Made by a program: the position numbers and the translations under genes | The notes under the pieces: generated by a model | What the model was told of the DNA's origin: nothing | Database searches by the model: none | The model's input: only the letters and a program-made list of their open reading frames with translations | Shown here: piece by piece, positions 1 to 62,824 of the stretch | Numbering within the stretch: the stretch's first letter is position 1 | How the letters are laid out: each line of letters starts with the position of its first letter | DNA from: Marinitenerispora sediminis | GTDB taxonomy: Bacteria > Actinomycetota > Actinomycetes > Streptosporangiales > Streptosporangiaceae | DNA length: 62,824 nucleotides | Assembly (NCBI RefSeq): GCF_003336425.1 | Contig: NZ_QEIO01000011.1 | Coordinates: forward strand, 1-62,824 | Direction: 5' to 3'

Positions 1-158
1 CACCGGCCCGCTCGACCTCGACGCCGCCGCCCCCAGCCCCGTGGCCCGCCCCGTCCTCGACGTCCTGGGGCCTAGCTCCTGCGGGAGGCGCAGGTGGCCA
101 GCCCGTCCACCACGGCCATGCGCCGGTGCCCGCCGTGGCGGGAGAGCCGGTGCCCGGG

Positions 159-734
159 TCACCGGGAGGCGTCGGGGGCCGGCTCCTCCGGGTGCGCGAC
201 CGGCTCCGGCCGCAGGGACGCCACGCTGCCCCACACCGCGATGACGGTGTTCCAGAACATGAAGATCGCCAGCGGCGGGTAGCAGGAGTTCAGCGCCGTG
301 GTGCGGGCCGGGTCGCCGACCAGCAGGATCAGGCCGGTGAGGACCGCCGCGCCGATGAGGCAGGCGACGAGGCCGCGCAGCCATGCCGTCCACTCGGCGC
401 GCAGCCGGGCCGGGCCGCGTTCGGGCCCCTTCTCCGGAGGCGGCCCGCCGGCGAACCGGTGCGCGAACCGGACGTCCGCCCACCGGATGATGCTGTGGCC
501 GTAGCCGACGGTGAACCCCAGGTAGAGCGCGCCCAGGCCGTGGCTGAAGTCCGCGGTGCCGCCCGCGCGCAGGTGCAGCACGATCACGGCGAGCAGCGCG
601 ACGTCCAGCACGGGCACGAGCAGCAGCGCCACGGTGCTGACCCGCCGCATGCGCAGCAGGTAGCGGGCGGCCAGCCCGCCCAGCAGCAGCACCCAGAACA
701 GCACCTCGGCGGCCAGGATGAAGGTCACGACCAT
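159..734 (-). CDS. Integral membrane protein of unknown function
   Basis: The 191-residue product opens with a hydrophobic stretch (VVTFILAAEVLFWVLLLGG). Further hydrophobic segments lie near residues 38-58, 65-85, 115-140 and 155-175, so about four or five membrane helices are expected. The cytosolic-looking tail is rich in Pro, Glu and Arg. The ATG at 734 is preferred because the first hydrophobic helix begins right there. The upstream in-frame ATG at 827 would add a disordered, Pro/Thr-rich leader. The gene is divergent from the histidine kinase that starts 152 bp away. No family is recognised, so a role in sensing or transport cannot be claimed. Confidence 0.72.
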   Translation of the reverse strand: MVVTFILAAEVLFWVLLLGGLAARYLLRMRRVSTVALLLVPVLDVALLAVIVLHLRAGGTADFSHGLGALYLGFTVGYGHSIIRWADVRFAHRFAGGPPPEKGPERGPARLRAEWTAWLRGLVACLIGAAVLTGLILLVGDPARTTALNSCYPPLAIFMFWNTVIAVWGSVASLRPEPVAHPEEPAPDASR

Positions 735-886
735 GGTCTCGTCCGTACTCCCCGTCGGTTCGGTCGGCGCCCGGCTGCCGGGCGCGCCGGTGTCTCCGGC
801 GGCCCTCCGAGCGTCGGATCCCAGCATCCACGTGCGCGGGGGCGCGGCGCGTCGCCCGCCGAGAGGAGATCGCGCTGCATCCTTCG

Positions 887-2191
887 ATGTACGCGCCGCC
901 GCCGCGGACGTGCTGTGATGGAGCGGTGCGGGCGACTCGGTTGCGGGAGATCATCGACCGGCGGATCCTGGGCGGCTCCGTCTACGTGGGCAGTGCCCTG
1001 TGGGCCGCGGCGCACTTCGCCGTGGGCCTGGTGTTCTGGCTGCTGGGTTCCTACGTCACCCGCTCCGGTGTGCCGGCGTGGACGCTGCTCCTCACCCTCG
1101 CCTGCGTGTGCGTGGCGCTGCTGTTCCGGCGGAGCAGGCCGTGGCTGGCGCTGCTGCTCGGGACGCTGGCACTGGCGGCGGACGGCGCCCTCTTCGGGCC
1201 GTCGACCTGGGTGTTCATCTCCTATGGGGACGTCCTCTACGGGATCGGCGCCTTCGGGCGGCGGCGGATGGCCCTGTGGACCCTCTACGTCGTCCTGGCC
1301 GGGCACGTCGTCGTGCTGGCCGTCCTGGTGTACCTGCTGGCGACCGGCGGGCTCCCCGGCGGGATGCTCGACCTGCTCCAGCTCCTCGGTCTGGCGGCCG
1401 TGCTGTTCCTGGTGCCCCTGACCAGCGGGTTCACCGTGCGCGAGTACCGGATGCGGGCCGAACTGGAGCGCGAGCGCGCCCAGCAGGTGGCGCGGATGGC
1501 CGAACTCGACCGGAGCAGCGCGATCGCCGCCGAACGCGGCCGCGTGGCGCGCGAACTGCACGACGTGATCGCCAACCACCTCAGCGCGGTGGCCGTGCAG
1601 TCCACCGCCGCGCTGTCCATGCGGGAGTTCGATCCGGAGCGCGTCCGGCGGATCCTGGAGGTGGTGCGCGACAACAGCGTGCAGGGGCTGGCCGAGATGC
1701 GGCAGATGATCGGGGTGCTGCGCGCCGCCGACGCGCCCGCGCTGGAGCGCGTCATGCCGCGGCTCGCCGACGCCGAGCGCCTGGTCGACGTCGCGCGCGA
1801 GGCCGGGCTGGAGGTGGACTACACCGAGCGCGGGTCGGCGTCGCCGCTGCCGGCGCAGGTGGACGCCGCCGGCTACCGCATCGTCCAGGAGTCGCTCACC
1901 AACGCGCTGCGCTACGCCGAACCCAAGCGGGTGCGCGTGACCGTCGAGCGCCGGGAGTCCGGCCCGGGCCTCCGGCTCCTGGTGATCACCGCGGAGAACG
2001 CCATGCCGCCGGGGTCGGGCGCGGAGGCGGCGGCGGAGCTCGGCGGCGGCGCGGGGCTCACGGGGATGCGCGAGCGGGTGGCGCTGCTCGGCGGTACGTT
2101 CGCCGCGGGACCGGCGGACGGCGGACGGTGGCGGGTGCGCGCCGAGGTCCCGGTCGGCGCCGGTACGGGAACGGGAGTGGGCGCGTCGTGA
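887..2191 (+). CDS. Sensor histidine kinase, NarL/DesK class (HisKA_3)
   Basis: This is a 434-residue membrane kinase that should autophosphorylate on histidine and pass phosphate to the response regulator encoded next. The N-terminal half carries about five transmembrane helices (residues 30-180). A short linker leads to the dimerisation/phosphoacceptor box ARELHDVIANHLSAV, with the histidine at about residue 225. The ATPase domain shows the N box ESLTNALRYA (Asn about 339) and a G box GLTGMRERVALLGG near 400. The C-terminus is glycine-rich. The ATG at 887 is the longest start; an in-frame GTG at 926 (SD-like GGAG too close to it) is an alternative. The stop overlaps the next GTG by four bases, so the pair is co-translated. 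The signal is unknown. Confidence 0.93.
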   Translation: MYAPPPRTCCDGAVRATRLREIIDRRILGGSVYVGSALWAAAHFAVGLVFWLLGSYVTRSGVPAWTLLLTLACVCVALLFRRSRPWLALLLGTLALAADGALFGPSTWVFISYGDVLYGIGAFGRRRMALWTLYVVLAGHVVVLAVLVYLLATGGLPGGMLDLLQLLGLAAVLFLVPLTSGFTVREYRMRAELERERAQQVARMAELDRSSAIAAERGRVARELHDVIANHLSAVAVQSTAALSMREFDPERVRRILEVVRDNSVQGLAEMRQMIGVLRAADAPALERVMPRLADAERLVDVAREAGLEVDYTERGSASPLPAQVDAAGYRIVQESLTNALRYAEPKRVRVTVERRESGPGLRLLVITAENAMPPGSGAEAAAELGGGAGLTGMRERVALLGGTFAAGPADGGRWRVRAEVPVGAGTGTGVGAS

Positions 2192-2865
2192 TCCGGGTGG
2201 TGGTGGCGGAGGACCAGTGGGCGGTGCGCTCGGGGCTGGTCATGATCCTCGACTCCGCTCCGGACGTCGAGGTGGTCGCGGAGGCGGCCGACGGGGAGGA
2301 GGCGGTGGCCGCGGCGCGGCGGCTGCGCCCCGATGTGGTGCTCATGGACGTGCGGATGCCGCGCAGGGACGGGATCTCCGCCACGCGGGAGCTGACCGGG
2401 ATGGGGGTCGACGTGCTCATCCTCACCACGTTCGACCTGGACGAGTACGTGTTCGGGGCGCTGCGCGCCGGGGCGGCGGGGTTCCTGCTGAAGGACATCG
2501 AGGCCGACGACCTCGTCGCGGCGGTCCGGGTGGTCGCGCGGGGCGAGGGGATGATCGCGCCGGCGGTCACCCGCCGGCTGATCCGGGAGTTCGCCGGTGC
2601 GGGACGCCCACCGGGCCGGTTCGGCAGCGGCGGCCCGGCGGCGTGGACGGCACCGGGCGCGGCGGCGCTCGCCCAGCTGACCCCGCGCGAGCGCGAGGTG
2701 CTGGGCTGCGTCGGCGAAGGGCTGTCCAACCAGCAGATCGCCCGCCGGCTCGGGATCACCGAGACCACCGCGAAGACGCACGTCAGCCGGATCCTCGCCA
2801 AACTCGACCTGCGCAGCCGGGTGCAGGCCGCCATCATCGCCCAGGAGCTGGACGGCTCGGTCTGA
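2188..2865 (+). CDS. Response regulator, NarL/LuxR family
   Basis: This 225-residue protein is the cognate partner of the preceding kinase, with which it overlaps by GTGA. The receiver domain (1-120) has acidic residues in VVAEDQ, the phosphoacceptor Asp about 54 in VVLMDVRMP, the switch Thr in LILTTFD and the conserved Lys in FLLKDI. A linker rich in Gly and Pro leads to a LuxR-type HTH at about 157-205 (LTPREREVLGCVGEGLSNQQ, then the recognition helix TETTAKTHVSRIL). It should bind DNA as a phosphorylated dimer. Target genes are not evident; the upstream membrane protein at 159-734 is one candidate. Confidence 0.95.
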   Translation: MIRVVVAEDQWAVRSGLVMILDSAPDVEVVAEAADGEEAVAAARRLRPDVVLMDVRMPRRDGISATRELTGMGVDVLILTTFDLDEYVFGALRAGAAGFLLKDIEADDLVAAVRVVARGEGMIAPAVTRRLIREFAGAGRPPGRFGSGGPAAWTAPGAAALAQLTPREREVLGCVGEGLSNQQIARRLGITETTAKTHVSRILAKLDLRSRVQAAIIAQELDGSV

Positions 2866-2891
2866 ACCGGGACGTGCTTCGGTGCGGAGGC

Positions 2892-3614
2892 TCAGGCGGA
2901 CCGGCCGGCCGGTGCGGTGACGCTGGCGAGGACCGCGGCCAGTCCCGCCTCGAAGCGGGCGTCGGCGTCCAGGACGGTGCCCTGGAGGGCGGCCACGTGC
3001 GGGTAGCGGCCGTCGACGACGGGCGCCTGCGGGTTCGGCACGCTCTCCAGGCGCACCTGCTGGATGACCGCGCCGGTCACGTAGGCGTCCAGCAGGGCGG
3101 CGGCCCGCACGATGTCCGCACCGGCCAGGCCGGCCTCCTCGAACGCGGCGTAGTGGATCTCCTGGGACCGCAGCGCCGAGGGGGTGTCGGGGCGCCGGTT
3201 GATCATCAGGGAGAGCGCCCCGGAGTGCCGCAGGAGCGCGGCGCGGTAGTCGTGCGCCCACGAGCGCAGCCGCTCGTCCCACGGCCGGTCATCCTGCGGC
3301 GCCTCCTCGGCGCCGGCGTCCGGATCGGTGTCCTCGTCGGTGTGGTCCTCCGCCACCGCGTCCCGGGGCGGCGCGGGGGAGACGTCGGTGATGTGCTCGA
3401 CGATGGCGTCGAACAGCTGCTCCTTGCCGAGCGGGAAGTGGTGGTAGATCGCCATGGCCTCCACCGACATGGCGTCGCCCAGGCGGCGCATGGTGAGGCG
3501 GCCCAGGCCTTGGCCGTCGATGATGCGGAGGGCTTCGGTGACGATGCGCTCCGTGGTCAGACCGGCGTTGTTGCGCACGCGTCCCGTGGCGTTGCTGTAG
3601 CTCACTCGGCCCAT
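2892..3614 (-). CDS. TetR/AcrR-family transcriptional regulator
   Basis: The 240-residue product has an N-terminal TetR helix-turn-helix at about residues 15-60, with LTTERIVTEALRIIDGQGLG followed by the recognition region MRRLGDAMSVEAMAIYHHF. The C-terminal half is a helical ligand-binding domain resembling the TetR_C class of tetracycline-type repressors (SWAHDYRAALLRH). An acidic insert (EDHTDEDTDPD) sits between the two. The ATG at 3614 is chosen because it lies just upstream of the HTH; an ATG at 3638 is also in frame. The divergent neighbour at 3742 starts 128 bp away, so the shared region could hold an operator, although no clear palindrome was found. Confidence 0.9.
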   Translation of the reverse strand: MGRVSYSNATGRVRNNAGLTTERIVTEALRIIDGQGLGRLTMRRLGDAMSVEAMAIYHHFPLGKEQLFDAIVEHITDVSPAPPRDAVAEDHTDEDTDPDAGAEEAPQDDRPWDERLRSWAHDYRAALLRHSGALSLMINRRPDTPSALRSQEIHYAAFEEAGLAGADIVRAAALLDAYVTGAVIQQVRLESVPNPQAPVVDGRYPHVAALQGTVLDADARFEAGLAAVLASVTAPAGRSA

Positions 3615-3741
3615 CCTAGGCTTACCGCGTAAAGGCATGCGGGGCGACGTGCCGCACCCCTCCCATGTGACGTCGGCCACCTCTACAGTGGTGCTCGGCC
3701 GTGAATTCCCGGCGGTGACCCGGATCGGACGAGGAGCGACC

Positions 3742-4134
3742 ATGGTGGTGGGCAGGCGCAGGATCGGACCGGAGGCGCGGCGGCGGCATGCCGAGGACGT
3801 CGAGTCGGCGGCCCGGTTGCCCGGGCTGGTGGCCGCCGCGGCCGAGGCGGAGCGGCGGCTGCGGGCGGCGCGCGTCGAGGGCGCCGACGTCGAGGAACTG
3901 CACCGGCGCGGCATGGAACTGGACGCGGCGCTGACCGAGGCGATGCGCGCCGCCTACGCCCGGCAGCGGGCGCTCATCGGCGCGCGCGGCTACGACGACC
4001 GGATCTACCGGCGGCGCCGCATGGCCCGGGCCGACGTCCGGGAGGCGACGGCCGCCGCGGAGCGGTTCCTGACCCTGCGGGAACGCCACCGCCTGCACGG
4101 CATCGCGCGGGTGCCGCGCCAGCCGGCGGCCTGA
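3742..4134 (+). CDS. Small Arg/Ala/Glu-rich helical protein, unknown function
   Basis: The 130-residue product is almost wholly helical and highly charged, with long Ala/Glu/Arg runs typical of a coiled coil (AAAAEAERRLRAARVEGADV). No domain is recognised and there is no signal peptide or membrane segment. The ATG at 3742 is chosen because GAGGAG sits seven bases upstream; the frame is open further upstream to 3637, but that part is not helix-like. It is divergent from the TetR gene. It could be a small actinobacterial structural or regulatory protein. Confidence 0.7.
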   Translation: MVVGRRRIGPEARRRHAEDVESAARLPGLVAAAAEAERRLRAARVEGADVEELHRRGMELDAALTEAMRAAYARQRALIGARGYDDRIYRRRRMARADVREATAAAERFLTLRERHRLHGIARVPRQPAA

Positions 4135-4283
4135 CCGGCGCCGGCTGCCCGGCTCGCCGGTGCGCCGCTCCGCGAACGGTGACAGGATCGGAGGGCACGG
4201 AGCGTGCCCGCCGGGACGAGCGGCGGGACGGAGCGGTGCGGCCGGCCCCGGAGTGGCGCCGCCGCGTGGACGGAGAGAGCGGG

Positions 4284-4655
4284 ATGCCGGATTTCATACG
4301 TATCGATCCAGCGTCGAAGACTCCCCCGTACGAGCAGATCCGCCTCGCGGTCGCCAACGCCGCGGCCCGGGGTGAGCTCCCCGTCGGCTACAAGCTGCCG
4401 ACCGTGCGGGCCCTCGCCGAGGACTTGTCGGTCGCTGTGAACACCGCCGCCCGTGCCTACCGGGAACTGGAGCAGGCCGGGGTGGTCGAGACGCGCGGCC
4501 GCTCCGGCACCTTCGTCGCCGCCGGCGGCGACCGCCAGCGCGCGGAGGCGCTCGCGGCGGCCCGCGCCTACGCGGAGGTGATCTCCCGGCTCGGGCTGGA
4601 CCGGGCCGAGGCGCTGGAGATCGTCACCGCGGCGCTGCGGCAGAGCGCGCGCTGA
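4284..4655 (+). CDS. Short GntR-family regulator (YtrA-like)
   Basis: The 123-residue protein is a compact winged-helix regulator. The GntR domain spans about residues 8-75: PPYEQIRLAVANAAARGEL, then LPTVRALAEDLSVAVNTAAR as the HTH and the wing GVVETRGRSGTFVA. Only about 45 residues of helix follow, as in the YtrA subfamily, which lacks a large effector domain. YtrA-type genes often control an ABC transporter in the same operon, but none follows here; the next 700 bases hold no convincing gene. The ATG at 4284 has GGAGAGAGCGGG upstream. Confidence 0.92.
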   Translation: MPDFIRIDPASKTPPYEQIRLAVANAAARGELPVGYKLPTVRALAEDLSVAVNTAARAYRELEQAGVVETRGRSGTFVAAGGDRQRAEALAAARAYAEVISRLGLDRAEALEIVTAALRQSAR

Positions 4656-5352
4656 GGCCCGGCGGCCCCGGCCGGGCCCGCCGGTCCGCGCCGTTGCGCC
4701 GGCCGGCGTCGGACCGGCGAGGGCCTTCCCGGCGGGAGCGCTCGGCGCCTGGGCCCGGAATGCCGTTCTCGGCGGTTGTGGACGGCCGGGGACCCGGGGA
4801 CGCCGGCGGCTCCGACGCTCGGCGGGAGCCGCACGAGGACGGTGCCGGCTGAGTAGGGGTCGACCTCGGGGCAGGGGGACCGCCAGGCGTCCGCCCCGTT
4901 GCCATTCGGGCCGGACCATCCGGGACTACGTCAGGTTCCCACCTGCGCGCGGAGTCGGAAACCGTAGCGGCGCGGTCGGGGACCACCGCGGCCGTGCCCG
5001 CCCGTACCGCGGGTGTGTCGGGCCCCGTTCCCCGCCCGTCCCGAAGGCACGAGGCCCGGGGCATGCGGGCGCCGGTCCGCCCGGTCCCTCGCAGAGGAGC
5101 CGGCGGCGGTGTTCCCCGGCTGGCCCGCCAAGGGGGCGAGGCGGTCGCCCCGACCATGCGGAACCAGCTCGACCCGGGCCGCCCCACCGTGCGCACCCGT
5201 CTGCGGATCTGGCGCTGAACGCCCAGTAACCCGTGCAAACCGGCCGATCGGCCTCCCGTGCCAAGGCGTCCCGGACGCGTCCCGGCTCGACCCGGACCGT
5301 CCGGGTCTGGTGCCGCCCGCCCCCCGGGGTCCGATCCCGAGGCCGCTCGCCG
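4656..5352. other. Intergenic stretch, no gene recognised
   Basis: About 700 bases of uniformly GC-rich sequence lie between the GntR gene and a small convergent membrane-protein gene. Open frames exist on both strands, but their products are low-complexity Pro/Arg/Gly strings without domain signatures or ribosome-binding sites. It may hold decayed sequence. Nothing further can be supported. Confidence 0.5.
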
Positions 5353-5715
5353 TCAGCGGTCCGCGCCCAGTACCACCATCAGGTAGACCGCGATGACGCC
5401 GAACAGCCCGGCCAGCATGCCGATCGCGCCGGCGGCGCTGGCGCCGATCGCGGTGATCGGGATGGCCAGGGTCAGCGAGATGATGCCCATCACGAAGCGG
5501 AGCGTGTTGCGGCTCATGCCGCCGCGCCGCGCCGGCGGCTGGTTGCCCTCCTGGACCCCCGCCGCGGCGAGACGGGCGGCGATGCGCGCGTCGATGGTCT
5601 GGTCGAGGCGCTCAGCGAGGGAGGAGGCGACGGCGTCGTCGTATTCGGGGCCGAGTTCGCGGCCGGCCTTGAGGGCGGCGGCCACCTCGTCCCGGGGCAC
5701 GGGCTCGTGGGACAT
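5353..5715 (-). CDS. Small membrane protein with two C-terminal helices
   Basis: The 120-residue protein has a soluble N-terminal half (HEPVPRDEVAAALKAGRELG) rich in charged helix. A short basic linker follows, then two hydrophobic helices at about residues 72-92 and 95-116 (FVMGIISLTLAIPITAIGAS and IGMLAGLFGVIAVYLMVVLG). The arrangement resembles the short cytosolic-plus-two-helix proteins common in actinomycetes (SHOCT/DUF1707-like layout), but no family is certain. It lies downstream of the sigma factor gene on the same strand; a hairpin between them suggests separate transcription. Confidence 0.8.
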   Translation of the reverse strand: MSHEPVPRDEVAAALKAGRELGPEYDDAVASSLAERLDQTIDARIAARLAAAGVQEGNQPPARRGGMSRNTLRFVMGIISLTLAIPITAIGASAAGAIGMLAGLFGVIAVYLMVVLGADR

Positions 5716-5812
5716 GGCACCCAGTATCCCCGTACGCCGCGGCAGCGTGACCGGTTCGCCGGGAACTCCGGGAAAGGTCAGGGATCACCCTGAAGTCCGG
5801 CAGGCAGGCGAC

Positions 5813-5840
5813 GGCCCCGCGCCCTGGCGGGCGCGGGGCC
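5813..5840 (-). terminator. Hairpin terminator after the sigma factor gene
   Basis: A perfect 12-bp inverted repeat (GGCCCCGCGCCC pairing with its complement) surrounds a four-base loop. It sits about 40 bases past the sigma gene stop on the minus strand. There is no long T-tract, as is usual for high-GC actinomycete terminators. Confidence 0.7.
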
Positions 5841-5878
5841 GGTCGTCGCTCACCGTTGTGCCGACCGGGAACGGGCCG

Positions 5879-7189
5879 TCAGCTCGCGAAGTCGAGCAGC
5901 TGCTGGGCCCGGCTGGGGTGCCGGAGCTTGGACAGCGACTGCTTCTCCAGTTGGCGGATCCGCTCGCGGGTGAGGCCGAGGTGCTTGCCGATCTCGTCCA
6001 GCGTGCGCGGCCGGCCGTCCATCAGGCCGAACCGCAGCGACATGATGGTGGCCTCGCGCGGCTCCAGGTCGTCCAGCGCTCGGCGCAGCTGGTCGGCCAT
6101 CAGCTGGCGGTCGACCACCTCCGAGGCCTCGGAGGCGTCGATGTCCTCGATGAGGTCGCCGATGCGGGTCTCGCCGTCCTCGCCGATGGTGGAGTCGAGG
6201 CTGATGGGCTGCCGGGTGACCCGCAGCAGCTCCTCGATCTGCGCCGGCGTCTTGTCGAGCTCGTGCGCCAGCTCCTCCGGGGTCGGCTCCCGCCCGAGGG
6301 TCTGGTGCATGTCGCGCTCCAGCCGGCTCACCTTGCTGAGCAGCTCCAGGACGTGGACCGGGAGGCGGATGGTGCGGGCCGAGTCGGCGAAGCCGCGCTG
6401 TATGGCCTGCCGGATCCACCACATGGCGTAGGTGGAGAACTTGTAGCCCTTCGCGTAGTCGAACTTCTCGACCGCGCGGATGAGCCCGAGGTTGCCCTCC
6501 TGCACGACGTCGAGCAGGGACATGCCGCGATCGCTGTACTTCTTGGCGACCGACACGACCAGCCGGAGGTTGGCCTCCAGCATGTGGGACTTGGCCTGCC
6601 GGCCGTCCTCGGCGATCCACTCCAGTTCTTCGCGCTCTGCCGCGCTGAGCCCGTCGGGCCGCGACGCGCCCTCCACCAGGCCGAGCTTGTACTCGGCGAA
6701 GAGGCCGGCCTCGATGCGCTTGGCGAGGTCCACCTCCTGCTCGGCGGTGAGCAGCTGGCGGCGGCCGATAGCCTTGAGGTAGGTGTGCACCGAGTCGCCC
6801 ATGGCGGGGGACTGATCGTCCAGATCGGCCTCGGGGGCCTCGGTGTCGGATACGGTGGACCTGACACGGCGACCCTTGGGGTCGGCGACCTCGGCCCGGG
6901 TGGTGTCGAGGGCCTCCTCCAGCTCGTCCTCGTCGGCCTCCACGGACTCGACCGCGCCGTCGCCTCCGCTGTTGGCCAGGCGGACCCCGGCGTCGCCGAG
7001 CTCGCGCAGGATGGAGCGGCCGTCGGCCGGGCTGATGCCGGCCGCGGAGAACGCGGCCCGAAGCTCCGCCAGGGACAGGTGTCCCTGCGAGCGCCCCCGC
7101 GTGATCAGTTCCTCCAGGGCCGCCGAGGCGGTGGGCCCGGCGGCGGTCCCCGTCGCCGTGGGAGAAGTGGCTAGGGCAGTGCGCGGCAT
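5879..7189 (-). CDS. RNA polymerase sigma factor, RpoD/HrdB-like group 1 or 2
   Basis: The 436-residue protein has a region 1.1-like head (ALEELITRGRSQGHLSLAEL, residues 25-75) and an acidic linker. Region 1.2 begins at GDSVHTYLKAIGRRQLLTAE (about 131), regions 2.1-2.4 span about 200-280 and region 3 follows. The region 4 HTH is at 395-425 (TLDEIGKHLGLTRERIRQLE). It should direct core RNA polymerase to -10/-35 promoters. Compared with E. coli RpoD, region 2.4 differs at positions aligned with T432 (Met256), T440 (Gln264) and Q446 (Ser270), while both tryptophans and Q437 are kept. This suggests a principal-sigma paralogue (group 2) with altered -12 contacts. The ATG at 7189 follows GGGAGGGAGGTG, a strong ribosome-binding site. 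Confidence 0.93.
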   Translation of the reverse strand: MPRTALATSPTATGTAAGPTASAALEELITRGRSQGHLSLAELRAAFSAAGISPADGRSILRELGDAGVRLANSGGDGAVESVEADEDELEEALDTTRAEVADPKGRRVRSTVSDTEAPEADLDDQSPAMGDSVHTYLKAIGRRQLLTAEQEVDLAKRIEAGLFAEYKLGLVEGASRPDGLSAAEREELEWIAEDGRQAKSHMLEANLRLVVSVAKKYSDRGMSLLDVVQEGNLGLIRAVEKFDYAKGYKFSTYAMWWIRQAIQRGFADSARTIRLPVHVLELLSKVSRLERDMHQTLGREPTPEELAHELDKTPAQIEELLRVTRQPISLDSTIGEDGETRIGDLIEDIDASEASEVVDRQLMADQLRRALDDLEPREATIMSLRFGLMDGRPRTLDEIGKHLGLTRERIRQLEKQSLSKLRHPSRAQQLLDFAS

Positions 7190-7372
7190 GAGGGCACCTC
7201 CCTCCCTTCCAAGACGTCAGGCGCGCGGCGGCTAGGAGTCCGCCGTCTTGGCGCGCCATTATGTCCAACGTGTTAGAGAGTCAAATGTTCCCGATCTCGA
7301 TTGGATATCGTTGGCAGTGGCCTAGGTCACGTCCGATGTGGTAGTGGGTGCCGTGGCGAGCGGGTAGGGCGG

Positions 7373-7618
7373 TCATCCGCGGGTCATGGGCACCGGCCCT
7401 GCCGCGTCCATCCGCTCGTCGGTCCAGTAGGCGGTCACCCCGCCGGGGTCGGCGCCCGTGGCGTGCACGTCCGGGCCGCGCGCGGCGGTGGTGGGCGGGC
7501 GGTCGGGGCCGGCTCCGCCGTCCGGCTCGGCGGCGGCCGCCGCCGAGGGAAGCAGCGTGACGCTGAGCAGGGCCGGAGCCGCGATGCCGGCGATCCGGCC
7601 GCGCGGGATGATCCGCAT
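7373..7618 (-). CDS. Short secreted peptide, perhaps a truncated exported protease
   Basis: The 81-residue product begins with an Arg-containing n-region and a hydrophobic core (IAGIAAPALLSVTLLPSAAAAA), a plausible Sec signal cleaved near the AAAAA run. The mature part is Pro/Gly/Asp-rich and ends soon after VTAYWTDERMDAAGP. That motif resembles the propeptide start of actinobacterial trypsin-like serine proteases (AYWTxERM), whose catalytic domain would normally follow but is missing here. The ribosome-binding site GGAGGAAGGAGG is excellent, so translation is likely even if the gene is a remnant. Whether it is a functional small exported protein or a decayed protease gene is open. Confidence 0.6.
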   Translation of the reverse strand: MRIIPRGRIAGIAAPALLSVTLLPSAAAAAEPDGGAGPDRPPTTAARGPDVHATGADPGGVTAYWTDERMDAAGPVPMTRG

Positions 7619-7757
7619 CCACGGCCTCCTTCCTCCGGGGCGAGGACCGCTGTGTGGGATAGACGTGCCCCGGTGCCGGGAAGTTCCCTTACTCAGGGCG
7701 CCGCGCCGCCGCCCGGAGCGGTGCCCGTGGAGTGCCCCCTGCCCCGGAGCCCCGCGG

Positions 7758-8960
7758 TCATTCGCGGGGACCGGCCTGCGGGCCGGCCGCCTGGCGCAGG
7801 GCGCGGAGGTCGGGCTTGCCGGAGGCGAGCAGCGGCAGTGCGGCGCGCAGCTCCAGCTCGCGCGGGGCGGCGTAGCGCGGGAGGTGCTCCGCCACCCACG
7901 AGCGCAGCTCCGGCAGGGTCGGCGGGGCGGCGGGGTCCGCGGGCACCACGACGGCGGTGACGCGCTCGCCCCACTCCGGGTCCGGGCGCCCCACCACGGC
8001 CGCGTCGGCGACCGCGTCCAGCCGGGCGAGCAGCGCGGCCACCTCGCCGGCCACGACCTTGTGCCCCCCGGTGTTGATGACGTCGTCCACCCGGCCGCGC
8101 ACGGTCAGCCGCCCGTCCGCGAGCCGGCCGAGGTCCCCGGTGCGGAACCAGGTCCGCCCGCCCTCGTCCACCAGGTGCTCGGCGGACAGCTCGGGGCGCA
8201 GCCGGTAGCCGCTGAACAGCACCGGCCCGGACAGCAGCACCCGCCCGTCGTCGGCCAGGCGCACCGCCACGCCGTCCAGCGGCACGCCGTCGTAGACGCA
8301 GCCGCCGCAGGTCTCGCTCATCCCGTAGGTGGTCACCACCCGGCCGCCGGCCGCGCGAGCCGCCGCGAGCAGCCGCTCGTCCGCGGCGGCGCCGCCGAGC
8401 AGGATCGTGCGGAAGAGGGAGAGGTCGGCGCCGGAGGCGAGCAGCCGCCGCAGCTGGGTCGGCACCAGCGAGACGTGCGGACGGTGCTCGGCCGCGGCCG
8501 CCATCACCTCGGCCGGGTCGAAGCGCCGGTACAGCGGTTCGGCCCCGCCCGACAGCGCCCGCAGCACCACCTGGAGCCCGGCGATGTAGCTGGTGGGCAG
8601 GACGCACAGCCAGGCATCGCCGGGTCCGGCGCCGATCCGGTGCGTCGAGGCCCGGGTCGAGTGCCGCAGCGCCGCGGCGGACAGCTCGACCCCCTTGGGC
8701 TCGCCCGTGGAGCCGGAGGTGGCGATGAGCAGGGCGGTGTCCTCGGCGACGCCGGCCGCGCCGTCCAGCGGGGTGACGCCGTCGGCGGTGCGCAGGGTCG
8801 CGGGGCGCATGGCCCGCAGCAGCGCTCGGACGTGCGGCCGCGGGGCGTCGGCGGCGATCGGCAGCAGGGCCGGCCCGCCCCCGGACATCGCGGCGGAGAG
8901 GAGGTCGGCGAGCCGGGCTCCGTCGAGCCCGAGCACCGCCTGCAGCGGTCGGTTCGGCAC
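7758..8960 (-). CDS. menE: o-Succinylbenzoate-CoA ligase MenE
   Basis: This acyl-adenylating enzyme activates o-succinylbenzoate with ATP and CoA in menaquinone synthesis. The 400-residue product shows the P-loop [16 protein letters not shown] (about residue 78), the A5 motif [11 protein letters not shown], the hinge aspartate motif [19 protein letters not shown], then [17 protein letters not shown] and the catalytic lysine region [12 protein letters not shown] at the C-terminus. It is shorter than typical acyl-CoA ligases at the N-terminus, as is usual for actinobacterial MenE. The GTG at 8960 is chosen because upstream in-frame sequence back to 9110 is low-complexity. It is divergent from menB, 217 bp away. 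Confidence 0.95.
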
Positions 8961-9177
8961 GGCCCACCAGCGTAGTCGCGCCCGCGGGGCCCTCGCCGCC
9001 CGGTCCGGGGCACCGCCGCCCGCGGCGCGGATCCGCTGCCGCGTACCGGGCGCTACGGGCAGGCGACTAGGGTTGATCCCCGGATTGGTGAGGCGATCCG
9101 GCGCGCCCACGACGGCCGCGGGCCGGGCGGTCGGCCATCGCCTCGATCACAGCGTCGCTAAGGAGTTGACGGAGATC

Positions 9178-10017
9178 GTGAGCAGCGTGGTCGATTGGCA
9201 GCGGTCCGGTGAGTACACCGACATCATCTACGAAACCGCCGAGGGCATCGCCAAGATCACGATCAACCGCCCGGAGCGGCACAACGCCTTCCGCCCCCAG
9301 ACGCTCTTCGAGCTGCAGGACGCGTTCAACGTGGCCCGCGACGACTCCGAGGTCGGCGTCATCATCTTCACCGGCGCCGGCGACAAGGCGTTCTGCTCCG
9401 GCGGCGACCAGAAGATCCGCGGCGACGACGGCTACATGGGCGACGACGACGTCGCCCGCAAGGGCATCGGCCGGCTCAACGTCCTGGACCTCCAGGTGCA
9501 GATCCGCCGGCTGCCCAAGCCGGTGATCGCGATGGTGGCGGGCTGGTCCATCGGCGGCGGCAACGTGCTCCAGGTCTGCTGCGACCTGACGATCGCCGCC
9601 GACAACGCGCGGTTCGGCCAGACCGGGCCGAAGGTCGGCTCCTTCGACGGCGGCTACGGGTCCTGGCTGCTGGCCGAGACGGTCGGCCTGAAGAAGGCCC
9701 GCGAGATCTGGTACCTGTGCCGGCAGTACACCGCCCAGGAGGCACTGGACATGGGCATGGTGAACACGGTCGTGCCGCTGGAGCGCCTGGAGGAGGAGAC
9801 CGTGGCGTGGGCGCGCGAACTGCTGGAGAAGTCGCCGCTGGCGCTGCGGATGCTCAAGGGCGCCATCAACGCCGTGAGCGACGGCGCGGCCGGCATGCAG
9901 CAGTTCGCGGGTGACGCCACGATGCTCTACTACATGAGCGAGGAGGCCCAGGAGGGCCGCGACGCGTTCCGCGAGAAGCGCCGCCCCGAGTTCGACCGGT
10001 TCCCGCGCCGTCCCTGA
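9178..10017 (+). CDS. menB: 1,4-Dihydroxy-2-naphthoyl-CoA synthase MenB
   Basis: This crotonase-fold enzyme closes the ring of o-succinylbenzoyl-CoA to give DHNA-CoA. The 279-residue sequence carries [15 protein letters not shown], the oxyanion-hole region [20 protein letters not shown] and [20 protein letters not shown], followed by the C-terminal [18 protein letters not shown] tail. All are hallmark MenB motifs. The GTG at 9178 is in frame, with AGGAG 12 bases upstream; GTG 9187 or TTG 9166 are alternatives. It lies upstream of menC on the same strand with a 41-bp gap, so the two probably form an operon. Confidence 0.96.
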
Positions 10018-10058
10018 CCGGCACGGCCACGCAAAGGCGGGCGAGAGGGAGGACGGGC

Positions 10059-11054
10059 ATGCGGCAGGCGGCGACGCGCGGAAGCGGGGAAGAGCCCTCG
10101 CTCCGGGTCTTCGCGATCCCGATGCGCACCCGCTTCCGGGGCGTCACCTCGCGGGAGGGCGTCCTGGTCCGCGGGGCGGCGGGCTGGGGGGAGTTCTCCC
10201 CGTTCGCCGAGTACGGGCCGCGGGAGTGCGCGCGGTGGTGGGCGGCCTGCCACGAGGCCGCCGAGCAGGGCTGGCCGGACCCGGTCCGGGACCGGGTACC
10301 GGTCAACGTGACCGTGCCCGCCGTGGGCCCCGAGCACGCGGCCCGCATCGTCGCCGAGGGCCGGGGCTGCCGCACGGCCAAGGTGAAGGTCGCCGAGCGC
10401 GGGCAGCGCGCGGCCGACGACATCGCCCGGGTCGAGGCGGTCCGCGACGCCATCGGGCCGGGCGGCCGGGTGCGGGTGGACGCCAACGGCGGCTGGGACG
10501 TGGACACCGCGGTGCGGATGGTCCGTGAGCTCGACCGGTTCGGCCTGGAGTACGTGGAGCAGCCGTGCGCCACCCTCGCCGAGCTCGCCGAGGTCCGGCG
10601 CAGGGTGGACGTCCCGGTCGCCGCCGACGAGTCGATCCGCCGCGCCGAGGACCCGCTGCGGGTGCGCGCGGCCGGCGCCGCGGACATCGTGGTGCTCAAG
10701 GTGCAGCCGCTGGGCGGGGTGCGGGCGGCGCTGCGGGTGGCCGAGGCGTGCGGGCTGCCGGTGGTCGTCTCCAGCGCGGTGGAGACCTCGGTCGGGCTGG
10801 CGGCGGGCGTGGCGCTCGCGGCGGCGCTGCCGGAGCTGCCGTACGCGTGCGGGCTGGCGACGATGCGGCTGCTGGCGGCGGACGTCTGCGCCGAGCCGCT
10901 GGAGCCGGTCGACGGGTACCTGCCGGTGCGCCGACCCGAGGTCGACGCCGACCGGCTCGCGGAGGTGGAGGCCGATCCCGCGGGCTGGCCGGCCCGCGTG
11001 GCGGCCGCCCGCGAGGTGTGGCGGGAGCAGCGGGCCACCGCGGGTGAGGTGTGA
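10059..11054 (+). CDS. menC: o-Succinylbenzoate synthase MenC
   Basis: This enolase-superfamily enzyme dehydrates SHCHC to o-succinylbenzoate. In the 331-residue protein the catalytic KxK lysines are in TAKVKVAERG. Metal ligands follow the Asp/Glu/Asp pattern in RVDANGGW, EYVEQP and AADESI, and the opposite-face lysine lies in VVLKVQPLGG. The barrel ends with SSAVETSVGLAAG. GAGAGGGAGG lies nine to ten bases before the ATG at 10059. It follows menB closely. The synthase that makes SHCHC precursor (menD) is 4 kb away. Confidence 0.95.
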   Translation: MRQAATRGSGEEPSLRVFAIPMRTRFRGVTSREGVLVRGAAGWGEFSPFAEYGPRECARWWAACHEAAEQGWPDPVRDRVPVNVTVPAVGPEHAARIVAEGRGCRTAKVKVAERGQRAADDIARVEAVRDAIGPGGRVRVDANGGWDVDTAVRMVRELDRFGLEYVEQPCATLAELAEVRRRVDVPVAADESIRRAEDPLRVRAAGAADIVVLKVQPLGGVRAALRVAEACGLPVVVSSAVETSVGLAAGVALAAALPELPYACGLATMRLLAADVCAEPLEPVDGYLPVRRPEVDADRLAEVEADPAGWPARVAAAREVWREQRATAGEV

Positions 11055-11326
11055 CGTCGGCGGAGGCGGGAGAGGACCGCCGGAACCCGCGGTGAGGGCC
11101 CGGCGAGCACGGGCCAGTGGCCGCCACGGCGTCGGGGCCGGCGGCGAGGGCCCGTCCCCACTGGGGAGTCGCGGTGACCGGCCGGAGCGGCAGGTGCCGC
11201 TCCCAGCGGCTCGCGGAGGGTCGGACCGACGTGACTCCCGCCTTGTCCGGGACGGGCCCCAGCGCACTGTCGTGGGGTTGTCCGCTCCGGCGCTCCCGTC
11301 GAGGTGAACGCTCCTACCCTGGAAGG

Positions 11327-11767
11327 GTGTACCGGCCCAGCGCGCACTTCAGGCGGACCGCGGAGGAACGCCGGGACCAGCTGCTCTCGTGGAACCGGGA
11401 GGACACGGCGTTCTTCGCGGCCGGGGCGTGCCACATCCTCGCCTTCGCGTTCCTGGAGACCTATCCGGAGGCCGGCTTCCGTGCCATGGGCCTGTGGCCG
11501 CGCGGGGAGCGGGATCCCGGCCACGTCTACGTCACCGACGGGACCTGGGCGTTCGACCACGGCGGGTGGACCCGGCCTGGCGAACTGCTGGCCGTGACGC
11601 GGGCCGCCGAGCCCGCGGCGGACCTGCGGCCGCAGGCGATCAACGCCGGTCTGGACACGTTCTGCGCCTGCCACCGCCACCGCCCTCGGCAGCGCTTCGC
11701 CTTCGATCCGTGGAGCCGGGCCCTGCGCTACATCGCCCGGTTCCCGCCTCCCAGTGGGGAGCCGTGA
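11327..11767 (+). CDS. Conserved-looking protein of unknown function
   Basis: The 146-residue product is not assigned to a family. It has a soluble alpha/beta character, with AFFAAGACHILAFAFLETYP, then GHVYVTDGTWAFDHGGW and a Cys/His cluster FCACHRHRPRQRF. There is no signal peptide or membrane helix. The GTG at 11327 is chosen because the frame becomes protein-like there; GGAAGG lies immediately upstream, too close for a normal site, so translation could be leaderless. The Cys and His pattern could be catalytic or metal-binding, but this is a guess. Confidence 0.65.
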   Translation: MYRPSAHFRRTAEERRDQLLSWNREDTAFFAAGACHILAFAFLETYPEAGFRAMGLWPRGERDPGHVYVTDGTWAFDHGGWTRPGELLAVTRAAEPAADLRPQAINAGLDTFCACHRHRPRQRFAFDPWSRALRYIARFPPPSGEP

Positions 11768-12347
11768 TCCCACCGGTCAGCGCGCACCATGGGAGGACGC
11801 GGGCGCGCACCCACCGGTGGATCGGACACCGAACGCCAGAAACCGGTGCGACGGGCTGATCAGCGCCCCGGACAAGCGGCCGCTGGCCGCTCGGCGGCCG
11901 CCGACCGGCACGGCAGGGCGCCGTCAGCGACCAAGCCGCACCACGAGTCCCGCGGTCGGCCGAGGCCGCCGGACGGACGCCCGGTCGCTGATCCTCGGGC
12001 CGTCTACGGCGTTCACTCGCCCCGCACTTCTCTACCGGCCTCGGGCTGCCCCGGGCGCGCGAACGCCCCTGGCTACGCCGATCGGGCACGGTCAGGGGAC
12101 AGACGAGCGGGTCCGGGGCCTTCCCGAAGGCGGTCCAGATGCGCACTCCGGCGGGGGTCGGCCATGCCCAACGGCGTCGGCCGGAAACCGCCGGGCGGCC
12201 TTCTCCGCCAGGCCGTGGCCGCTATCGGCGACGCCGAGCCCGTCCCCTCCGCCCTCCGGCACCATCGCTGCCGGGCACGCGGGTCCGCACGGTGGCTGCG
12301 ATAGCCGCCCAGCTGCCAAGCTGGCCGCCTCCCTCCTCGGCAGTGCC
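11768..12347. other. Intergenic stretch before a transposase remnant
   Basis: Roughly 580 bases without a convincing gene. Several overlapping open frames exist but encode Arg/Pro/Ala-rich strings with no motif. It may be part of the decayed mobile-element zone that continues to about 12760. Confidence 0.5.
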
Positions 12348-12758
12348 TCAACGGGCGAGGTCGCGTAGCCAGACGCGGATGGCGGCGAGTCGGACGGTTC
12401 CGTCACCGATCACGGTTTTCTTGTGGTCCCTGGTCACGCGGGGTTCTGCTCGCGCACGTTGATCGCGTGTTCCACGGTGGTGCCGGTTGCAGCAGGTGTC
12501 CCGGGGCGGTGCCGTTCCGGTAGGCGGCCCGGCCGACGGCCGGCGGCCTGCCGCTCGCCGGTCCACGTCTGCGGTGGTTCTCGCGCCGCATGGGACCGGC
12601 CGAGCGCGTCGGATCCGTATCCTTTCGTGCCGCCGGGCCCGTCCGCTTCGGGGCCTTGGCGGCGTGGTGGTGGGCGCGCACCCTGGCGAAGTCGACGCCG
12701 ATGTCGAGGTGCTCGCCGGGGCCGCCTCGATACGCAGGTCATCGGCGATGGCATTCAT
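12348..12758 (-). pseudogene. Degenerate IS5-family transposase remnant
   Basis: Reading the minus strand across frames recovers pieces typical of IS5-type DDE transposases. One frame has VRAHHHAAKAPKRTGPAARK, resembling the usual VRAHQHAAGA block. The same region has AAYRNGTA, resembling the AAYRxRNxVERCFN block. The last frame ends TRDHKKTV and RLAAIRVWLRDLAR, matching the TRYDKTAxxY...WLRDL tail. These blocks are in different frames and most of the catalytic core is missing, so the gene is truncated and frameshifted. No intact terminal inverted repeats or target duplication could be recognised. Confidence 0.75.
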
Positions 12759-12812
12759 TGGCCAGTGGCGGGAACCGACTCCGCAGACGTGCCCCCGCCT
12801 TCCTGCCGCGGC

Positions 12813-13445
12813 TCAGACGCCGGCCAGCACCCGGCCGGCGTCGCGCGCGGCGTCCAGGGCCTGGGTGCGCTGCTGCTCGGCGAGGTCCCGCAGCCCCTCC
12901 ATGCCGGGCGTGGTCGCGGCGAGGGTGAGTTCGCACTTGATGAGGGTGAGGTCGGCCTGCCAGATGCCGCCGACGACACGCCGGAGGTAGGGGGTGGAGT
13001 GGTCCCAGCCCTCGCGCGGGGTGCCGGGTCCGTAGCCGCCGCCCAGGGTGGTGGCCACAACCGTGCGGGTGCCCTTCAGCACCGGGGTGGCCGGTCCCGC
13101 GCCCGCGATCACCAGGTCGACCCAGGTCTTGAAGTGCTGGGAGACGCCGAAGTTGTACAGCGGCACGGCCAGGATGGCGGCATCGGCGTCCTGGAGTTCG
13201 GCCGCCAGTTCCGCCGCCAGGGCGAGCGCATCGCGCTGGGCCGGGGTGCGCTCGGCCTCGGAGGTGGAGCCGGCGGTGGTGGCCAGTGCCCAGGCGTCGG
13301 CGGGCAGCGGGGTGGCGCCCAGGTGGCGGCGGGTCACGGTGCCGTCCGGGTGGGCGGCGGCCCATTCGGCCTCCGCGCGGTCGGCGATCTCCGCACTGGT
13401 GGACATGGCCGGGAGGATGCTGGCGTCCAGTCGGAACAGGTGCAT
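12813..13445 (-). CDS. FMN-dependent NADH-azoreductase (AzoR family)
   Basis: The 210-residue flavodoxin-fold oxidoreductase should reduce quinones or azo compounds with NADH and FMN. Typical features are the early SILPAMSTSAEIAD phosphate-binding loop, the AAILAVPLYNFGVSQHFKTW signature around FMN and the VVATTLGGGYGPGTP segment. It is divergent from a TetR-family gene with a 136-bp gap containing a palindrome, the usual layout for a repressor controlling an electrophile-responsive azoreductase. The ATG at 13445 is placed at the MHLFRLDAS start; the preceding sequence holds a plausible GAGAAG ribosome-binding site. Confidence 0.92.
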   Translation of the reverse strand: MHLFRLDASILPAMSTSAEIADRAEAEWAAAHPDGTVTRRHLGATPLPADAWALATTAGSTSEAERTPAQRDALALAAELAAELQDADAAILAVPLYNFGVSQHFKTWVDLVIAGAGPATPVLKGTRTVVATTLGGGYGPGTPREGWDHSTPYLRRVVGGIWQADLTLIKCELTLAATTPGMEGLRDLAEQQRTQALDAARDAGRVLAGV

Positions 13446-13536
13446 GAGGGCTCACTTCTCCAAGAGGTGCAGGTCCGCGAGGCGCGGAGCGATGGCGGAC
13501 GCGGGGGTGACGGCCCGATGCCGTCCCCGAAAGCAT

Positions 13537-13556
13537 AAGCGGACTTTACCCCGCTT
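13537..13556. promoter_or_regulatory. Candidate TetR operator between azoreductase and regulator
   Basis: A 6-bp inverted repeat, AAGCGG and CCGCTT, is separated by eight bases (ACTTTACC). It lies in the divergent spacer, 26 bases before the GTG of the TetR gene. Its size suits a TetR dimer and its place suits repression of both genes. Confidence 0.6.
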
Positions 13557-13581
13557 TTGCTGCGAGGGGTAGATTGCCTCT

Positions 13582-14223
13582 GTGAATCCGCCCACCGTGC
13601 CCTTTGGGAAACCGCGCGCCGAGCGCGCCGACGCCGCACGCAACCGCGAACGCCTCCTGGAGACCGCCCGCGCGATGATCGCCGAGCACGGAGCGGACAA
13701 GGTCACCATGGACGCCCTCGCCGAACGCGCCGGGCTCGGCAAAGGGACCGTCTTCCGCCGCTTCGGCACCCGCGCGGGCATCTTCCGCGCCCTGCTCGAC
13801 GACAACGAACGCCGGTTCCAGGAACAGGTCCTCTCCGGCCCGCCACCACTGGGCCCCGGTGCTGACCCCCGCCAGCGCCTCATCGCCTACGGGCGCGCCC
13901 GCATCCCCTTCCTCCTGGCCCACCACGCCATCGCCCGAGCCGCCATGGACCCCTCCGAACCGGCCCCGGCGGGCGCGGTCAGCATGACCCGCGCCCACAT
14001 CCGCATGCTGCTCGCCCAGGCCCGCCTGCCCCCCGGCCTCCTGGACGGCCTCGCCGTCCAGCTCACCGGCGCCCTCGAAGGCCCGCTCCTGCTCTACCTG
14101 ACCACGAACCAGGCGCAACCCGACGACGGCCGCTCCCTGGCCGACAGCTGGCAGGTCCTCGTCGAACACATCACCCACCACTGCCACCAGCCGACCGGGC
14201 ACGGCGGCCCCGTGATGGCATAG
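13582..14223 (+). CDS. TetR-family regulator divergent from the azoreductase
   Basis: The 213-residue protein has the TetR HTH at about residues 20-60 (LLETARAMIAEHGADKVTMD, then ALAERAGLGKGTVFRRFGTR). The C-terminal domain resembles the TetR_C_33/SbtR-like group found beside NADPH oxidoreductase genes (GALEGPLLLYLTT). It likely represses the divergent azoreductase and itself until an electrophile or quinone binds. The start is GTG at 13582, with a weak GAGGGG about 14 bases upstream. Confidence 0.92.
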   Translation: MNPPTVPFGKPRAERADAARNRERLLETARAMIAEHGADKVTMDALAERAGLGKGTVFRRFGTRAGIFRALLDDNERRFQEQVLSGPPPLGPGADPRQRLIAYGRARIPFLLAHHAIARAAMDPSEPAPAGAVSMTRAHIRMLLAQARLPPGLLDGLAVQLTGALEGPLLLYLTTNQAQPDDGRSLADSWQVLVEHITHHCHQPTGHGGPVMA

Positions 14224-14935
14224 CCCCCACGCGCCTGGCCGCGCGGCACCGCCCAGCGGCCCGCGACCCCGCCAGTTCCGAGCCGCGCGTCGCGCCGACC
14301 GGAGGATCGCGCCGCCGCCCGAAACCGACCGGACACCCGCACAACCGGCCCTGACGCCGGGACCGTGTCCGCGCGGCCGTATCCGAGCGACCGCCCACGG
14401 GGTGCGGCCGTCCCCATCTCCGCCTCGATCGGCGCCGCCTCCACCAGAGAGCGCTCCCCGCGCGGGTGATCCCGCTCCGGCGCCCGTCCGCGCCGAACGC
14501 GTCGTGCGCGCCGTCCTGGCCGGCCAGGTACAGGAGGGGTTCCCGTCCCGGGCGTGCGCCCGCGCACCAGCGGCACCAGGCGCCTCACCACGGCGGAGCG
14601 GGGACCGGTAGGCGGGCCGGAGACGGAGGAGCGGGCCCGGCCGGCTGACCGGTCGCGCTGGAACGGTGCCGTTCCGGGCTCCCAGCGGCCGTCGGCGGGC
14701 GGGACACGTGGCGGACATGTCCGCGTCCGGGTGCGCAGAACGGAGGCCGGTCACGAAATACGGCTGAACGGCGCGTTCGTGCCTGTCGCGTGACACGCGT
14801 GCCGTAGCCTGGCAGCTTGGCGGATCGCCGGTCCGGTCGCCCGGCCGGCTCCGCCGACGGGAGACGGGACGGCGGCACCCCCGCCGCACCCGCTCCCCGG
14901 GCTGGCCGTTCCCCGCCCCCGACCGCGAGCCGACG
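14224..14935. other. Intergenic stretch upstream of menD
   Basis: About 710 bases without a recognisable gene. Minus-strand frames are long but encode Arg/Gly/Pro-rich strings with no conserved motif. The last 150 bases may carry the menD promoter, but no convincing -35/-10 pair was found. Confidence 0.5.
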
Positions 14936-16621
14936 ATGAAAGAAGCTGCTGTGAACCCCTCCACCGCCCTGGCGCGTGTCCTCGTCGATGAGCTGGCGCG
15001 GTGCGGGCTGGCCGAGGCCGTCATCGCGCCGGGGTCGCGGTCCACGCCGCTGGCGCTCGCCCTGGTCGCCCACCCGGGGATCCGGACGCACGTGCGCATC
15101 GACGAGCGGTCCGCGGCGTTCCTGGCCCTCGGGCTGGCCCGTACCGCGCGGCGCGCGGTCGCGCTGGTGTGCACCTCCGGGACCGCGGCCGCCAACTTCC
15201 ACCCGGCGGTGCTGGAGGCCGACCAGAGCGGGGTGCCGCTCCTGCTGCTCACCGCCGATCGGCCGCCGGAGCTGCGCGGAACGGGCGCCAACCAGACGGT
15301 GGACCAGATCGCGCTGTACGGCTCGGCGGTGCGGATGTTCACCGAGGTGGGCGTCCCGGAGCCCGTGCCGGGGATGGTGGCCTACTGGCGCTCGCTGGCC
15401 TGCCGCGCCTGGGCGGCCGCCTCCGGGCGGCTGCCGGGGCCGGTGCACCTCAACCTGGCGTTCCGCGACCCGCTGGTGCCCGATCCGGACGGCGCGGGGG
15501 AGCCCTGGCCGGAGTCACTGGCGGGGCGGGACGGCGGCCGGTCCTGGATCTCGATGGCGGGGGCCCCGCCGCTGGAAGCGCCGCCCATGGTGCTGCCACC
15601 GGTCCAGCGCGGCGTCATCGTGTGCGGGGACGGCGACTACGACCCGGTGCCCTACCTCGCGCTGGCCGTGCAGACCGGCTGGCCCCTGCTGGCCGAGCCC
15701 ACCTCCAACGCGCGTCGCGCCGAGGCGGTCTCCACCTACCGGCACCTGCTCGCGGTACCGGACTTCGTCGCCGCGCACGAGCCGGACATCGTGGTCAGCG
15801 TGGGGCGGCCGGGGCTGTCGCGCCAGCTGCTCGGCTACCTGCGCCGGGCCGGTCGGCATGTCGTGGTGGGGGAGCCGACGGCGTTCGCCGACCCGGTGCG
15901 CACCGCCACCGACGTCGTGCCCGGAGTGGTCGCCGCGGCCACCGCCGAGCCCGACACGCCCTGGTCCCGCTCCTGGCGGGACGCCGAGGCCGCCGCCCGA
16001 GCCGCCACCGACGAGCTGCTGGACGCCGACGACACGCTCGGCGAACTCCGCCTGGCCCGCGACATGGCCGGCCACCTCCCCAACGGCTCCCTGCTGTTCG
16101 CCGGATCCAGCATGCCGATCCGCGATCTCGACGCCACGATGCCCGCCCGCTGCGGCGCCCGCATCATCGGCAACCGGGGTGTCAGCGGGATCGACGGCAC
16201 GGTGTCGACCGCCGTGGGCGCCGCCCTGGCCCACCAGCGCGACGGCGGCGGCCCCGCGGCCGCCCTGATCGGCGACCTGGCCCTGCTGCACGACCAGAAC
16301 GGCCTGATCACCGGTCCCGACGAACCCCGCCCCGATCTGGCGCTCGTGGTGGTGAACAACGACGGCGGCGGCATCTTCTCCGGCCTGGAACAGGCCGGCC
16401 ACCCCGACTTCGAACGGGTCTTCGGCACCCCGCACGGCGCGTCGATGGAACGCGTGGCCGCGGCGGCCGAGGTCCCCTACACCCGCCTGGAATGGGCGGG
16501 CGACCTGCCCAAGGCCCTACTGGGCGAGGGGATCCGGCTGATCGAGGTCCGCACCGACCGAGCGGAGTCGGCGGCACAGCGGCGGAGGCTGCAGGAGGAA
16601 GTGACCGCGGCGCTGGGGTGA
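14936..16621 (+). CDS. menD: SEPHCHC synthase MenD (ThDP-dependent)
   Basis: This enzyme couples isochorismate with 2-oxoglutarate, the first committed step of menaquinone synthesis. The 561-residue protein has the ThDP-family layout. The N-terminal pyrimidine domain carries AVIAPGSRSTPLALAL and IDERSAAFLALGLA, with CTSGTAAANFHPAVLEA following. The C-terminal pyrophosphate domain has NRGVSGIDGTVSTAVGAAL and the ThDP/Mg motif GDLALLHDQNGL. Length and motif order are normal for MenD. The ATG at 14936 is used; GTG 14951, right before NPSTALARVLVDEL, is equally plausible. It sits alone on the plus strand, separate from menB-menC. Confidence 0.96.
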   Translation: MKEAAVNPSTALARVLVDELARCGLAEAVIAPGSRSTPLALALVAHPGIRTHVRIDERSAAFLALGLARTARRAVALVCTSGTAAANFHPAVLEADQSGVPLLLLTADRPPELRGTGANQTVDQIALYGSAVRMFTEVGVPEPVPGMVAYWRSLACRAWAAASGRLPGPVHLNLAFRDPLVPDPDGAGEPWPESLAGRDGGRSWISMAGAPPLEAPPMVLPPVQRGVIVCGDGDYDPVPYLALAVQTGWPLLAEPTSNARRAEAVSTYRHLLAVPDFVAAHEPDIVVSVGRPGLSRQLLGYLRRAGRHVVVGEPTAFADPVRTATDVVPGVVAAATAEPDTPWSRSWRDAEAAARAATDELLDADDTLGELRLARDMAGHLPNGSLLFAGSSMPIRDLDATMPARCGARIIGNRGVSGIDGTVSTAVGAALAHQRDGGGPAAALIGDLALLHDQNGLITGPDEPRPDLALVVVNNDGGGIFSGLEQAGHPDFERVFGTPHGASMERVAAAAEVPYTRLEWAGDLPKALLGEGIRLIEVRTDRAESAAQRRRLQEEVTAALG

Positions 16622-16644
16622 GAGCGCCGCGGTCGGGTCCCGCG

Positions 16645-16851
16645 TCACGGCCTCCAGGAGAGTTCGAAGTAGCTGCCGGGGCCGACGCCGTGAGGGAGCG
16701 GTCCCCAGTCGTCCGCCAGGGTCTGCACCAGGAGCAGCCCGCGTCCGTTCTCCGCGTCGGGGTCGGTCACGGGACGCGGACGGCAGGCGTCGCGGCTACC
16801 ACCGGCGCCGCGAACCTCGACGCGCAGTCGTCCGGGCCCGCCGCTGCTCCG
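16645..16851 (-). pseudogene. C-terminal fragment of an RsbW-like ATP-binding protein
   Basis: Minus-strand sequence encodes RLRVEVRGAGGSRDACRPRP, then ENGRGLLLVQTLADDWG and GPGSYFELSWRP before a stop. This matches the G-box end of RsbW/anti-sigma-type HATPase domains (GRGLLLVExLADxWG). About 65 residues remain of a roughly 140-residue domain. No start codon exists, because the TGA of the PPOX gene lies directly upstream in the same frame. It is therefore a 5'-truncated relic abutting another gene, or a domain lost from a read-through fusion. Confidence 0.7.
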
Positions 16852-17283
16852 TCAGGGCAAGCCCTCCCCGTAGACGTGCTCGACCGACAGCACGATCAGC
16901 ACCCTCCGGTCGGACACCATCACCGACCGGTACTCCTCCCAGTCCGGATGCTCTCCCGCCGCGGCGCGGTAGTAGTCCACCAGTGCCGCCACCTCCGGGC
17001 CGTGCGGGTCGGTGCCCGGGCCGATGAGGGTCGCCGTGCCCTCGGCGGTGGCCCATGCCGAGCCGTCCGGGGCGGTGACCTCCAGGGCCGCCCGCGGGTC
17101 GCGGCGCAGGTTGGTGATCTTGGCCGTCGCCGCGCTCGTTGAAACGTAGATGACCTCGGCCGGCCGGTCGTAGAAGGGCTGGACGGGGGAGAGTTGCGGT
17201 CGGCCGTTCGACCTCAGTGTCGCGAGGACGCCGAGTCGGCTCTCCGCGAGGAGCGTGCGCGGGTCGTAGGGGGACGCGGTCAT
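16852..17283 (-). CDS. PPOX-class F420-dependent oxidoreductase
   Basis: The 143-residue split-barrel protein resembles the Rv1155-type F420-binding group: LLAESRLGVLATLRSNGRPQ, then KITNLRRDPRAALEV, AAGEHPDWEEYRSVMVSDRR and a C-terminal VEHVYGEGLP. Such enzymes bind deazaflavin F420 and reduce small substrates; the exact substrate is unknown. Its ATG overlaps the stop of the upstream oxidoreductase gene by four bases (ATGA), so the two are translationally coupled. Immediately after its stop lies an in-frame RsbW-like fragment. Confidence 0.9.
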   Translation of the reverse strand: MTASPYDPRTLLAESRLGVLATLRSNGRPQLSPVQPFYDRPAEVIYVSTSAATAKITNLRRDPRAALEVTAPDGSAWATAEGTATLIGPGTDPHGPEVAALVDYYRAAAGEHPDWEEYRSVMVSDRRVLIVLSVEHVYGEGLP

Positions 17284-18209
17284 CGCTTCTCCTCCGGCGT
17301 GCGGAACTGCTCGATCATCGCGACGTAGCCGTCGTCGCCTCGCCCGGCGTTCACGGCCCGATCGGCGAGGGACGCGAGGAACCGGGGCAGTTCGGTGCTG
17401 ACCCCGACGGCGGCGCTCTCGTCGATGAGGTGCCGCATCGCCACCGCGTGGGCGCCGAGCGTGATGTCATCGACCGGGTAGGCCCCGCTGTCGATCTGCC
17501 GGGCGTAGCCGGAGACCCAGCCGGCCACCGTCTCGATACTGGCTTTCGCGACCGGCGCGAACGTCGTGGCGTCCACTCCCGCGCGAGTGAGGAGGGCGGC
17601 GCCGTGCAGGAAGCCGTTCATCGTGTTCCACATCAGGCTCAGCACCGCCATTTCGTGCAGTGCCGAGAGAGCGGGATCCTCGGCCAGGTACGCGGTTCCC
17701 GCGCCGAGGCTCCGCAGCGCCGCCTCGTGCTCGTCGAAGGCCGGGCGCGACCCGTTGTACAGGAGGAACGCGTCCGCGGTGCCGATGGCCGCGGGGGTGC
17801 CCATGATCGCGCCGTCGAGGTAGGCGGCGCCCCAGCCGGCCGCCCACTCGGCGGTGGCGCGCGCCGCCTGCGAGGTGCCCGTGGAGAGGTTCACCAGGAC
17901 CCGGCCGCCGAGGACCCCGCCCGCCGGGTCGAGGAGTTCGCGTACGGCATCGGAGTCGGTGATGCAGACGACGACGAGCGGGCCGGCCGCGACGGCGTCC
18001 GCCACGGAGCCGGCCAGCGTCGCTCCGCTGGCGACGAGCGGTTCGGCCTTCGCCGCCGTGCGGTTCCACACGGTCGTGGGATGCCCGTCGCGCAGGAACG
18101 CTTCGGCGAGCGCCCGGCCCATCCGCCCCAGGCCGATGACCGTCACGGGCGTGCGGTCCGTGTCGTGATGCCGCGTCATGTGCTGTTCCAGAGGTGCGTC
18201 ATTGCTCAT
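17280..18209 (-). CDS. NAD(P)-dependent oxidoreductase, imine-reductase/6PGDH-like
   Basis: The protein is about 309 residues. The Rossmann N-terminus reads VTVIGLGRMGRALAEAFLRD with the NADP-favouring VWNRTAAKAEPLV. The NAD_binding_2 signature NLSTGTSQAARATAEWA follows, then the helical dimerisation domain HEMAVLSLMWNTMNGFLHGA. This pattern fits the imine reductase branch of the beta-hydroxyacid dehydrogenase superfamily. The usual catalytic Asp/Tyr position before the MW helix appears as His-Glu, which is uncommon. The ATG at 18209 is chosen because GAGGA lies eight bases upstream; ATG 18230 is also in frame. It is divergent from a MerR gene and coupled to the F420 PPOX gene. Confidence 0.9.
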   Translation of the reverse strand: MSNDAPLEQHMTRHHDTDRTPVTVIGLGRMGRALAEAFLRDGHPTTVWNRTAAKAEPLVASGATLAGSVADAVAAGPLVVVCITDSDAVRELLDPAGGVLGGRVLVNLSTGTSQAARATAEWAAGWGAAYLDGAIMGTPAAIGTADAFLLYNGSRPAFDEHEAALRSLGAGTAYLAEDPALSALHEMAVLSLMWNTMNGFLHGAALLTRAGVDATTFAPVAKASIETVAGWVSGYARQIDSGAYPVDDITLGAHAVAMRHLIDESAAVGVSTELPRFLASLADRAVNAGRGDDGYVAMIEQFRTPEEKR

Positions 18210-18225
18210 GGCAGAATCCTCAACG

Positions 18226-18247
18226 TTCATACCGATATGAAGGTCAA
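18226..18247 (-). promoter_or_regulatory. MerR-type operator/promoter of the oxidoreductase operon
   Basis: A perfect palindrome TTCATA-CCGA-TATGAA (18226-18241) sits between the divergent genes. On the minus strand TTGACC (18247-18242) can serve as -35. A 19-base spacer containing the palindrome separates it from a weak -10-like TGAGGAT. A long spacer with a centred operator is the hallmark of MerR-activated promoters. Confidence 0.7.
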
Positions 18248-18258
18248 GGGGCGGAAGC

Positions 18259-18666
18259 ATGCTGATCGGTGAACTGAGCCGTCGAACAGGTGTCCCCGCA
18301 CATCAGCTCCGGTACTACGAATCCCAGGGGCTCCTGGAGCCCGGCCGGGGCGCCAACGGCTATCGCGAGTACTCCGAGGACGCCGTCACGACCGTCGCCC
18401 AGATCAGGAAGCTGCTCGACGCCGGCCTGTCGACCAAGGAGATCGAGTTCCTCCTGCCCTGCGCCACCGGGACGGGGCCCGACCTCGAACCCTGCCCCGA
18501 AACCCTGGTCATGCTGCGCGCACGCATGCAGGGGCTGGACGAGCGCATCGACACGCTCACCCGCTCGCGCCGGGCCCTGAACGACGTCATCGACACCACC
18601 GGGCGGCGACTGGCGGAGTACACGGCTCAGGGGCGCATCCCCGCGCCGACGTCGGCGCCGGCGTGA
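18259..18666 (+). CDS. MerR-family transcriptional regulator
   Basis: The 135-residue protein has the N-terminal winged HTH (MLIGELSRRTGVPAHQLRYY, then ESQGLLEPGRGANGYREYSE) and a dimerisation coiled coil (LRARMQGLDERIDTLTRSRR). Two cysteines (LLPCATG and EPCPE) between HTH and coil occur in many actinobacterial MerR proteins of this size, but no metal-binding C-terminal loop is visible. It starts 50 bp from the divergent imine-reductase-like gene and should bind the palindrome between them, probably sensing a small molecule. Confidence 0.93.
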   Translation: MLIGELSRRTGVPAHQLRYYESQGLLEPGRGANGYREYSEDAVTTVAQIRKLLDAGLSTKEIEFLLPCATGTGPDLEPCPETLVMLRARMQGLDERIDTLTRSRRALNDVIDTTGRRLAEYTAQGRIPAPTSAPA

Positions 18667-18681
18667 GCGCCCGGGCCGCCG

Positions 18682-19962
18682 CTACGTCCCGTCGGTGAGA
18701 GCCTCGCGCATCACCCGGAACTTGGAGTCGGCCTCCGCCAGTTCCGCGTCCGGGTCCGAGCCCGCCACGATGCCGCAGCCCGCGAAGAGGCGGGCCCGCG
18801 GCCCCGTGATCTCGGCGCAGCGCAGGGCGATGCCCCACTCGCCGTTGCCGCGTGCGTCCAACCAGCCGACCGGGCCGGCGTAGCGGCCGCGGTCAGTGCC
18901 CTCCAGGTCGCGGATCAGGTCCACCGCGGTCGGCGTCGGGGTGCCGCCGACCGCCGCGGTGGGGTGCATGGCGGCGACGACGTCCAGGGTGGAGACCTCC
19001 GGGCGCAGGGTCCCGCGCACGGGGGAGGCGAGGTGCTGGACGTTGGCCAGCCGGAGCAGCTCCGGCAGGTCGGGGACGTCGATCGACGAGCAGAGCGGGG
19101 TGAGGGTGGCCCGCAGGGAGTCGACCGCGTAGCGGTGCTCCTCGACGTCCTTGGCAGAGCCGGTGAGGTCGGCGGCGAGCCGCGCGTCCTCCTCGGGCGT
19201 GCCGCCGCGGGCGCGGGTCCCGGCGAGGACCAGGGACGTGACGTCGTCCCCCTCGCGGCGGATGAGCAGTTCGGGGGTCGCACCCACCATGCCGGCCACC
19301 GAGAACGTGTAGCAGCCGGGGTAGTCGCGCGACAGGCGGGCCAGCAGGGTCCGCACGTCGATGTCCGCGGGAGCGTCGGCGTGCACCTCGCGGGCCAGCA
19401 CGACCTTGTCCAGGGCACCGGCGCGGATCCGGGCGACCGCCTCCGCGACGGCCGCGCGCCACTGGCCGGCGTCCGGAGTCCCGTCCCGCCACGCCAGCCG
19501 CCCGACGGGGCGCAGCGGCCGGACCTCGCGCAGCACGTCCGCTGGGCGGGCTCCGGGACCGTCGCCGACCGTGGTCAGCCACGTCCGGTCGCCGCGCCGC
19601 CCGATGACCACACGGGGCAGCACCAGGGTGGAGCCGGCGGAGTCCGGGGCGAAGGTGAAGCCGCCGAACACCACCGGCCCCGTGCCCGGCAGGTCGAGCG
19701 CGTCCGTCACCTCGGCCCGCGCCAGGACCTCGGCGAGCCAGCGGGCCGCCGCACCGAACCGCTGGACGCCGCTGCCGCCGCTGCCGCCGTTCTCGGCCGG
19801 CAGCGTGATCCGGGCGGCCTCGCCCCATCCGACGAGCCCCTCGCCGCCGCGCAGCCACGCCAGCGGCGCGGCCTCCGGCAGGTGGGCGAGCAGGGGGCGG
19901 CCGTCATGCAGCGGTACGGTTCGGACGGTCAGCTGCTTCGGCGATTCGGGGGCGACACTCAC
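18682..19962 (-). CDS. menF: Isochorismate synthase (MenF/EntC family)
   Basis: The 426-residue chorismate-binding enzyme isomerises chorismate to isochorismate for MenD. Key blocks are LDKVVLAREVHADAP, the central SLVLAGTRARGGTPEED, EHRYAVDSL, the catalytic HPTAAVGGTPTPTA, then GRYAGPVGWLDARGNGEWGI and the C-terminal RLFAGCGIVAGSDPDAEL with KFRVM. Glu and Gly positions needed for Mg and substrate are present. No siderophore NRPS genes lie nearby, so menaquinone is the likely sink. The gene is transcribed towards the MerR gene and is not in an operon with menD. The ATG at 19962 lacks a strong ribosome-binding site. Confidence 0.94.
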   Translation of the reverse strand: MSVAPESPKQLTVRTVPLHDGRPLLAHLPEAAPLAWLRGGEGLVGWGEAARITLPAENGGSGGSGVQRFGAAARWLAEVLARAEVTDALDLPGTGPVVFGGFTFAPDSAGSTLVLPRVVIGRRGDRTWLTTVGDGPGARPADVLREVRPLRPVGRLAWRDGTPDAGQWRAAVAEAVARIRAGALDKVVLAREVHADAPADIDVRTLLARLSRDYPGCYTFSVAGMVGATPELLIRREGDDVTSLVLAGTRARGGTPEEDARLAADLTGSAKDVEEHRYAVDSLRATLTPLCSSIDVPDLPELLRLANVQHLASPVRGTLRPEVSTLDVVAAMHPTAAVGGTPTPTAVDLIRDLEGTDRGRYAGPVGWLDARGNGEWGIALRCAEITGPRARLFAGCGIVAGSDPDAELAEADSKFRVMREALTDGT

Positions 19963-20164
19963 GACATTCCAGTTTAGGACGCGGGAGACGGGCCGCCTGT
20001 CCGCACCGGTGAGTGGTCCCGCACAGGGCGGGCGGTCCGGGCGGGGCCGAATCCGCCGCCGGGAGTCGCGTTCTCCGGTGCCCGCGGCGGCCGGACTCTA
20101 GGCTGTCCTTTCGGACCGGACGACCGGACCGGACAACCCACCAACGATGCGGAGGTCGGACTCG

Positions 20165-21799
20165 ATGGGATGGCTGCGGAGGTCCGTGGCGGCGCTGGTG
20201 ACGCTGCCGGTGATGGTGGCGTGCGCGAGCATCCCGCCGGGCTTCGAGCCGCGGGTCGGCGAGCCGGGCGCGGACGGGGAGCGGCCCGGGGGCGGAGCGT
20301 CCTCCTCGGCCGGACCGCTCTCCGCCGCGCTGCCGGAGGACTGCACCTCCGACGCCCGCTTCCCCAAGCACGAGATGCGCGGCGCCTGGATCGCCACCGT
20401 GCGCAACATCGACTGGCCGAGCGAGCCCGGCCTCAGCGCGCAGCGGCAGCAGCGGGAACTGCGCGAGCGGCTGGACCAGGCGAGCGCGCTCGGGCTCAAC
20501 GCCGTGTTCCTGCACGTGCGCCCGACCGCTGACGCGGTCTACCGCTCCGAGCGCGAGCCGTGGGCCCGCTACCTCACCGGAGAGCAGGGCGGCGACCCCG
20601 GCTACGACCCGCTGGAGTTCGCCGTCGAGGAGGCGCACGCGCGCGGCCTCGAACTGCACGCCTGGTTCAACCCCTACCGGGTCGGCTGGCGGGACCCGGA
20701 CCTGGAGAACCTCACCGACGACCATCCGGCGCGGCGCAACCCGGACTGGCTGATCGAGTACGACGACCAGGGCTGGCTGGACCCCGGCAACCCCGAGGTG
20801 CGGCGGTGGGTGAGCGACACGGTGCTCGACGTCGTGGAGCGCTACGACGTCGACGGTGTGCACTTCGACGACTACTTCTACCCCTATCCGGCCGAGGGCG
20901 AGGAGTTCGACGACGACGCCAGCTGGTCCGCGCACCGCGGCGACCACGACGACCGCGGCGACTGGCGCCGGGCGAACGTCAACGCGCTGGTCGCCGACAT
21001 CCACGGCCGGATCCAGGAGACCAAGCCGTGGGTGCGGTTCGGCATCTCGCCGTTCGGGGTGTGGCAGAACGAGACCAGCGCCGACTCCGGCTCCGCGACG
21101 CGGGCCCTGGAGTCCTACAGCGCCATCTACGCCGACACCCGCGCGTGGATCCAGGAGGGGACCGTCGACTACGTCGTGCCGCAGCTCTACTGGTACCGGG
21201 GCTTCGAGGTGGCCGACTACGAGGAGCTGGTGCCCTGGTGGTCGCGGGAGGTCGAGGGCACCGGTGTCGACCTCTACATCGGCCAGGCCGCCTACAACGT
21301 CGGCGAGGAGGGCTGGGAGGGCGCCGACGCCCTCTCCCGGCAGCTGGACTTCAACGCCGGCCACCCGCAGGTGGCGGGCGACGTGTACTTCTCGATGAAG
21401 GACCTGACCGGCCGTGCCGCCGACGCCATGGAGCGCACCGTGGCCGACCACTACCCGCGCCCGGCGCTGCCACCCGCCGTCCCCGGCGCCGAGGGTGCCG
21501 CGCCGCCCGTCGCCGAGCTGCGGGCCGAGCGCTCGGCGGACGGTGTGCGGCTGACGTGGACCGGCTCCGACGACGCCCGGATGTTCGCCGTCTACCGGGT
21601 TCTGGGCGGGGGAGACGACCTGTGCGCCTTGGCCGACGCGAGCCACCTCGCGGCGGTGGTCGGCGCCGCGGGCTCCGGGGAGCAGGAGTACCTGGACGCG
21701 TCGCCGGCCGAGGAGCCGGTCCGCTACTTCGTCACCGCCGTGGACGCCTACCGGACCGAGAGCGCACCGGGTCCGGGCGCGGCCGTCTCGACCGAGTGA
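20165..21799 (+). CDS. Putative lipoprotein glycoside hydrolase, GHL10 (DUF187-like)
   Basis: The 544-residue product starts with a lipoprotein signal ending in PVMVAC, with the lipidated cysteine at about residue 20. A Gly/Ser-rich linker leads to a TIM-barrel domain with EMRGAWIATVRNIDWPSEPG, NAVFLHVRPTADAVY, HAWFNPYRVG and VDGVHFDDYFYPYP, the signature of glycosyl-hydrolase-like 10 proteins. A C-terminal fibronectin-like segment (ELRAERSADGVRLTWTGS) follows. It probably acts on cell-wall or exopolysaccharide glycans outside the membrane. The ATG at 20165 is preferred: GGAGG lies nine bases upstream and the signal n-region begins there, rather than at ATG 20147. Confidence 0.92.
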   Translation: MGWLRRSVAALVTLPVMVACASIPPGFEPRVGEPGADGERPGGGASSSAGPLSAALPEDCTSDARFPKHEMRGAWIATVRNIDWPSEPGLSAQRQQRELRERLDQASALGLNAVFLHVRPTADAVYRSEREPWARYLTGEQGGDPGYDPLEFAVEEAHARGLELHAWFNPYRVGWRDPDLENLTDDHPARRNPDWLIEYDDQGWLDPGNPEVRRWVSDTVLDVVERYDVDGVHFDDYFYPYPAEGEEFDDDASWSAHRGDHDDRGDWRRANVNALVADIHGRIQETKPWVRFGISPFGVWQNETSADSGSATRALESYSAIYADTRAWIQEGTVDYVVPQLYWYRGFEVADYEELVPWWSREVEGTGVDLYIGQAAYNVGEEGWEGADALSRQLDFNAGHPQVAGDVYFSMKDLTGRAADAMERTVADHYPRPALPPAVPGAEGAAPPVAELRAERSADGVRLTWTGSDDARMFAVYRVLGGGDDLCALADASHLAAVVGAAGSGEQEYLDASPAEEPVRYFVTAVDAYRTESAPGPGAAVSTE

Positions 21800-21957
21800 G
21801 GCGGAACGCGGCAGTTCGTCTGATGGGTCTGGTTGACGACGTGTGCGACGCATGATTGCCGCGTCGGCACACGGATAGGAATGTGGGTATTGGGCGGAGA
21901 TCGGCGGCTGCGGCAGGGCCAGCGGGGCCGGTCTCCCACCGGCGGAGGAGGGGTGCC

Positions 21958-22287
21958 ATGGCTCTGCGTGAGAACGAGAGACGGATCCTGGCCGAGATCG
22001 AGCACCGCCTCAGCGAGGACGATCCCGAGCTCGCGGAACGTCTGAGCGCGTTCGGCACCGACGACCCGTTCGCGGAGGACGGCCCGGAGGGCGTGGAGGA
22101 CGGGGCGGGATGGAAGCCGTGGGCCGTCTGCGGCGCGATCGCCGCGCTGCTGGTCGGGCTGCTCGTGGTGGTGTTCGCGATGACGCCGCCGCAGCCCGTG
22201 GCGAGCCCGTCGCGCACGACGAGCTCGCCCGAGGCCGTGGTCTCAGGGGTGCCGGCGAAGGCCGTAGGAGTGCCGGCGAGCTCCTAG
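21958..22287 (+). CDS. DUF3040 small membrane protein
   Basis: The 109-residue protein has the DUF3040 hallmark N-terminus LRENERRILAEIEHRLSEDD followed by PELAERLSAF. A single transmembrane helix is at about residues 52-75 (VCGAIAALLVGLLVVVFAMT) and the tail is Ser/Pro-rich. DUF3040 proteins are widespread in actinobacteria and their role is unknown. The start ATG at 21958 is well supported by GGAGGAGGGG upstream. The gene follows the lipoprotein hydrolase after 158 bp. Confidence 0.88.
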   Translation: MALRENERRILAEIEHRLSEDDPELAERLSAFGTDDPFAEDGPEGVEDGAGWKPWAVCGAIAALLVGLLVVVFAMTPPQPVASPSRTTSSPEAVVSGVPAKAVGVPASS

Positions 22288-22320
22288 TGTCCTGAGCCGT
22301 CGATTCATCAGTAGTACACG

Positions 22321-23166
22321 CGCGGGATTCGGGGACCTCCTCGGCCGTCCTGTGCCGCACGAACGGCCGGGGGCTCCGCTGCATGCCCCAGGAACGAATG
22401 TCCTTCTCCCAGGCCTGGACTGACGTGTGCGCCGCACGGCGCGACCGCTTCATCGTGGGTTCGGCGAACCAGCGCTCGACCAGGTTCGGCCGGGAAGCGC
22501 TGGTCGGGGTGAAGTGCGTGCGCGACCGGGGACGGGCCGGCAGCCGCCGCTCGATCGCGGTCGTCCTGTGCGTGGCGTCGTCGCCGCGGACCAGGTGCAC
22601 CCGCAGGGCCCTGGGGAACCTCGCGGCCGACCTCGTTGAGGGACTTCCTGAACTCCTCGGCCCGGTGGCGGCGGTGCGGCGAGCCCATCACCCGGCCACT
22701 GGCCGTGTCCAGCGCGGCGGACCGGGTGGTGGCGCCCGCCCGCACGTCGTCGCGGGGGTCCGCTTGGGCACCCCGGGCAGCATCGGTGGCACCGGGTGGG
22801 AGCGGTCCGGCGCCGGGGATCTGGGCCTGTTGGTCCACGCACAGCATGAGCGCGCGTTCGGGCGGGTCCGCGTACCACCCGACCACGTCGTGCACCTGCC
22901 GATGGAGAACGGGTCGGTGGAGAAGGTGAACGACTCCTGCCGGTGGAGGTGCCGACCGAAGGCGCGCCAGATCCGCGGGACCGCGGACCGCGACAGGCCC
23001 GTGCGTTTGGCCGTAGCCCTGCTCGACCAGTACGTGGCGTTGGCGGGCGTGTCCTCCGAGGCGGCGCGCCACGGGCTCGACCTGCTCGTCGCTGACGCGT
23101 ACGGGGGCGTCCTGGGCGGGGTTCGTCGGTGAGTCCTCGCAGGGCGTTGCGGGCCAAGAAGCGCGC
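22321..23166 (-). pseudogene. Decayed IS630-family transposase
   Basis: Pieces of an IS630 transposase can be read on the minus strand in all three frames. In order they are ARFLARNALRGLTDEPRPGR, then VRVSDEQVEPVARR, AKRTGLSRSAVPRIWRAFGR, DVVGWYADPPERALMLCVDQ, GRVMGSPHRRHRAEEFRKSL, FTPTSASRPNLVERWFAE and EKDIRSWGM with a final PRPFVRHRTAEE. The order matches the family; the DDE region around LCVD and the C-terminal E are recognisable. Several frameshifts make it inactive. The N-terminal HTH is largely missing and terminal repeats were not found. Confidence 0.85.
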
Positions 23167-23639
23167 CTTCGGCGCGGAGCGGACCCGGGCGGCTGCCCCC
23201 GGCGCCGGACCGGTGCGCGTGGCCCCGGAGCAGGTCCTGCCGGGACACGGTTCCCGACGCGGGCGGCCGCGGCCCGGTTCCGGGCGCGCACGGCCCTGGC
23301 GCTTTGCGGCCCAGGTGGAACGGACCCAGGGCCCGCGCGGGCCGCCTGGGCGGGCCGGGTTCGGCGCGTCGTCGGCGGGAGGGACGCGGAGTGCGGTGGG
23401 AAGGGGGTCGGGGTTGGACGTCACCCACCGGTCCTTGGTGCCCCTCGCCATGGGGGCAGCTGGCTCAGCAACCCCCCGTCGGCGGTCCGGGCGGGCAGCT
23501 GCGCGTCCTCGCTCCGCCCAGCTCACCGGCACATGGCTCCCCGAGGACGCTCCGCCCGCGCCGGCGGTGACGTCCGGGGATGCCTGCGGCAGCTGCCGGA
23601 GCCGTTGTCGAGCGACGTCGCGGCTCCGGTACGGACATC
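23167..23639. other. Intergenic stretch between IS630 remnant and PBP terminator
   Basis: About 470 GC-rich bases with open frames but no recognisable domain. It may hold the eroded 5' end of the IS630 element; nothing else was seen. Confidence 0.45.
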
Positions 23640-23665
23640 GGGGCCGCTCCGTGCGGAGCGGCCCC
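23640..23665 (-). terminator. Strong hairpin terminator after the PBP gene
   Basis: An 11-bp perfect stem (GGGGCCGCTCC and its complement) with a GTGC loop lies 33 bases past the PBP stop on the minus strand. It could act in both directions. Confidence 0.8.
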
Positions 23666-23697
23666 GAGGGGGTGGTGCGGGCTGCGGTCGGTGCCGG

Positions 23698-25785
23698 TCA
23701 GAGGTTCTTCACGAAGTCCGCCGCGATCGGCGCCGCCACCGCGCCGCCTCCTCCGCCGCCCTCGACGACGACGGCGAAGGCCACGTCGCCCGAGAAGCCG
23801 ACGAACCAGGCGTGCGAGGGAAGCTCCTCGTCCTCCTCGGCGGTGCCGTACTCCGCCGTTCCGGTCTTGCCGAACACCTCGCCGGTGAACCCGGCGTCCT
23901 TCGCACTGCCCTCGGTGACCACCGCGCGCATCATGCCGCGCAGGGCGTCGGCGTGCTGGATCGCGTGCGGCTCGGGGCGGTCGGGGACCTCGGGGTCGGT
24001 GACGAGCACCGGGGCGCGCCAGTTGCCGTCGGCCACCGCCGCGGGCACGGTCGCCATGTGCAGCGGTGAGGTGAGGATCTGGCCCTGGCCGATGCTGGAC
24101 GCCGCGAGCAGCGTGGTGCTGTCGGGGGCGGGGAAGGACGGCTCGGCGGTCGGGATGCCGATCTCCAGGGGGGCGTTCATGCCGAACTGCTCGGCCGCGG
24201 CGGTGAGGCTCGCGGAGTCCAGCCGCTCGGCGACCTCCTGCACCAGCGCGGTGTTGCACGAGGTCGCGAACGCCTCCGTCACCGTCTGGCGGCCGTACTC
24301 GGCGTCGCCGGCGTTCTTGAACGGCCAGCCGCCGACCTCGGTCGTCTTCGGGCAGCTCATCTGGTCACCGGTCGTCAGACCGGCGTTGAGCAGTGCCTCG
24401 TAGCTGACGATCTTGAACGCGGAGCCGGGCGGGTACTGCCCCTCCAGGGCGCGGTTGAAGCCGCCGGGGACGTTCGCCGCCGCCAGGACCTCACCGGTCG
24501 AGGGCCGGATGGCCACGAAGGCGGTGGGCTTGTCCTCGCCGATGATCGCCTGCGCGGCGGCCTGCTGCACCGCCGGGTCGATGCTGGTGACGACGTCCTC
24601 GCCGGGCGTGCCCTCGATGGTGCCGACCACGGTGGAGTCGGCGTCCCCGGCCGCCGCGCCGTCCTCCGCCGCGTCGGCGTCGGCGACCCGGATGCTGGTC
24701 GCGGGCGTGCCGGCCAGCCGCTCCTCGTAGGTCTGCTGGATCCCGCCCCTGCCGATGGGGTCGCCCTCCTGGTAGGCGGGTCCGAGGTCGGCGAGATCCT
24801 CCTCGGTCGCGGGGCTGACCTCGCCGGTCAGCATCTTGACAGACCCGGAGGCGTCGGCGGTGTCCAGCCGCGTCCCGTCGGCCGCCAGGATGCGGCCGCG
24901 CTCGCCCCACTCGTTGGCGCGGACCAGCGTCTGGCCGTCGCCGAGTTCGGGGTGGATGACGGCGGGGGAGAAGTCGACCTTCCACTCGCCGTCCACCCGG
25001 GCCAGCGGCAGCTCACCCTCGTAGCTCCACTCGCCCGCGTTGCTCAGCGCCAGTGTGACGTCGAACGGAGCGGTGGCGGAGTCGCCGTCGGCGGTGAGGG
25101 TGCCGAGGACGACCTCGGTCGCCTCCACCCCGAGGTTCTCGGCCACCTGGGTGAAGGCGTCCGTGACGCCCTCGCCGGTGGCCAGGTCGGCAAGCGCGCC
25201 GTAGTCGCCGGTGTTCCAGGCCTCGACGAAGGCCGTGGCCGTGGTCTCGGGCTTGGGACGGGTGACCACGTACCAGGAGATGCCGCCGCCGACCAGCGCG
25301 AGGGCGACCACGGTGCTGGTGATCCCGATGACGAGTCCCTTGCGGGAGCGCCGGGGCGGAGCGGCCGCAGCGGCGGCGGCCGCCTCCGCCGGTTGGCGGG
25401 TGTCGTCGTGGGGGCCGGTTCCGGGGTGGCTGTCCGCGGTGGGGGTGGTGCCGGTGTGTGGCCAGGGGTCCTGGTGGGCCTCGTGGGCGGCTGTCCCGTC
25501 GGCAGGTGGTCCGGGCTGCCAGGTGGGCGCGGTCCCAGGCGCGCCGCCGGCGCCGTGTGGTGCCGGCGGGAGGTCGTCGCCTCCGCCGCCGGGCGTCCGC
25601 TCACCTTGATGCGCATCCCACGCCGGGGCACCGCTGTCCTGCGGGTAGGGGGGCGGCTGGGACGCCGCCGGCTCGGGGGCGGTGTCGTCGGCGGAGGGCG
25701 GCCCGGGGGTCCGCGCCACGTGGCCCGGGCCGGCCGGTGGCACGGGCGGGTGATCGCCTGGCTCCGGGGTCCATCGTTCGTCCAC
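23698..25785 (-). CDS. Class B penicillin-binding protein with MecA_N-type domain
   Basis: The 695-residue transpeptidase cross-links peptidoglycan outside the membrane. A long Pro/Gly-rich cytosolic head (1-147) precedes one transmembrane helix (about 151-174). The NTF2-like MecA_N domain (TTATAFVEAWNTGDYGALAD) and the PBP dimer domain follow. The transpeptidase domain carries the catalytic SAFK at 455-458, SCN at 509-511 and KTGTAEYG at 640-647. It belongs to the low-affinity-type actinobacterial PBPs related to PBP2a and PbpA-like proteins. The GTG at 25785 has GAAGGA nine bases upstream; the open frame further upstream to 26193 is non-coding in character. Confidence 0.94.
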   Translation of the reverse strand: MDERWTPEPGDHPPVPPAGPGHVARTPGPPSADDTAPEPAASQPPPYPQDSGAPAWDAHQGERTPGGGGDDLPPAPHGAGGAPGTAPTWQPGPPADGTAAHEAHQDPWPHTGTTPTADSHPGTGPHDDTRQPAEAAAAAAAAPPRRSRKGLVIGITSTVVALALVGGGISWYVVTRPKPETTATAFVEAWNTGDYGALADLATGEGVTDAFTQVAENLGVEATEVVLGTLTADGDSATAPFDVTLALSNAGEWSYEGELPLARVDGEWKVDFSPAVIHPELGDGQTLVRANEWGERGRILAADGTRLDTADASGSVKMLTGEVSPATEEDLADLGPAYQEGDPIGRGGIQQTYEERLAGTPATSIRVADADAAEDGAAAGDADSTVVGTIEGTPGEDVVTSIDPAVQQAAAQAIIGEDKPTAFVAIRPSTGEVLAAANVPGGFNRALEGQYPPGSAFKIVSYEALLNAGLTTGDQMSCPKTTEVGGWPFKNAGDAEYGRQTVTEAFATSCNTALVQEVAERLDSASLTAAAEQFGMNAPLEIGIPTAEPSFPAPDSTTLLAASSIGQGQILTSPLHMATVPAAVADGNWRAPVLVTDPEVPDRPEPHAIQHADALRGMMRAVVTEGSAKDAGFTGEVFGKTGTAEYGTAEEDEELPSHAWFVGFSGDVAFAVVVEGGGGGGAVAAPIAADFVKNL

Positions 25786-26023
25786 GCTCGCGCGTCCTTC
25801 CGCTCGCCTGTGTAGAGAAGAGAACGCCCCACGTCTCGACACGTCGAGCGCGGGGCGGGAAGTCTGTGGCCGGTGTGGCGGTCGCCTCTCGGCGCGGGGC
25901 ACAACGCGGCTCCTGCAGACCGTCCGGCCGCCCACCTGGGGCGGGCGCCGTACGCGGTATTCCGCGAAGGCTGAAGGTGAGGCCCGGGGGACACTTGCTA
26001 CCACACCGACCACCAGTGACTCT

Positions 26024-26049
26024 AACTCATCCAGAGGCCGGGATGTTCC
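26024..26049 (-). promoter_or_regulatory. Possible ECF-sigma promoter upstream of the PBP gene
   Basis: On the minus strand GGAAC (26049-26045) and GTT (26026-26024) are separated by exactly 18 bases. This matches the GGAAT-N18-GTT layout of SigR-type promoters and approximates SigE-type ones. It lies about 240 bases before the PBP start. It could link this PBP to envelope or thiol stress. Chance occurrence is quite possible. Confidence 0.35.
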
Positions 26050-26234
26050 GTAACGCCTGACAAAACCGCCGCCCCGCAGGTCGCCGCTGGGAAGCGCGGG
26101 CGGGCCGGCCCCGCCGACTCGCCGAAGGGGGCAGGCCGCGCGCGGAGAGCGGCGCGGCCGCACGCCGGCGCATCCGTCCACCCCGTGCCGCAAGCGCCGC
26201 GCGGGCGGCGGGTCCGTGCTCAGGGAGACGCGGA

Positions 26235-26259
26235 GGACCCCGCCACTCGGGCGGGGTCC
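26235..26259 (-). terminator. Hairpin terminator after the ferredoxin reductase gene
   Basis: A perfect 10-bp stem GGACCCCGCC/GGCGGGGTCC with a five-base loop lies 31 bases after the minus-strand stop of the reductase. Confidence 0.75.
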
Positions 26260-26289
26260 CAGGTCGCGTCCGCGCGGCGGCGGCGCGGT

Positions 26290-27660
26290 TCAGCCGTCCT
26301 CGCCCCGGCAGATGCGGGTCATGTCGGCGCGGGACAGCACCTTGACGCGCTTGCGACCGTGCTCTCTGCCGAGCTCCTCCTCGTGGGACTCCAGGCGCTG
26401 CCAGCCCTCCCACGTGGTGAACGGCACGCCGCGCTCGCGCAGCAGCCGCACGAACGACTCGGGGTCGGGGTCGGCGGCCGGCGGGAAGGAGTCGCGGTCG
26501 GCGACCAGGTTGCCGATGGTCTCCAGCGCGTCGCCCTTGGTGTGGCCGATGAGGCCGACCGGGCCGCGCTTGATCCAGCCGGTGGCGTAGACGCCGGGGA
26601 TCGGCTGCTCGTCGAGGTCGAGGACCCGGCCGCCGTCGTTGGGGATCACACCGCGGTCCTCGTCGAACGGCAGGTCGGCCACGGGCGAGCCCAGGTAGCC
26701 GATGGCGCGGTAGACGGCCTGCACGTCGTGGTCGATGAACTCGCCGGTACCGCGCACGCCGCCGTCGCCGGTCAGCTCCATGCGCTCGGTGCGCAGGCCG
26801 GTGACGCGGTCGGTGCCCAGGATCTCCACCGGGCGGTGCAGGAAGTGCAGGTGCAGGCGGCGCGGCTCGCCCCGGGGGTCGCGGATCGCCCAGTTCTGCA
26901 GGACCTTCACGTTGGTCTTGACGTGGTTGGAGCCCTCGATGGCCGCCATGCTGGCGTCGTCCAGGTCGAAGTCCTCGGGGTAGACGATCACCTCGACCCC
27001 GGGCTGCTTGTCGAGTTCGCGCAGCTCCATGGGGGTGAACTTGGCCTGGGCGATACCGCGCCGGGCGAACACGTGCACGTCGGTGATGCGCTTGGAACGC
27101 AGCCCCTCGTGCACGTTGTCGGTGATGTCGGTCTCCAGGAGGTCGTCCGCGTTCTTGGCGAGGATGCGGGCGACGTCCACGGCCACGTTGCCGGCGCCGA
27201 GGACCGCGACGCTGGTGCCGTCGACCTGCCACTGCTGGGGCACGTCGGGGTGGCTGTCGTACCAGAAGACGAAGTCGGCGGCGCCGTGGCTGCCGGGCAG
27301 GTCGACGCCGGGGATGTCGAGGGGGCGGTCGCGGTCGGAGCCGGTCGCGAAGATCACCGTGTCGTAGTGCCGGCGCAGGTCCTCCAGCTTGAGGTCGACG
27401 CCGTACTCGACGTTGCCGAGGAAGCGGATCTGCGGCTTGTCGAGGACCTTGTGCAGCGCGCCCTGGATCTGCTTGATGCGGGGGTGGTCGGGGGCCACGC
27501 CGTAGCGCACCAGCCCGTACGGAGACGGGAGCTTGTCCATAATGTCAATGCTCAGCGGTGTCCCGCTCGCCGTCAGCGTGTCGTCCTTCGTCAGCAGATC
27601 CGCCGCGTAGATACCCGCGGGGCCGGCCCCCACGATTCCCACTCGCAGTGGACGCGTCAT
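26290..27660 (-). CDS. fprA: Ferredoxin/adrenodoxin-type NADP+ reductase (FprA-like)
   Basis: This FAD flavoprotein moves electrons between NADPH and ferredoxins, for example for P450s. The product is about 456 residues. The FAD site is RVGIVGAGPAGIYAADLL, the NADPH site VAVLGAGNVAVDVARILA, and between them lies SPYGLVRYGVAPDHPRIKQI, a glutathione-reductase-type adrenodoxin reductase hallmark. The C-terminal GVYATGWIKRGPVGLIGHTK completes the FAD domain. Among the clustered ATGs (27672, 27666, 27660), 27660 has GGAG at an ideal six-base gap. An IdeR/DmdR-like iron box lies about 85 bases upstream, suggesting repression when iron is plentiful. Confidence 0.93.
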   Translation of the reverse strand: MTRPLRVGIVGAGPAGIYAADLLTKDDTLTASGTPLSIDIMDKLPSPYGLVRYGVAPDHPRIKQIQGALHKVLDKPQIRFLGNVEYGVDLKLEDLRRHYDTVIFATGSDRDRPLDIPGVDLPGSHGAADFVFWYDSHPDVPQQWQVDGTSVAVLGAGNVAVDVARILAKNADDLLETDITDNVHEGLRSKRITDVHVFARRGIAQAKFTPMELRELDKQPGVEVIVYPEDFDLDDASMAAIEGSNHVKTNVKVLQNWAIRDPRGEPRRLHLHFLHRPVEILGTDRVTGLRTERMELTGDGGVRGTGEFIDHDVQAVYRAIGYLGSPVADLPFDEDRGVIPNDGGRVLDLDEQPIPGVYATGWIKRGPVGLIGHTKGDALETIGNLVADRDSFPPAADPDPESFVRLLRERGVPFTTWEGWQRLESHEEELGREHGRKRVKVLSRADMTRICRGEDG

Positions 27661-27744
27661 CGACATCTCCATCCTTCGCGTCTGCTCGGGCGGCACGGTC
27701 GAACCGAGTCGTGCCGCGCGCCACGGGACTCGCGACGCGGTAAA

Positions 27745-27763
27745 TCAGGCAAGGCTCACCTAA
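27745..27763 (-). promoter_or_regulatory. IdeR/DmdR-like iron box upstream of fprA
   Basis: On the minus strand the 19-mer TTAGGTGAGCCTTGCCTGA matches the DtxR-family consensus TTAGGTTAGGCTAACCTAA at 14 of 19 positions, with both half sites visible. It lies 85 bases before the fprA start in a locally AT-richer stretch, where a promoter would be expected. Confidence 0.7.
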
Positions 27764-27929
27764 GTCAAAACTACCCGACCAGTGGTATCCCGACTCAACC
27801 AACTCTAAAAATAGACATTGCCGCCCGCGGGCAAGGTGGTGGGGGCGTGCGGCGAGATCGATGTCATTTCCACCGGTCAGTCAGGAATTATCGCTCACTC
27901 AGCATGGCCAACGCGTCGATCGGCCGATC

Positions 27930-28493
27930 TCAGCCCGAAACAACTGTGGGGTACCTCACGGGGTCGTTGCCGGAGGTGCGCCCGGCCGGCGACAGCCGGA
28001 GGAGGAACTCCTCCTGCCCGCGCAGGCTCTCGGCCGCCCGCCGGAACTCCGCCGAGCCGTGGTCGCGGTAGTGCTGGAGCAGATGATCATAACGGGCGGC
28101 GACGGCGTGCCGCCGCCGTGCGCGCACCTCGACGTGGTAGCCCCCGGTGCCGCCGGCGAGCCGGACCCCCAGGGTGCGCCCGGAGGTGTCGGTGCCCACG
28201 CTGACGTAGCCGCGCAGGAACACCGTGGCCGTGCCGGCCTCCTCCCACGGCACCGCCTCCGGTCCGGTGTCGGCGTCGGGGCCGGGGAGCTGGTCCCACT
28301 CCTCAAGGACCACGCTCACCTCGATCCGCCCCTGCAGCGTGCTCAGCTCCAGATGCTCCGGGCCGCAGGCGAGCAGTGAGCCGCCCGCCAGGCCGGGTGC
28401 GGCGCCGCGGTCGAAGCGGGCGCCCAGGCCGTGGACGCGGAACAGCCCGTTGTCGGGGAAGACGAGGAACCGGATCCGAGTGAGCCGCTGCAC
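27930..28493 (-). CDS. Soluble protein of unknown function
   Basis: The 187-residue product has no recognised domain. The N-terminal half looks beta-rich (LTRIRFLVFPDNGLFRVHGL, then SLLACGPEHLELSTLQGRIE), the middle is VFLRGYVSVGTDTSGR, and the C-terminal third is helical with HYRDHGSAEFRRAAESLRGQ. There is no signal peptide or transmembrane segment. The GTG at 28493 is selected because GGAGGG precedes it by seven bases; the frame stays open to 28556. It is transcribed in the same direction as fprA but 270 bp upstream of it, with an iron box in between. Confidence 0.7.
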   Translation of the reverse strand: MQRLTRIRFLVFPDNGLFRVHGLGARFDRGAAPGLAGGSLLACGPEHLELSTLQGRIEVSVVLEEWDQLPGPDADTGPEAVPWEEAGTATVFLRGYVSVGTDTSGRTLGVRLAGGTGGYHVEVRARRRHAVAARYDHLLQHYRDHGSAEFRRAAESLRGQEEFLLRLSPAGRTSGNDPVRYPTVVSG

Positions 28494-28715
28494 CGCTCCG
28501 CCCTCCACGTTGACGCGTCCGCGCCCGGCGGCCGACCGCCCGGGGCGGCGCGACACCGGCGGGAACCGGCAGATGTGAGGGGACCGATCCTGAACAGCAC
28601 TCTAGTCCGATCGGCGGCCGGCGGGGGCGAGTGTCGCCAGAAGGCACGAAGGTGCCGGTCGCGGGGGTCCCGTGCCGCCCGCGCGGCCGGCCGCCGTCCC
28701 GCGCCACCGCGGTGG

Positions 28716-29399
28716 TCAGCTCGCGCGCGCCGCCGGCCGGGCCTTGGCCGAGGCGGCGAACCGTTCGGCGCGCGGCTGGCCGGACAGGGCGTGGATGGCG
28801 TCCATGACCGCGTCGGTGGCCGCGCGGCGGGACCGCGCGCGGCCGGCCTCGCCGTGCCAGGGCGCCAGGTCCACCACCGGCCCGATCCGCACGCCGAGGC
28901 GGTGGAACGACGGGATCCGGCGGCCCGCCGGCAGGACGTGCGCGGTACCGGTGACCGCCATCGGAACGACCGGCGCGCCCGTCGACAGCGCCAGCCAGGC
29001 GAGCCCGGTCTGCCCGCGGTAGAGCCGCCCGTCCGGGGAGCGCGAGCCCTCCGGGAAGATCCCGACCGCGCGGCCCTCGGCCAGCAGGTCGAGGGTGCTG
29101 TCCATGGCTTCCCGGGCGCCCGTGCCCCGGTCCGTCGAGAGCTGGCCGATCGCCCGCAGGGCGCGCGTGAACGTCCGCTGGGCGAGATTGCCCTCGGCGA
29201 AGAGCTCCCGCTTGGCGAGGAAGACCACGGGGCGGGGGACCACCACGCCGATGAGGACCGGGTCGAAGTTCGACAGGTGGTTCGAGGCCAGGATCACCGG
29301 ACCGTGCGGGGGGATGTGGCGCAGGCCCGTCACCTGCGGTGACCACAGTGTTCGGGTGACCGGCGCGATGACCGACTTGGCGGCTCCGTAGATCGACAC
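28716..29399 (-). CDS. 1-Acyl-sn-glycerol-3-phosphate acyltransferase (PlsC family)
   Basis: The 227-residue membrane-associated acyltransferase should transfer an acyl group to lysophosphatidate in phospholipid synthesis. The catalytic HX4D block appears as SNHLSNFDPVLIG, the substrate block as GIFPEGSRSPDGRLYRGQTG, and the block around APVVPMAVTGTAHVLP is also present. The N-terminus has a short amphipathic segment rather than a full helix. Many actinomycetes carry several PlsC paralogues, so the exact acceptor is uncertain. It is divergent from the cyclase gene at 29641. Confidence 0.93.
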   Translation of the reverse strand: MSIYGAAKSVIAPVTRTLWSPQVTGLRHIPPHGPVILASNHLSNFDPVLIGVVVPRPVVFLAKRELFAEGNLAQRTFTRALRAIGQLSTDRGTGAREAMDSTLDLLAEGRAVGIFPEGSRSPDGRLYRGQTGLAWLALSTGAPVVPMAVTGTAHVLPAGRRIPSFHRLGVRIGPVVDLAPWHGEAGRARSRRAATDAVMDAIHALSGQPRAERFAASAKARPAARAS

Positions 29400-29640
29400 G
29401 GCGGGCTTCTCCTCGGACAGGACGGGGGGACCGCACCGACTCTAGCGAGGCCGGGGCGCCTGTTCCGCCCGGGGTGCGCGGCGGGTCCGGCGCTTTCGCG
29501 GCACGGGCGAGGGGCAGTGACGTGGGACACCGCATACCACTACAGTGTGGTCTAGACCTTTACGGGGCGCCGGCGCCCTCCGGTGCCGGCCCGCGCGTCC
29601 GGCCGGCCGGACGCACGACGCGTGGAGACGAGGCGACGCA

Positions 29641-30306
29641 GTGACGCACCTGGTTGACCTGAGCCACCAGATCGTGGCGGGGATGACGACCTACCCGGGG
29701 CTGCCGGGGCCGGTGGTCGAGGACCACCTCTCCTTCGAGGACTCGCACCGGACCTACGCGCCCGGCACCGAGTTCCGGATCGGCCGGGTCTCGATGGTCG
29801 CCAACACCGGCACCTACCTGGACACCCCCGCGCACCGCTACCGGGACGGCTCCGACCTCGCCGACCTCGAACTCGCCAAGGTGGCCGACCTCGACGGCGT
29901 GGTCATCGACGCCGTCCAGCGGGAGGTCGGCCCGGAGGCGCTGGAGGGGGTGGACGTGGCGGGCCGCGCCGTGCTGATCCGCACGGGCTGGGACCGGCAC
30001 TGGCGCACCGAGCGGTACGGCAGCGACGAGCACCCCTACCTGTCGGAGGCGGCGGCCAAGGCGCTCGTGGCGGCCGGGGCCGTGCTCGTGGGCATCGACT
30101 CCGTCAACATCGACGACATCTCGCCGGCCGCCGACGGGGCGCGGCCGGCGCACTCGGCGCTGCTCGCGGCCGGCATCCCGGTCGTCGAGCACCTGTGCCT
30201 GCTGGACCGGCTGCCCACCGCCGGGTTCCGGTTCTTCGCGGTCCCGGTGAAGGTCCGCGGCCTCGGCACCTTCCCGGTGCGGGCGTTCGCCGTCGTCGGC
30301 GACTGA
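29641..30306 (+). CDS. Cyclase/kynurenine-formamidase-family hydrolase
   Basis: The 221-residue protein belongs to the Cyclase family of metal-dependent hydrolases (KynB-like). The N-terminus LVDLSHQIVAGMTTYPGLPG and the metal-binding DTPAHRYRDG are diagnostic; IDSVNIDDISP and GIPVVEHLCLLDRLP follow the family pattern. Substrates range from N-formylkynurenine to isatin and polyketide intermediates. No tryptophan-catabolism genes are adjacent, so the specific role is open. The GTG at 29641 has GAGG about eight bases upstream. Confidence 0.92.
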   Translation: MTHLVDLSHQIVAGMTTYPGLPGPVVEDHLSFEDSHRTYAPGTEFRIGRVSMVANTGTYLDTPAHRYRDGSDLADLELAKVADLDGVVIDAVQREVGPEALEGVDVAGRAVLIRTGWDRHWRTERYGSDEHPYLSEAAAKALVAAGAVLVGIDSVNIDDISPAADGARPAHSALLAAGIPVVEHLCLLDRLPTAGFRFFAVPVKVRGLGTFPVRAFAVVGD

Positions 30307-30316
30307 ACCGGGCGGC

Positions 30317-30344
30317 CGCCGGCCGGCCGTGAAGCCGGCCGGCG
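30317..30344. terminator. Bidirectional hairpin terminator
   Basis: A perfect 11-bp stem CGCCGGCCGGC/GCCGGCCGGCG with loop CGTGAA lies exactly between two convergent stops, so it can serve both genes. Confidence 0.8.
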
Positions 30345-32453
30345 TCACAGGTCGGCGTCCACCTCCGCGCGGGCCTGGCGCTGCTCGCGCCGGACCCGGC
30401 GCTCGTGCTCCAGCGCCGCCGCGCGCTCGTCGCCGGCGACGGCCGTGCGCATCGCCGACGCCAGCGCCCGCAGCTCCATGTTGATCCGCGGGTAGTCCAC
30501 CAGGCGCGGCAGCGCGCCCAGCCGGGGGGCCCGGCGCTCGCTCATCGCCGCGCTCAGCTCCCGGAACGCCAGGTCCACGCGCTGCAGGGTGATGCCGGAG
30601 ACCGGCGGCGGCTTGTCCAGGGCGAGCGCCGACAGCGCCAGGTACCCGGTGCGCTGGGTCGCGACGACGACGGGCCACAGCGGCTGGGTCGTCTCCGCCC
30701 GCGGCACGTCGCCGATCGCGCTGTCGTAGACGCCGCGCAGGCTGATCAGGTCGGCCCGCAGGTCCCGGCGCAGCCGGTAGCGGCGCTCCGGGCCGATCGC
30801 CACGTCGGGGTCGAGCACCTCGTTGATCACCGTCCGGGCGTCGTCCAGGACGTTGATGATCGTCCGGGGCAGCCGCGACGCCGACGCCTGCCGCCACAGC
30901 AGGACCGCGCCGAGCATACCGACGAGCGAGCCGAGGAGGGTGTCCAGGATCCGCGCCTGCGCGAGCTCGTCCACCGGGTAGGGGGCCGCGGTGTGGGCGA
31001 TGAGCAGCGCCATCGGCGTGAGCAGGATGCTGCCGTACAGGAACGTCCGGGCGATCACCAGCTGGGCCAGCCCCATGAAGAGTCCGGCCGCCACGATGAC
31101 GACCGGCAGCGGCGGGTGCAGCAGCAGCACGCCGACCCCGATCACGACGCCGAGCAGCGTGCCGAGCGCGCGCTGCACCCCCCGGTTCACCGTCAGCACC
31201 ACGTTGCCGCCCTGGAGCACCGCGGCGGTGGTCACCGAGACCCAGTAGAAGCGTTCGAAGCCGAGGAGCACGGCGAGCAGGCCGGCCGCCGCCACCGTGA
31301 TCCCCATCCGCAGCGCGGTCGGCAGCACCAGCGACTCGCGGCTCAGGCTGGAGCGCAGCGAGTCCAGGACCGAGGGGTAGCGGGTGTCGTACAGGCCGAG
31401 GCCGGCGCCGGCGGCCTCGTGCTCGGGCTTGCGCGCCGTCTGCGCGGCGCGGGCCAGCCGGGTGTACAGCCGGGACTCCAGGGAGCGCGGCCGCAGCCCG
31501 CGGCGCACCTCGTCGAGCCGGGCCGGATCGGGGGCCAGCTCCGGCCGGGCGACGGCGTCGGCGAGGCCCGCCGCGAACCGCGCGACCTCCTCGGGCAGCG
31601 GGTCGGTCCGTGCCATGGAGACGTCGGCGGCGGCGAGGTGGATGTCGGAGACCCAGCGCAGCAGGGCGCGCAGCCGGGCGGCGGCCGGGGTGTCGCGGTA
31701 GCCGCGCGTCTGGGCCAGCAGCACGAGCCGCCACGCCTCCGCGACCGCGAGCGAGGCTTCGTGCTGGACGTGGTCGAGCGAAGGCGTGCCGACAGCGCGG
31801 AGCAGCTTGGCGAGCTTGCGGAACGCCTCGGCCACCGCGCGGTTCTCCGGGTACCGGCCGCGGAAGGGCGCGTCCGCCATCGCCACCAGCCAGCCGACGG
31901 CCGCGCCGATCCCGGCCAGCCCGGCGTGCAGCGGGACGGCGGCCAGCCCGCCCGGGGCGATCGTGGAGATGGCGCCCACGAGGGTGATGAACAGCGGACC
32001 GGGGCGGTCGACCCGCAGCGCCTGGCAGATCCAGGTGGCGACCCCCGCGATCAGGCCGATGCCGAGCGCCGCCGTCCACGGGGTGACCGAGGCGAGGGAA
32101 CCCAGGCCCACGCTGAGGACGAACCCGACGCCGACGAAGGCGAGGGCCACGGCGCGGTGCGCGTAGGGGGTGGTGCGTTCGTAGAGCACCGTCATGGAGC
32201 CCAGGGCCGCGAGCGCGGCCGCCCTGGGGTCGAAGAAAACGGCGGCGAGCGCGAAGGAACCACTCATGGCGACCGCGGCCTTGATCGCGATCGTCCAGGC
32301 CCACCGCCCGGACGCGAGCCCGAACACCGCCTTCAGATCGATACGCGCCTTCGGCAGGTCGGCCACCTTGGGGCGGATCCGTGCCGGCGGCCTCCACTCG
32401 GGGGCGGACGGCTCGGAACCCCCGCCGTCGTGGGATGTCGCCTGTTCGTGCAC
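30345..32453 (-). CDS. FUSC-family integral membrane protein
   Basis: The 702-residue protein has two blocks of about five to six helices each (residues 55-190 and about 420-550) separated and followed by long soluble regions. This is the layout of FUSC/aromatic acid exporter (AaeB-like) permeases. Helical signatures include WAWTIAIKAAVAMSGSFALA and WVSVTTAAVLQGGNVVLTVN, followed by GVQRALGTLLGVVIGVG. The second of these is the FUSC_2 motif region. Export of aromatic acids or other small organics is possible but unproven. The GTG at 32453 is chosen because in-frame sequence upstream is not protein-like; its ribosome-binding site is poor, so the start is uncertain. Confidence 0.88.
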   Translation of the reverse strand: MHEQATSHDGGGSEPSAPEWRPPARIRPKVADLPKARIDLKAVFGLASGRWAWTIAIKAAVAMSGSFALAAVFFDPRAAALAALGSMTVLYERTTPYAHRAVALAFVGVGFVLSVGLGSLASVTPWTAALGIGLIAGVATWICQALRVDRPGPLFITLVGAISTIAPGGLAAVPLHAGLAGIGAAVGWLVAMADAPFRGRYPENRAVAEAFRKLAKLLRAVGTPSLDHVQHEASLAVAEAWRLVLLAQTRGYRDTPAAARLRALLRWVSDIHLAAADVSMARTDPLPEEVARFAAGLADAVARPELAPDPARLDEVRRGLRPRSLESRLYTRLARAAQTARKPEHEAAGAGLGLYDTRYPSVLDSLRSSLSRESLVLPTALRMGITVAAAGLLAVLLGFERFYWVSVTTAAVLQGGNVVLTVNRGVQRALGTLLGVVIGVGVLLLHPPLPVVIVAAGLFMGLAQLVIARTFLYGSILLTPMALLIAHTAAPYPVDELAQARILDTLLGSLVGMLGAVLLWRQASASRLPRTIINVLDDARTVINEVLDPDVAIGPERRYRLRRDLRADLISLRGVYDSAIGDVPRAETTQPLWPVVVATQRTGYLALSALALDKPPPVSGITLQRVDLAFRELSAAMSERRAPRLGALPRLVDYPRINMELRALASAMRTAVAGDERAAALEHERRVRREQRQARAEVDADL

Positions 32454-32627
32454 ACCCTCAATGTTAGGCAGATTCGTCACCAGAGCGTGCGATGTGGCAC
32501 TTGGTGCGCGGTTCGTCGGATTGGTGCGGCTGGGGCGGAGACGGTGGGATACGAGGGCTTCCGTGGCCGGGGGAGCGGCCGCTCGGAGGGCTTCCTCACC
32601 GCGCGGAGAGCCCCTAACCTGCGGCCT

Positions 32628-33347
32628 ATGTCGAACGAATCCCCCCGTCAGCCCCGTGCGGGACAGGTCCAGCAGGCGGGGAGCCGGAGCCGGGCTCGCC
32701 ACGTCGCGACGTGGGTGTGGGCGGGCCTTCCCGCGCTGAGTCTCGGGTTCGCCAGTCCGTTCTTCTTCATCCAGGCCGCGGCCCGCCGGTTCAACGCCTG
32801 GACGCTGGCGCTGGCGGTCGCCACCACCGCGCTGTTCGTCGGCTTCTTCCTGGCCGAGCCGGACTCGCCCTGGGAGACGGCGTGCGCGGTCCTCAACTGG
32901 GTGGTCGGCGGCGGCCTGGCGCTCGCCATGCGCGGATACGTCTTCGGTCCTCCCGCGGGGGCCGCCCCGGCCGGGCGGGCGCCACAGCCGGAGCCGGACG
33001 GGTGGGCGCGGGAGCGGTCGCCGTTGCTGGCGGAGGCGCGGCGGCTCCGCGAAACGCGCGCGCACGCACGGGAGCTGATGGAGCGGGACCCCCTGGTGGC
33101 GAAGGAACTCGGTGTGGGCCGTCCTGATCGCGACCGCGAGTTCGACGACGGCGGGGTGGTCGACCTGAACAACGCTCCGGAGCAGGTGATCAGCCGGATC
33201 AACGGCGTCACCGTCCAGCACGCGCAGGCGCTGGTGCGCGCGCGCCGCATGGGCGGGCGCTTCAGCTCCGTGGCGGACGCGGTCATCCGGGCGGACCTGC
33301 CCGCCGAGCTGGAGGAGGTGCTCGCGGAGTACGCGGTCTTCGGCTGA
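32628..33347 (+). CDS. Membrane protein with ComEA-like helix-hairpin-helix domain
   Basis: The 239-residue protein has two or three transmembrane helices at about residues 28-90 (WVWAGLPALSLGFASPFFFI and LNWVVGGGLALAMRGYVFG). A Pro/Arg-rich linker and charged helix follow. The C-terminal domain VVDLNNAPEQVISRINGVTV with ALVRARRMGGRFSSVADAVI is the HhH fold of ComEA. It could bind DNA or a protein partner, but no competence genes are nearby and the helices differ from ComEA. The start ATG at 32628 follows GCGGAGAGCC at some distance. Confidence 0.85.
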   Translation: MSNESPRQPRAGQVQQAGSRSRARHVATWVWAGLPALSLGFASPFFFIQAAARRFNAWTLALAVATTALFVGFFLAEPDSPWETACAVLNWVVGGGLALAMRGYVFGPPAGAAPAGRAPQPEPDGWARERSPLLAEARRLRETRAHARELMERDPLVAKELGVGRPDRDREFDDGGVVDLNNAPEQVISRINGVTVQHAQALVRARRMGGRFSSVADAVIRADLPAELEEVLAEYAVFG

Positions 33348-33370
33348 CCGGAGCGGACCGTGCCCGGCGG

Positions 33371-34636
33371 TCACCCGCCCGGTTCGGCCGCCGACCGGGA
33401 GTCGAGCGCGGCGCGCAGCCGCCTGAGCTCCGCCAGCGCGTCGTCCATCTGCGCCTCGGCGCGTTCGGCGCGGCGGACGGCCTGGGCGCGGGCGTCGTCC
33501 ACGGCGGCTAGCCGCTGGGCGGCGGACTCCCTGGCCTCGGCCAGCGCCTCCGCCGCGGTACGGCGGTGCTCGGCGAGTTCCGCGAGCGAGCGGCCGCGCT
33601 CCTCCTCGGCGGCCTCGCGGGTCCGCTGGAGCTCGGCGGCGAGCCGCGCGTTCTCGGCGGTGAGGCGGTCCCGCTCGGCGGCGGCCTCCGCCGTGCGCGC
33701 CTCGGCGCGCTCCGTGGCGAACTCGGCGCGTTCGGCGCGGCGGCTCTCCGCCTCCCGCTCGCGTGTCTCCTCGGCCAACCGGCCGCGCACGCCGTCGAGT
33801 TCGGCGGCGGCGCGCTCCCGCGCCTCGGCCAGCGTGCGCTCGGCCTGCTGGCGCTGCTCGTCCAGCCGCGCGGCCGCGCGCTCCTCGGCGGCGCGCACCC
33901 GGCGCTCCGCCTCCGCGAGCGCGGCGTCGCGTTCGGCAACCGCGGCGTCGCGCGCCGCCACCGCGGCATCGTGCTCGGCGCCGAGCCGCTCGACCTCCGC
34001 CCGGGCGGCATCGCGCTCGGCCAGTGCCGCCTCGCGGGCGGCGATCGCCGAGTCCGCCATCCGCTCGGCTGAGCCCGCCGCGGCGATCGACGACGCGGCC
34101 GCCTCCTCCGCCCCGCGCCGCGCGTTCTCGGCCGCGCGCCGTTGGGCCTCGGCCGCACGGCGCAGGTTCTCGGCCTCCAGCCGGGCGGCGTCGGCCTCGG
34201 CGATCTGACGGGCGGCCGCGACCCGGGCCGCCTCGACCTGGGCCTCCGCGTTGGCGGGGTCGGTCATGGTGGAGAACGCCTCGGTGGCGGCGGTGAGGGT
34301 GCCGGCCAGCTGCTCGGCCTGCACGGCGAACCTGGTGAGGAGTTCGTCAGCCCGCAACCGGGCACTGGTCACCGGCGTCGCGCCGCGGGGGGCCGCTCCG
34401 GAGCGCTGCGGCTCGGGCTCGGCGGCCTCCGGCGGCCGCTCGGCCTCCTCGGCCGCCCGCTGCCGCTCCTGGGCGTCCTGGGCCTCCTGGGCGAGGCGCT
34501 GCCGCTCCCGCCAGGCCCGCCATCGGGTGTGCTCGGGGAGGTCGCAGTACTCCGGTGGCCGACCGGGGGACGTTCCGCGCGGGACGGGGCGGTCGCAGCC
34601 GGGGAAGTTGCAGGTGTTCGCGTCGGTGCCAGCCAC
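33371..34636 (-). CDS. Coiled-coil protein with N-terminal Cys/His knuckle
   Basis: The 421-residue protein starts with a putative zinc knuckle, TCNFPGCDRPVPRGTSPGRP followed by PEYCDLPEHTRWRAWRER (C-x4-C, then C-x4-H). A Glu/Ala/Arg-dominated coiled coil of about 300 residues follows (residues 85-410; for example AAERDRLTAENARLAAELQR). Long helices with a small N-terminal DNA- or protein-binding module recall KfrA-like or chromosome-organising proteins, but identity cannot be shown. The GTG at 34636 is chosen because the knuckle begins ten residues later. It is convergent with the HhH gene. Confidence 0.82.
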   Translation of the reverse strand: MAGTDANTCNFPGCDRPVPRGTSPGRPPEYCDLPEHTRWRAWRERQRLAQEAQDAQERQRAAEEAERPPEAAEPEPQRSGAAPRGATPVTSARLRADELLTRFAVQAEQLAGTLTAATEAFSTMTDPANAEAQVEAARVAAARQIAEADAARLEAENLRRAAEAQRRAAENARRGAEEAAASSIAAAGSAERMADSAIAAREAALAERDAARAEVERLGAEHDAAVAARDAAVAERDAALAEAERRVRAAEERAAARLDEQRQQAERTLAEARERAAAELDGVRGRLAEETREREAESRRAERAEFATERAEARTAEAAAERDRLTAENARLAAELQRTREAAEEERGRSLAELAEHRRTAAEALAEARESAAQRLAAVDDARAQAVRRAERAEAQMDDALAELRRLRAALDSRSAAEPGG

Positions 34637-34694
34637 GCGACGAGGGTAGCGCCTTCCCGAGGGGGGCCCGGCGAGCCGCTCCGGGGGCGCGGGC

Positions 34695-34729
34695 GGCACC
34701 GTCCGACGCGGGTCGCGCCGGACGGTGCC
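34695..34729. terminator. Inverted repeat between coiled-coil and PPOX genes
   Basis: An 11-bp perfect stem GGCACCGTCCG/CGGACGGTGCC with a 13-base loop lies about 170 bases after the PPOX stop (minus strand) and just upstream of the coiled-coil gene. It may be a terminator or an operator. Confidence 0.5.
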
Positions 34730-34898
34730 GGGCCGCTCACCGCGCGTCATGGTCGCGACGCGCGGCAAGGGACGGGTAAACCGGTCCGCGCCGGGTCGGC
34801 GGTCGCGTCCGAGGTCCACCGGCAGGTAAAACTACCGAGGAGCCCCGGCATGCGCGGAATCGGGGTGGCCGAAACCCCGGTCGGGACCGGCGGCCCGG

Positions 34899-35561
34899 TC
34901 ACGCCAGGTGCGCCAGGTAGCCCGGGAGCGGCGTGCCGGAGGGGAGCGCGGCGTCGGGGACGGGTGTACCCAGGGTGCGGCGCACCGGGATCACGCCCGC
35001 CCAGTGCGGCAGTTCCACGTCCTCGGGGTCGTCCGCGACGTCGCCCGTGCGGACCTTCGCGGAGACCTCGTCTAGCTCCACCCGCAGCACGGCGGTCATC
35101 GCGTGCTCCTTCGCACCGGCCGGCCGGCAGTCGGCGGACCGGCCGCGCACCACCTGGTCCACGACCGCGTCGAGCGCCAGGGCCCGCTCCGCCGGGTCGG
35201 TGACTCGGTGCGCCGTGCCGTGGACGACCACCGAGCGGTAGTTGACGGAGTGGTGCAGCGCGGCCCGGGCGAGCACGATCCCGTCCGTGATCGTCACCGT
35301 GACGCAGACGCGCCGGCCGTCGACGGTGCGCATCGGGCGGCTGCCGGTGGAACCGTGCAGGTAGAGCCGCCGGTCCACGCGCGCGTACAGCGTGGGCAGC
35401 ACCACGGGCGCGCCCTCGGCGACGAAACCGAGGTGGCAGACGAATTCGGCGTCCAGGACGGCGTGCACGGTGTCCTCGTCGTAGCGGGCGCGGTCGGCGT
35501 GCCGGGTGGGCGTGGTGCGGGCGGTGGCGGAGTAGGCGGGGCCGGGGAGCGCGGAGTCCAT
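34899..35561 (-). CDS. FMN-binding split-barrel (pyridoxamine-phosphate-oxidase-like) protein
   Basis: The 220-residue protein belongs to the flavin-nucleotide-binding PPOX group. Diagnostic blocks are VHAVLDAEFVCHLGFVAEGA, the FMN loop LYLHGSTGSRPMRTVDG, ALHHSVNYRSVVVHGTAHRV and the C-terminal DDPEDVELPHWAGVIPVRRT. In actinobacteria such genes are often controlled by a MocR/PdxR-type regulator and linked to vitamin B6 or stress; no regulator is adjacent here. The ATG at 35561 is well placed behind AAAGGGAG. Its upstream region is unusually AT-rich and holds a direct repeat. Confidence 0.9.
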   Translation of the reverse strand: MDSALPGPAYSATARTTPTRHADRARYDEDTVHAVLDAEFVCHLGFVAEGAPVVLPTLYARVDRRLYLHGSTGSRPMRTVDGRRVCVTVTITDGIVLARAALHHSVNYRSVVVHGTAHRVTDPAERALALDAVVDQVVRGRSADCRPAGAKEHAMTAVLRVELDEVSAKVRTGDVADDPEDVELPHWAGVIPVRRTLGTPVPDAALPSGTPLPGYLAHLA

Positions 35562-35573
35562 GATTCTCCCTTT

Positions 35574-35603
35574 GTATTAGTGCAAAAGAAGTTACGTATT
35601 GGT
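35574..35603 (-). promoter_or_regulatory. Direct repeat upstream of the PPOX gene
   Basis: On the plus strand GTATTAGT and GTATTGGT occur 22 bases apart, two helical turns, in an AT-rich patch just before the start codon. Direct repeats with this spacing suit MocR/PdxR-type or activator binding. Confidence 0.45.
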
Positions 35604-36039
35604 ACTTTACCGGCCGGGCGGGCGGCCGCCAAGGGCCGGCCTCCGGCGTCCGCCGGTGAGCCGGGCCGGGAAGCCGCTCGGCAGGCCGGGGGAAGGCCGG
35701 ACCGGCGCCCGCACGGCCGGCGCCGGCATCTCGGGCCGGACCCCCCCCAGGTGCCCCGGGCGGACGCGTCGCCGGGGCGCGGACGCGGGTGGCCGCCCGG
35801 AACCACGTGGTGTTCCTCGCCGGTGCGGGGACCGCGGCGGTCGCGGTAGTGGCGGGGCCGCGTCGGGATCGAGCGCTCACCGGATGAGACGGCAGCGAGG
35901 ACGCCCCATGCCGCCCTCTGGCGGAGCCACCCCCGCGCCCCGCCACCGACGACGGCCCTGGGGCGTCGATGGGGTGGTGCGCTGGCCAGTGGCGGTGGGA
36001 GGTCAGTGGCCGCTGGGCAGGGTGCGGGTCAGCCGGTTG
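35604..36039. other. Intergenic stretch, no gene recognised
   Basis: About 430 GC-rich bases without a domain-bearing frame. It leads into a degenerate block that has a relative near 42 kb. Confidence 0.45.
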
Positions 36040-36535
36040 CCACCGGATCGCGGATTTCGGCGCCGGGAGCCGCTGGCGGGTGCGGGCCGGGCTCCTTCGG
36101 TAGCGCGTGCGGCACGCCTCCGGGCTCAGCTGGTTCCACGACCGGATGATGGCCACCTCGCCCCCGTGAGCGGCGCGGACCGGGTGACGCCGTCCCCGCC
36201 GGCTCCGGTTCCTCGTCGCGGGCCGGACGGAGCAGCACGTGCCCCGGACCGGTCGCGGCTTTCGCACCGGGGTCAGCGGGCGCGGGCCCAGCGCCCGGCA
36301 CCGCTCCGGAAGCCGGGGAACCGGCGTCCGCGACCGTGTCCCGGCGGTACTCGGGCTGCGGCCACGCCGACCAGGCCAGCCTCGGCGGGCCGCCGTCCAG
36401 GGACCGCGCCTGCCTCTGCCGCACCGCAGGCGGCGCACCGCCGTGGACGCGGAGCCCGCTTCGAAGCGGGCCAGGAGCGTGCACACCCCGCGCCCTTCGC
36501 CATGGGAATCCGTGCTCCGGCGAACCGACGGATGC
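36040..36535. repeat. Degenerate repeat block A (paired with 41910-42430)
   Basis: Side-by-side reading shows shared landmarks in the same order as in block B. These include a CCGGATCGCGG start, GGTTCCACGAC in the middle, TGCCCCGGACCGG and ACGGGCGCGGGCCC-like segments, and CCTTCGCC near the end. No intact frame spans it. The minus strand gives partly similar translations in the two copies (TPVRKPRPVRG in both). Likely two decayed copies of one mobile element or gene; its family was not identified. The 220 bases after it up to 36753 show nothing recognisable. Confidence 0.6.
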
Positions 36536-36753
36536 GGTCGCGCAGGCGGCCGCGAGTGACGGCGGGGGGACGGTTCCGTCCTGGACCGCAGCCCTCGGCG
36601 CTGGCCGCGGGGCGAGGCGATACCCCGCTCGCGCGGGTGGGCGGGGGTGGATGCGGATCGCCGCCGCGGGGGTCGCCGCGGAGGCCCGCTCCGCCGAGCG
36701 CGGTGGCGGGGCGACGCCGTCCCGCGCCGCCGGAGGCCGGCCGAGCGTGGACG

Positions 36754-37743
36754 TCACACCGCGGGGCGCAGGTCGCCCTCCATCGCCGCGACGACGTCGT
36801 CCAGGACCCGCTCCGCGCCGAACAGGCTCGCGGCGCCCCAGTAGTCGTAGTCGACGGCGAACACCTGGTCCTCCCGCACCGCCGAGATGTTCGCCCACAC
36901 GCCGTCGCCGAAGGCCGTGGGCGCGTCCTCGTAGTCCTGGTTGGCGAACACGAAGACCACGTCGGCGTCGGCTTCGGCGAGGCGCTCGTAGCTCTCGGAC
37001 ACGAACGGCTCGTCCGGTTCGGTGCCGCGCTGGCTCTTCGGACGGGCGAAACCGAGTTCGTCGAGGATCTCACCCGGGAACGAGGTGGTCGTCTCGAACC
37101 GGACCTCGCTGTCGCTCTGCAACCGCACCAGCGACACCTCGACGCCCGAGGTGTCGCCCAGGCGCTCCCGGGCGGCGGCGACCCGTTCCGCGTAGTCCCG
37201 GAGGGCGCGTTCGCCCTCGCCCGGCATGCCCAGCACCGCGGCGACGTCGCCGAGGTACTGCCGCCAGGCCGTCGGGCCGGGCCAGTCCAGCAGCACGGTC
37301 GGCGCGATCTCCTCCAGCTGCCCGCGGAGCTGCGCCTGCGCGGCGGCGGTGCTGTCCACCCCGATGATCAGGTCCGGCCGGGTGGCGGCCAGCCGCTCCA
37401 TGTTGACGTCGTGCTCCTGCGGGGTGTTGGACACGACGGTGAGGGCCTCGGCCGGGACGCTCTCGGGCAGGTAGGGGGCCAGACCGGAGTCGCCGCGGGC
37501 GGGGTCGCCCAGCGTGGCCACCGGCACGACGCCGAGCTCCGTCACGGCCGCCAGGCCCGGACGCCACAGGACGGCCACCCGCTCGGGGTCCGCCGGCACC
37601 TCCACGGTTCCGCTCGACACCTGGACCGTGCGCGTCTCGGCCGGGGTACCGCCCGCGTCGCCCGCGGACCCGCAGCCGGAGAGGACGAGGGCCAGGACGA
37701 GGAGGGCGGACGGCCAGGCGACCGGGCGGAGGGCGCTGCGCAT
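36754..37743 (-). CDS. Iron-siderophore-type ABC transporter substrate-binding lipoprotein
   Basis: The 329-residue product has a lipoprotein signal (ALLVLALVLSGCGSAG, lipid Cys about 25). A two-lobed periplasmic-binding-protein class III fold follows, with VPADPERVAVLWRPGLAAVT, the helix-start NMERLAATRPDLIIGVDS, TVLLDWPGPTAWRQYLGDVA and the terminal ERVLDDVVAAMEGDL. It resembles FecB/FhuD-type binders of ferric siderophores or haem. No permease or ATPase genes adjoin, so it is an orphan. The ATG at 37743 sits at the signal start. About 60 bases upstream, TTAGGGTGAGC resembles one half of an iron box. Confidence 0.9.
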   Translation of the reverse strand: MRSALRPVAWPSALLVLALVLSGCGSAGDAGGTPAETRTVQVSSGTVEVPADPERVAVLWRPGLAAVTELGVVPVATLGDPARGDSGLAPYLPESVPAEALTVVSNTPQEHDVNMERLAATRPDLIIGVDSTAAAQAQLRGQLEEIAPTVLLDWPGPTAWRQYLGDVAAVLGMPGEGERALRDYAERVAAARERLGDTSGVEVSLVRLQSDSEVRFETTTSFPGEILDELGFARPKSQRGTEPDEPFVSESYERLAEADADVVFVFANQDYEDAPTAFGDGVWANISAVREDQVFAVDYDYWGAASLFGAERVLDDVVAAMEGDLRPAV

Positions 37744-37854
37744 GGGGCTCCCGGGGCTCGCTGGGCCGGAGCACCGCGCCGGGGGCGGCGGCGGGTGTGC
37801 TGCGCTCACCCTAACCCGGCGGGTCGGACGGGCGGCACCCGCTCGACCGCCATG

Positions 37855-38412
37855 TCAGTCGTGCGGTCCGGCCATCCCGATACGCGCCACGAGGGTGGTG
37901 ACGAACGGCCGGAAACCCTGCTCCTCGTAGAAGCGGATGGCGTCGGCGTTCGTCGCGACAGCGTCGAGCTCCAGTTCGCGGATGCCCACTGCGGCGAGCT
38001 GGTGCTGGACCTCCTCCAGCAGGGCCGGCCCGACCTGGGCGTCCTCGGCGTCGGGGCGCACCGACAGGGTCTGCACCACGGCGACCCGCTCACCCCGCTC
38101 CCACGACCCCTGGTGCGCGCGGCGCACGGTGACCATCGCGTAGCCGACGGGTACCCCGCCGCGTTCGGCGAGCACCGCGATCGTGTCCGGGTCGGCCAGC
38201 CAGTCGAGGTACTGCGCCCGGCGGCGGCGCCACGACTCGTCAACGCCGACGGAGGTGATCACGTCCTCCAGATGCGGGGCGAGGGCGGTGTGGCGCCGGT
38301 GCTGGGAGCGCCAGAGCTCCGCGAGGTCCTCGATATCGTGGCGGCCGAGATAACGGAATCGCAGGATCTCGCCGGCTCCGACGCGTGATTTGGTGGCAAC
38401 CGAATTTTGCAT
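37855..38412 (-). CDS. GNAT-family N-acetyltransferase
   Basis: The 185-residue protein has the GNAT fold: VAVVQTLSVRPDAEDAQVGP with LLEEVQHQLAAVGIRELELD forming the acetyl-CoA site, then NADAIRFYEEQGFRPF. The usual Q/RxxGxG/A pyrophosphate loop appears only as AQVGPALL, a weakened version. Substrate is unknown. It starts at ATG 38412 in an AT-richer promoter region divergent from the ketopantoate-reductase-like gene. Confidence 0.9.
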   Translation of the reverse strand: MQNSVATKSRVGAGEILRFRYLGRHDIEDLAELWRSQHRRHTALAPHLEDVITSVGVDESWRRRRAQYLDWLADPDTIAVLAERGGVPVGYAMVTVRRAHQGSWERGERVAVVQTLSVRPDAEDAQVGPALLEEVQHQLAAVGIRELELDAVATNADAIRFYEEQGFRPFVTTLVARIGMAGPHD

Positions 38413-38554
38413 CTTTTTTTCTCACCCGTTCCACCAGGATTGGCGCGGCTCGATCGCCGGCGGCGCAGGCTGATCCACCGACTGAGCTGTGAACCGAGAC
38501 TACGTGGCAGGTCGGTGCCGGCACCCTGTGACACGGGAAAAAGGAGACGCTGAC

Positions 38555-39466
38555 ATGCCAGTCGGGAAACTTTCGCCGCATTTCACGGTGCTCGGCCCCG
38601 GCGGGGTCGGCGGGCTGCTCGCCGGGCTCCTGGTCCGCGCCGGTGAGCGGGTGACCGTGGTCGCCAGTGAGGCCACGGCCGAGCACATCACCGCGAACGG
38701 GCTGCGGGTGGAGTCCGCGGTCTTCGGCGACTTCACCGCCGCACCGCCCGCCGCCGCGCGGCTGGCCGAGCCGGCCGACGTGCTCCTCGTCGCCCCGAAG
38801 GCGACCGCGCTGGACGCCGCCCTGGACCGCATCCCCGCCGACCTGGTGAGAGGCGCCCTGGTCGTGCCGCTGCTCAACGGCCTGGAGCATGTCGGGCACC
38901 TGCGCCGCCGGCTGCCCGGCGCACATGTGGCCGCGGCCGCGATCCGGGTGGAGTCGACCCGGACCGCTCCCGGGCGCATCAGCCACACCAGCCCCTTCAC
39001 CGCGCTGGAGCTCGCTGCCCCGGGCGCTCCCGGCGGACTCGTCGCGGCGGCGGCAGAGCGGCTCCGCGGCACCGGCTTCACCGTGACCGTCAGCGACGAC
39101 GAGGCGCGCACCCTGTGGGAGAAGTTCCACTTCCTCCTTCCGACGGCGCTGGTGTGCACGCACGCCGGCAGCCCGATCGGTGCGACGCGCGCGGACCGCC
39201 GGGCCGACCTGGCCGCCGTGGTGGCCGAGGTCGCCGAGGTCGCGGCCCGCCACGGCGTGGCGCTGGACTCGCCCGGTGTGCTGCGCGTGATCGATGCCAT
39301 CCCGCCCGCGACCAAGCCGTCGATGCTGCGCGACCGCGAGGCGGGCCGCCCCATGGAGGTGGAGGCTCTCGGCGGCGCGCTGCTGCGGGCGGCCGCCGGC
39401 GTCGGCGTCGAGACCCCGGTGACCGCGCGGCTCGTCGCCGACCTGGAGCGGATCGACGCGCGGTGA
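38555..39466 (+). CDS. 2-Dehydropantoate 2-reductase (ApbA/PanE family)
   Basis: The 303-residue NADPH enzyme shows the Rossmann start FTVLGPGGVGGLLAGLLVRA. The family motifs VPLLNGLEHVGHLRRRLPGA and TLWEKFHFLLPTALVC (Lys-x-x-x-Asn equivalent region, here EKFHF) follow, with the C-terminal KPSMLRDREAGRPMEVEALG typical of PanE substrate binding. The Asn after the Lys is replaced (FHF), so the substrate may not be ketopantoate. AAGGAG nine bases before ATG 38555 is an excellent ribosome-binding site. It is convergent with corA. Confidence 0.9.
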   Translation: MPVGKLSPHFTVLGPGGVGGLLAGLLVRAGERVTVVASEATAEHITANGLRVESAVFGDFTAAPPAAARLAEPADVLLVAPKATALDAALDRIPADLVRGALVVPLLNGLEHVGHLRRRLPGAHVAAAAIRVESTRTAPGRISHTSPFTALELAAPGAPGGLVAAAAERLRGTGFTVTVSDDEARTLWEKFHFLLPTALVCTHAGSPIGATRADRRADLAAVVAEVAEVAARHGVALDSPGVLRVIDAIPPATKPSMLRDREAGRPMEVEALGGALLRAAAGVGVETPVTARLVADLERIDAR

Positions 39467-39482
39467 GCGGACGCCAGCGCGC

Positions 39483-40454
39483 TCAGAGCCAGTCGCGGCG
39501 GCGGAAGGACACGTAGACGGCGACCGCGGTGACGAGGAGCAGCGCGTTGGCGAGCAGTGCCCCCCAGAGGCGGTGCTGGCCGGGCAGGGCCACGTTCATC
39601 CCGTACCAGCCGGTGATGGCGGTGGGCACGGCGATGACGGCGGCCCAGCCCGTCAGCTTCTTCATGGTGACGTTCAGCCGGTTCTGCTCCAGGTTGAGCG
39701 CCGTTCCCGTGATCGAGGCGAGCATCTCCCGCAGGGCGTCCATCAGCTCCACCACGTGGTCCAGCCGCACCGCCACCTCGCGCAGACGCGGGCGGATCCC
39801 GGGGCCGCCCGGCGGCCGCTCCCGCTGGGCGAGCTCGTTCAGGACCGCGTGCAGCGGGAGCACGACGCGGCGCAGCCGGACCAGGCGCCACCGGAGTTCG
39901 TGCGAACGCCGCTGCACCTGGGCGGCCGCCCGGCGGCTCTCCTCGAAGAGCAGCCCTTCCACCTCGTCGACCTCGTCGTCGATGTCCAGCGCCGCGTCGT
40001 GGTAGCGGGCGGCCAGCCGCTCCAGCAGGCGCACCAGCAGCGCGGCCGAGCCGTGCCGCGCCACCGGCCCGGGGTCCCCGCCGTCGGCCATGGCCGCCCG
40101 CAGGTCGGGGTCGGCGGTCGAGGAGAGGGTCACCAGGACGCGCTCGGTGGCGAACACGACGAGCGCGGGACGGCCCGCGGAGCCCTCACCGGGGAGCGCG
40201 GCGGGGACGGTCAGCGTCAGCCGGCCGTCCGAGGCGCGCAGCCGCGGCCGCCGGTGGGCACGGGCGGCCTGCTGCTCGGCCAGGGCGCCGGCGTCCAGAC
40301 CGAGCGGCGTGGCGAAGGCGACGAAGTCCGCCCGCTCGTCCGGACCGAACCCGACCCACGCCGCCGCGCCTTCGGACAGCGTCTCCGGAAGCCGCGCCGC
40401 CGAGCTCTCCGCGACCACGGAGCCGGCGGCGTCGTACAGCAGGGTCTCGGGCAT
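39483..40454 (-). CDS. CorA-like Mg2+/Co2+ channel protein
   Basis: The 323-residue protein has a long cytosolic N-terminal funnel domain with a helical stalk (HDAALDIDDEVDEVEGLLFE). Two C-terminal helices follow, with the selectivity motif GMN in VPTAITGWYGMNVALPGQHR. The last residues SFRRRDWL are basic, as usual for CorA gate anchoring. It should mediate divalent cation flux as a pentamer. The ATG at 40454 starts PETLLYDAAG; upstream in-frame sequence is not conserved-looking. An 18-bp sequence repeated at 41845 begins ten bases before the start. Confidence 0.93.
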   Translation of the reverse strand: MPETLLYDAAGSVVAESSAARLPETLSEGAAAWVGFGPDERADFVAFATPLGLDAGALAEQQAARAHRRPRLRASDGRLTLTVPAALPGEGSAGRPALVVFATERVLVTLSSTADPDLRAAMADGGDPGPVARHGSAALLVRLLERLAARYHDAALDIDDEVDEVEGLLFEESRRAAAQVQRRSHELRWRLVRLRRVVLPLHAVLNELAQRERPPGGPGIRPRLREVAVRLDHVVELMDALREMLASITGTALNLEQNRLNVTMKKLTGWAAVIAVPTAITGWYGMNVALPGQHRLWGALLANALLLVTAVAVYVSFRRRDWL

Positions 40455-40463
40455 GCGGTTCAG

Positions 40464-40481
40464 CCTAGATCGTTGACGGGG
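40464..40481 (+). repeat. 18-bp direct repeat, copy 1
   Basis: CCTAGATCGTTGACGGGG occurs here and recurs as CCTAGATCGTTGGCGGGG at 41845-41862 (17 of 18 identical). The pair flanks the lysR gene. Confidence 0.7.
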
Positions 40482-40901
40482 GACCGGTGTGCTGGTCAGG
40501 CGGCCTCGCGCGGCGCGCCTCCGTGCCTGCCGCGGTCGCCGCCGCCTTGTCGCCGCAGCGTCCGGCGCACGTGCCGGCGGACCTCTCACGGGGAACGGCG
40601 CCCGCGACCTACTCCCGTCCGCGGCCGAGAAGTCGTGGCCGCGTGCGGGGAGCCGGGGCGGCAGCCGCCCCGGCTGTCGGCGGTGAACCGTGGGACGCCA
40701 GCGCACGGTGACGGACCGATTCGGGAAAGCCCGCGCCGGCCAAGGAACGCGGTGTTCCGGAAAGGTGCCGGGAAAGCGATGATTCGGTGGGATATGCGGT
40801 GGAACGCGGCCGCATCTCTCGGGAGCGCCTGATGCGGGAGGGCCGATCCGGCATCGGGGGCCCGTGCCGAGGCACTCGCGGCCTCACCTAGATTGGCAGA
40901 C

Positions 40902-41843
40902 ATGATCGACGTGCGCCGGTTGCAGTTGCTACAGGCACTCGACCAGTACCACACCGTGGCAGCCACCGCCGAGGCGCTGAACGTGACCCCCTCGGCCGTC
41001 TCGCAGCAGCTCGCCGCACTGGCGAAGGAGACCGGGGTGACCCTGGTCGAGCGCAGCGGCCGGCGGTTCCTGCTGACCGGCGCGGCGCGGGTCCTGCTCG
41101 ACCACGCACGGGTCATCTTCGCCGAGATGGAGCGCGCGCGGGCGGATCTCGCCGAGTACGCCGACGGCACCATCGGGATCGCCCGGGTCGGCGCGTTCGC
41201 CACCGCGATCTCCGACCTGGTCGCTCCGGCCGTGGCCGGCCTGCGGCAGAGCCAGCCCGGCTGGCGGTTCCAGGTGGTGCAGGCCGAGCCCGAGGAGAGC
41301 ACGGAGATGCTGCGCGTGGGCGCCCTCGACCTCGCCGTCACCATGTCGTCGGCGCACCTGCCTCCGGCGGGTACACCGGACTTCCGGCTCGACTCCCTCA
41401 TGGTGGAGCCGTTCGACGCTGTGCTGCCCTACCACCATCCCCTGGCGGGCCGCACCCAACTGGACCTGGCCACCGATCTGGCCGACGCCGACTGGATCAT
41501 GTCGGGACCCGGCAGTGCCTGGTACGACTGCGTCACCGCGGCGTGCAACCAGGTCGGCTTCCAGCCGCGGGTCGCGCACACGGTCGACGAGTTCAGCGCG
41601 GTCTTCGCGCTCGTCGCCGCCGGTCTCGGGATCGCGCTCATGCCCCGGCTGGCCTGGACGGGCCTGTCCACGTCGCAGGTGGTGGTGCGCTCGGTCAGCA
41701 ACGGCCCGCGGCGGCACATCGTCGCCGTGAGCCGGGCGGGCGGCAACCCGGAGCCGCTGCTCAGCGCCATGCGGGAGGCAGCCGGCAAGGTGCCGGTGCC
41801 CTCCGCGGGGCCGCTCATCGTGACCGGGAGCGGGGCCGCCTAG
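40902..41843 (+). CDS. LysR-family transcriptional regulator (first of two)
   Basis: The 313-residue protein has the LysR winged HTH at 1-60 (VRRLQLLQALDQYHTVAATA, then AEALNVTPSAVSQQLAALAK) and a periplasmic-binding-like effector domain ending near ALMPRLAW. The ATG at 40902 is standard for the family; TTG 40893 is an in-frame alternative. Its stop lies one base before an 18-bp repeat also found 421 bases upstream of the gene. It may control corA, which is divergent with a 447-bp spacer, or a gene outside the repeat-bounded segment. Confidence 0.93.
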   Translation: MIDVRRLQLLQALDQYHTVAATAEALNVTPSAVSQQLAALAKETGVTLVERSGRRFLLTGAARVLLDHARVIFAEMERARADLAEYADGTIGIARVGAFATAISDLVAPAVAGLRQSQPGWRFQVVQAEPEESTEMLRVGALDLAVTMSSAHLPPAGTPDFRLDSLMVEPFDAVLPYHHPLAGRTQLDLATDLADADWIMSGPGSAWYDCVTAACNQVGFQPRVAHTVDEFSAVFALVAAGLGIALMPRLAWTGLSTSQVVVRSVSNGPRRHIVAVSRAGGNPEPLLSAMREAAGKVPVPSAGPLIVTGSGAA

Positions 41844-41844
41844 A

Positions 41845-41862
41845 CCTAGATCGTTGGCGGGG
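41845..41862 (+). repeat. 18-bp direct repeat, copy 2
   Basis: CCTAGATCGTTGGCGGGG matches the copy at 40464-40481 except for one base. It begins one base after the lysR stop and precedes degenerate block B. Confidence 0.7.
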
Positions 41863-41909
41863 TTCGGTCTGGGGGCAGTGGTTGCCGGGGACCACCGGCT
41901 GGTCGGGCG

Positions 41910-42430
41910 GCCTGCCGGGCTGCCGGATCGCGGTGGCCGGTGCCGGGACCCATTGGCGCGTGCGGGGCGGCCGTCCTTCGCCAGTGCGGGCGGCCCGGCG
42001 CTCCGGGCCCGGCCGGTTCCACGACATTCGGACGACCAGCTCGTTCCCGTGGGCGGAGCCGGCCGGGTAACGCCGCCACCGCCGGCTCCTCGACGCCGAA
42101 CGGGCCGAGCGGCACCTGCCCCGGACCGGCCGCGGCTTCCGGACCGGCGTAACGGGCGCGGGCCCAGGGCCCGGCGCCCCGGGGTGCCAGGCGGGGGCAC
42201 GGGCGTTCGCGATCGTGCCCCGGCGCTACCCAAGCCGCGGCCACGCCGAGCGGACCAGCGTGAGCGGGCGGCCGCCGGGAACCGCCCCACCGCCGTCGCC
42301 GCTGCCGAAGGCGGGACACCGCCGCCCCGACGAACGCGGACCCCGCCCCGAAGGACGGGGTCCGCGCACGCCCATCCCGGCGCCCTTCGCCGTGGGGAGA
42401 CGCGCTCCAGCGGACTCCCGGAAGGAGCAG
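41910..42430. repeat. Degenerate repeat block B (paired with 36040-36535)
   Basis: It shares ordered landmarks with block A (CCGGATCGCGG, GGTTCCACGAC, TGCCCCGGACCGG, GGGCGCGGGCCCAG, CCTTCGCC). No intact frame covers it; minus-strand frames give TPVRKPRPVRG as in block A. A strong hairpin (42335-42366) lies inside. Probably a second decayed copy of the same element. The 280 bases after it show no gene. Confidence 0.6.
42335..42366. terminator. Strong hairpin inside block B
   Basis: An 11-bp perfect stem CGCGGACCCCG/CGGGGTCCGCG with a ten-base loop. It could be a terminator of the lost gene; its partner block A lacks it. Confidence 0.6.
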
Positions 42431-42714
42431 ACCACCGCGCCCTTCCTGGCATAGGCCGGCTGCCCGTACCACAGCTACGGCGCCAGATCCGGAGCGGTGC
42501 TGGTGACGATGGCGTGGACGCGTTCGGCGACCGCGGTCTCCGCCGCCGCCGGCGGCCGTGCCTGTGCGGCATCGGCACCGCCGCCGCGGGCCCGGGCAGC
42601 CACACCCGGATCGTCCGCCGCCGGGTCCCCGGTCCAGGGAAGCGGCCGGAACCTGGCGCGCCAGCGCGCCGCCGCTCCGGTGGCTCGGTCGTCCCGGGCC
42701 GCGGCTCGGCGGTG

Positions 42715-43680
42715 TCAGCCGGTGATGGTCTCCGGCGCTCCCGGCAGCGGGCCCGCCGCGTCGCCGTCGGTGTCCCGCAGCACCTCCCGGGCGGCGTCGC
42801 GCAGGTAGCCGGCCACGGTCCGCATGGGCCGCCACGCCCATCCGCCGGTGCGTCCCACCAGGTAGATACGCCGCAGGCCGCCCAGATCGCCGAGGGGGGA
42901 GTGCACGACCCCGCGCCTGCGGGGTGTCGCGGCGAGCTGGGGGAGCACGCCCACGCCCCAACCGGCTGACACCACGGCGCTGACCACGTCGAGGTTGTCG
43001 ATCCGGTGCCGGATCCGCGGCGCGAAACCCGCCATGGCGCACATGCGCTGCACGAGCTGGTCCTCGTCGCTGCCGCGCGAGTTGGCGATCCAGGCCGTGT
43101 CGGCGAGTTCGCGCAAACGCGGCAGGGTCATGGGTCGGGACCGGGCGGTTCCGCCGGCCGGCTGGGCCAGCAGCAGCGGCTCCGCGCCGATCCGGTGCAG
43201 GGTGAAGGTGTCGGGGAAGCGGCGCGGCACGAGGCTGTACTCGTAGACCAGCCCCAGGTCGGCGTCACCGGTGTGCAGCAGCTCCAGGGCCTGGTCCGGC
43301 TCGTGCTCGATCATCCGCACGTCGATGCCGGGGTGGTCGGCGGCCAGGCGGTGCAGCGCCGGTACCACGATGGGGGTGGCGACGCTGACGAAGGTCACCA
43401 GGTTCACCCGGCCGACCGGTTCGGACTCGCCGGCCAGTTCGCCGCGGGCCGTCTCCACCCGCGACAGGATCTCGACGGCGTGCTCGACCAGCCGGTGCCC
43501 GGCCGGGGTCAGCCGCACCCGGCGGCCGTCCGGGGTGAGCAGCCGGACGCCGACCTCGCGCTCCAGCACCGCGAAGTGCTTGGAGATGGCGGACGTGCCG
43601 ATGCCGGTGACCTCGGAGACGGCCGCCATGGTGCCGAGCCGGTCGAGTTCGACCAGCAGGCGCAACCGGGTGAGATCCAC
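42715..43680 (-). CDS. LysR-family transcriptional regulator (second)
   Basis: The 321-residue protein has the LysR HTH (LTRLRLLVELDRLGTMAAVS, then EVTGIGTSAISKHFAVLERE) and the effector domain, with WIANSRGSDEDQLVQRM and VVSAGWGVGVLPQLA. It is only about 900 bases from the other LysR gene, on the opposite strand, and lies 944 bases from the divergent EamA exporter, which could be its target as in many LysR/EamA pairs. The ATG at 43680 is at the expected position. Confidence 0.93.
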   Translation of the reverse strand: MDLTRLRLLVELDRLGTMAAVSEVTGIGTSAISKHFAVLEREVGVRLLTPDGRRVRLTPAGHRLVEHAVEILSRVETARGELAGESEPVGRVNLVTFVSVATPIVVPALHRLAADHPGIDVRMIEHEPDQALELLHTGDADLGLVYEYSLVPRRFPDTFTLHRIGAEPLLLAQPAGGTARSRPMTLPRLRELADTAWIANSRGSDEDQLVQRMCAMAGFAPRIRHRIDNLDVVSAVVSAGWGVGVLPQLAATPRRRGVVHSPLGDLGGLRRIYLVGRTGGWAWRPMRTVAGYLRDAAREVLRDTDGDAAGPLPGAPETITG

Positions 43681-44623
43681 CCGTCCAATCTATGCCGGGC
43701 ACGGCCGGCGCCTCGCACGTCCGGCAGGCGCCCAAGGCGGGGGCCGCGCGGCGGACCCGCCGGGCGGGCTGTGGGCGCGGCCCGGATGGGTGCCCGCGAG
43801 GGAGCCGCTGCCTCGGGAAGACGCGCCAGCTGGCCGCTGGCCTGCGGGGAGCGGCCCCACCGGGTTCCTCGGAGGCGGATGAGGGGCCACTCGGCGGATC
43901 GGGCAGGCGGCCGGGGGAGGCCGTGGACCGGGTACCGGGAGGCGGCGGTGCGCCTCCGGCAGGCGGGGGAGCGGTGGTCGAGGCGCCGGTGGCCGGTCCC
44001 GTGGCCCGCTCGCGAGGCGAGCGGCCCCGGGGCGGCCGCCGAAGGGGCCACGCCGTGGGCCCGGCGAGGTCCCCCCGGACCGGCCGGGGTGCCAGGGCGG
44101 TGGGGGCAGCGCCAGCTGGTCGGCGACGGCCGGAGGTGGGTGCTCACGGGAGGCGGCCCTGGCCGGCCCCCTCCAGAAACGTGGCGACCGGGCCTGCGCG
44201 GACCGTCCTCGACACGCTTCGGCCTGCCGAGGCGGTCCTCGCATCGGCCGTGCGGGATCCGGCCGGTCCGGGCGGCCGGCGGTGCCGCCGCCGAGCCCGC
44301 CCGCTCAGCCGCGCCGGCAGTACCGGCGCGGGTACCGGGGACCGGGCCGTCTCGGCCGGCCGCGTCGGTCGGCCCGCGGAGCTCGGGGCCCGGGCGCCGG
44401 CCCCAGCACAGGACGTCGGAGCGAGCGCGGACGGCGGCCCCGGTTGCGGGTGACGGCCGCCCTCGCCGGGCCCGGCCGTGATCGCGGGTCCGGCCCGGGT
44501 CGCCGGGGGACCGCTGCGCGGCTGGGCGCCGTGCGCCGGACCAGGGACCATCCGCCAGAAGGACATGATCCGTTCGCCAACGGTCCGTGGACAGCAACAA
44601 ACGATGACCGGTCCAATGGTCGG
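43681..44623. other. Long divergent spacer between lysR and the EamA exporter
   Basis: About 940 bases of GC-rich sequence. Frames on both strands are open but encode Arg/Pro/Gly strings. A modestly AT-richer patch just before 44624 may hold the exporter promoter. The unusual length suggests a lost gene or inserted relic. Confidence 0.45.
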
Positions 44624-45754
44624 GTGATCCTCTTCTCCTCGGCCCTGCTTCGCCATGCCCTGAACCGGACGCCCGCGCCGCTGCTCGTGCTCGTGGGCAT
44701 GTTCGCCCTGCACACGGGCAGCGCCTTCGCCGTCCGCCTGTTCGACACGGTCGGCACCGGCGGTGTCACCTGGCTGCGGCTCTGCTGGGCCGCGGCCATC
44801 CTGCTGCTCGTCAGCGGGCGCCGGCTGTGGGCGGTGGTGCGTGCGGCACCGCGGCGGGACCTGGGTGCGGCGGTGATCCTCGGCACAGTCAGCGCGGGGA
44901 TGATGGTCTGCTACTCCGAGGCGACCGCCCGGATCGACCTGGGGACCGCGACGTCCCTGGAGTTCCTCGGCCCGCTGGCCGTGGCGGTACTGGCGCTGCG
45001 GCGGCGCGCCGAACTGGTGTGGATCGCGGCGGCGCTGGCCGGGGTGCTGTGCCTCACCCGGCCGTGGAGCGGCGCGGCCGACCTCGGCGGGGTGGCCTAC
45101 GGCCTGGGCGGCGCGGTCTGCGTCGCGCTCTACATCGTGCTCGCGCAACGCGTCGGCGGCCGGTTCGGCGCGCTGCACGGCCTGGCGCTGTCCATGACCG
45201 TGGCCGCGGTGCTCACCACCCCGCTGGGCGCGCCCGCCGTGGTCGCCGATCCGAGCCCGCGGGCGCTGCTCGGCACGCTCGGGATCGCACTGCTCTACCC
45301 GCTGCTGCCCTTCCTCGTCGAGATGGTGGCGCTGCAGCGCATGAGCCGCACCGCCTACAGCACCTTCAGCAGCCTGGAGCCGGCGGTGAGCCTCATGATG
45401 GGGATGCTGATCATCGCCCAGACACCCGGAGTGCTGCAGGCACTCGGCATGGCGCTCGTGGTCCTCGCCGGGGTGGGCGCCGCGCGCTCCGATGCCGCGG
45501 CGGCGCGCGGGCCGCGGGCGGACGGCACGGCCGCGGACGAGACCGCGGCGCGAGCGGCCGACCCGGAGGGGGACGGCGCGCGGGCCTGCCGCGTCCCGAC
45601 GGCCCGCCGCGGCCCACGCCGGCCGTGGCGGCGGCGCGGGGTCCGGCCGCCCCGCTACGGCTCCACCGGGAACGCCCCGCGCGCGACCAGCTCCACGCAC
45701 ACGACGATCGCGAGCGACTCCACCGCCAGCAGGCCGATCAGCACGAAGAGTTGA
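44624..45754 (+). CDS. EamA/RhtA-like exporter with extended C-terminus
   Basis: This is a ten-helix drug/metabolite-transporter-family protein resembling threonine/homoserine exporter RhtA, beginning PLLVLVGMFALHTGSAFAVR and GTGGVTWLRLCWAAAILLLV. The repeat EamA half contains AYGLGGAVCVALYIVLAQRV and ends near ALGMALVVLAGVGAARSD at about residue 288. About 85 further residues rich in Arg and Ala follow, and the last 100 bases overlap the antisense fetB remnant. Typical members end near 300 residues, so the natural stop was probably lost by frameshift or deletion. The GTG at 44624 is inferred from the first helix. Confidence 0.85.
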   Translation: MILFSSALLRHALNRTPAPLLVLVGMFALHTGSAFAVRLFDTVGTGGVTWLRLCWAAAILLLVSGRRLWAVVRAAPRRDLGAAVILGTVSAGMMVCYSEATARIDLGTATSLEFLGPLAVAVLALRRRAELVWIAAALAGVLCLTRPWSGAADLGGVAYGLGGAVCVALYIVLAQRVGGRFGALHGLALSMTVAAVLTTPLGAPAVVADPSPRALLGTLGIALLYPLLPFLVEMVALQRMSRTAYSTFSSLEPAVSLMMGMLIIAQTPGVLQALGMALVVLAGVGAARSDAAAARGPRADGTAADETAARAADPEGDGARACRVPTARRGPRRPWRRRGVRPPRYGSTGNAPRATSSTHTTIASDSTASRPISTKS

Positions 45755-46074
45755 ACCGCCCCGGCCGCGACCGGGCTCGCACCGCCCAGCAGCATCCCCA
45801 CGAAGGCCCCCGGCAGCGTCACCAGCCCCACCGTGCGGGTCTGGTCCAGGGCGGGGATGAGCGCCCCGGCCGCCGCCGGCCGGCAGATCTCCATCCGGGC
45901 CGCCCGCGGCGGCAGGCCCAGCGACAGGGCCGCCTCCACCTCGCCGCGCCGGGTGCGCAGCTCCTCGACGGCGCGCCGCCCGGCCAGCGAGGTGGCGGTG
46001 AGCGCACCGCCGATCAGGATGCCGGCCACCGGGATCAGCGCGAGCCCGGTGGCCGGCACCAGGCCGGTGGCCAC
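45655..46074 (-). pseudogene. 5'-truncated fetB/YbbM-type permease (UPF0014)
   Basis: The 139 residues cover only the C-terminal half of the roughly 255-residue FetB family: LIPVAGILIGGALTATSLAG, then RRAVEELRTRRGEVEAALSL, RTVGLVTLPGAFVGMLLGG and VQLFVLIGLLAVESLAIVV. The family signature PVAGMxxGNxM and the ELRxRRGEVEA block are both present. The N-terminal helices are missing; upstream in-frame sequence is Gly/Pro/Arg-rich. A GTG at 46074 could start a residual protein. No FetA-type ATPase lies nearby. It overlaps the tail of the exporter gene. Confidence 0.75.
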
Positions 46075-47068
46075 AGGGTCGCGGACGACGCGGCGGGCGT
46101 CATCATGGCAGTCCTCGTTTCCGGCCGGCGGAGGCGGTGCCGCGGGGCCCGGGGCGGCCTGTCGGTGCTCGGACCGCCGGCGCGGCCGGGCGGAGCCGAG
46201 CCCCGTCGATCGTACGCCCGGGGCGCCCGTCGGCCGGCAGGCGCAGCGGCCGGCGGAGCGCGGTCGCCCGGCCCGGACGGGGCCGGTGGGAGCGCCCCCG
46301 TCCACGAGCGCTCGGGCACGGCTCACCCGGGGGACCGGGCCGGGCCGCGGGCCCTGGGCGAGCGGGAGCGGAGACGGGGCACGCCGCCCTACCGGGTGCG
46401 GCCGCCCGCCGGGCGCGGGGACGGCGACCGGCCGGAGCTCCGGCCGGATGTTCTGCCCCGCGAGGTTGGTGACGCGGATGGCTACCGGGTGCGGCGCGGC
46501 ACCGGTGGTGACTGCGGAGGTGCGGCCACGCGCCGAGCGCCTCGCGGCGTTCGGTCTCGGACCGGTAGGGGGCCGCCGCCCCCGGCGGCGGTCCCCCTGC
46601 CGCCGCGCGTCCGGGCCGCGACCCGGAGGGAGTCGGCGCAGGCCCGCACCCGCCGCTTGCCCCGGCGGCGGCTTCCCCGTCCACGCGGCCCGCGGCCGTC
46701 CGCCGCGAAGCGCACGGGACGGCGGCTGTCCCCGCTCGTGTACGCCGCGCAGATCACCCCGAGTTGACCGGATGCGGGTAGGCGAAGGGGCGCGAGCGAG
46801 CCCGGAAAGGCCGTGGGACACCGCCGGAGCGGCTCCTGCGGACACCAGCGCACCTCTACGGCGTACGTCGAGAGTCCTTGACGTTGCCGCCGGTTTCTTT
46901 GGCTGCCGCGGAATCCGCGGCTGTTTGGACTTGGAGTGCCCGCCGCAAGCATGGAAACCGTGACTCCAGGGCCCGCCGCTGTCGGCGAAGGGGCCGATGG
47001 CGGGAGCCCATCGAATGGAGCCGGATCTGGCAGGTCGCCAGATCGCTTTTGTGGGGGTAACGATTCAT
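46075..47068. other. Long stretch without a convincing gene
   Basis: About one kilobase. Open frames are long on both strands but lack motifs; it probably contains the eroded 5' part of fetB and other relics. A CTGGC/GCCAG inverted repeat lies about 30 bases before the histidine-rich peptide gene. Confidence 0.45.
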
Positions 47069-47308
47069 ATGAGCGTCAACCTGCGCCGAATCCTTGTCGC
47101 CGGACTCGTGGCACCCGCGCTCGCGCTGGGCGCGCCGGCGATGGGCCTGGTGAGCGCGAACGCCGCGACCACCGCCGAGGAACCCGTCCGCCACGAGCAC
47201 CGCCACATGCACCACCACCACCATCACCACGGCCACCACGGTCACGGCCACCACGGCCACCACGGCCACCACGGGCACCACGGCCACTACGGCGGCCACC
47301 ACCGGTGA
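47069..47308 (+). CDS. Secreted histidine-rich peptide
   Basis: The 79-residue product has a Sec signal (LRRILVAGLVAPALALGAPA, cleavage likely after ANA, residue 32). Its mature part is dominated by histidine: 24 His between residues 42 and 78, including seven in a row and HHG repeats. Such peptides can bind Ni, Zn or Cu outside the cell; metal storage, delivery or scavenging is an inference. GGGGG lies about ten bases before ATG 47069. No metal transporter is adjacent except the fetB remnant one kilobase upstream. Confidence 0.8.
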   Translation: MSVNLRRILVAGLVAPALALGAPAMGLVSANAATTAEEPVRHEHRHMHHHHHHHGHHGHGHHGHHGHHGHHGHYGGHHR

Positions 47309-47430
47309 CGATCCGGCGAGGGGGACCCGAGGAGGGCTGCGCCGCGCGGACGCCGGCGGCGACCGCGCGGCGGCCTACCGGCCCCGCGTACGGCGGCGGA
47401 TCGAAAGCGCGGCCGTCCGGCCCACGCCGC

Positions 47431-47450
47431 GATCCCCGCTGAGCGGGGTC
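47431..47450 (+). terminator. Hairpin after the histidine-rich peptide gene
   Basis: CCCCGC/GCGGGG with a TGA loop, extended by flanking pairs, lies about 125 bases past the stop and precedes CTTC. Confidence 0.5.
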
Positions 47451-47585
47451 CTTCACCTCGGCGCCGCCACCCTGCCCCGTGGCGGCGTCCACACCCGGAC
47501 GCCGTGTCCCGGTCCCGCCCGCGCACACCATGTGACGAGGGCGACACCGGCTGCGCGCCGGCGGCCGACTCCGGCCGGGCGGCGC

Positions 47586-47813
47586 TCAGCGTTCGCGGCG
47601 GCTCCCGCCGTACTTCTTGTGCACCGCCTGCTTGCTGATCCCCAGCACGGTCGCGATCTCCGCCCACGTGGCGCCCTGCGTCCGTGCCTTTCGCACGTTC
47701 ACCGCCTCAAGTTGCTCCAGTTCCCGGCGTAGTTGCGCGGCTGCCCGCAGTGCGGTGAGGGGCGCGTCGTCGCGAACGGAGGCCGTCAGCGTGCTGATCC
47801 GGTCGTGCTCCAT
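47586..47813 (-). CDS. Small helix-turn-helix protein
   Basis: The 75-residue protein has a helical N-terminus (ALRAAAQLRRELEQLEAVNV) and a C-terminal HTH, GATWAEIATVLGISKQAVHK, similar to sigma region 4 or IS-type DNA-binding helices. Such one-domain proteins are common in actinomycetes. The ATG at 47813 is chosen because it begins the helical part. It is divergent from the Vps62-domain gene with a 113-bp spacer, so it may regulate it. Confidence 0.82.
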   Translation of the reverse strand: MEHDRISTLTASVRDDAPLTALRAAAQLRRELEQLEAVNVRKARTQGATWAEIATVLGISKQAVHKKYGGSRRER

Positions 47814-47926
47814 ACCCGGCAATCTACGCCGCGCCGGCGAGCCGCGCAGCCGCCCGACCCGCGAGGCCGCGAAACCCGCGCCATGGCGGGAGGCGCCCCC
47901 GTGATCCATTAGGGTCGGGCGCAGTT

Positions 47927-49729
47927 ATGGGCACGACAAAATCTGACATGGAATTGCTCCGCGCCTACGAGCCGGTGCTGGTCTATACCAAGGGCGAGCT
48001 GTTCTTCCCCACCGCGATCGAGGACTACCTCAACTGCTGCAGCCTGTGGCTGGAGCTGCCCGGTGGGAAGGAGCAGGAGGTCGTTGCGGCGGGAGAGCTC
48101 ACCGTCGAGCGGCTGTCCGGGGCCGAGCGCGAGTGGCCGGGCCACCACAAGCACCTGCGGTTCGTGCAGGAGACCTCGCTGCGCGCCGAGGCGCGCCGCT
48201 ACCGCCGCAGCGCGCGCCCGGTGATCCCGAGGAGCGGCCGCCTGGCCGCGGTCGGGGTGCTCGGGCGGGTGGTCGACGTGCTGATGAAGCTGTCGCTGCT
48301 GATCCGCGGCGCGGTCCCGGGCGGGGTCGCGGCCGCGGCCGCGACGCGCTACAGGGACCGGCTCGACTCGGGCGGCGCGACCTACTACGGCCGGGTCATG
48401 CGGGAAGGCGGCTACGTCATCCTGCAGTACTGGTTCTTCTACGCCATGAACGACTGGCGGTCCACCTACGGCGGCGTCAACGACCACGAGGCCGACTGGG
48501 AGCGCGTCACCGTCTACCTGGTGGAGACCGCCGACGGCGGTACCCGGCCGGTGTGGGTGGGCGCGTCCTCCCACGAGTACACCGGCGACGACCTGCGCCG
48601 CAGGTGGGACGACCCCGAACTGCACCGCGACGGCGACCACCCGATGATCTTCGTCGGGGCCGGATCGCACTCCCACCAGATGCTGCCGGGCGACTACCTG
48701 ATCCAGGTCGACCCCGCCGTGCTGCGGGGCGTGGTGCGCGCGTGGCGGGCGGTCACCCAGCGGCTGTTCCCCAGTACGAGCGCGATCGTGCGGCACGGCA
48801 TCGGGGTGCCGTTCGTCGACTACGCGCGCGGCGACGGGGTCCGCGTGGGCCCGGGGGGCGAGCGCGCCTGGTCGCCGGTGCTCATCGATGACGACACCTC
48901 GTGGGTGCGCGGCTTCCGCGGCCTGTGGGGCCGCGACACCCGCGACTGGTTCGACGGGGAGCGCGCCCCCAGCGGCCCGCGCTACGAGCGCGACGGCACG
49001 GTCCGCGCCTCGTGGGCCGACCCGCTGTCCTGGGTGGGGCTGCACAAGGTGGCCCCCAGCGAGACGGCCGCGCGGGCCGAACTCCTGGCGCACGTGCGGG
49101 AGCTTGAGGAGCGCATTGACGAGGCCGACGCCGACATCGTCCGCCGGCGCGACGAGATCCGGCGGCTGGCGTCGGCCGACATCGTCCTGCAGCGCCGGGC
49201 GCACGCCGCGTCGCGGGCCCGGGAGAAGCGCGAGCGGATCGCGGAGGCCGAACGCGAGCTCGCCGCCCGGCACCGCGAACGCGCCCTGTGGGCCGACGAA
49301 CGCGACAACCACCGCGAGGCGCTCGCGAGCGGCGAGTCGCTGGAGCACGGGCCGCAGGCCCACCTGCGCTCGCCACACCTGCCCTACGCGTCCGGGAAGC
49401 AGCGCCCGACCCGCTTCCTGCACGTGTGGGCCGCGCTGAGCACCCCGCTGCTCATCACCTCGCTGGGCGCCCTCCTGCTGCTGCGCGGCCCGCTCGCGCC
49501 CCTCGCCGGCATCGGCGTGGTCCTGCTGTTCGCGATGTTCGACGCGTTCGCCCGCCGCAAGCTCATGTCGTTCCTCACCGGCCTGGCGATCTTCGCCGTC
49601 GTCGTCGCAGCGGTGGCGGGTATCATCGCGGCCTTCATGGCGAACTGGCGGATCACCATCCTCGTGCCGATCGTCCTCGTCGTCGTCATCCTGCTGGTGG
49701 TCAACGTCCGGGACCTGCTGCGCCGCTAG
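47927..49729 (+). CDS. Vps62-domain protein with C-terminal membrane helices
   Basis: The 600-residue protein contains a Vps62/DUF946-like core with VILQYWFFYAMNDWRSTYGG, then NDHEADWERVTVYLVETADG, SHEYTGDDLRRRWDDPEL and GDHPMIFVGAGSHSHQMLPG. The YWFFY and NDHEADWE blocks define the family, better known from fungi and plants but also present in bacteria. A charged coiled coil (about 370-460) and four transmembrane helices (505-597) follow, anchoring it in the membrane. Function is unknown in bacteria. The ATG at 47927 starts GTTKSDMELL; the HTH gene is divergent. Confidence 0.88.
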   Translation: MGTTKSDMELLRAYEPVLVYTKGELFFPTAIEDYLNCCSLWLELPGGKEQEVVAAGELTVERLSGAEREWPGHHKHLRFVQETSLRAEARRYRRSARPVIPRSGRLAAVGVLGRVVDVLMKLSLLIRGAVPGGVAAAAATRYRDRLDSGGATYYGRVMREGGYVILQYWFFYAMNDWRSTYGGVNDHEADWERVTVYLVETADGGTRPVWVGASSHEYTGDDLRRRWDDPELHRDGDHPMIFVGAGSHSHQMLPGDYLIQVDPAVLRGVVRAWRAVTQRLFPSTSAIVRHGIGVPFVDYARGDGVRVGPGGERAWSPVLIDDDTSWVRGFRGLWGRDTRDWFDGERAPSGPRYERDGTVRASWADPLSWVGLHKVAPSETAARAELLAHVRELEERIDEADADIVRRRDEIRRLASADIVLQRRAHAASRAREKRERIAEAERELAARHRERALWADERDNHREALASGESLEHGPQAHLRSPHLPYASGKQRPTRFLHVWAALSTPLLITSLGALLLLRGPLAPLAGIGVVLLFAMFDAFARRKLMSFLTGLAIFAVVVAAVAGIIAAFMANWRITILVPIVLVVVILLVVNVRDLLRR

Positions 49730-49757
49730 CCCCCGGCGCGGCCGCCGACCGGCCGTC

Positions 49758-49795
49758 CCCCGCCCCCGGCGCCGCGTGCGGTGCCGGGGGCGGGG
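49758..49795 (+). terminator. Strong hairpin terminator after the Vps62-domain gene
   Basis: A perfect 13-bp stem, CCCCGCCCCCGGC with its complement, and a 12-base loop lie 29 bases past the stop. Confidence 0.8.
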
Positions 49796-49965
49796 CCGCC
49801 GGCGGCCGCCACCCGGCACGTCGCGGGCATGGGACGCGAGTGACCCGCGTGCGGCACGGGTTTTTCCCGCGCGGGGGATGGACATTTCCGGCCGTCCGCC
49901 GATCGGGCGCTGTCCGGTTTTTGGGGGTATCTACTCCGAGAAACCGTCGAGCTTGGGGGCCGGGC

Positions 49966-51210
49966 ATGGAAGAGTTCAGCCGCAGACGCCAGGACCACCC
50001 GCGTCTCCCGTCTCCCGCCATGCCGGCCAGCGGGACGGATCCGCAGCCCTACCCCGTGGTGCCGCTGGCCGCCCGGGCGCCGGAGGACCTCCCCGGCACC
50101 GCGCCGCCCACCTTCGGGGTCGAGGAGGAGTTCTTCGTCGTCGACGCCGACACCCGGCAGGCGAGCGCCCAGGCGCCGGAGGTGCTGGCCGCGGCCCGGC
50201 CGACCGGCGCCGAGCTGTGCGCCGAGATCACCCGCTTCCAGGTGGAGGCGGCGAGCCCGGTCTGCCGGACGGCCACCGAGCTGTCCGCCAGCCTCGTCTC
50301 GGCCCGCCGCTCGCTCACCGAGGCCGCCGCCGCGCACGGCCTGGCCGTGGTGGCCAGCGGCACCGCGGTGCTCGGCGACGTGGGGTCGGCCCCGCTGAGC
50401 GAGGGGCGCCGGTACCGCGCGATCGCCGAGCGCTTCGGCGCGCTGCGCGACGCCCACGTGGTGTGCGGGTGCCACGTGCACGTCGGCATCGCCGACCGCG
50501 AGGTGGCGCTCGCGGTCGCCAACCACCTCCGCCCGTGGCTGCCCACCCTGCTCGCGCTCACCGCCAACTCGCCGTTCCGGCGCGGCCGCGACACCGGGCA
50601 CGCCAGCTGGCGCTCCGTCATCTGGGCGCGGCTCCCCTCCGCCGGCCCGCCGCCCTGGCTCGGCTCGGTCGCCGAGCACGAGCGCGCGGTCACCGAGATG
50701 CTGCGCACCGGGGCCATCCTGGACCGCCGCATGGTGTACTGGGACGTCCGCCTCTCCGAGCACCTGCCCACCTTGGAGATCCGGGTCGGCGACGTGGCGG
50801 CTACCGCCGAGGAAGCCGTGCTGTTCGCGGTCCTGGTCCGCGGCCTGGTCAGTGTGGCGCTCTCGCAGGTCGCGGCAGGGGACCCCGCGCCGCCGCTCAG
50901 CGACCGCGCGCTGCGGCTGGCCATGTGGCGGGCCGCCCGCGACGGCCTGGAGGGGCACGCCCTCGACCCGTTCTCCGCCGACCTGGTGCCCGCGCGCCGC
51001 CAACTCGACCGCCTGGTCGAGGCGGCGATGCCCGGACTCACCGCCGACGCCGAGGGCGAACTCGTCGAGCGGCTGCTGCTGCGCCTGTTCTCGCTCGGCT
51101 CGGGGGCGCACCGCCAGCGGACCGCCTACGCGCGGCGGGGGCGGCTCTCCGACGTCCTGGACCTCCTGGTCCGCCAGACGACGCACGGCCTCGACGCCGC
51201 GGAGCCGTGA
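49966..51210 (+). CDS. YbdK-type carboxylate-amine ligase (glutamate-cysteine ligase 2)
   Basis: The 414-residue ATP-grasp-like/GCS2 enzyme shows the hallmark FGVEEEFFVVDADTRQAS at about residue 50. CGCHVHVGIADREVALAVAN, then LRPWLPTLLALTANSPF, LEIRVGDVAATAEEAVLFAV and the C-terminal LVEAAMPGLTADAEGELV follow. YbdK-class enzymes form an amide bond between glutamate and an amine with weak GCL activity; the true substrate is unknown. A 30-residue Pro-rich head precedes the domain. The ATG at 49966 has GGGGGCCGGGC upstream. Confidence 0.93.
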   Translation: MEEFSRRRQDHPRLPSPAMPASGTDPQPYPVVPLAARAPEDLPGTAPPTFGVEEEFFVVDADTRQASAQAPEVLAAARPTGAELCAEITRFQVEAASPVCRTATELSASLVSARRSLTEAAAAHGLAVVASGTAVLGDVGSAPLSEGRRYRAIAERFGALRDAHVVCGCHVHVGIADREVALAVANHLRPWLPTLLALTANSPFRRGRDTGHASWRSVIWARLPSAGPPPWLGSVAEHERAVTEMLRTGAILDRRMVYWDVRLSEHLPTLEIRVGDVAATAEEAVLFAVLVRGLVSVALSQVAAGDPAPPLSDRALRLAMWRAARDGLEGHALDPFSADLVPARRQLDRLVEAAMPGLTADAEGELVERLLLRLFSLGSGAHRQRTAYARRGRLSDVLDLLVRQTTHGLDAAEP

Positions 51211-51228
51211 TCCGATCGCCCGCCGGCA

Positions 51229-51897
51229 TCAGCGGGCGGGCAGCCCGGAGGCCCGGATGGTGATGTTGAGCCGCCCCGAGGAGAGCCCGCACTCGGGGTC
51301 GGCGGTGCCCGGCAGGGTGCGCGGCACGCCGTGGTAGGCCATGCGGGACGGGCCGCCGAAGACGAACAGGTCGCCGCCGCGCAGTTCGACGTCGGTGTAG
51401 GGGCGGCCCCGGGTCTCGGGGTTGCCGAAGCGGAAGACGCAGGAGTCGCCGAGGCTGAGCGACACCACGGGGGCGTCCACGCGCTCCTCCCGGTCCTGGT
51501 GCAGGCCCATGCGGGCGTCGGCGTCGTAGAAGTTCACCAGCGCCACGTCGTAGGGCGGGGCGTCCGGCGGCGGCGGAGCGCCGTAGGCCGCGGCGACGGC
51601 CGCGCCGGCGAGTTCGCCGAGCAGCGGCGGGAACGGCTTGACCGGGGTGCCGTCCGGCAGCGTCCGCGTGTAGCGGTACGGCGCCCAGTGCCAGCCGAGC
51701 GACACGATCCGCACGCTCATCTCGCCGCCGCGCGGCATCCGGTGCCGGCGCATTCCGGCGGGGCCGGTGGCCCAGTCCCGGCAGCGCCGGACGAGGTCGC
51801 GCTGCCGCTCCGCGTCCAGCCAGCCCGGCACGTGCACGGCGCCGGGCGCGACGGTGACCGGCCCGTCCGGCCGCGGATCGAACAGCGCGCCGCTCAC
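51229..51897 (-). CDS. alkB: AlkB-like 2-oxoglutarate/Fe(II) dioxygenase
   Basis: The 222-residue protein has the AlkB layout: a nucleotide-recognition region with MRRHRMPRGGEMSVRIVSLG, the iron ligands HxD in MGLHQDREE, the distal His in MAYHGVPRTLPG and the 2-oxoglutarate arginines in GRLNITIRASG. YTRTLPDGTPVKPFPP fits the substrate lid. It should oxidatively remove alkyl lesions such as 1-methyladenine. The GTG at 51897 overlaps the stop of the acetyltransferase gene by four bases (GTGA), so the two are coupled. Confidence 0.93.
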   Translation of the reverse strand: MSGALFDPRPDGPVTVAPGAVHVPGWLDAERQRDLVRRCRDWATGPAGMRRHRMPRGGEMSVRIVSLGWHWAPYRYTRTLPDGTPVKPFPPLLGELAGAAVAAAYGAPPPPDAPPYDVALVNFYDADARMGLHQDREERVDAPVVSLSLGDSCVFRFGNPETRGRPYTDVELRGGDLFVFGGPSRMAYHGVPRTLPGTADPECGLSSGRLNITIRASGLPAR

Positions 51898-52436
51898 GGC
51901 CGCGCCGTCCCCGGCCGCAGGTAGCGCACCTCCGGTATCGGAGCGCCGGCGTGGAAGTCGCGCTCGCGGCCGTCGGGGCTGAACCCGCACGCCTCGTAGA
52001 ACCGCCGGGCCCGCTCGTTGTCGCGGAACGTCCACAGCGAGACCGCTCTGCCCTCCCCGATATCGCGCAGCGCGGCCGCCATCAGCGCGCGGCCCACGCC
52101 TCGGCGCCAGTGGCCGGGCACGGCGTAACACGCGTAGATCTCGTGGACGCCGGCAGCGGCGTGGTCGGGGTCCCGGGACGGGCCGGCCGCGAGCCAGCCG
52201 ACCACGTCGCCGCCGACCTCGGCGAGGTACTCCCGCACGCCCGGGCGGGGCGCCCGCAGCAGCCCCTCGCGGGCGGCGGGGTCGGGCGCCATCCGGTCCA
52301 GGAACGCGTCGGGGACGATGCCGCGGTAGGCGGCGCGCCAGCCCGACACCCGCACGGTGGCGATCGCCCGGCCGTCGCCGGCCGCCGCCCGGCGGACCCG
52401 CACGGCCGCCGCCTGCCGCGCCTGGTCGGTGCTCAT
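51894..52436 (-). CDS. GNAT-family N-acetyltransferase coupled to alkB
   Basis: The 180-residue protein carries VRRAAAGDGRAIATVRVSGW, the central YACYAVPGHWRRGVGRALMA (with RRGVGRA as pyrophosphate loop) and the final RDNERARRFYEACGFSPDGR. These are strong GNAT signatures. Substrate unknown. Translational coupling with the AlkB-like gene hints at a shared stress response, but similar pairs may also be accidental. The ATG at 52436 follows a spacer of about 80 bases from the OsmC gene. Confidence 0.93.
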   Translation of the reverse strand: MSTDQARQAAAVRVRRAAAGDGRAIATVRVSGWRAAYRGIVPDAFLDRMAPDPAAREGLLRAPRPGVREYLAEVGGDVVGWLAAGPSRDPDHAAAGVHEIYACYAVPGHWRRGVGRALMAAALRDIGEGRAVSLWTFRDNERARRFYEACGFSPDGRERDFHAGAPIPEVRYLRPGTARP

Positions 52437-52516
52437 GGCCCCATCCGACCACGTCGCCGCCCGGCCGGGCAACCGCCCCGCCGCCGTCCGTCCGGCGCGG
52501 CGGGGCGGCCCCGGGA

Positions 52517-52945
52517 CTACTCCTCCAGGGCGGCGTCCAGCGTGATCGTGGTGCCCGCGAGCGCCTGGCTGACCGGGCAGCCGGTCTTCGCGGCCTCGGC
52601 GGCCTTCGCGAAGTCGGCGGCGCTCAGGCCGGGGACCTGGGCGCGCACGGTGAGGTGGATACCCGTGATGCCCGTGCCGGGCTTGAAGGTGACGTCGGCC
52701 TTGGTCTCGACGGACCGCGGCGGCGTCCCGGCCTGGGAGAGGCCGTGGCTCAGCGCCATGGAGAAGCAGGAGGAGTGCGCCGCCGCGATGAGCTCCTCCG
52801 GGCTGGTGCGGCCCTCGGAGACGTCGGAGCGCGCCTTCCAGGTCACGTTCTGGTCCGGCAGGCCGGAGGAGTCGAACGAGACGGTGCCCTGGCCCTCGGC
52901 CAGAGTGCCCTCCCAGCGGGTGTGGGCGGTGCGAACAACAGGCAT
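52517..52945 (-). CDS. OsmC-family organic hydroperoxide reductase
   Basis: The 142-residue protein contains both redox cysteines: the peroxidatic one in ELIAAAHSSCFSMALSHGLS and the resolving one in AAKTGCPVSQALAG. The start VVRTAHTRWEGTLAEGQGTV is typical of OsmC/YhfA-type proteins. It should reduce organic hydroperoxides with thiol donors. GAGAGT lies eight bases before ATG 52945. It is followed on the same strand by the GNAT/AlkB pair, making a small stress-related set. Confidence 0.95.
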   Translation of the reverse strand: MPVVRTAHTRWEGTLAEGQGTVSFDSSGLPDQNVTWKARSDVSEGRTSPEELIAAAHSSCFSMALSHGLSQAGTPPRSVETKADVTFKPGTGITGIHLTVRAQVPGLSAADFAKAAEAAKTGCPVSQALAGTTITLDAALEE

Positions 52946-54385
52946 GGCGACTCTCCTCTTCGAACAGCGGTGAACGGACTGCGCACCGCGCCCGCGCCGT
53001 CGGGCGGTGCGGAACGGCGGCGCCGACGATCATCCCACTCGGGGCCCGTCCAGCCCACCGTATCGACCCGCGCTGCCGGAGGATTCAGCCGCATGGGGGT
53101 GCGGCGGCCCCGGGCCCGGAGCCGACCGGGGCGGCCGGTGCCGTGGTGCCGGCCGGCGCCCGGGGCGCGCGCGTGGTGCTCCCCCCCCCGCGGTCCAACC
53201 TCGTGGACACCCCGGCCAGGGCCCAAGGCCCGCCGGGCGCGGCGCCGCAGGGCCCGGCGGAGCTGCTCCCCGCACCCGGCGTGCGCCTCCTTGACGCCCA
53301 CGAACGCGCTGCGAGGCACCGCGGCCCCGCGCCCAGCCGCCGCTCGATGTCCCGTCCCGGGCGCCCGACGACCTTCCCGGCACAGGTTCAGGCGCACCCC
53401 GCGACGCGGATTCGACCGTGCGGAACCGGGGGGGAGGGCCCGCCAGGTGCCGCGCCGCCGGACCGGCCCGCTGGCGGCGGTGATCGGGGAGGAGGTGCGG
53501 CCTCCTCCTCCCCGCGAGCGGGGCCGGAGCCGGCCTGAGCTCGCCGGAGGCCACGCGGGCGGGCACCGGCGAGGCCTTCTCCGTGTGCGGAGGCCGCAGC
53601 GGCGCCGCCGGGCCGCGGGCGAGAACAGGTCGAGGTCGGCGACGCGGTCGCCGACCGTGAGCGTCCACCGCGCGTAGCGCCACTCCGACATGGGGGAGAG
53701 GCTGACGGATCGGTAGTTCGCGCGGTACCGGGCGAGTCCGCCCGGGGAAAGGACGCAGGGCAGGCGCGGTGGCCGCTGCGGGAACGCGTCGGCTTCCGAG
53801 GTGCGGCGCACCGCCAGCCGCGCGTTCCGCTCCACCAGCCGCAGCCCCCAGCCCCCGATCCCGCCGCGGCTGCCCGGGCGCGGGGTGCCGAACGCTGCCG
53901 CGGGGCGCTACCCGTGGTCGCCGTGCAGCACGACGTCGTGCAGCGGGACTCCGGCGGCGTCCGGCTCGGTGCCGGGCGGGAGCGCGGCCGGCAGAGGCAA
54001 GGCGCCGGCGGGTGACCGCGCGCTCGCGCGCCGCCGCGGCGCCGCGGTTCTCCGGGGACCACCAGACGGCGGTCCGCTGCGCGGTGATCCGCGCAGCTTC
54101 CGCTCCGCACGTCCGTCATGCGGCCAGTAGGGGAGCGCCGGCGGTCCGGCGCCAGCCCGGCCTCTCCCGCGGGCGCACGCCCGCGTGGCGCGGGACCGGC
54201 CCCGCCGCTCGGGCGGGCCGGGCGGCGGACGGGGAAAGCGCCGGACGCGGAATGCGGCGCCCGGACGAATCTGGGCGGCCGGCGGTGTTCGGGACCGCGT
54301 CCCGGATCCGTTTTCTCCGCGCCCGGTCGCCGTGGAATTCGGCACCCGGCGGATTCGAGGCGGAACCGCCTTCCCCGGAGGGTGG
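52946..54385. other. Long gene-poor stretch with a possible decayed gene
   Basis: About 1.4 kb without a convincing intact gene. On the minus strand, between about 53600 and 54000, one frame gives protein-like segments HDVVLHGDHG, a stop, then LRLVERNARLAVRRTSEADA, RYRANYRSVSLSPMSEWRYA and VGDRVADLDLFSP. The in-frame TAG and the loss of coherence after LDLFSP suggest a decayed gene of unknown family. A GGAGGAGG/CCTCCTCC hairpin lies near 53490. Confidence 0.45.
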
Positions 54386-54406
54386 TACGTGATTTTGATT
54401 TTCCGA

Positions 54407-54436
54407 TTGAGTGCCTTGCTAATTTAATTGTATAGT
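54407..54436 (+). promoter_or_regulatory. Candidate sigma-70 promoter of the carrier-protein operon
   Basis: TTGAGT (54407-54412) and TATAGT (54431-54436) are separated by 18 bases in an AT-rich block (about 54385-54520) that contrasts sharply with its surroundings. Transcription would start about 175 bases before the decarboxylase gene, leaving a long leader. Confidence 0.65.
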
Positions 54437-54617
54437 GATCCGCGTCCCGAATTCGAAGGGGATTTAGTTTTCGATTTTCGGGTGACCGTGAAATCTATTC
54501 ATCGATGATTCTCGCCCCGTCGCCGCGGCGACTCCCGGCCCGGCCGCACCGGTCAGAAACCGGCGGCCCCCGGACCGGCGGCGGCCCGCGGACCGATCGA
54601 GGAGACCCGGGGAGTAC

Positions 54618-55823
54618 ATGAACCACCCATGCACCGGCACCGTCGAGGCCGGCACCCACCACCAGCGGATCCGCGCCTTCATGGCCGCTCATACCGGTCC
54701 GACGCCCTTCCTGGTCGTCGACCTCCCGACCGTGGCGCGGTGCTACCGGGCGCTTGCGGGCGCCTTCGGCTCCGCGCGGGTGTTCTACGCCGTCAAGGCC
54801 AACCCCGAGCCCCGCCTGGTCCGGCTGCTCGTCCGGCTCGGGGCGTCGTTCGACGTCGCGAGCCGCAGCGAGGTCGACCTCTGCCTGGCCGCCGGGGCGG
54901 ATCCGGCGTCGCTGTCCTACGGCAACACGGTGAAGAAGGCGTCGGACATCCGCTACGCCCACGCCCGCGGAGTGCGGCTGTTCGTGTTCGACAGCGCGGA
55001 GGAGCTGCGCAAGCTCGCCGAGCACGCGCCCGGCTCCCAGGTCTTCTGCCGGCTACTGGCGAGCGGCGAGGGCTCGCTGTGGCCGCTGAGCCGCAAGTTC
55101 GGCTGCGCCCCCGATATGGCCGTCGAGCTGCTGCGGGCCGCGCCCGCGCTCGGGCTGGACCCGGTCGGGGTCTCCTTCCACGTCGGCTCCCAGCAGCTCG
55201 ACCCGGCCCGGTGGGACCCCAGCATCGCGCAGGCGGCACGGATCTTCGCCGAGCTGGAGTCGGTCGGCGTGCGGCTGCGGATGCTCAACGTCGGCGGCGG
55301 CTTCGCCACCGACTACCTGCGGCCGGTCCCGCCGATCGACGCCTACGCGGCGGCCGTCCGCGCCTCCGTCCGCCGCCACTTCCGCGTGCCGCCGAGCCTG
55401 GTCGCGGAGCCGGGGCGCTACCTCGTCGCCGAGGCCGGGGTCCTGCGCTGCGAGGTGGTGCTCATCTCGCGCAAGCACCACCACGACGAGAAGCGCTGGG
55501 TGTACCTGGACATCGGCCGCTACGGCGGGCTCATCGACACCGAGGGCGAGGCCATCCACTACCGCCTGGTCACGGCCCACGACGACGGCCCCGGCGGGCC
55601 CGTGATCATCGCCGGCCCCACCTGCGACAGCGTCGACATCCTGTACGAACGCGCCCCCTACCGGCTGCCGCTGGCCCTGCGCCCGGGCGACCACGTCGAC
55701 ATCCTGGGCGCCGGCGCCTACACGGTGTCCTCCGCCACGGTCGGCTTCAACGGCATGGCGCCGCTGACCGCCCACTACATCGGGTCGGAGTTCCCGAGCG
55801 CCGCGGACGCCGACGGCGAGTGA
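54618..55823 (+). CDS. Fold-III PLP-dependent amino acid decarboxylase
   Basis: The 401-residue enzyme is an ornithine/diaminopimelate-decarboxylase-like protein. The PLP lysine is Lys60 in VFYAVKANPEP. DVASRSEVDLCLAAG, SFHVGSQQLDP, the phosphate-binding GGGF and EPGRYLVAEAGVL complete the barrel. The C-terminal cysteine/aspartate motif is GPTCDSVD (Cys336). The GPTCDS form points to the ornithine/lysine decarboxylase branch rather than LysA. It opens an operon containing a carrier protein and an adenylating ligase. By analogy with BtrK, the substrate could be a carrier-bound amino acid rather than a free one. The ATG at 54618 follows GGAGACCCGGGGAG. Confidence 0.93.
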   Translation: MNHPCTGTVEAGTHHQRIRAFMAAHTGPTPFLVVDLPTVARCYRALAGAFGSARVFYAVKANPEPRLVRLLVRLGASFDVASRSEVDLCLAAGADPASLSYGNTVKKASDIRYAHARGVRLFVFDSAEELRKLAEHAPGSQVFCRLLASGEGSLWPLSRKFGCAPDMAVELLRAAPALGLDPVGVSFHVGSQQLDPARWDPSIAQAARIFAELESVGVRLRMLNVGGGFATDYLRPVPPIDAYAAAVRASVRRHFRVPPSLVAEPGRYLVAEAGVLRCEVVLISRKHHHDEKRWVYLDIGRYGGLIDTEGEAIHYRLVTAHDDGPGGPVIIAGPTCDSVDILYERAPYRLPLALRPGDHVDILGAGAYTVSSATVGFNGMAPLTAHYIGSEFPSAADADGE

Positions 55824-56052
55824 CCGCCGCACCCCACACGCCCGCCGTGCCCGCCTCATCCTGGCATGACCGTTCGGACATGCCGATCGGGTGGCCATGT
55901 GAGGCTTATGCGCCCGCGTCCGGCGGGAGACCATCCCAGTGCGCTCTTCTTCCCGGCGACGGGTCCCGGAGCGTGGCCGGAGAACGGCCGCTGTCACGCA
56001 CGGAACACGAGCACGAGATGGTCCCCCAGAACCGGCTCCGGGTAGGTAGACC

Positions 56053-56868
56053 TTGCACGCGATCATCATGGCTGGCGGTAAGGGAAAACGGCTACTCCCG
56101 CTCACCGAGGACCGGCCCAAAGGGCTGATCCCGGTCGGCGGATCTCCCATCCTCGACATCATCATCCGGCAATTGACCACCGCCGGATTCAGCAGAGTCA
56201 CATTGTGCGTCTCGCATTTCGGCGACATGATCCGCCGGAGGTTCTCCGCCGCGAGCTTTCCGGGCGCCACGCTCGACTTCAGCGTCGACCGGGTCGCCCT
56301 GGGCACCGCCGCGCCGCTGCGATGGGTCGAGCGGTGGGACACCCCCGCACTCGTCATGAACGGCGACGTCCTCACCACGCTGGACTTCCGGCACCTCTAC
56401 GAGGAGCACGCGCGCGGCGGCGCCCTGCTGACCGTCGCCGCGCAGCGCCACGAGGTCCCGGTCGACCTCGGCGTGCTCCAGATCGCCGGCGGCCGGGTCC
56501 GGGGGTTGTGGGAGAAGCCCCGGCTGGGGCTCGACGTGAGCTCGGGAATCTACGTCGTCAGCCCCGGCGCGCGCGAGCGGCTGGATGACGACGTCACCGA
56601 CATGACCGACCTCATCCTGCGGCTCGTGGAGCACGGCGACCCGGTCACCGCCTACGAGTTCGGCGGCGAGTGGCACGACATCGGCACCCCGGACCGCTAC
56701 GAGCACGCCGAGCGGGAGTTCACCGCCCACCCCGAGCGGTACCTGGGGCCCAAGCGGGTCGCCGGGCGGGTGCGGCGGGAGGCTCTCCCGGTCGCCGCAC
56801 CGGGCGCGTGGCCGCGCCAGGCCGAGACACGCTTCGACGTCGCGCTCATCGCGAGCTGGGCCCGATGA
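56053..56868 (+). CDS. Sugar-phosphate nucleotidyltransferase
   Basis: The 271-residue protein has the NTP-transferase signature IIMAGGKGKRLLPLTEDRPK with GLIPVGGSPIL, the metal aspartate in LVMNGDVLTTLDF, and GLWEKPRLGLDVSSGIYV with the sugar-binding EWHDIGTPDRYEHA. It activates a sugar-1-phosphate to an NDP sugar, like RmlA/ManC-type enzymes without a C-terminal left-handed helix. TTG 56053 is used because the conserved motif starts immediately after it; GGTAGGTAG precedes it. Its stop overlaps the next gene's ATG. It lies 229 bases after the decarboxylase. Confidence 0.92.
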   Translation: MHAIIMAGGKGKRLLPLTEDRPKGLIPVGGSPILDIIIRQLTTAGFSRVTLCVSHFGDMIRRRFSAASFPGATLDFSVDRVALGTAAPLRWVERWDTPALVMNGDVLTTLDFRHLYEEHARGGALLTVAAQRHEVPVDLGVLQIAGGRVRGLWEKPRLGLDVSSGIYVVSPGARERLDDDVTDMTDLILRLVEHGDPVTAYEFGGEWHDIGTPDRYEHAEREFTAHPERYLGPKRVAGRVRREALPVAAPGAWPRQAETRFDVALIASWAR

Positions 56869-57185
56869 GCGCGGTACCGACCGACCAAGGCAGCACGGAT
56901 CGAACAGGGGTAGCGATGACGGTTGAGCCGGACGAGCTGGTCCGCGAGGTCGCGACCGAGATGGGCGAGGTGCTGGGGCGCCCCGCCCTCGCCGAGGACG
57001 AGGACTTCTTCGACAGCGGAGGCGACTCCTACCGCGCGATCGAGATCATCACTCGCCTGGTCGCCAGGTTCGGGCCCAAGGAGGAGACCGCCGCCGAGGG
57101 CCTGCAGGCCGACCTGCTGCTGGCCATCTTCGACGAGTCGACGCCCGCCGCCGTCGCCTCCCTGCTGCAGCGGCAGGAGCGGTGA
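56865..57185 (+). CDS. Acyl/aminoacyl carrier protein
   Basis: The 106-residue product contains a phosphopantetheine-binding domain with DEDFFDSGGDSYRAIEIITR; Ser55 in GGDS is the attachment site. The GGDS form with an aspartate before the serine is usual for peptidyl-type carriers. Overlap ATGA with the preceding gene supports ATG 56865; ATG 56916, behind CAGGGGTAG, would give a compact 89-residue carrier and is equally plausible. It directly precedes the AMP-forming ligase, its probable loading partner. Confidence 0.93.
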   Translation: MSAVPTDQGSTDRTGVAMTVEPDELVREVATEMGEVLGRPALAEDEDFFDSGGDSYRAIEIITRLVARFGPKEETAAEGLQADLLLAIFDESTPAAVASLLQRQER

Positions 57186-58675
57186 GCCGCCCCCTGTCGG
57201 CGGTCCACGGCCCCGGAGCCGTCGGCGAACTCCGCGCCACGCTCCGCCGGTACGCCCGCGCCCACCCCGACCGCGCGGCCGTGCGCGCCGGCCCCGACGG
57301 GGACGACGCCCTGTCATGGCGGCTGCTCCACGACCGCGCCAACGACGTGGCGGCCAACGCCCACGGTCTCACCGGGCGCCCGGGACCGGTGGTCCTGCTG
57401 CTGGACAGCACCCCGGCCTCGGTGGCGACCCTGCTCGGGCTCCTCCTCGCCGCCGCCGACCTGCTTCTCGTCGAGGCCGACAACTCCCACCTCGCCGACG
57501 AGGGCTCGGCGGTACGCGGCGCCGGGCCCGCCGCGATCGTGGTGCCGCCCGGCCGCCGGCCCGTGGTCCCGGACTCCATCCCGGTGTACGACTACGCCGA
57601 CCTCGCCGGGCCGCACCGCGCGCCGTCCGCGCCCGGCCGCCCCGACCACCGCGACCCGGCCGTCCTCCAGCTCACCTCGGGTTCCACCGGTGAGCCCCGG
57701 ATCACCCGCCAGACCCTGGGCGCGGCCCTGCGCGGCGCCGCCGCCTACCGCGAGGTGTACCGGCTCGGCGGTGCCGACACCTCGCTGGTCACCGTGCCCC
57801 TCGCGCACGCCTTCGGCCTCATCTGCGGGGCCCTCACCGCGCTGACGTCCGGCGCCACCCTCGTCACCGTCCCCCGGTTCACGGTGCGGGCCGTGCTCGA
57901 CGGCCTCCGCTCGGGGGCCACCGTCCTGCTCGGGGCGCCGCTGGGCTACGAGCTCCTGGCGGCGGCCCTGCCCGCCGGCGCACCCCCGCCGGAACTGCGC
58001 CTCGCGCTGTCGTCCGGCAGTCCCCTGCCGGAACGCACCCGCGCCCGCGCCACCGCGGCCCTGGGCCGCCCCCTCCACCAGGTCTACGGCAGCACCGAGG
58101 CCGGGCTGATCGCCTGCCAGTACGATCGCGCGCAGCCCTGGCCCGAGGAGAGCGTGGGTCTGGCGGGCCCCGGGGTGCGCTGGCGCATCCGCCCCTCAGC
58201 GCCCGGGGAGTCCGAGGGGAGCCTGCTGGTCAGCACACCCGCCATGTTCCGCGGCTACCTGGACGGCCCGGCCGCCCTCACCGCCGACGGCTTCCTCGAC
58301 ACCGGCGACATCGCCCGGGTCGACGAGGCCGGGCACCTCTTCCTCGTCGCCCGCAAGAGCACCTTCGTCAACGTCGGCGGACGCAAGGTCAACCCGCGGC
58401 GGATCGAACGCATCGCCGAGCAGCACCCCGGTGTGCGGGAGATCTCCGTCTTCGGGGTGGGCGGCATCGACCGGGAGGAGCAGCTCCACGCCGCCGTCGC
58501 GCTGGAGGCCGGCACCGGGGCCGAGGAACTCCTCGCCCACTGCCGGTCGCGGCTGATGCCCTACGAGGTGCCGCGCCACGTGCACGTCTACGACCGACTG
58601 CCCCGCACCGGCATGGGCAAGGTCGACCGCCGCAAGCTCATCGAGTCCGTCGCCCATCAGGCAACCAGGGGGTAG
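57182..58675 (+). CDS. AMP-forming acyl/aminoacyl ligase loading the carrier protein
   Basis: The 497-residue adenylating enzyme has the A3 loop [25 protein letters not shown], the A5 block HQVYGSTEAGLIACQYDR, A7 FLDTGDIARVDEAGHLFLVA, A8 KSTFVNVGGRKVNPRRIE and the catalytic C-terminal Lys in RTGMGKVDRRK. It is a stand-alone ligase, so it probably adenylates an acid and passes it to the carrier encoded just upstream, with which it overlaps by GTGA. The substrate code cannot be assigned: the usual Asp of alpha-amino-acid A domains (A4) is not obvious, which leaves beta-amino, omega-amino or simple carboxylic acids possible. Confidence 0.93.
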   Translation: MSRPLSAVHGPGAVGELRATLRRYARAHPDRAAVRAGPDGDDALSWRLLHDRANDVAANAHGLTGRPGPVVLLLDSTPASVATLLGLLLAAADLLLVEADNSHLADEGSAVRGAGPAAIVVPPGRRPVVPDSIPVYDYADLAGPHRAPSAPGRPDHRDPAVLQLTSGSTGEPRITRQTLGAALRGAAAYREVYRLGGADTSLVTVPLAHAFGLICGALTALTSGATLVTVPRFTVRAVLDGLRSGATVLLGAPLGYELLAAALPAGAPPPELRLALSSGSPLPERTRARATAALGRPLHQVYGSTEAGLIACQYDRAQPWPEESVGLAGPGVRWRIRPSAPGESEGSLLVSTPAMFRGYLDGPAALTADGFLDTGDIARVDEAGHLFLVARKSTFVNVGGRKVNPRRIERIAEQHPGVREISVFGVGGIDREEQLHAAVALEAGTGAEELLAHCRSRLMPYEVPRHVHVYDRLPRTGMGKVDRRKLIESVAHQATRG

Positions 58676-58679
58676 CACC

Positions 58680-60035
58680 GTGTCCCAGACCAGCGTGGCA
58701 GTAGCAGAGCCGACGGATACCGCGTCGCGCGGCCGCGACCCCGTCGCGGTCGTCGGCCTCGGCTACGTCGGCCTGCCGCTCGCCCTCGCCCTCGCCGGCA
58801 CCGGCGCCCGCGTCGTGGGCGTCGACACCAGCGCCCGTGTCCGCGAGTCGCTCGCCGCCGGCCGGCCCCTCTTCGTGGAACCCGGGGTCGAGGAGGCGCT
58901 CCGCGCGCTCTCGCCCGAGGAGTTCGCCATCACCGACCGGCTCCCCGACACCCCGCCGCGCGCCGTGATCATCTGCGTGGGCACCGCCGTCCACGCGGAC
59001 TCGCGCGAGCCCGACCTGCGGCACCTGCGCGCCGCCGCCGCGCACGTGGCCGAGCACGTCGCCGACGACACGCTCGTGATCGTCCGCAGCACCGTACCCG
59101 TGGGTACCTGCCGGGAGATCGTCCTGCCGCAGCTGCGCCGGCGGGTCACCGACCCACTCCTGGCGTTCTGCCCGGAGCGCATCATCCAGGGGCGGGCCAT
59201 GGCCGAACTCGCGTCGCTGCCGCAGATCATCGGCGGCCTCGACCGGACCTCCGCGGCGCGCGCGGGCGAACTGCTGAAGAGCGTCGCCGGCGACCAGATC
59301 ACCGTCTCCTCGCTGGAGGCGGCCGAGATGATCAAGCTCATCTGCAACGCCCACACCGACCTGCTGTACGGCTTCGGCAACGAGATCGCGCTGCTCGCCG
59401 CACCCCTCGGACTGGACGCCGACGAGCTGATCTCCGCCGCCAACCTCCGCTACCCGCGCCCCGACCTCGCCCGTCCCGGGTTCGTCGGCGGCAGCTGCCT
59501 CACGAAGGACCCCTACCTGCTCCTGCACACCGCCGAGCGCGCCGGGCACCGCCCCCCGCTCGTCGCGGCGGCGCGCGAGATCAACGAGCAGGTGCCCGGG
59601 CACGTCGTGGAGCGGGTCCTCGCCGCCCTGGAACGCGCCGGCCGCCCGGCCGAGACCGCCAAGGTGCTGGTGTGCGGCATCGCCTACAAGGGCCGGCCGG
59701 TCACCGACGACGTGCGCGGGGCGGCCTCGGTGCAGGTCGCGGCGGCGCTGCGGGACCGCGTCGCCGTCCTGGGCGGCCACGACTTCGTCGTCGGTCCCGA
59801 CCGGATCGCCGAACTCGGCTACCGGCCCATGGAGCTGGAGGAGGGCCTGACCGACGCCGACGCCGTGGTGCTGCTCGTGGACCACCCCGGCTACGCACGG
59901 CCCGAGAACACCGCCCACCTCGCCCGCATGCGGCGCCCGTCGGTGGTGTTCGACATGTGGGGGCTGCTCCGGACGGAGTTCGGCGCACCCACCGGGCCCC
60001 AGGGCATCGAGTACCTGAGGCTGGGCCGTGGCTGA
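58680..60035 (+). CDS. UDP-glucose/GDP-mannose-type nucleotide sugar dehydrogenase
   Basis: The 451-residue NAD enzyme has the Rossmann start VAVVGLGYVGLPLALALAGT, the catalytic-site blocks STVPVGTCREIV, CPERIIQGRAMAEL and the active cysteine in FVGGSCLTKDPYLLL. The third domain motif GIAYKGRPVTDDVRGAASVQ is typical for the WecC/UDP-ManNAc-dehydrogenase branch as well as for UDP-glucose dehydrogenase. It makes a UDP-uronate from a UDP-hexose. The GTG at 58680 comes four bases after the preceding stop. Together with the following SDR gene it suggests a uronate-to-pentose or epimerised uronate path. Confidence 0.94.
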   Translation: MSQTSVAVAEPTDTASRGRDPVAVVGLGYVGLPLALALAGTGARVVGVDTSARVRESLAAGRPLFVEPGVEEALRALSPEEFAITDRLPDTPPRAVIICVGTAVHADSREPDLRHLRAAAAHVAEHVADDTLVIVRSTVPVGTCREIVLPQLRRRVTDPLLAFCPERIIQGRAMAELASLPQIIGGLDRTSAARAGELLKSVAGDQITVSSLEAAEMIKLICNAHTDLLYGFGNEIALLAAPLGLDADELISAANLRYPRPDLARPGFVGGSCLTKDPYLLLHTAERAGHRPPLVAAAREINEQVPGHVVERVLAALERAGRPAETAKVLVCGIAYKGRPVTDDVRGAASVQVAAALRDRVAVLGGHDFVVGPDRIAELGYRPMELEEGLTDADAVVLLVDHPGYARPENTAHLARMRRPSVVFDMWGLLRTEFGAPTGPQGIEYLRLGRG

Positions 60036-61002
60036 GCGCGCACTCGTCACCGGCGGAGCCGGCTTCGTGGGGCTGCACCTGGTGCGCCGCCTGCTCGCCG
60101 ACGGCGTCGAGGTCACCCTGCTGGACGACTTCTCCCGGGGCCGCCCCGACCGCGACTTCCGAGAACTGGCCGCGCACGTGGCGACGGTCGAACACGACCT
60201 CACGACGCCGATCCCGCCCGGCCTCCTGCCCGGCCCCTACGACGAGGTGTACCACCTCGCCGCCGTGGTCGGTGTGCACCAGAGCATCCAGCGGCCCGCG
60301 CACGTGCTCGCCACCAACCTGCTCTCCACGATCCACCTCGTCGACTGGTGCGCCCGGGCCGAGCCCGGCGCGCTCTTCCTGAGCTCGACCAGCGAGGTCG
60401 CCGACGGTGCCGCCGCCGCGGGCCTGGCCGAGCACCCCACCCGCGAGGACGTGCCGTTCGTCATCGCCGACCTCGGTTCGGCCCGGTCCTCCTACGCGCT
60501 CAGCAAGGCCGTGGCCGAGTCCATGTTCCGCCGGCTGCACGGCCCGTCCCGGGTGCGGATCGGCCGGTACCACAACGTCTACGGGCCCCGCATGGGACGC
60601 CGGCACGTCATCCCCGAGCTGATCGGCCGGATCCTTGAGGGGCGCGATCCCTTCCCGCTGTACGGCGCCTACCAGACCCGGGCGTTCTGCTATGTCACCG
60701 ACGCCGTCGACGCCACCGTGCGGCTGACCCGGCTCGACCACGACGAGCCCCTCGTGGCCAACATCGGAGACGACAGCGAGGAGATCCGCATCGACGCCCT
60801 CGCCCAGCGGCTGTTCCGGATCGCGGGCGTCAGTCCGCGCCTGGAGGTGCACGACCCTCCGGCCGGATCGCCCAGCCGCCGGCTGCCGGACCTCGGCGCA
60901 CTGCGCGGCCTCCTCGGACCGCTGCCCGCCACCCCGCTCGACGAGGGCCTGCGCCGCACCGTCGAGTGGTACACGGCCCACGGGGCGGCCGGCCATGAGT
61001 GA
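60028..61002 (+). CDS. NAD-dependent sugar epimerase/decarboxylase (extended SDR)
   Basis: The 324-residue protein has the Rossmann motif ALVTGGAGFVGLHLVRRLLA and the catalytic Ser/Tyr/Lys set in LFLSSTSEVADG and SSYALSKAVAE. YHNVYGPRMGRRHVIPELIG and AFCYVTDAVDATVRLTRLD follow, a layout shared by UDP-glucuronate decarboxylases and epimerases. Directly following a UDP-sugar dehydrogenase, UDP-xylose (or UDP-galacturonate) synthesis is a good guess. It overlaps the dehydrogenase by eight bases and the glycosyltransferase by eight bases. Confidence 0.92.
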   Translation: MAERALVTGGAGFVGLHLVRRLLADGVEVTLLDDFSRGRPDRDFRELAAHVATVEHDLTTPIPPGLLPGPYDEVYHLAAVVGVHQSIQRPAHVLATNLLSTIHLVDWCARAEPGALFLSSTSEVADGAAAAGLAEHPTREDVPFVIADLGSARSSYALSKAVAESMFRRLHGPSRVRIGRYHNVYGPRMGRRHVIPELIGRILEGRDPFPLYGAYQTRAFCYVTDAVDATVRLTRLDHDEPLVANIGDDSEEIRIDALAQRLFRIAGVSPRLEVHDPPAGSPSRRLPDLGALRGLLGPLPATPLDEGLRRTVEWYTAHGAAGHE

Positions 61003-62098
61003 GGTCCTCGTGGTCTTCGGCGGATACGGCGCTGGGCTGGCGGGCGCCGAGCGCATGGCGTGGCGCACCGCGCAGCACCTCGCGCTGCGCGGGCACGCCG
61101 TCACCGTGGCCACCGACTCCCGGCGGCCGTCCTTCCTGGGCGACACGGCCCTGCGGGTGCTGCGCACCGAGCCGGAGCTGCGGCGGGCCGTCCAGGAGCA
61201 GCCGCCCGAGGTCGTGCACGCCTTCGACCTCGCCCGCCCCGCCCATGTCGCCATGGCGCTGCGCGCCGCCCGCGAGTGCGGCGCCCGCCTCGTGCTCACC
61301 CCGGCCACCACTCCGGAGCTGTGGCCGGACCTCGCCACCGGCCGGGAGGCGTGCGCCGCCGCCGACACCGTCTTCGCCCTGACCCCGACCGAGGCCGCCG
61401 CGCTGCGGGCGCACGGCGCGGCCGACACGGCGCTGCGCCCCCTCCCGCAGGCGGCCGACCTCGTCGGCCGGCCGGATCCGGTGGGTTTCCGCCGCCGACA
61501 CGGCCTCAGCGGCCCGACCGTGCTCTTCGTCGGCCGGCGCACCATCGACAAGGGCTACCCGCGCCTGGTGGCGGCGGCCCCGGAGGTGTGGCGGCGGGTC
61601 CCGGATACCGAGTTCGTGTTCGCGGGCCCGCCCGGCGACGGCGCCGCCGCCGGTCTGCCCGGGCCGCCCGGCGACCCCCGGGTCCACGACCTCGGCATGG
61701 TCGACGACCAGACCAAGCACGACGCGGTGGCGGCCTGCGACGTCCTCTGCCTGCCGACCAGCGCGGACGTGTTCCCGCTGGTCTTCGCCGAGGCGTGGAC
61801 CCGCGGGCGGCCGGTGCTGAGCGGTGCGTTCCCCGGCGCGCACGACGTGGTGCGCGATGGCGTGGACGGCCTCGTCGTGCCGCCCCGGCCCGGCGATGTG
61901 GCCCGCGCACTCGTCCGGCTGCTCACCGACGCGGCGCTGCGCCGGGACCTGGGCGCCGCCGGGCGGCGCCGGGCCCGGCGCGAGTTCACCTGGGAACGCG
62001 TGGTGGCCGCCTGCGAGGCCGGGTACCGGACGGGTGGCGCGGCCCTGACCACGGCCGCCGCCACCGCCCCCCCGCACCGCGCCGCGGGGCCCCCGTGA
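60995..62098 (+). CDS. GT4-family glycosyltransferase
   Basis: The 367-residue GT-B enzyme has the N-terminal GYGAGLAGAERMAWRTAQHL and the C-terminal nucleotide-sugar site with VLFVGRRTIDKGYPRLVAAA and CLPTSADVFPLVFAEAWTRG. The last stretch holds the EX7E motif, in which the first glutamate is an aspartate (D-x7-E). A conserved GRPVL and GVDGLVVPPRPGDVARAL follow. It likely uses the UDP sugar made by its two upstream neighbours. Its ATG overlaps the epimerase gene by eight bases. It is the last gene of the operon inside the window; the acceptor is unknown. Confidence 0.93.
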   Translation: MSEVLVVFGGYGAGLAGAERMAWRTAQHLALRGHAVTVATDSRRPSFLGDTALRVLRTEPELRRAVQEQPPEVVHAFDLARPAHVAMALRAARECGARLVLTPATTPELWPDLATGREACAAADTVFALTPTEAAALRAHGAADTALRPLPQAADLVGRPDPVGFRRRHGLSGPTVLFVGRRTIDKGYPRLVAAAPEVWRRVPDTEFVFAGPPGDGAAAGLPGPPGDPRVHDLGMVDDQTKHDAVAACDVLCLPTSADVFPLVFAEAWTRGRPVLSGAFPGAHDVVRDGVDGLVVPPRPGDVARALVRLLTDAALRRDLGAAGRRRARREFTWERVVAACEAGYRTGGAALTTAAATAPPHRAAGPP

Positions 62099-62824
62099 GC
62101 CGGGTCTCCCGGAGCGGCGGACGAGCGCGGACAGCGCGGGCTGCTGCCGCACAGGGCGCGGCGGTCGCCTCCAGGGAACGCGGCGCGGCCCCCGCCACAC
62201 CGGTCCGGCGGCGGGCCGACGGCGGACCGGCATGCCCCCGGCGCTCCGCCACCCGAGGCCTGCCGCCCCCCGCGGCGGCCGCTCCCTCACGCCGGGTCGT
62301 GCCGCGCAGGGCGGGCGCCGCGGTCAGCGGGGCCGCCGACCTGGGAGCGGGGGCCGGGGCGCGGCCGAGCCAGGGGGCCCGCCCCCGGGCCGGATCGACG
62401 GTCCCGGTGAGCGGGCCCCGCGGTTTCGCCGCCCGTGGCCGGCGCGAGCAGCGGTCCGGCACGGGCCTCGACGGCTCCGGCGCCCGGCGGCCTACCGCGC
62501 CGGGGGCCGGCGACGAGCGCGCCGCTCCCGGGACGGTCACCGCCGACCGCCGTCCGCGTCCCCCGCGGGAGCGCGGTCCTCGCGGACCGCGCCTGCCCCG
62601 TCGCCGGAGCCACCGGCGCAGACACCCGCCGGCCTGGTGACCGACCGGCCTCCCACCCGGGCCGGGCTTGGGCGCGGAAGCCGCCTGCGTCCCGGTTCCG
62701 AACACGACCATGTCCGCCGCCGGACTCGCCCGCGGCGCACCCGGCTCGCGCGCCGTCGCCTCGGTACCCGACCGGCTGGCCGGGCCCGCCCGGCAGCGGC
62801 CGGATGGCCGACCGGAGTCCGCCC
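62099..62824. other. Right-end stretch, no recognised gene
   Basis: About 725 very GC-rich bases after the glycosyltransferase. Frames are open on both strands but encode Arg/Pro/Ala strings without motifs. The operon may therefore end here, or continue beyond the window. Confidence 0.45.

Follow-up and report, generated by a model that had tools for sequence, protein, structure and literature searches.

A contig-end operon of Marinitenerispora sediminis as the probable half of a hybrid natural-product cluster with aminopentose and acyl-carrier genes

What is made by an operon in which a decarboxylase, a carrier protein and an acyl ligase are packed together with genes for sugar nucleotides? 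The window (the whole stretch of DNA analysed, 62,824 b) is the entire contig C3, and the seven ORFs concerned, all on the + strand, lie within 54618-62098. An earlier note had described seven genes running in one direction over this span, with five of the six junctions being tight, and had assigned each gene to a family; all of this is borne out, with Pfam agreeing for every gene. The features are as follows.

54407..54436, + strand: sigma-70-like promoter match TTGAGT-18-TATAGT upstream of DEC (consensus match only)
54618..55823, + strand: DEC, fold-III PLP decarboxylase of the ornithine/lysine decarboxylase type (Pfam Orn_Arg_deC_N/Orn_DAP_Arg_deC)
56053..56868, + strand: NT, sugar-1-phosphate nucleotidylyltransferase with a TTG start (Pfam NTP_transferase, PF00483)
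56865..57185, + strand: ACP, discrete carrier protein of 106 aa with a GGDS attachment site (PP-binding, PF00550)
57182..58675, + strand: LIG, AMP-forming acyl ligase with the A4 motif PLAHAFGL (Pfam AMP-binding, PF00501)
58680..60035, + strand: UGD, nucleotide-sugar 6-dehydrogenase of the UDP-Glc to UDP-GlcA type with a GGSC motif (Pfam UDPG_MGDP_dh; TIGR03026)
60028..61002, + strand: SDR, UDP-glucuronate decarboxylase (UXS)-like extended SDR (Pfam Epimerase)
60995..62098, + strand: GT4, glycosyltransferase (Pfam Glycos_transf_1/Glyco_transf_4)
62099..62824, no strand: contig end, non-coding-looking, about 84% GC; the cluster appears to go on in contig C93

Overlaps of 4 nt occur at NT/ACP and ACP/LIG and of 8 nt at UGD/SDR and SDR/GT4, LIG and UGD are 4 nt apart, and only the DEC-NT junction is wide, with a gap of 229 nt. 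Third-position GC is 0.91-0.97 in all seven genes, a codon-position bias typical of real genes that is lacking both from the 229-nt gap and from the 726 nt that remain between GT4 and the end of C3. The single promoter-like match within 54000-56200 (mean in shuffled sequence, 0.1) precedes DEC, and a scan of the DEC-NT gap for a sigma-70-like promoter found none, so that co-transcription is possible.

This possible co-transcription, and the adjacency of a fold-III decarboxylase, a carrier and a ligase, would suit a process like that of butirosin BtrK/BtrI/BtrJ, as the earlier note had proposed, where LIG loads an amino acid on ACP, DEC decarboxylates it there, and glycosylation of the product falls to the sugar genes. 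We consider this extremely unlikely, as the window's decarboxylase is of the wrong type. Among PDB sequences, its best matches are 5gjm (194.5 bits), 2plj (179.7 bits) and ODCs (up to 146 bits), against 77.7 and 72.1 bits for the BtrK entries; the solved structures nearest to it are those of L/ODC or ODC. The substrate motif is GPTCDSVD in DEC, as opposed to GPLCTPxD in BtrK and in another decarboxylase of this genome on contig C93; CDxxD is a motif that binds the side-chain amine. In a decarboxylase tree (73 rows, 71 of them different; midpoint root, for drawing only; the lysA label of one row was assigned in this analysis) DEC groups on the ODC side, and sequences from the G004 and G313 genomes stand in for the C93 enzyme, which failed the row filter and is absent from the tree. 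SpeD/SpeE matches adjoin DEC relatives in 7 of 46 named loci (seven matching proteins were checked with Pfam) and at both G033 copies, while the examined DNA of the other 39 named loci has neither. Relatives of DEC, which matches Catellatospora at 64-67%, carry the annotation odc2. On structure match, motif, tree and the neighbours of its relatives, we reject the reading of DEC as a BtrK. It looks like an ornithine/lysine-type decarboxylase, an ordinary polyamine enzyme that would act on free ornithine or lysine, probably yielding putrescine or cadaverine; this diamine may go either to the product or to general metabolism. It differs from bacterial Odc2 and L/ODC in its setting, as those belong to polyamine operons and DEC heads a natural-product operon.

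The ligase also departs from the butirosin scheme. BtrJ is an ATP-grasp carrier ligase, whereas LIG is an ANL enzyme, nearest in the PDB list to malonyl/oxalyl-CoA ligases, with which it shares an RF motif. Amino-acid adenylating enzymes have an Asp in A4; LIG has a His in its place, and in five aligned LIGs this region reads H-[AS]-F, with H208 invariant. The scores of LIG against 5jjp and 5jjq, which we take to be beta-amino-acid ligases, are 146 and 136 bits. From these features, LIG is predicted to load ACP with an acid that has no alpha-amine; malonate, an aryl acid and a cinnamate are candidates. What remains of the likeness to butirosin is the carrier itself together with BtrK-like and ATP-grasp genes, which do exist in this genome, on C93; the window's DEC and LIG belong to other families. 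A stand-alone ligase and carrier are also described for an actinomycete cluster, that of vicenistatin (VinN/VinL/VinO), in PMC11284099; VinN/VinL are alike in this arrangement, but LIG scores highest to malonyl/oxalyl-CoA ligases instead.

Comparison with other genomes separates DEC from its neighbours. The seven-gene set was found in none of 52 loci of DEC relatives. Leaving DEC aside, all six remaining genes are conserved in two further clusters, and NT, LIG, UGD, SDR and GT4, without the carrier, in four, here called G004, G313, G651 and G725. Of the earlier note's operon, the coupling of carrier, ligase and sugar genes is supported, as it recurs elsewhere; lack of conservation of the set, which the note had named as a refutation, applies to DEC but not to the other six genes. 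No ODC-type relative of DEC was found among the matches of the other clusters (G004, G313); two of the clusters have a different, BtrK-like decarboxylase. NT relatives (40-49%) and GT4 relatives occur in all four, as do those of UGD (54-65% in G004, G313 and G651, 43% in G725). The carrier has relatives in G004 (45%) and G313 (44%), and resembles the N-terminal carrier domain of an NRPS in G725 (41% over 73 aa).

The companions of these genes are a DegT aminotransferase, a GH5-like hydrolase, a Zn-alcohol dehydrogenase (ADH) and an aldehyde dehydrogenase (AldDH), and a nine-gene cassette (NT/UGD/SDR/DegT/GT4/GH5-like/Zn-ADH/AldDH/LIG) is complete in each of the four clusters. Gene content, order, conservation and family assignment are direct observations. 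The adjoining scaffold genes vary between clusters and include KS, C, A, PCP and reductase domains. As the cassette occurs beside unrelated scaffolds, and in two or more classes of Actinomycetota, it points to one chemical unit shared across the clusters. It is missing from four other LIG-bearing genomes, and plasmids searched with LIG and SDR gave no match at 1e-40. In titles and the first parts of abstracts on BtrK/BtrJ, madurosamine, pactamycin, the exosortase set and aminopentose clusters, the cassette is not described.

Where are the missing companions in this genome? In G004 the order on one strand is NT-LIG-UGD-SDR-GT4-DegT-GH5-ADH. Contig C93 carries DegT, GH5, ADH, KASIII-like, ATP-grasp and BtrK-like decarboxylase genes in the order expected from a relative, and its DegT-GH5-ADH genes run inward from the contig end in the direction that matches NT-ACP-LIG-UGD-SDR-GT4 at the end of C3. 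Of the DegT proteins of this genome, the nearest (61%; the next, 34%) is encoded on C93, and at E<=1e-10 the genome has no GH5-like match other than the one there (55%). Because of this synteny, we infer that the window operon continues on C93; no read or overlap joins the two contigs, and their ends carry non-coding or adapter-like sequence. The aldehyde dehydrogenase fits less well: it lies on C417, where apart from it just one gene matches the compared clusters, an ADH paralogue at a distance of about 16 kb. Contig C105 has a C domain and a MatE transporter. A search of the genome for condensation domains gave many NRPS matches. Two further points count against the reading as one split cluster: the amidase of G004 and G313 (57% alike; a related domain occurs in G725) has a best match of only 38% in this genome, and a LIG relative in G235 stands without the cassette. 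As the window is an entire contig that ends after GT4, the earlier note's finding of no NRPS, PKS or exosortase gene does not show that the pathway lacks them; for NRPS and PKS it reflects the contig end.

The same note had seen a likeness to the exosortase-A-associated decarboxylase/ligase/carrier set, and the kinds of genes are indeed similar. DEC and LIG, however, score only 123.9 bits to TIGR03099 (cut-off 478.45) and 106.3 bits to TIGR03098 (cut-off 592.35), and on these values we reject an exosortase-type EPS locus. A broader version, a teichuronic- or EPS-like glycan assembly operon with an acyl substituent that is related to such loci, is improbable in our view. Glycan loci also have UGD, SDR and GT4, there is the MatE transporter on C105, and the C93 decarboxylase reaches 343 bits to TIGR03099 (cut-off 478), but the related clusters contain the scaffold domains listed above, and none of the scanned genes encodes a polymerase or sortase.

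A polyamine-type first gene also brings to mind the glycocinnamoylspermidine antibiotics, which are aminosugar-coumaroyl-spermidines. LIG would then load a cinnamate, a C domain would join it to the DEC-derived polyamine, and an aminopentose would be attached. The C domain on C105 and a spermidine-synthase-family match on C46 fit such a scheme, yet we regard it as very unlikely, as the G004 and G313 matches include no ODC-type DEC relative and malonyl/oxalyl ligases are nearer to LIG.

We favour an explanation where the operon is half of a hybrid natural-product cluster cut by the contig end, the rest being on C93 and probably C105, and encodes an aminopentose plus acyl-carrier pathway; this we consider probable. 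Every catalytic step, and the identities of sugar and acid, are read from protein families. NT would make UDP-glucose and UGD, which is above the TIGR03026 cut-off (292.9 vs 189.8 bits), would oxidise it to UDP-glucuronate. The best structure matches of SDR are four chains of UDP-glucuronate decarboxylase 1, and T-x-E and YxxxK are both present; neither SDR nor NT reaches the curated cut-off of a model for one specific function, and SDR passes no equivalog model. The expected product of SDR, by decarboxylation, is UDP-xylose or a UDP-4-keto-pentose. The DegT on C93, whose best models are PseC (308.5 bits, cut-off 423.5) and ArnB (276.2 bits, cut-off 631), both below cut-off, may aminate C4 to give a UDP-4-amino-pentose. 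GT4, which carries D-x7-E where E-x7-E is the usual motif, would transfer the aminopentose. LIG would adenylate its carboxylic acid and put it on ACP, to be passed into the scaffold, and any carrier-bound decarboxylation would be the task of the C93 decarboxylase, whose best structure match is BtrK (298 bits) and which has the CTPxD motif. According to PMC10338323, CalS9 (calicheamicin) and EvdS6 (everninomicin) yield UDP-4-keto-pentose. The present genes resemble those pathways in a UXS-like SDR after UGD, here followed by DegT on C93, and differ in being tied to LIG, carrier, GH5-like, ADH and AldDH genes.

These extra genes suggest a further idea, in which the sugar itself becomes the acyl building block and the cassette encodes a single linear series of steps that starts at glucose-1-phosphate and ends with an acyl-carrier. 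The UDP-4-amino-4-deoxy-pentose would be moved by GT4 and released by the GH5-like enzyme as a 4-amino-aldose, which, when free, is a hydroxylated 4-aminobutyraldehyde; the aminobutyraldehyde-dehydrogenase-like enzyme would oxidise it, Zn-ADH would adjust an alcohol, and LIG would attach the gamma-amino acid so formed to ACP, where it would serve as a starter or acyl cap. We entertain this only tentatively. LIG accompanies sugar genes here and in four other genomes with differing scaffolds, and the two glutamates in alignment with solved GH5 enzymes are both conserved in the GH5-like protein. The best model for AldDH is aminobutyraldehyde dehydrogenase (411 bits in G725, 378 in G313; cut-off 615) and for ADH the cyclitol-type scyllo-inosose 3-dehydrogenase (123-149 bits for the G725, G313 and C93 copies; cut-off 450). 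In G725 the NRPS begins with a carrier, and the scanned genes include no stand-alone AMP-binding protein other than LIG. On the other hand, transfer by GT4 followed by hydrolysis is roundabout, ADH and AldDH score under their cut-offs and could serve another unit, and in G235 a LIG relative (46-47%) stands next to a truncated KS/dioxygenase ORF, a KS remnant, with no cassette near it and no GH5-like match. The general statement, that a portable nine-gene cassette turns glucose-1-phosphate into a carrier-loaded hydroxylated gamma-amino acid, the starter or cap for differing PKS/NRPS lines, is in our opinion rather doubtful.

The corrected assignment of DEC averts a wrong BtrK-type annotation. 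If the sugar does become the acyl unit, sugar nucleotides would be a source of carrier-bound amino acids, and the cassette would be a handle for genome mining; if it does not, the coupling of aminopentose and acyl-carrier genes would still be unusual.

The seven genes described in the earlier note, from a decarboxylase (DEC) to a GT4 glycosyltransferase, occupy positions 54618-62098, all on the + strand, and five of their six junctions are, as proposed, tight, the genes overlapping by 4 or 8 nt or lying 4 nt apart. The first junction, between DEC and the nucleotidyltransferase (NT), is a 229-nt gap lacking coding bias. Because a promoter-like site occurs 5' of DEC at 54407-54436 (one site, against a mean of 0.1 in shuffles), and none was detected in the DEC-NT gap, co-transcription of DEC with the downstream genes is possible. 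The window makes up all of contig C3, whose final 726 nt have ~84% GC at every codon position and look non-coding. The 5' flank (49288-52945) looks ordinary where scanned, with GCS2, 2OG-Fe(II) oxygenase and OsmC genes.

The proposed coupling of a carrier and an AMP ligase (LIG) to sugar genes was found again in other genomes. LIG searches returned 7 of 327 family genomes at E<=1e-45 (its own, G004 at 50%, G235 at 47%, G313 at 45%, and three at 33-37%), 2 of 394 class genomes at E<=1e-55 (its own and G651, 39%) and, with a five-row profile, 3 of 396 phylum genomes at E<=1e-80 (its own, G725 and G407); these samples overlap, and three or four candidates were scored per genome. Stretches of 13 to 80 kb around LIG were compared in eight other genomes (G004, G011, G165, G235, G313, G407, G651 and G725, with G198 left out), four of which (G004, G313, G651 and G725) carry LIG together with NT, UGD (UDP-sugar dehydrogenase), SDR, GT4, DegT, a GH5-like protein, a Zn-ADH and an AldDH. 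No other gene of this cassette was matched in the stretches from the remaining four. Three of their ligases are distant (30-35%), while the G235 copy, at 46-47%, counts against a fixed link between ligase and cassette; no GH5-like protein was matched anywhere in the G235 genome at E<=1e-10. Beside the G235 ligase, an ORF joining a truncated ketosynthase to a DIOX_N domain (L091 3073-4395) looks like a cluster remnant. Relatives of the carrier occur in G004 and G313; that of G725 (41% over 73 aa) is the first domain of an NRPS, and the G651 stretch gave no carrier match. No description of the nine-gene cassette was found in a literature search that was not wholly aimed at it and had subscription papers outside its reach, a silence we take as weak evidence of novelty.

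The pathway extends beyond the window. The order in G004, on one strand, is NT-LIG-UGD-SDR-GT4-DegT-GH5-ADH; C3 stops after GT4, and another contig of the same genome, C93 (8,880 b), when read back from its end in the orientation that fits this order, gives DegT-GH5-ADH-KASIII-ATP-grasp-BtrK-like. Its DegT is the best match in this genome to that of G004 (61%, the next 34%), its GH5-like protein the only one (55%), and its BtrK-like gene scores 298 bits to BtrK and matches its G004 counterpart at 66%. From this synteny we infer a link between C3 and C93; no sequence connects the contigs. The end of C93 (L152 8862-8880), at the expected joint, reads CTGTCTCTTATACACATCT, which we take to be a sequencing-kit transposase adapter, an assembly artefact. 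A MatE gene, a regulator of LuxR type and an esterase-like gene lie on contig C105, together with a condensation domain and an unknown protein common to G004 and G313. An AldDH relative (59-61%) lies near the end of C417, which, apart from an ADH paralogue, shows no further similarity to the compared clusters. An unknown protein (L153 6852-7673, L101 16534-17403), present in G000, G004 and G313, adjoins a KASIII-like gene in the latter two; Pfam gave no match for the copies in G000 and G313.

The earlier reading of decarboxylase, carrier and ligase as a trio of the butirosin BtrK/BtrI/BtrJ type does not stand for the window. In the PDB, DEC scores highest with lysine/ornithine decarboxylases (194.5 and 179.7 bits), followed by ODCs (up to 146 bits), the two BtrK entries reaching 77.7 and 72.1 bits. 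It has the motif GPTCDSVD where BtrK and BtrK-like genes have GPLCTPxD, and in a 73-row tree (midpoint root, long branches flagged) it falls on a 53-row side separated, with support 100/99, from a side of 20 rows that holds LysA-like sequences and the BtrK-like ones of G004 and G313. PF00278, the C-terminal decarboxylase domain, occurs at three places in the genome: DEC, C78 and C93. A scan of genome contigs gave 46 loci with DEC relatives, chiefly in actinomycetes and alphaproteobacteria. Among relatives from plasmid records, two bear the annotation odc2, ornithine/lysine decarboxylase. SpeD and SpeE matches (seven of these proteins checked by Pfam) lie near 7 of the 46, and near both G033 copies; at the other 39, neither was found within the stretch examined, which is short for some. 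Two Kibdelosporangium records and a third bearing the label Rhodococcus rhodnii (L052 9974-11518, L053 9680-11518, L086 9809-11512) each have a single ORF that matches both ornithine decarboxylase and SpeD, possibly an ODC-AdoMet decarboxylase fusion. Nor did the expected co-occurrence appear when approached from DEC: none of 52 loci (40 of them at least 19 kb) carries the seven-gene set, with only weak NT-like matches at three (32-38%) and a weak LIG-like match at one (31%).

As to its substrate, LIG has its highest PDB scores with the CoA ligases for malonyl and oxalyl; the 216 bits of gramicidin synthetase chains arise only as the sum of two domains of 106-108. Amino-acid adenylating enzymes as a rule have an Asp in motif A4, and the His found there in all five aligned rows argues against an alpha-amino acid. 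UGD scores above the TIGR03026 cut-off, and SDR, nearest to UDP-glucuronate decarboxylase 1, retains T-x-E and YxxxK, which are among the residues that PMC10338323 considers in EvdS6; in that paper CalS9 is described as releasing the 4-keto-pentose and EvdS6 as making both keto and reduced products. DegT is nearest to the PseC and ArnB models, under their cut-offs; together, these assignments suggest a UDP-4-amino-pentose. Two glutamates of the GH5-like protein, invariant in five rows, line up with the catalytic glutamates of GH5 enzymes of solved structure. The best model is aminobutyraldehyde dehydrogenase for AldDH (copies from G725 and G313) and scyllo-inosose dehydrogenase for ADH (copies from G725, G313 and C93), every score lying under cut-off. 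As plain glycosylation does not need AldDH, ADH or GH5, they motivate a speculative reading in which the sugar itself would become the acid loaded by LIG.

The scaffolds beside the cassette differ among the four genomes. G651 has KS-rich modules, C domains and A-PCP-C, and, with no acyltransferase domain matched in the parts scanned, would be of trans-AT type. G313 has a KS with carrier, a KASIII-like gene, a C domain and a DHQ-synthase-like gene, and G004 a C domain, an ATP-grasp, a UDP-galactopyranose mutase and an amidase. G725, a 2.2 Mb actinobacterial genome, has carrier-C-A-PCP and C-A-PCP-reductase-amidase; the latter (L192 5164-10890), an NRPS with a thioester reductase and a C-terminal amidase domain, is possibly a peptide aldehyde line.
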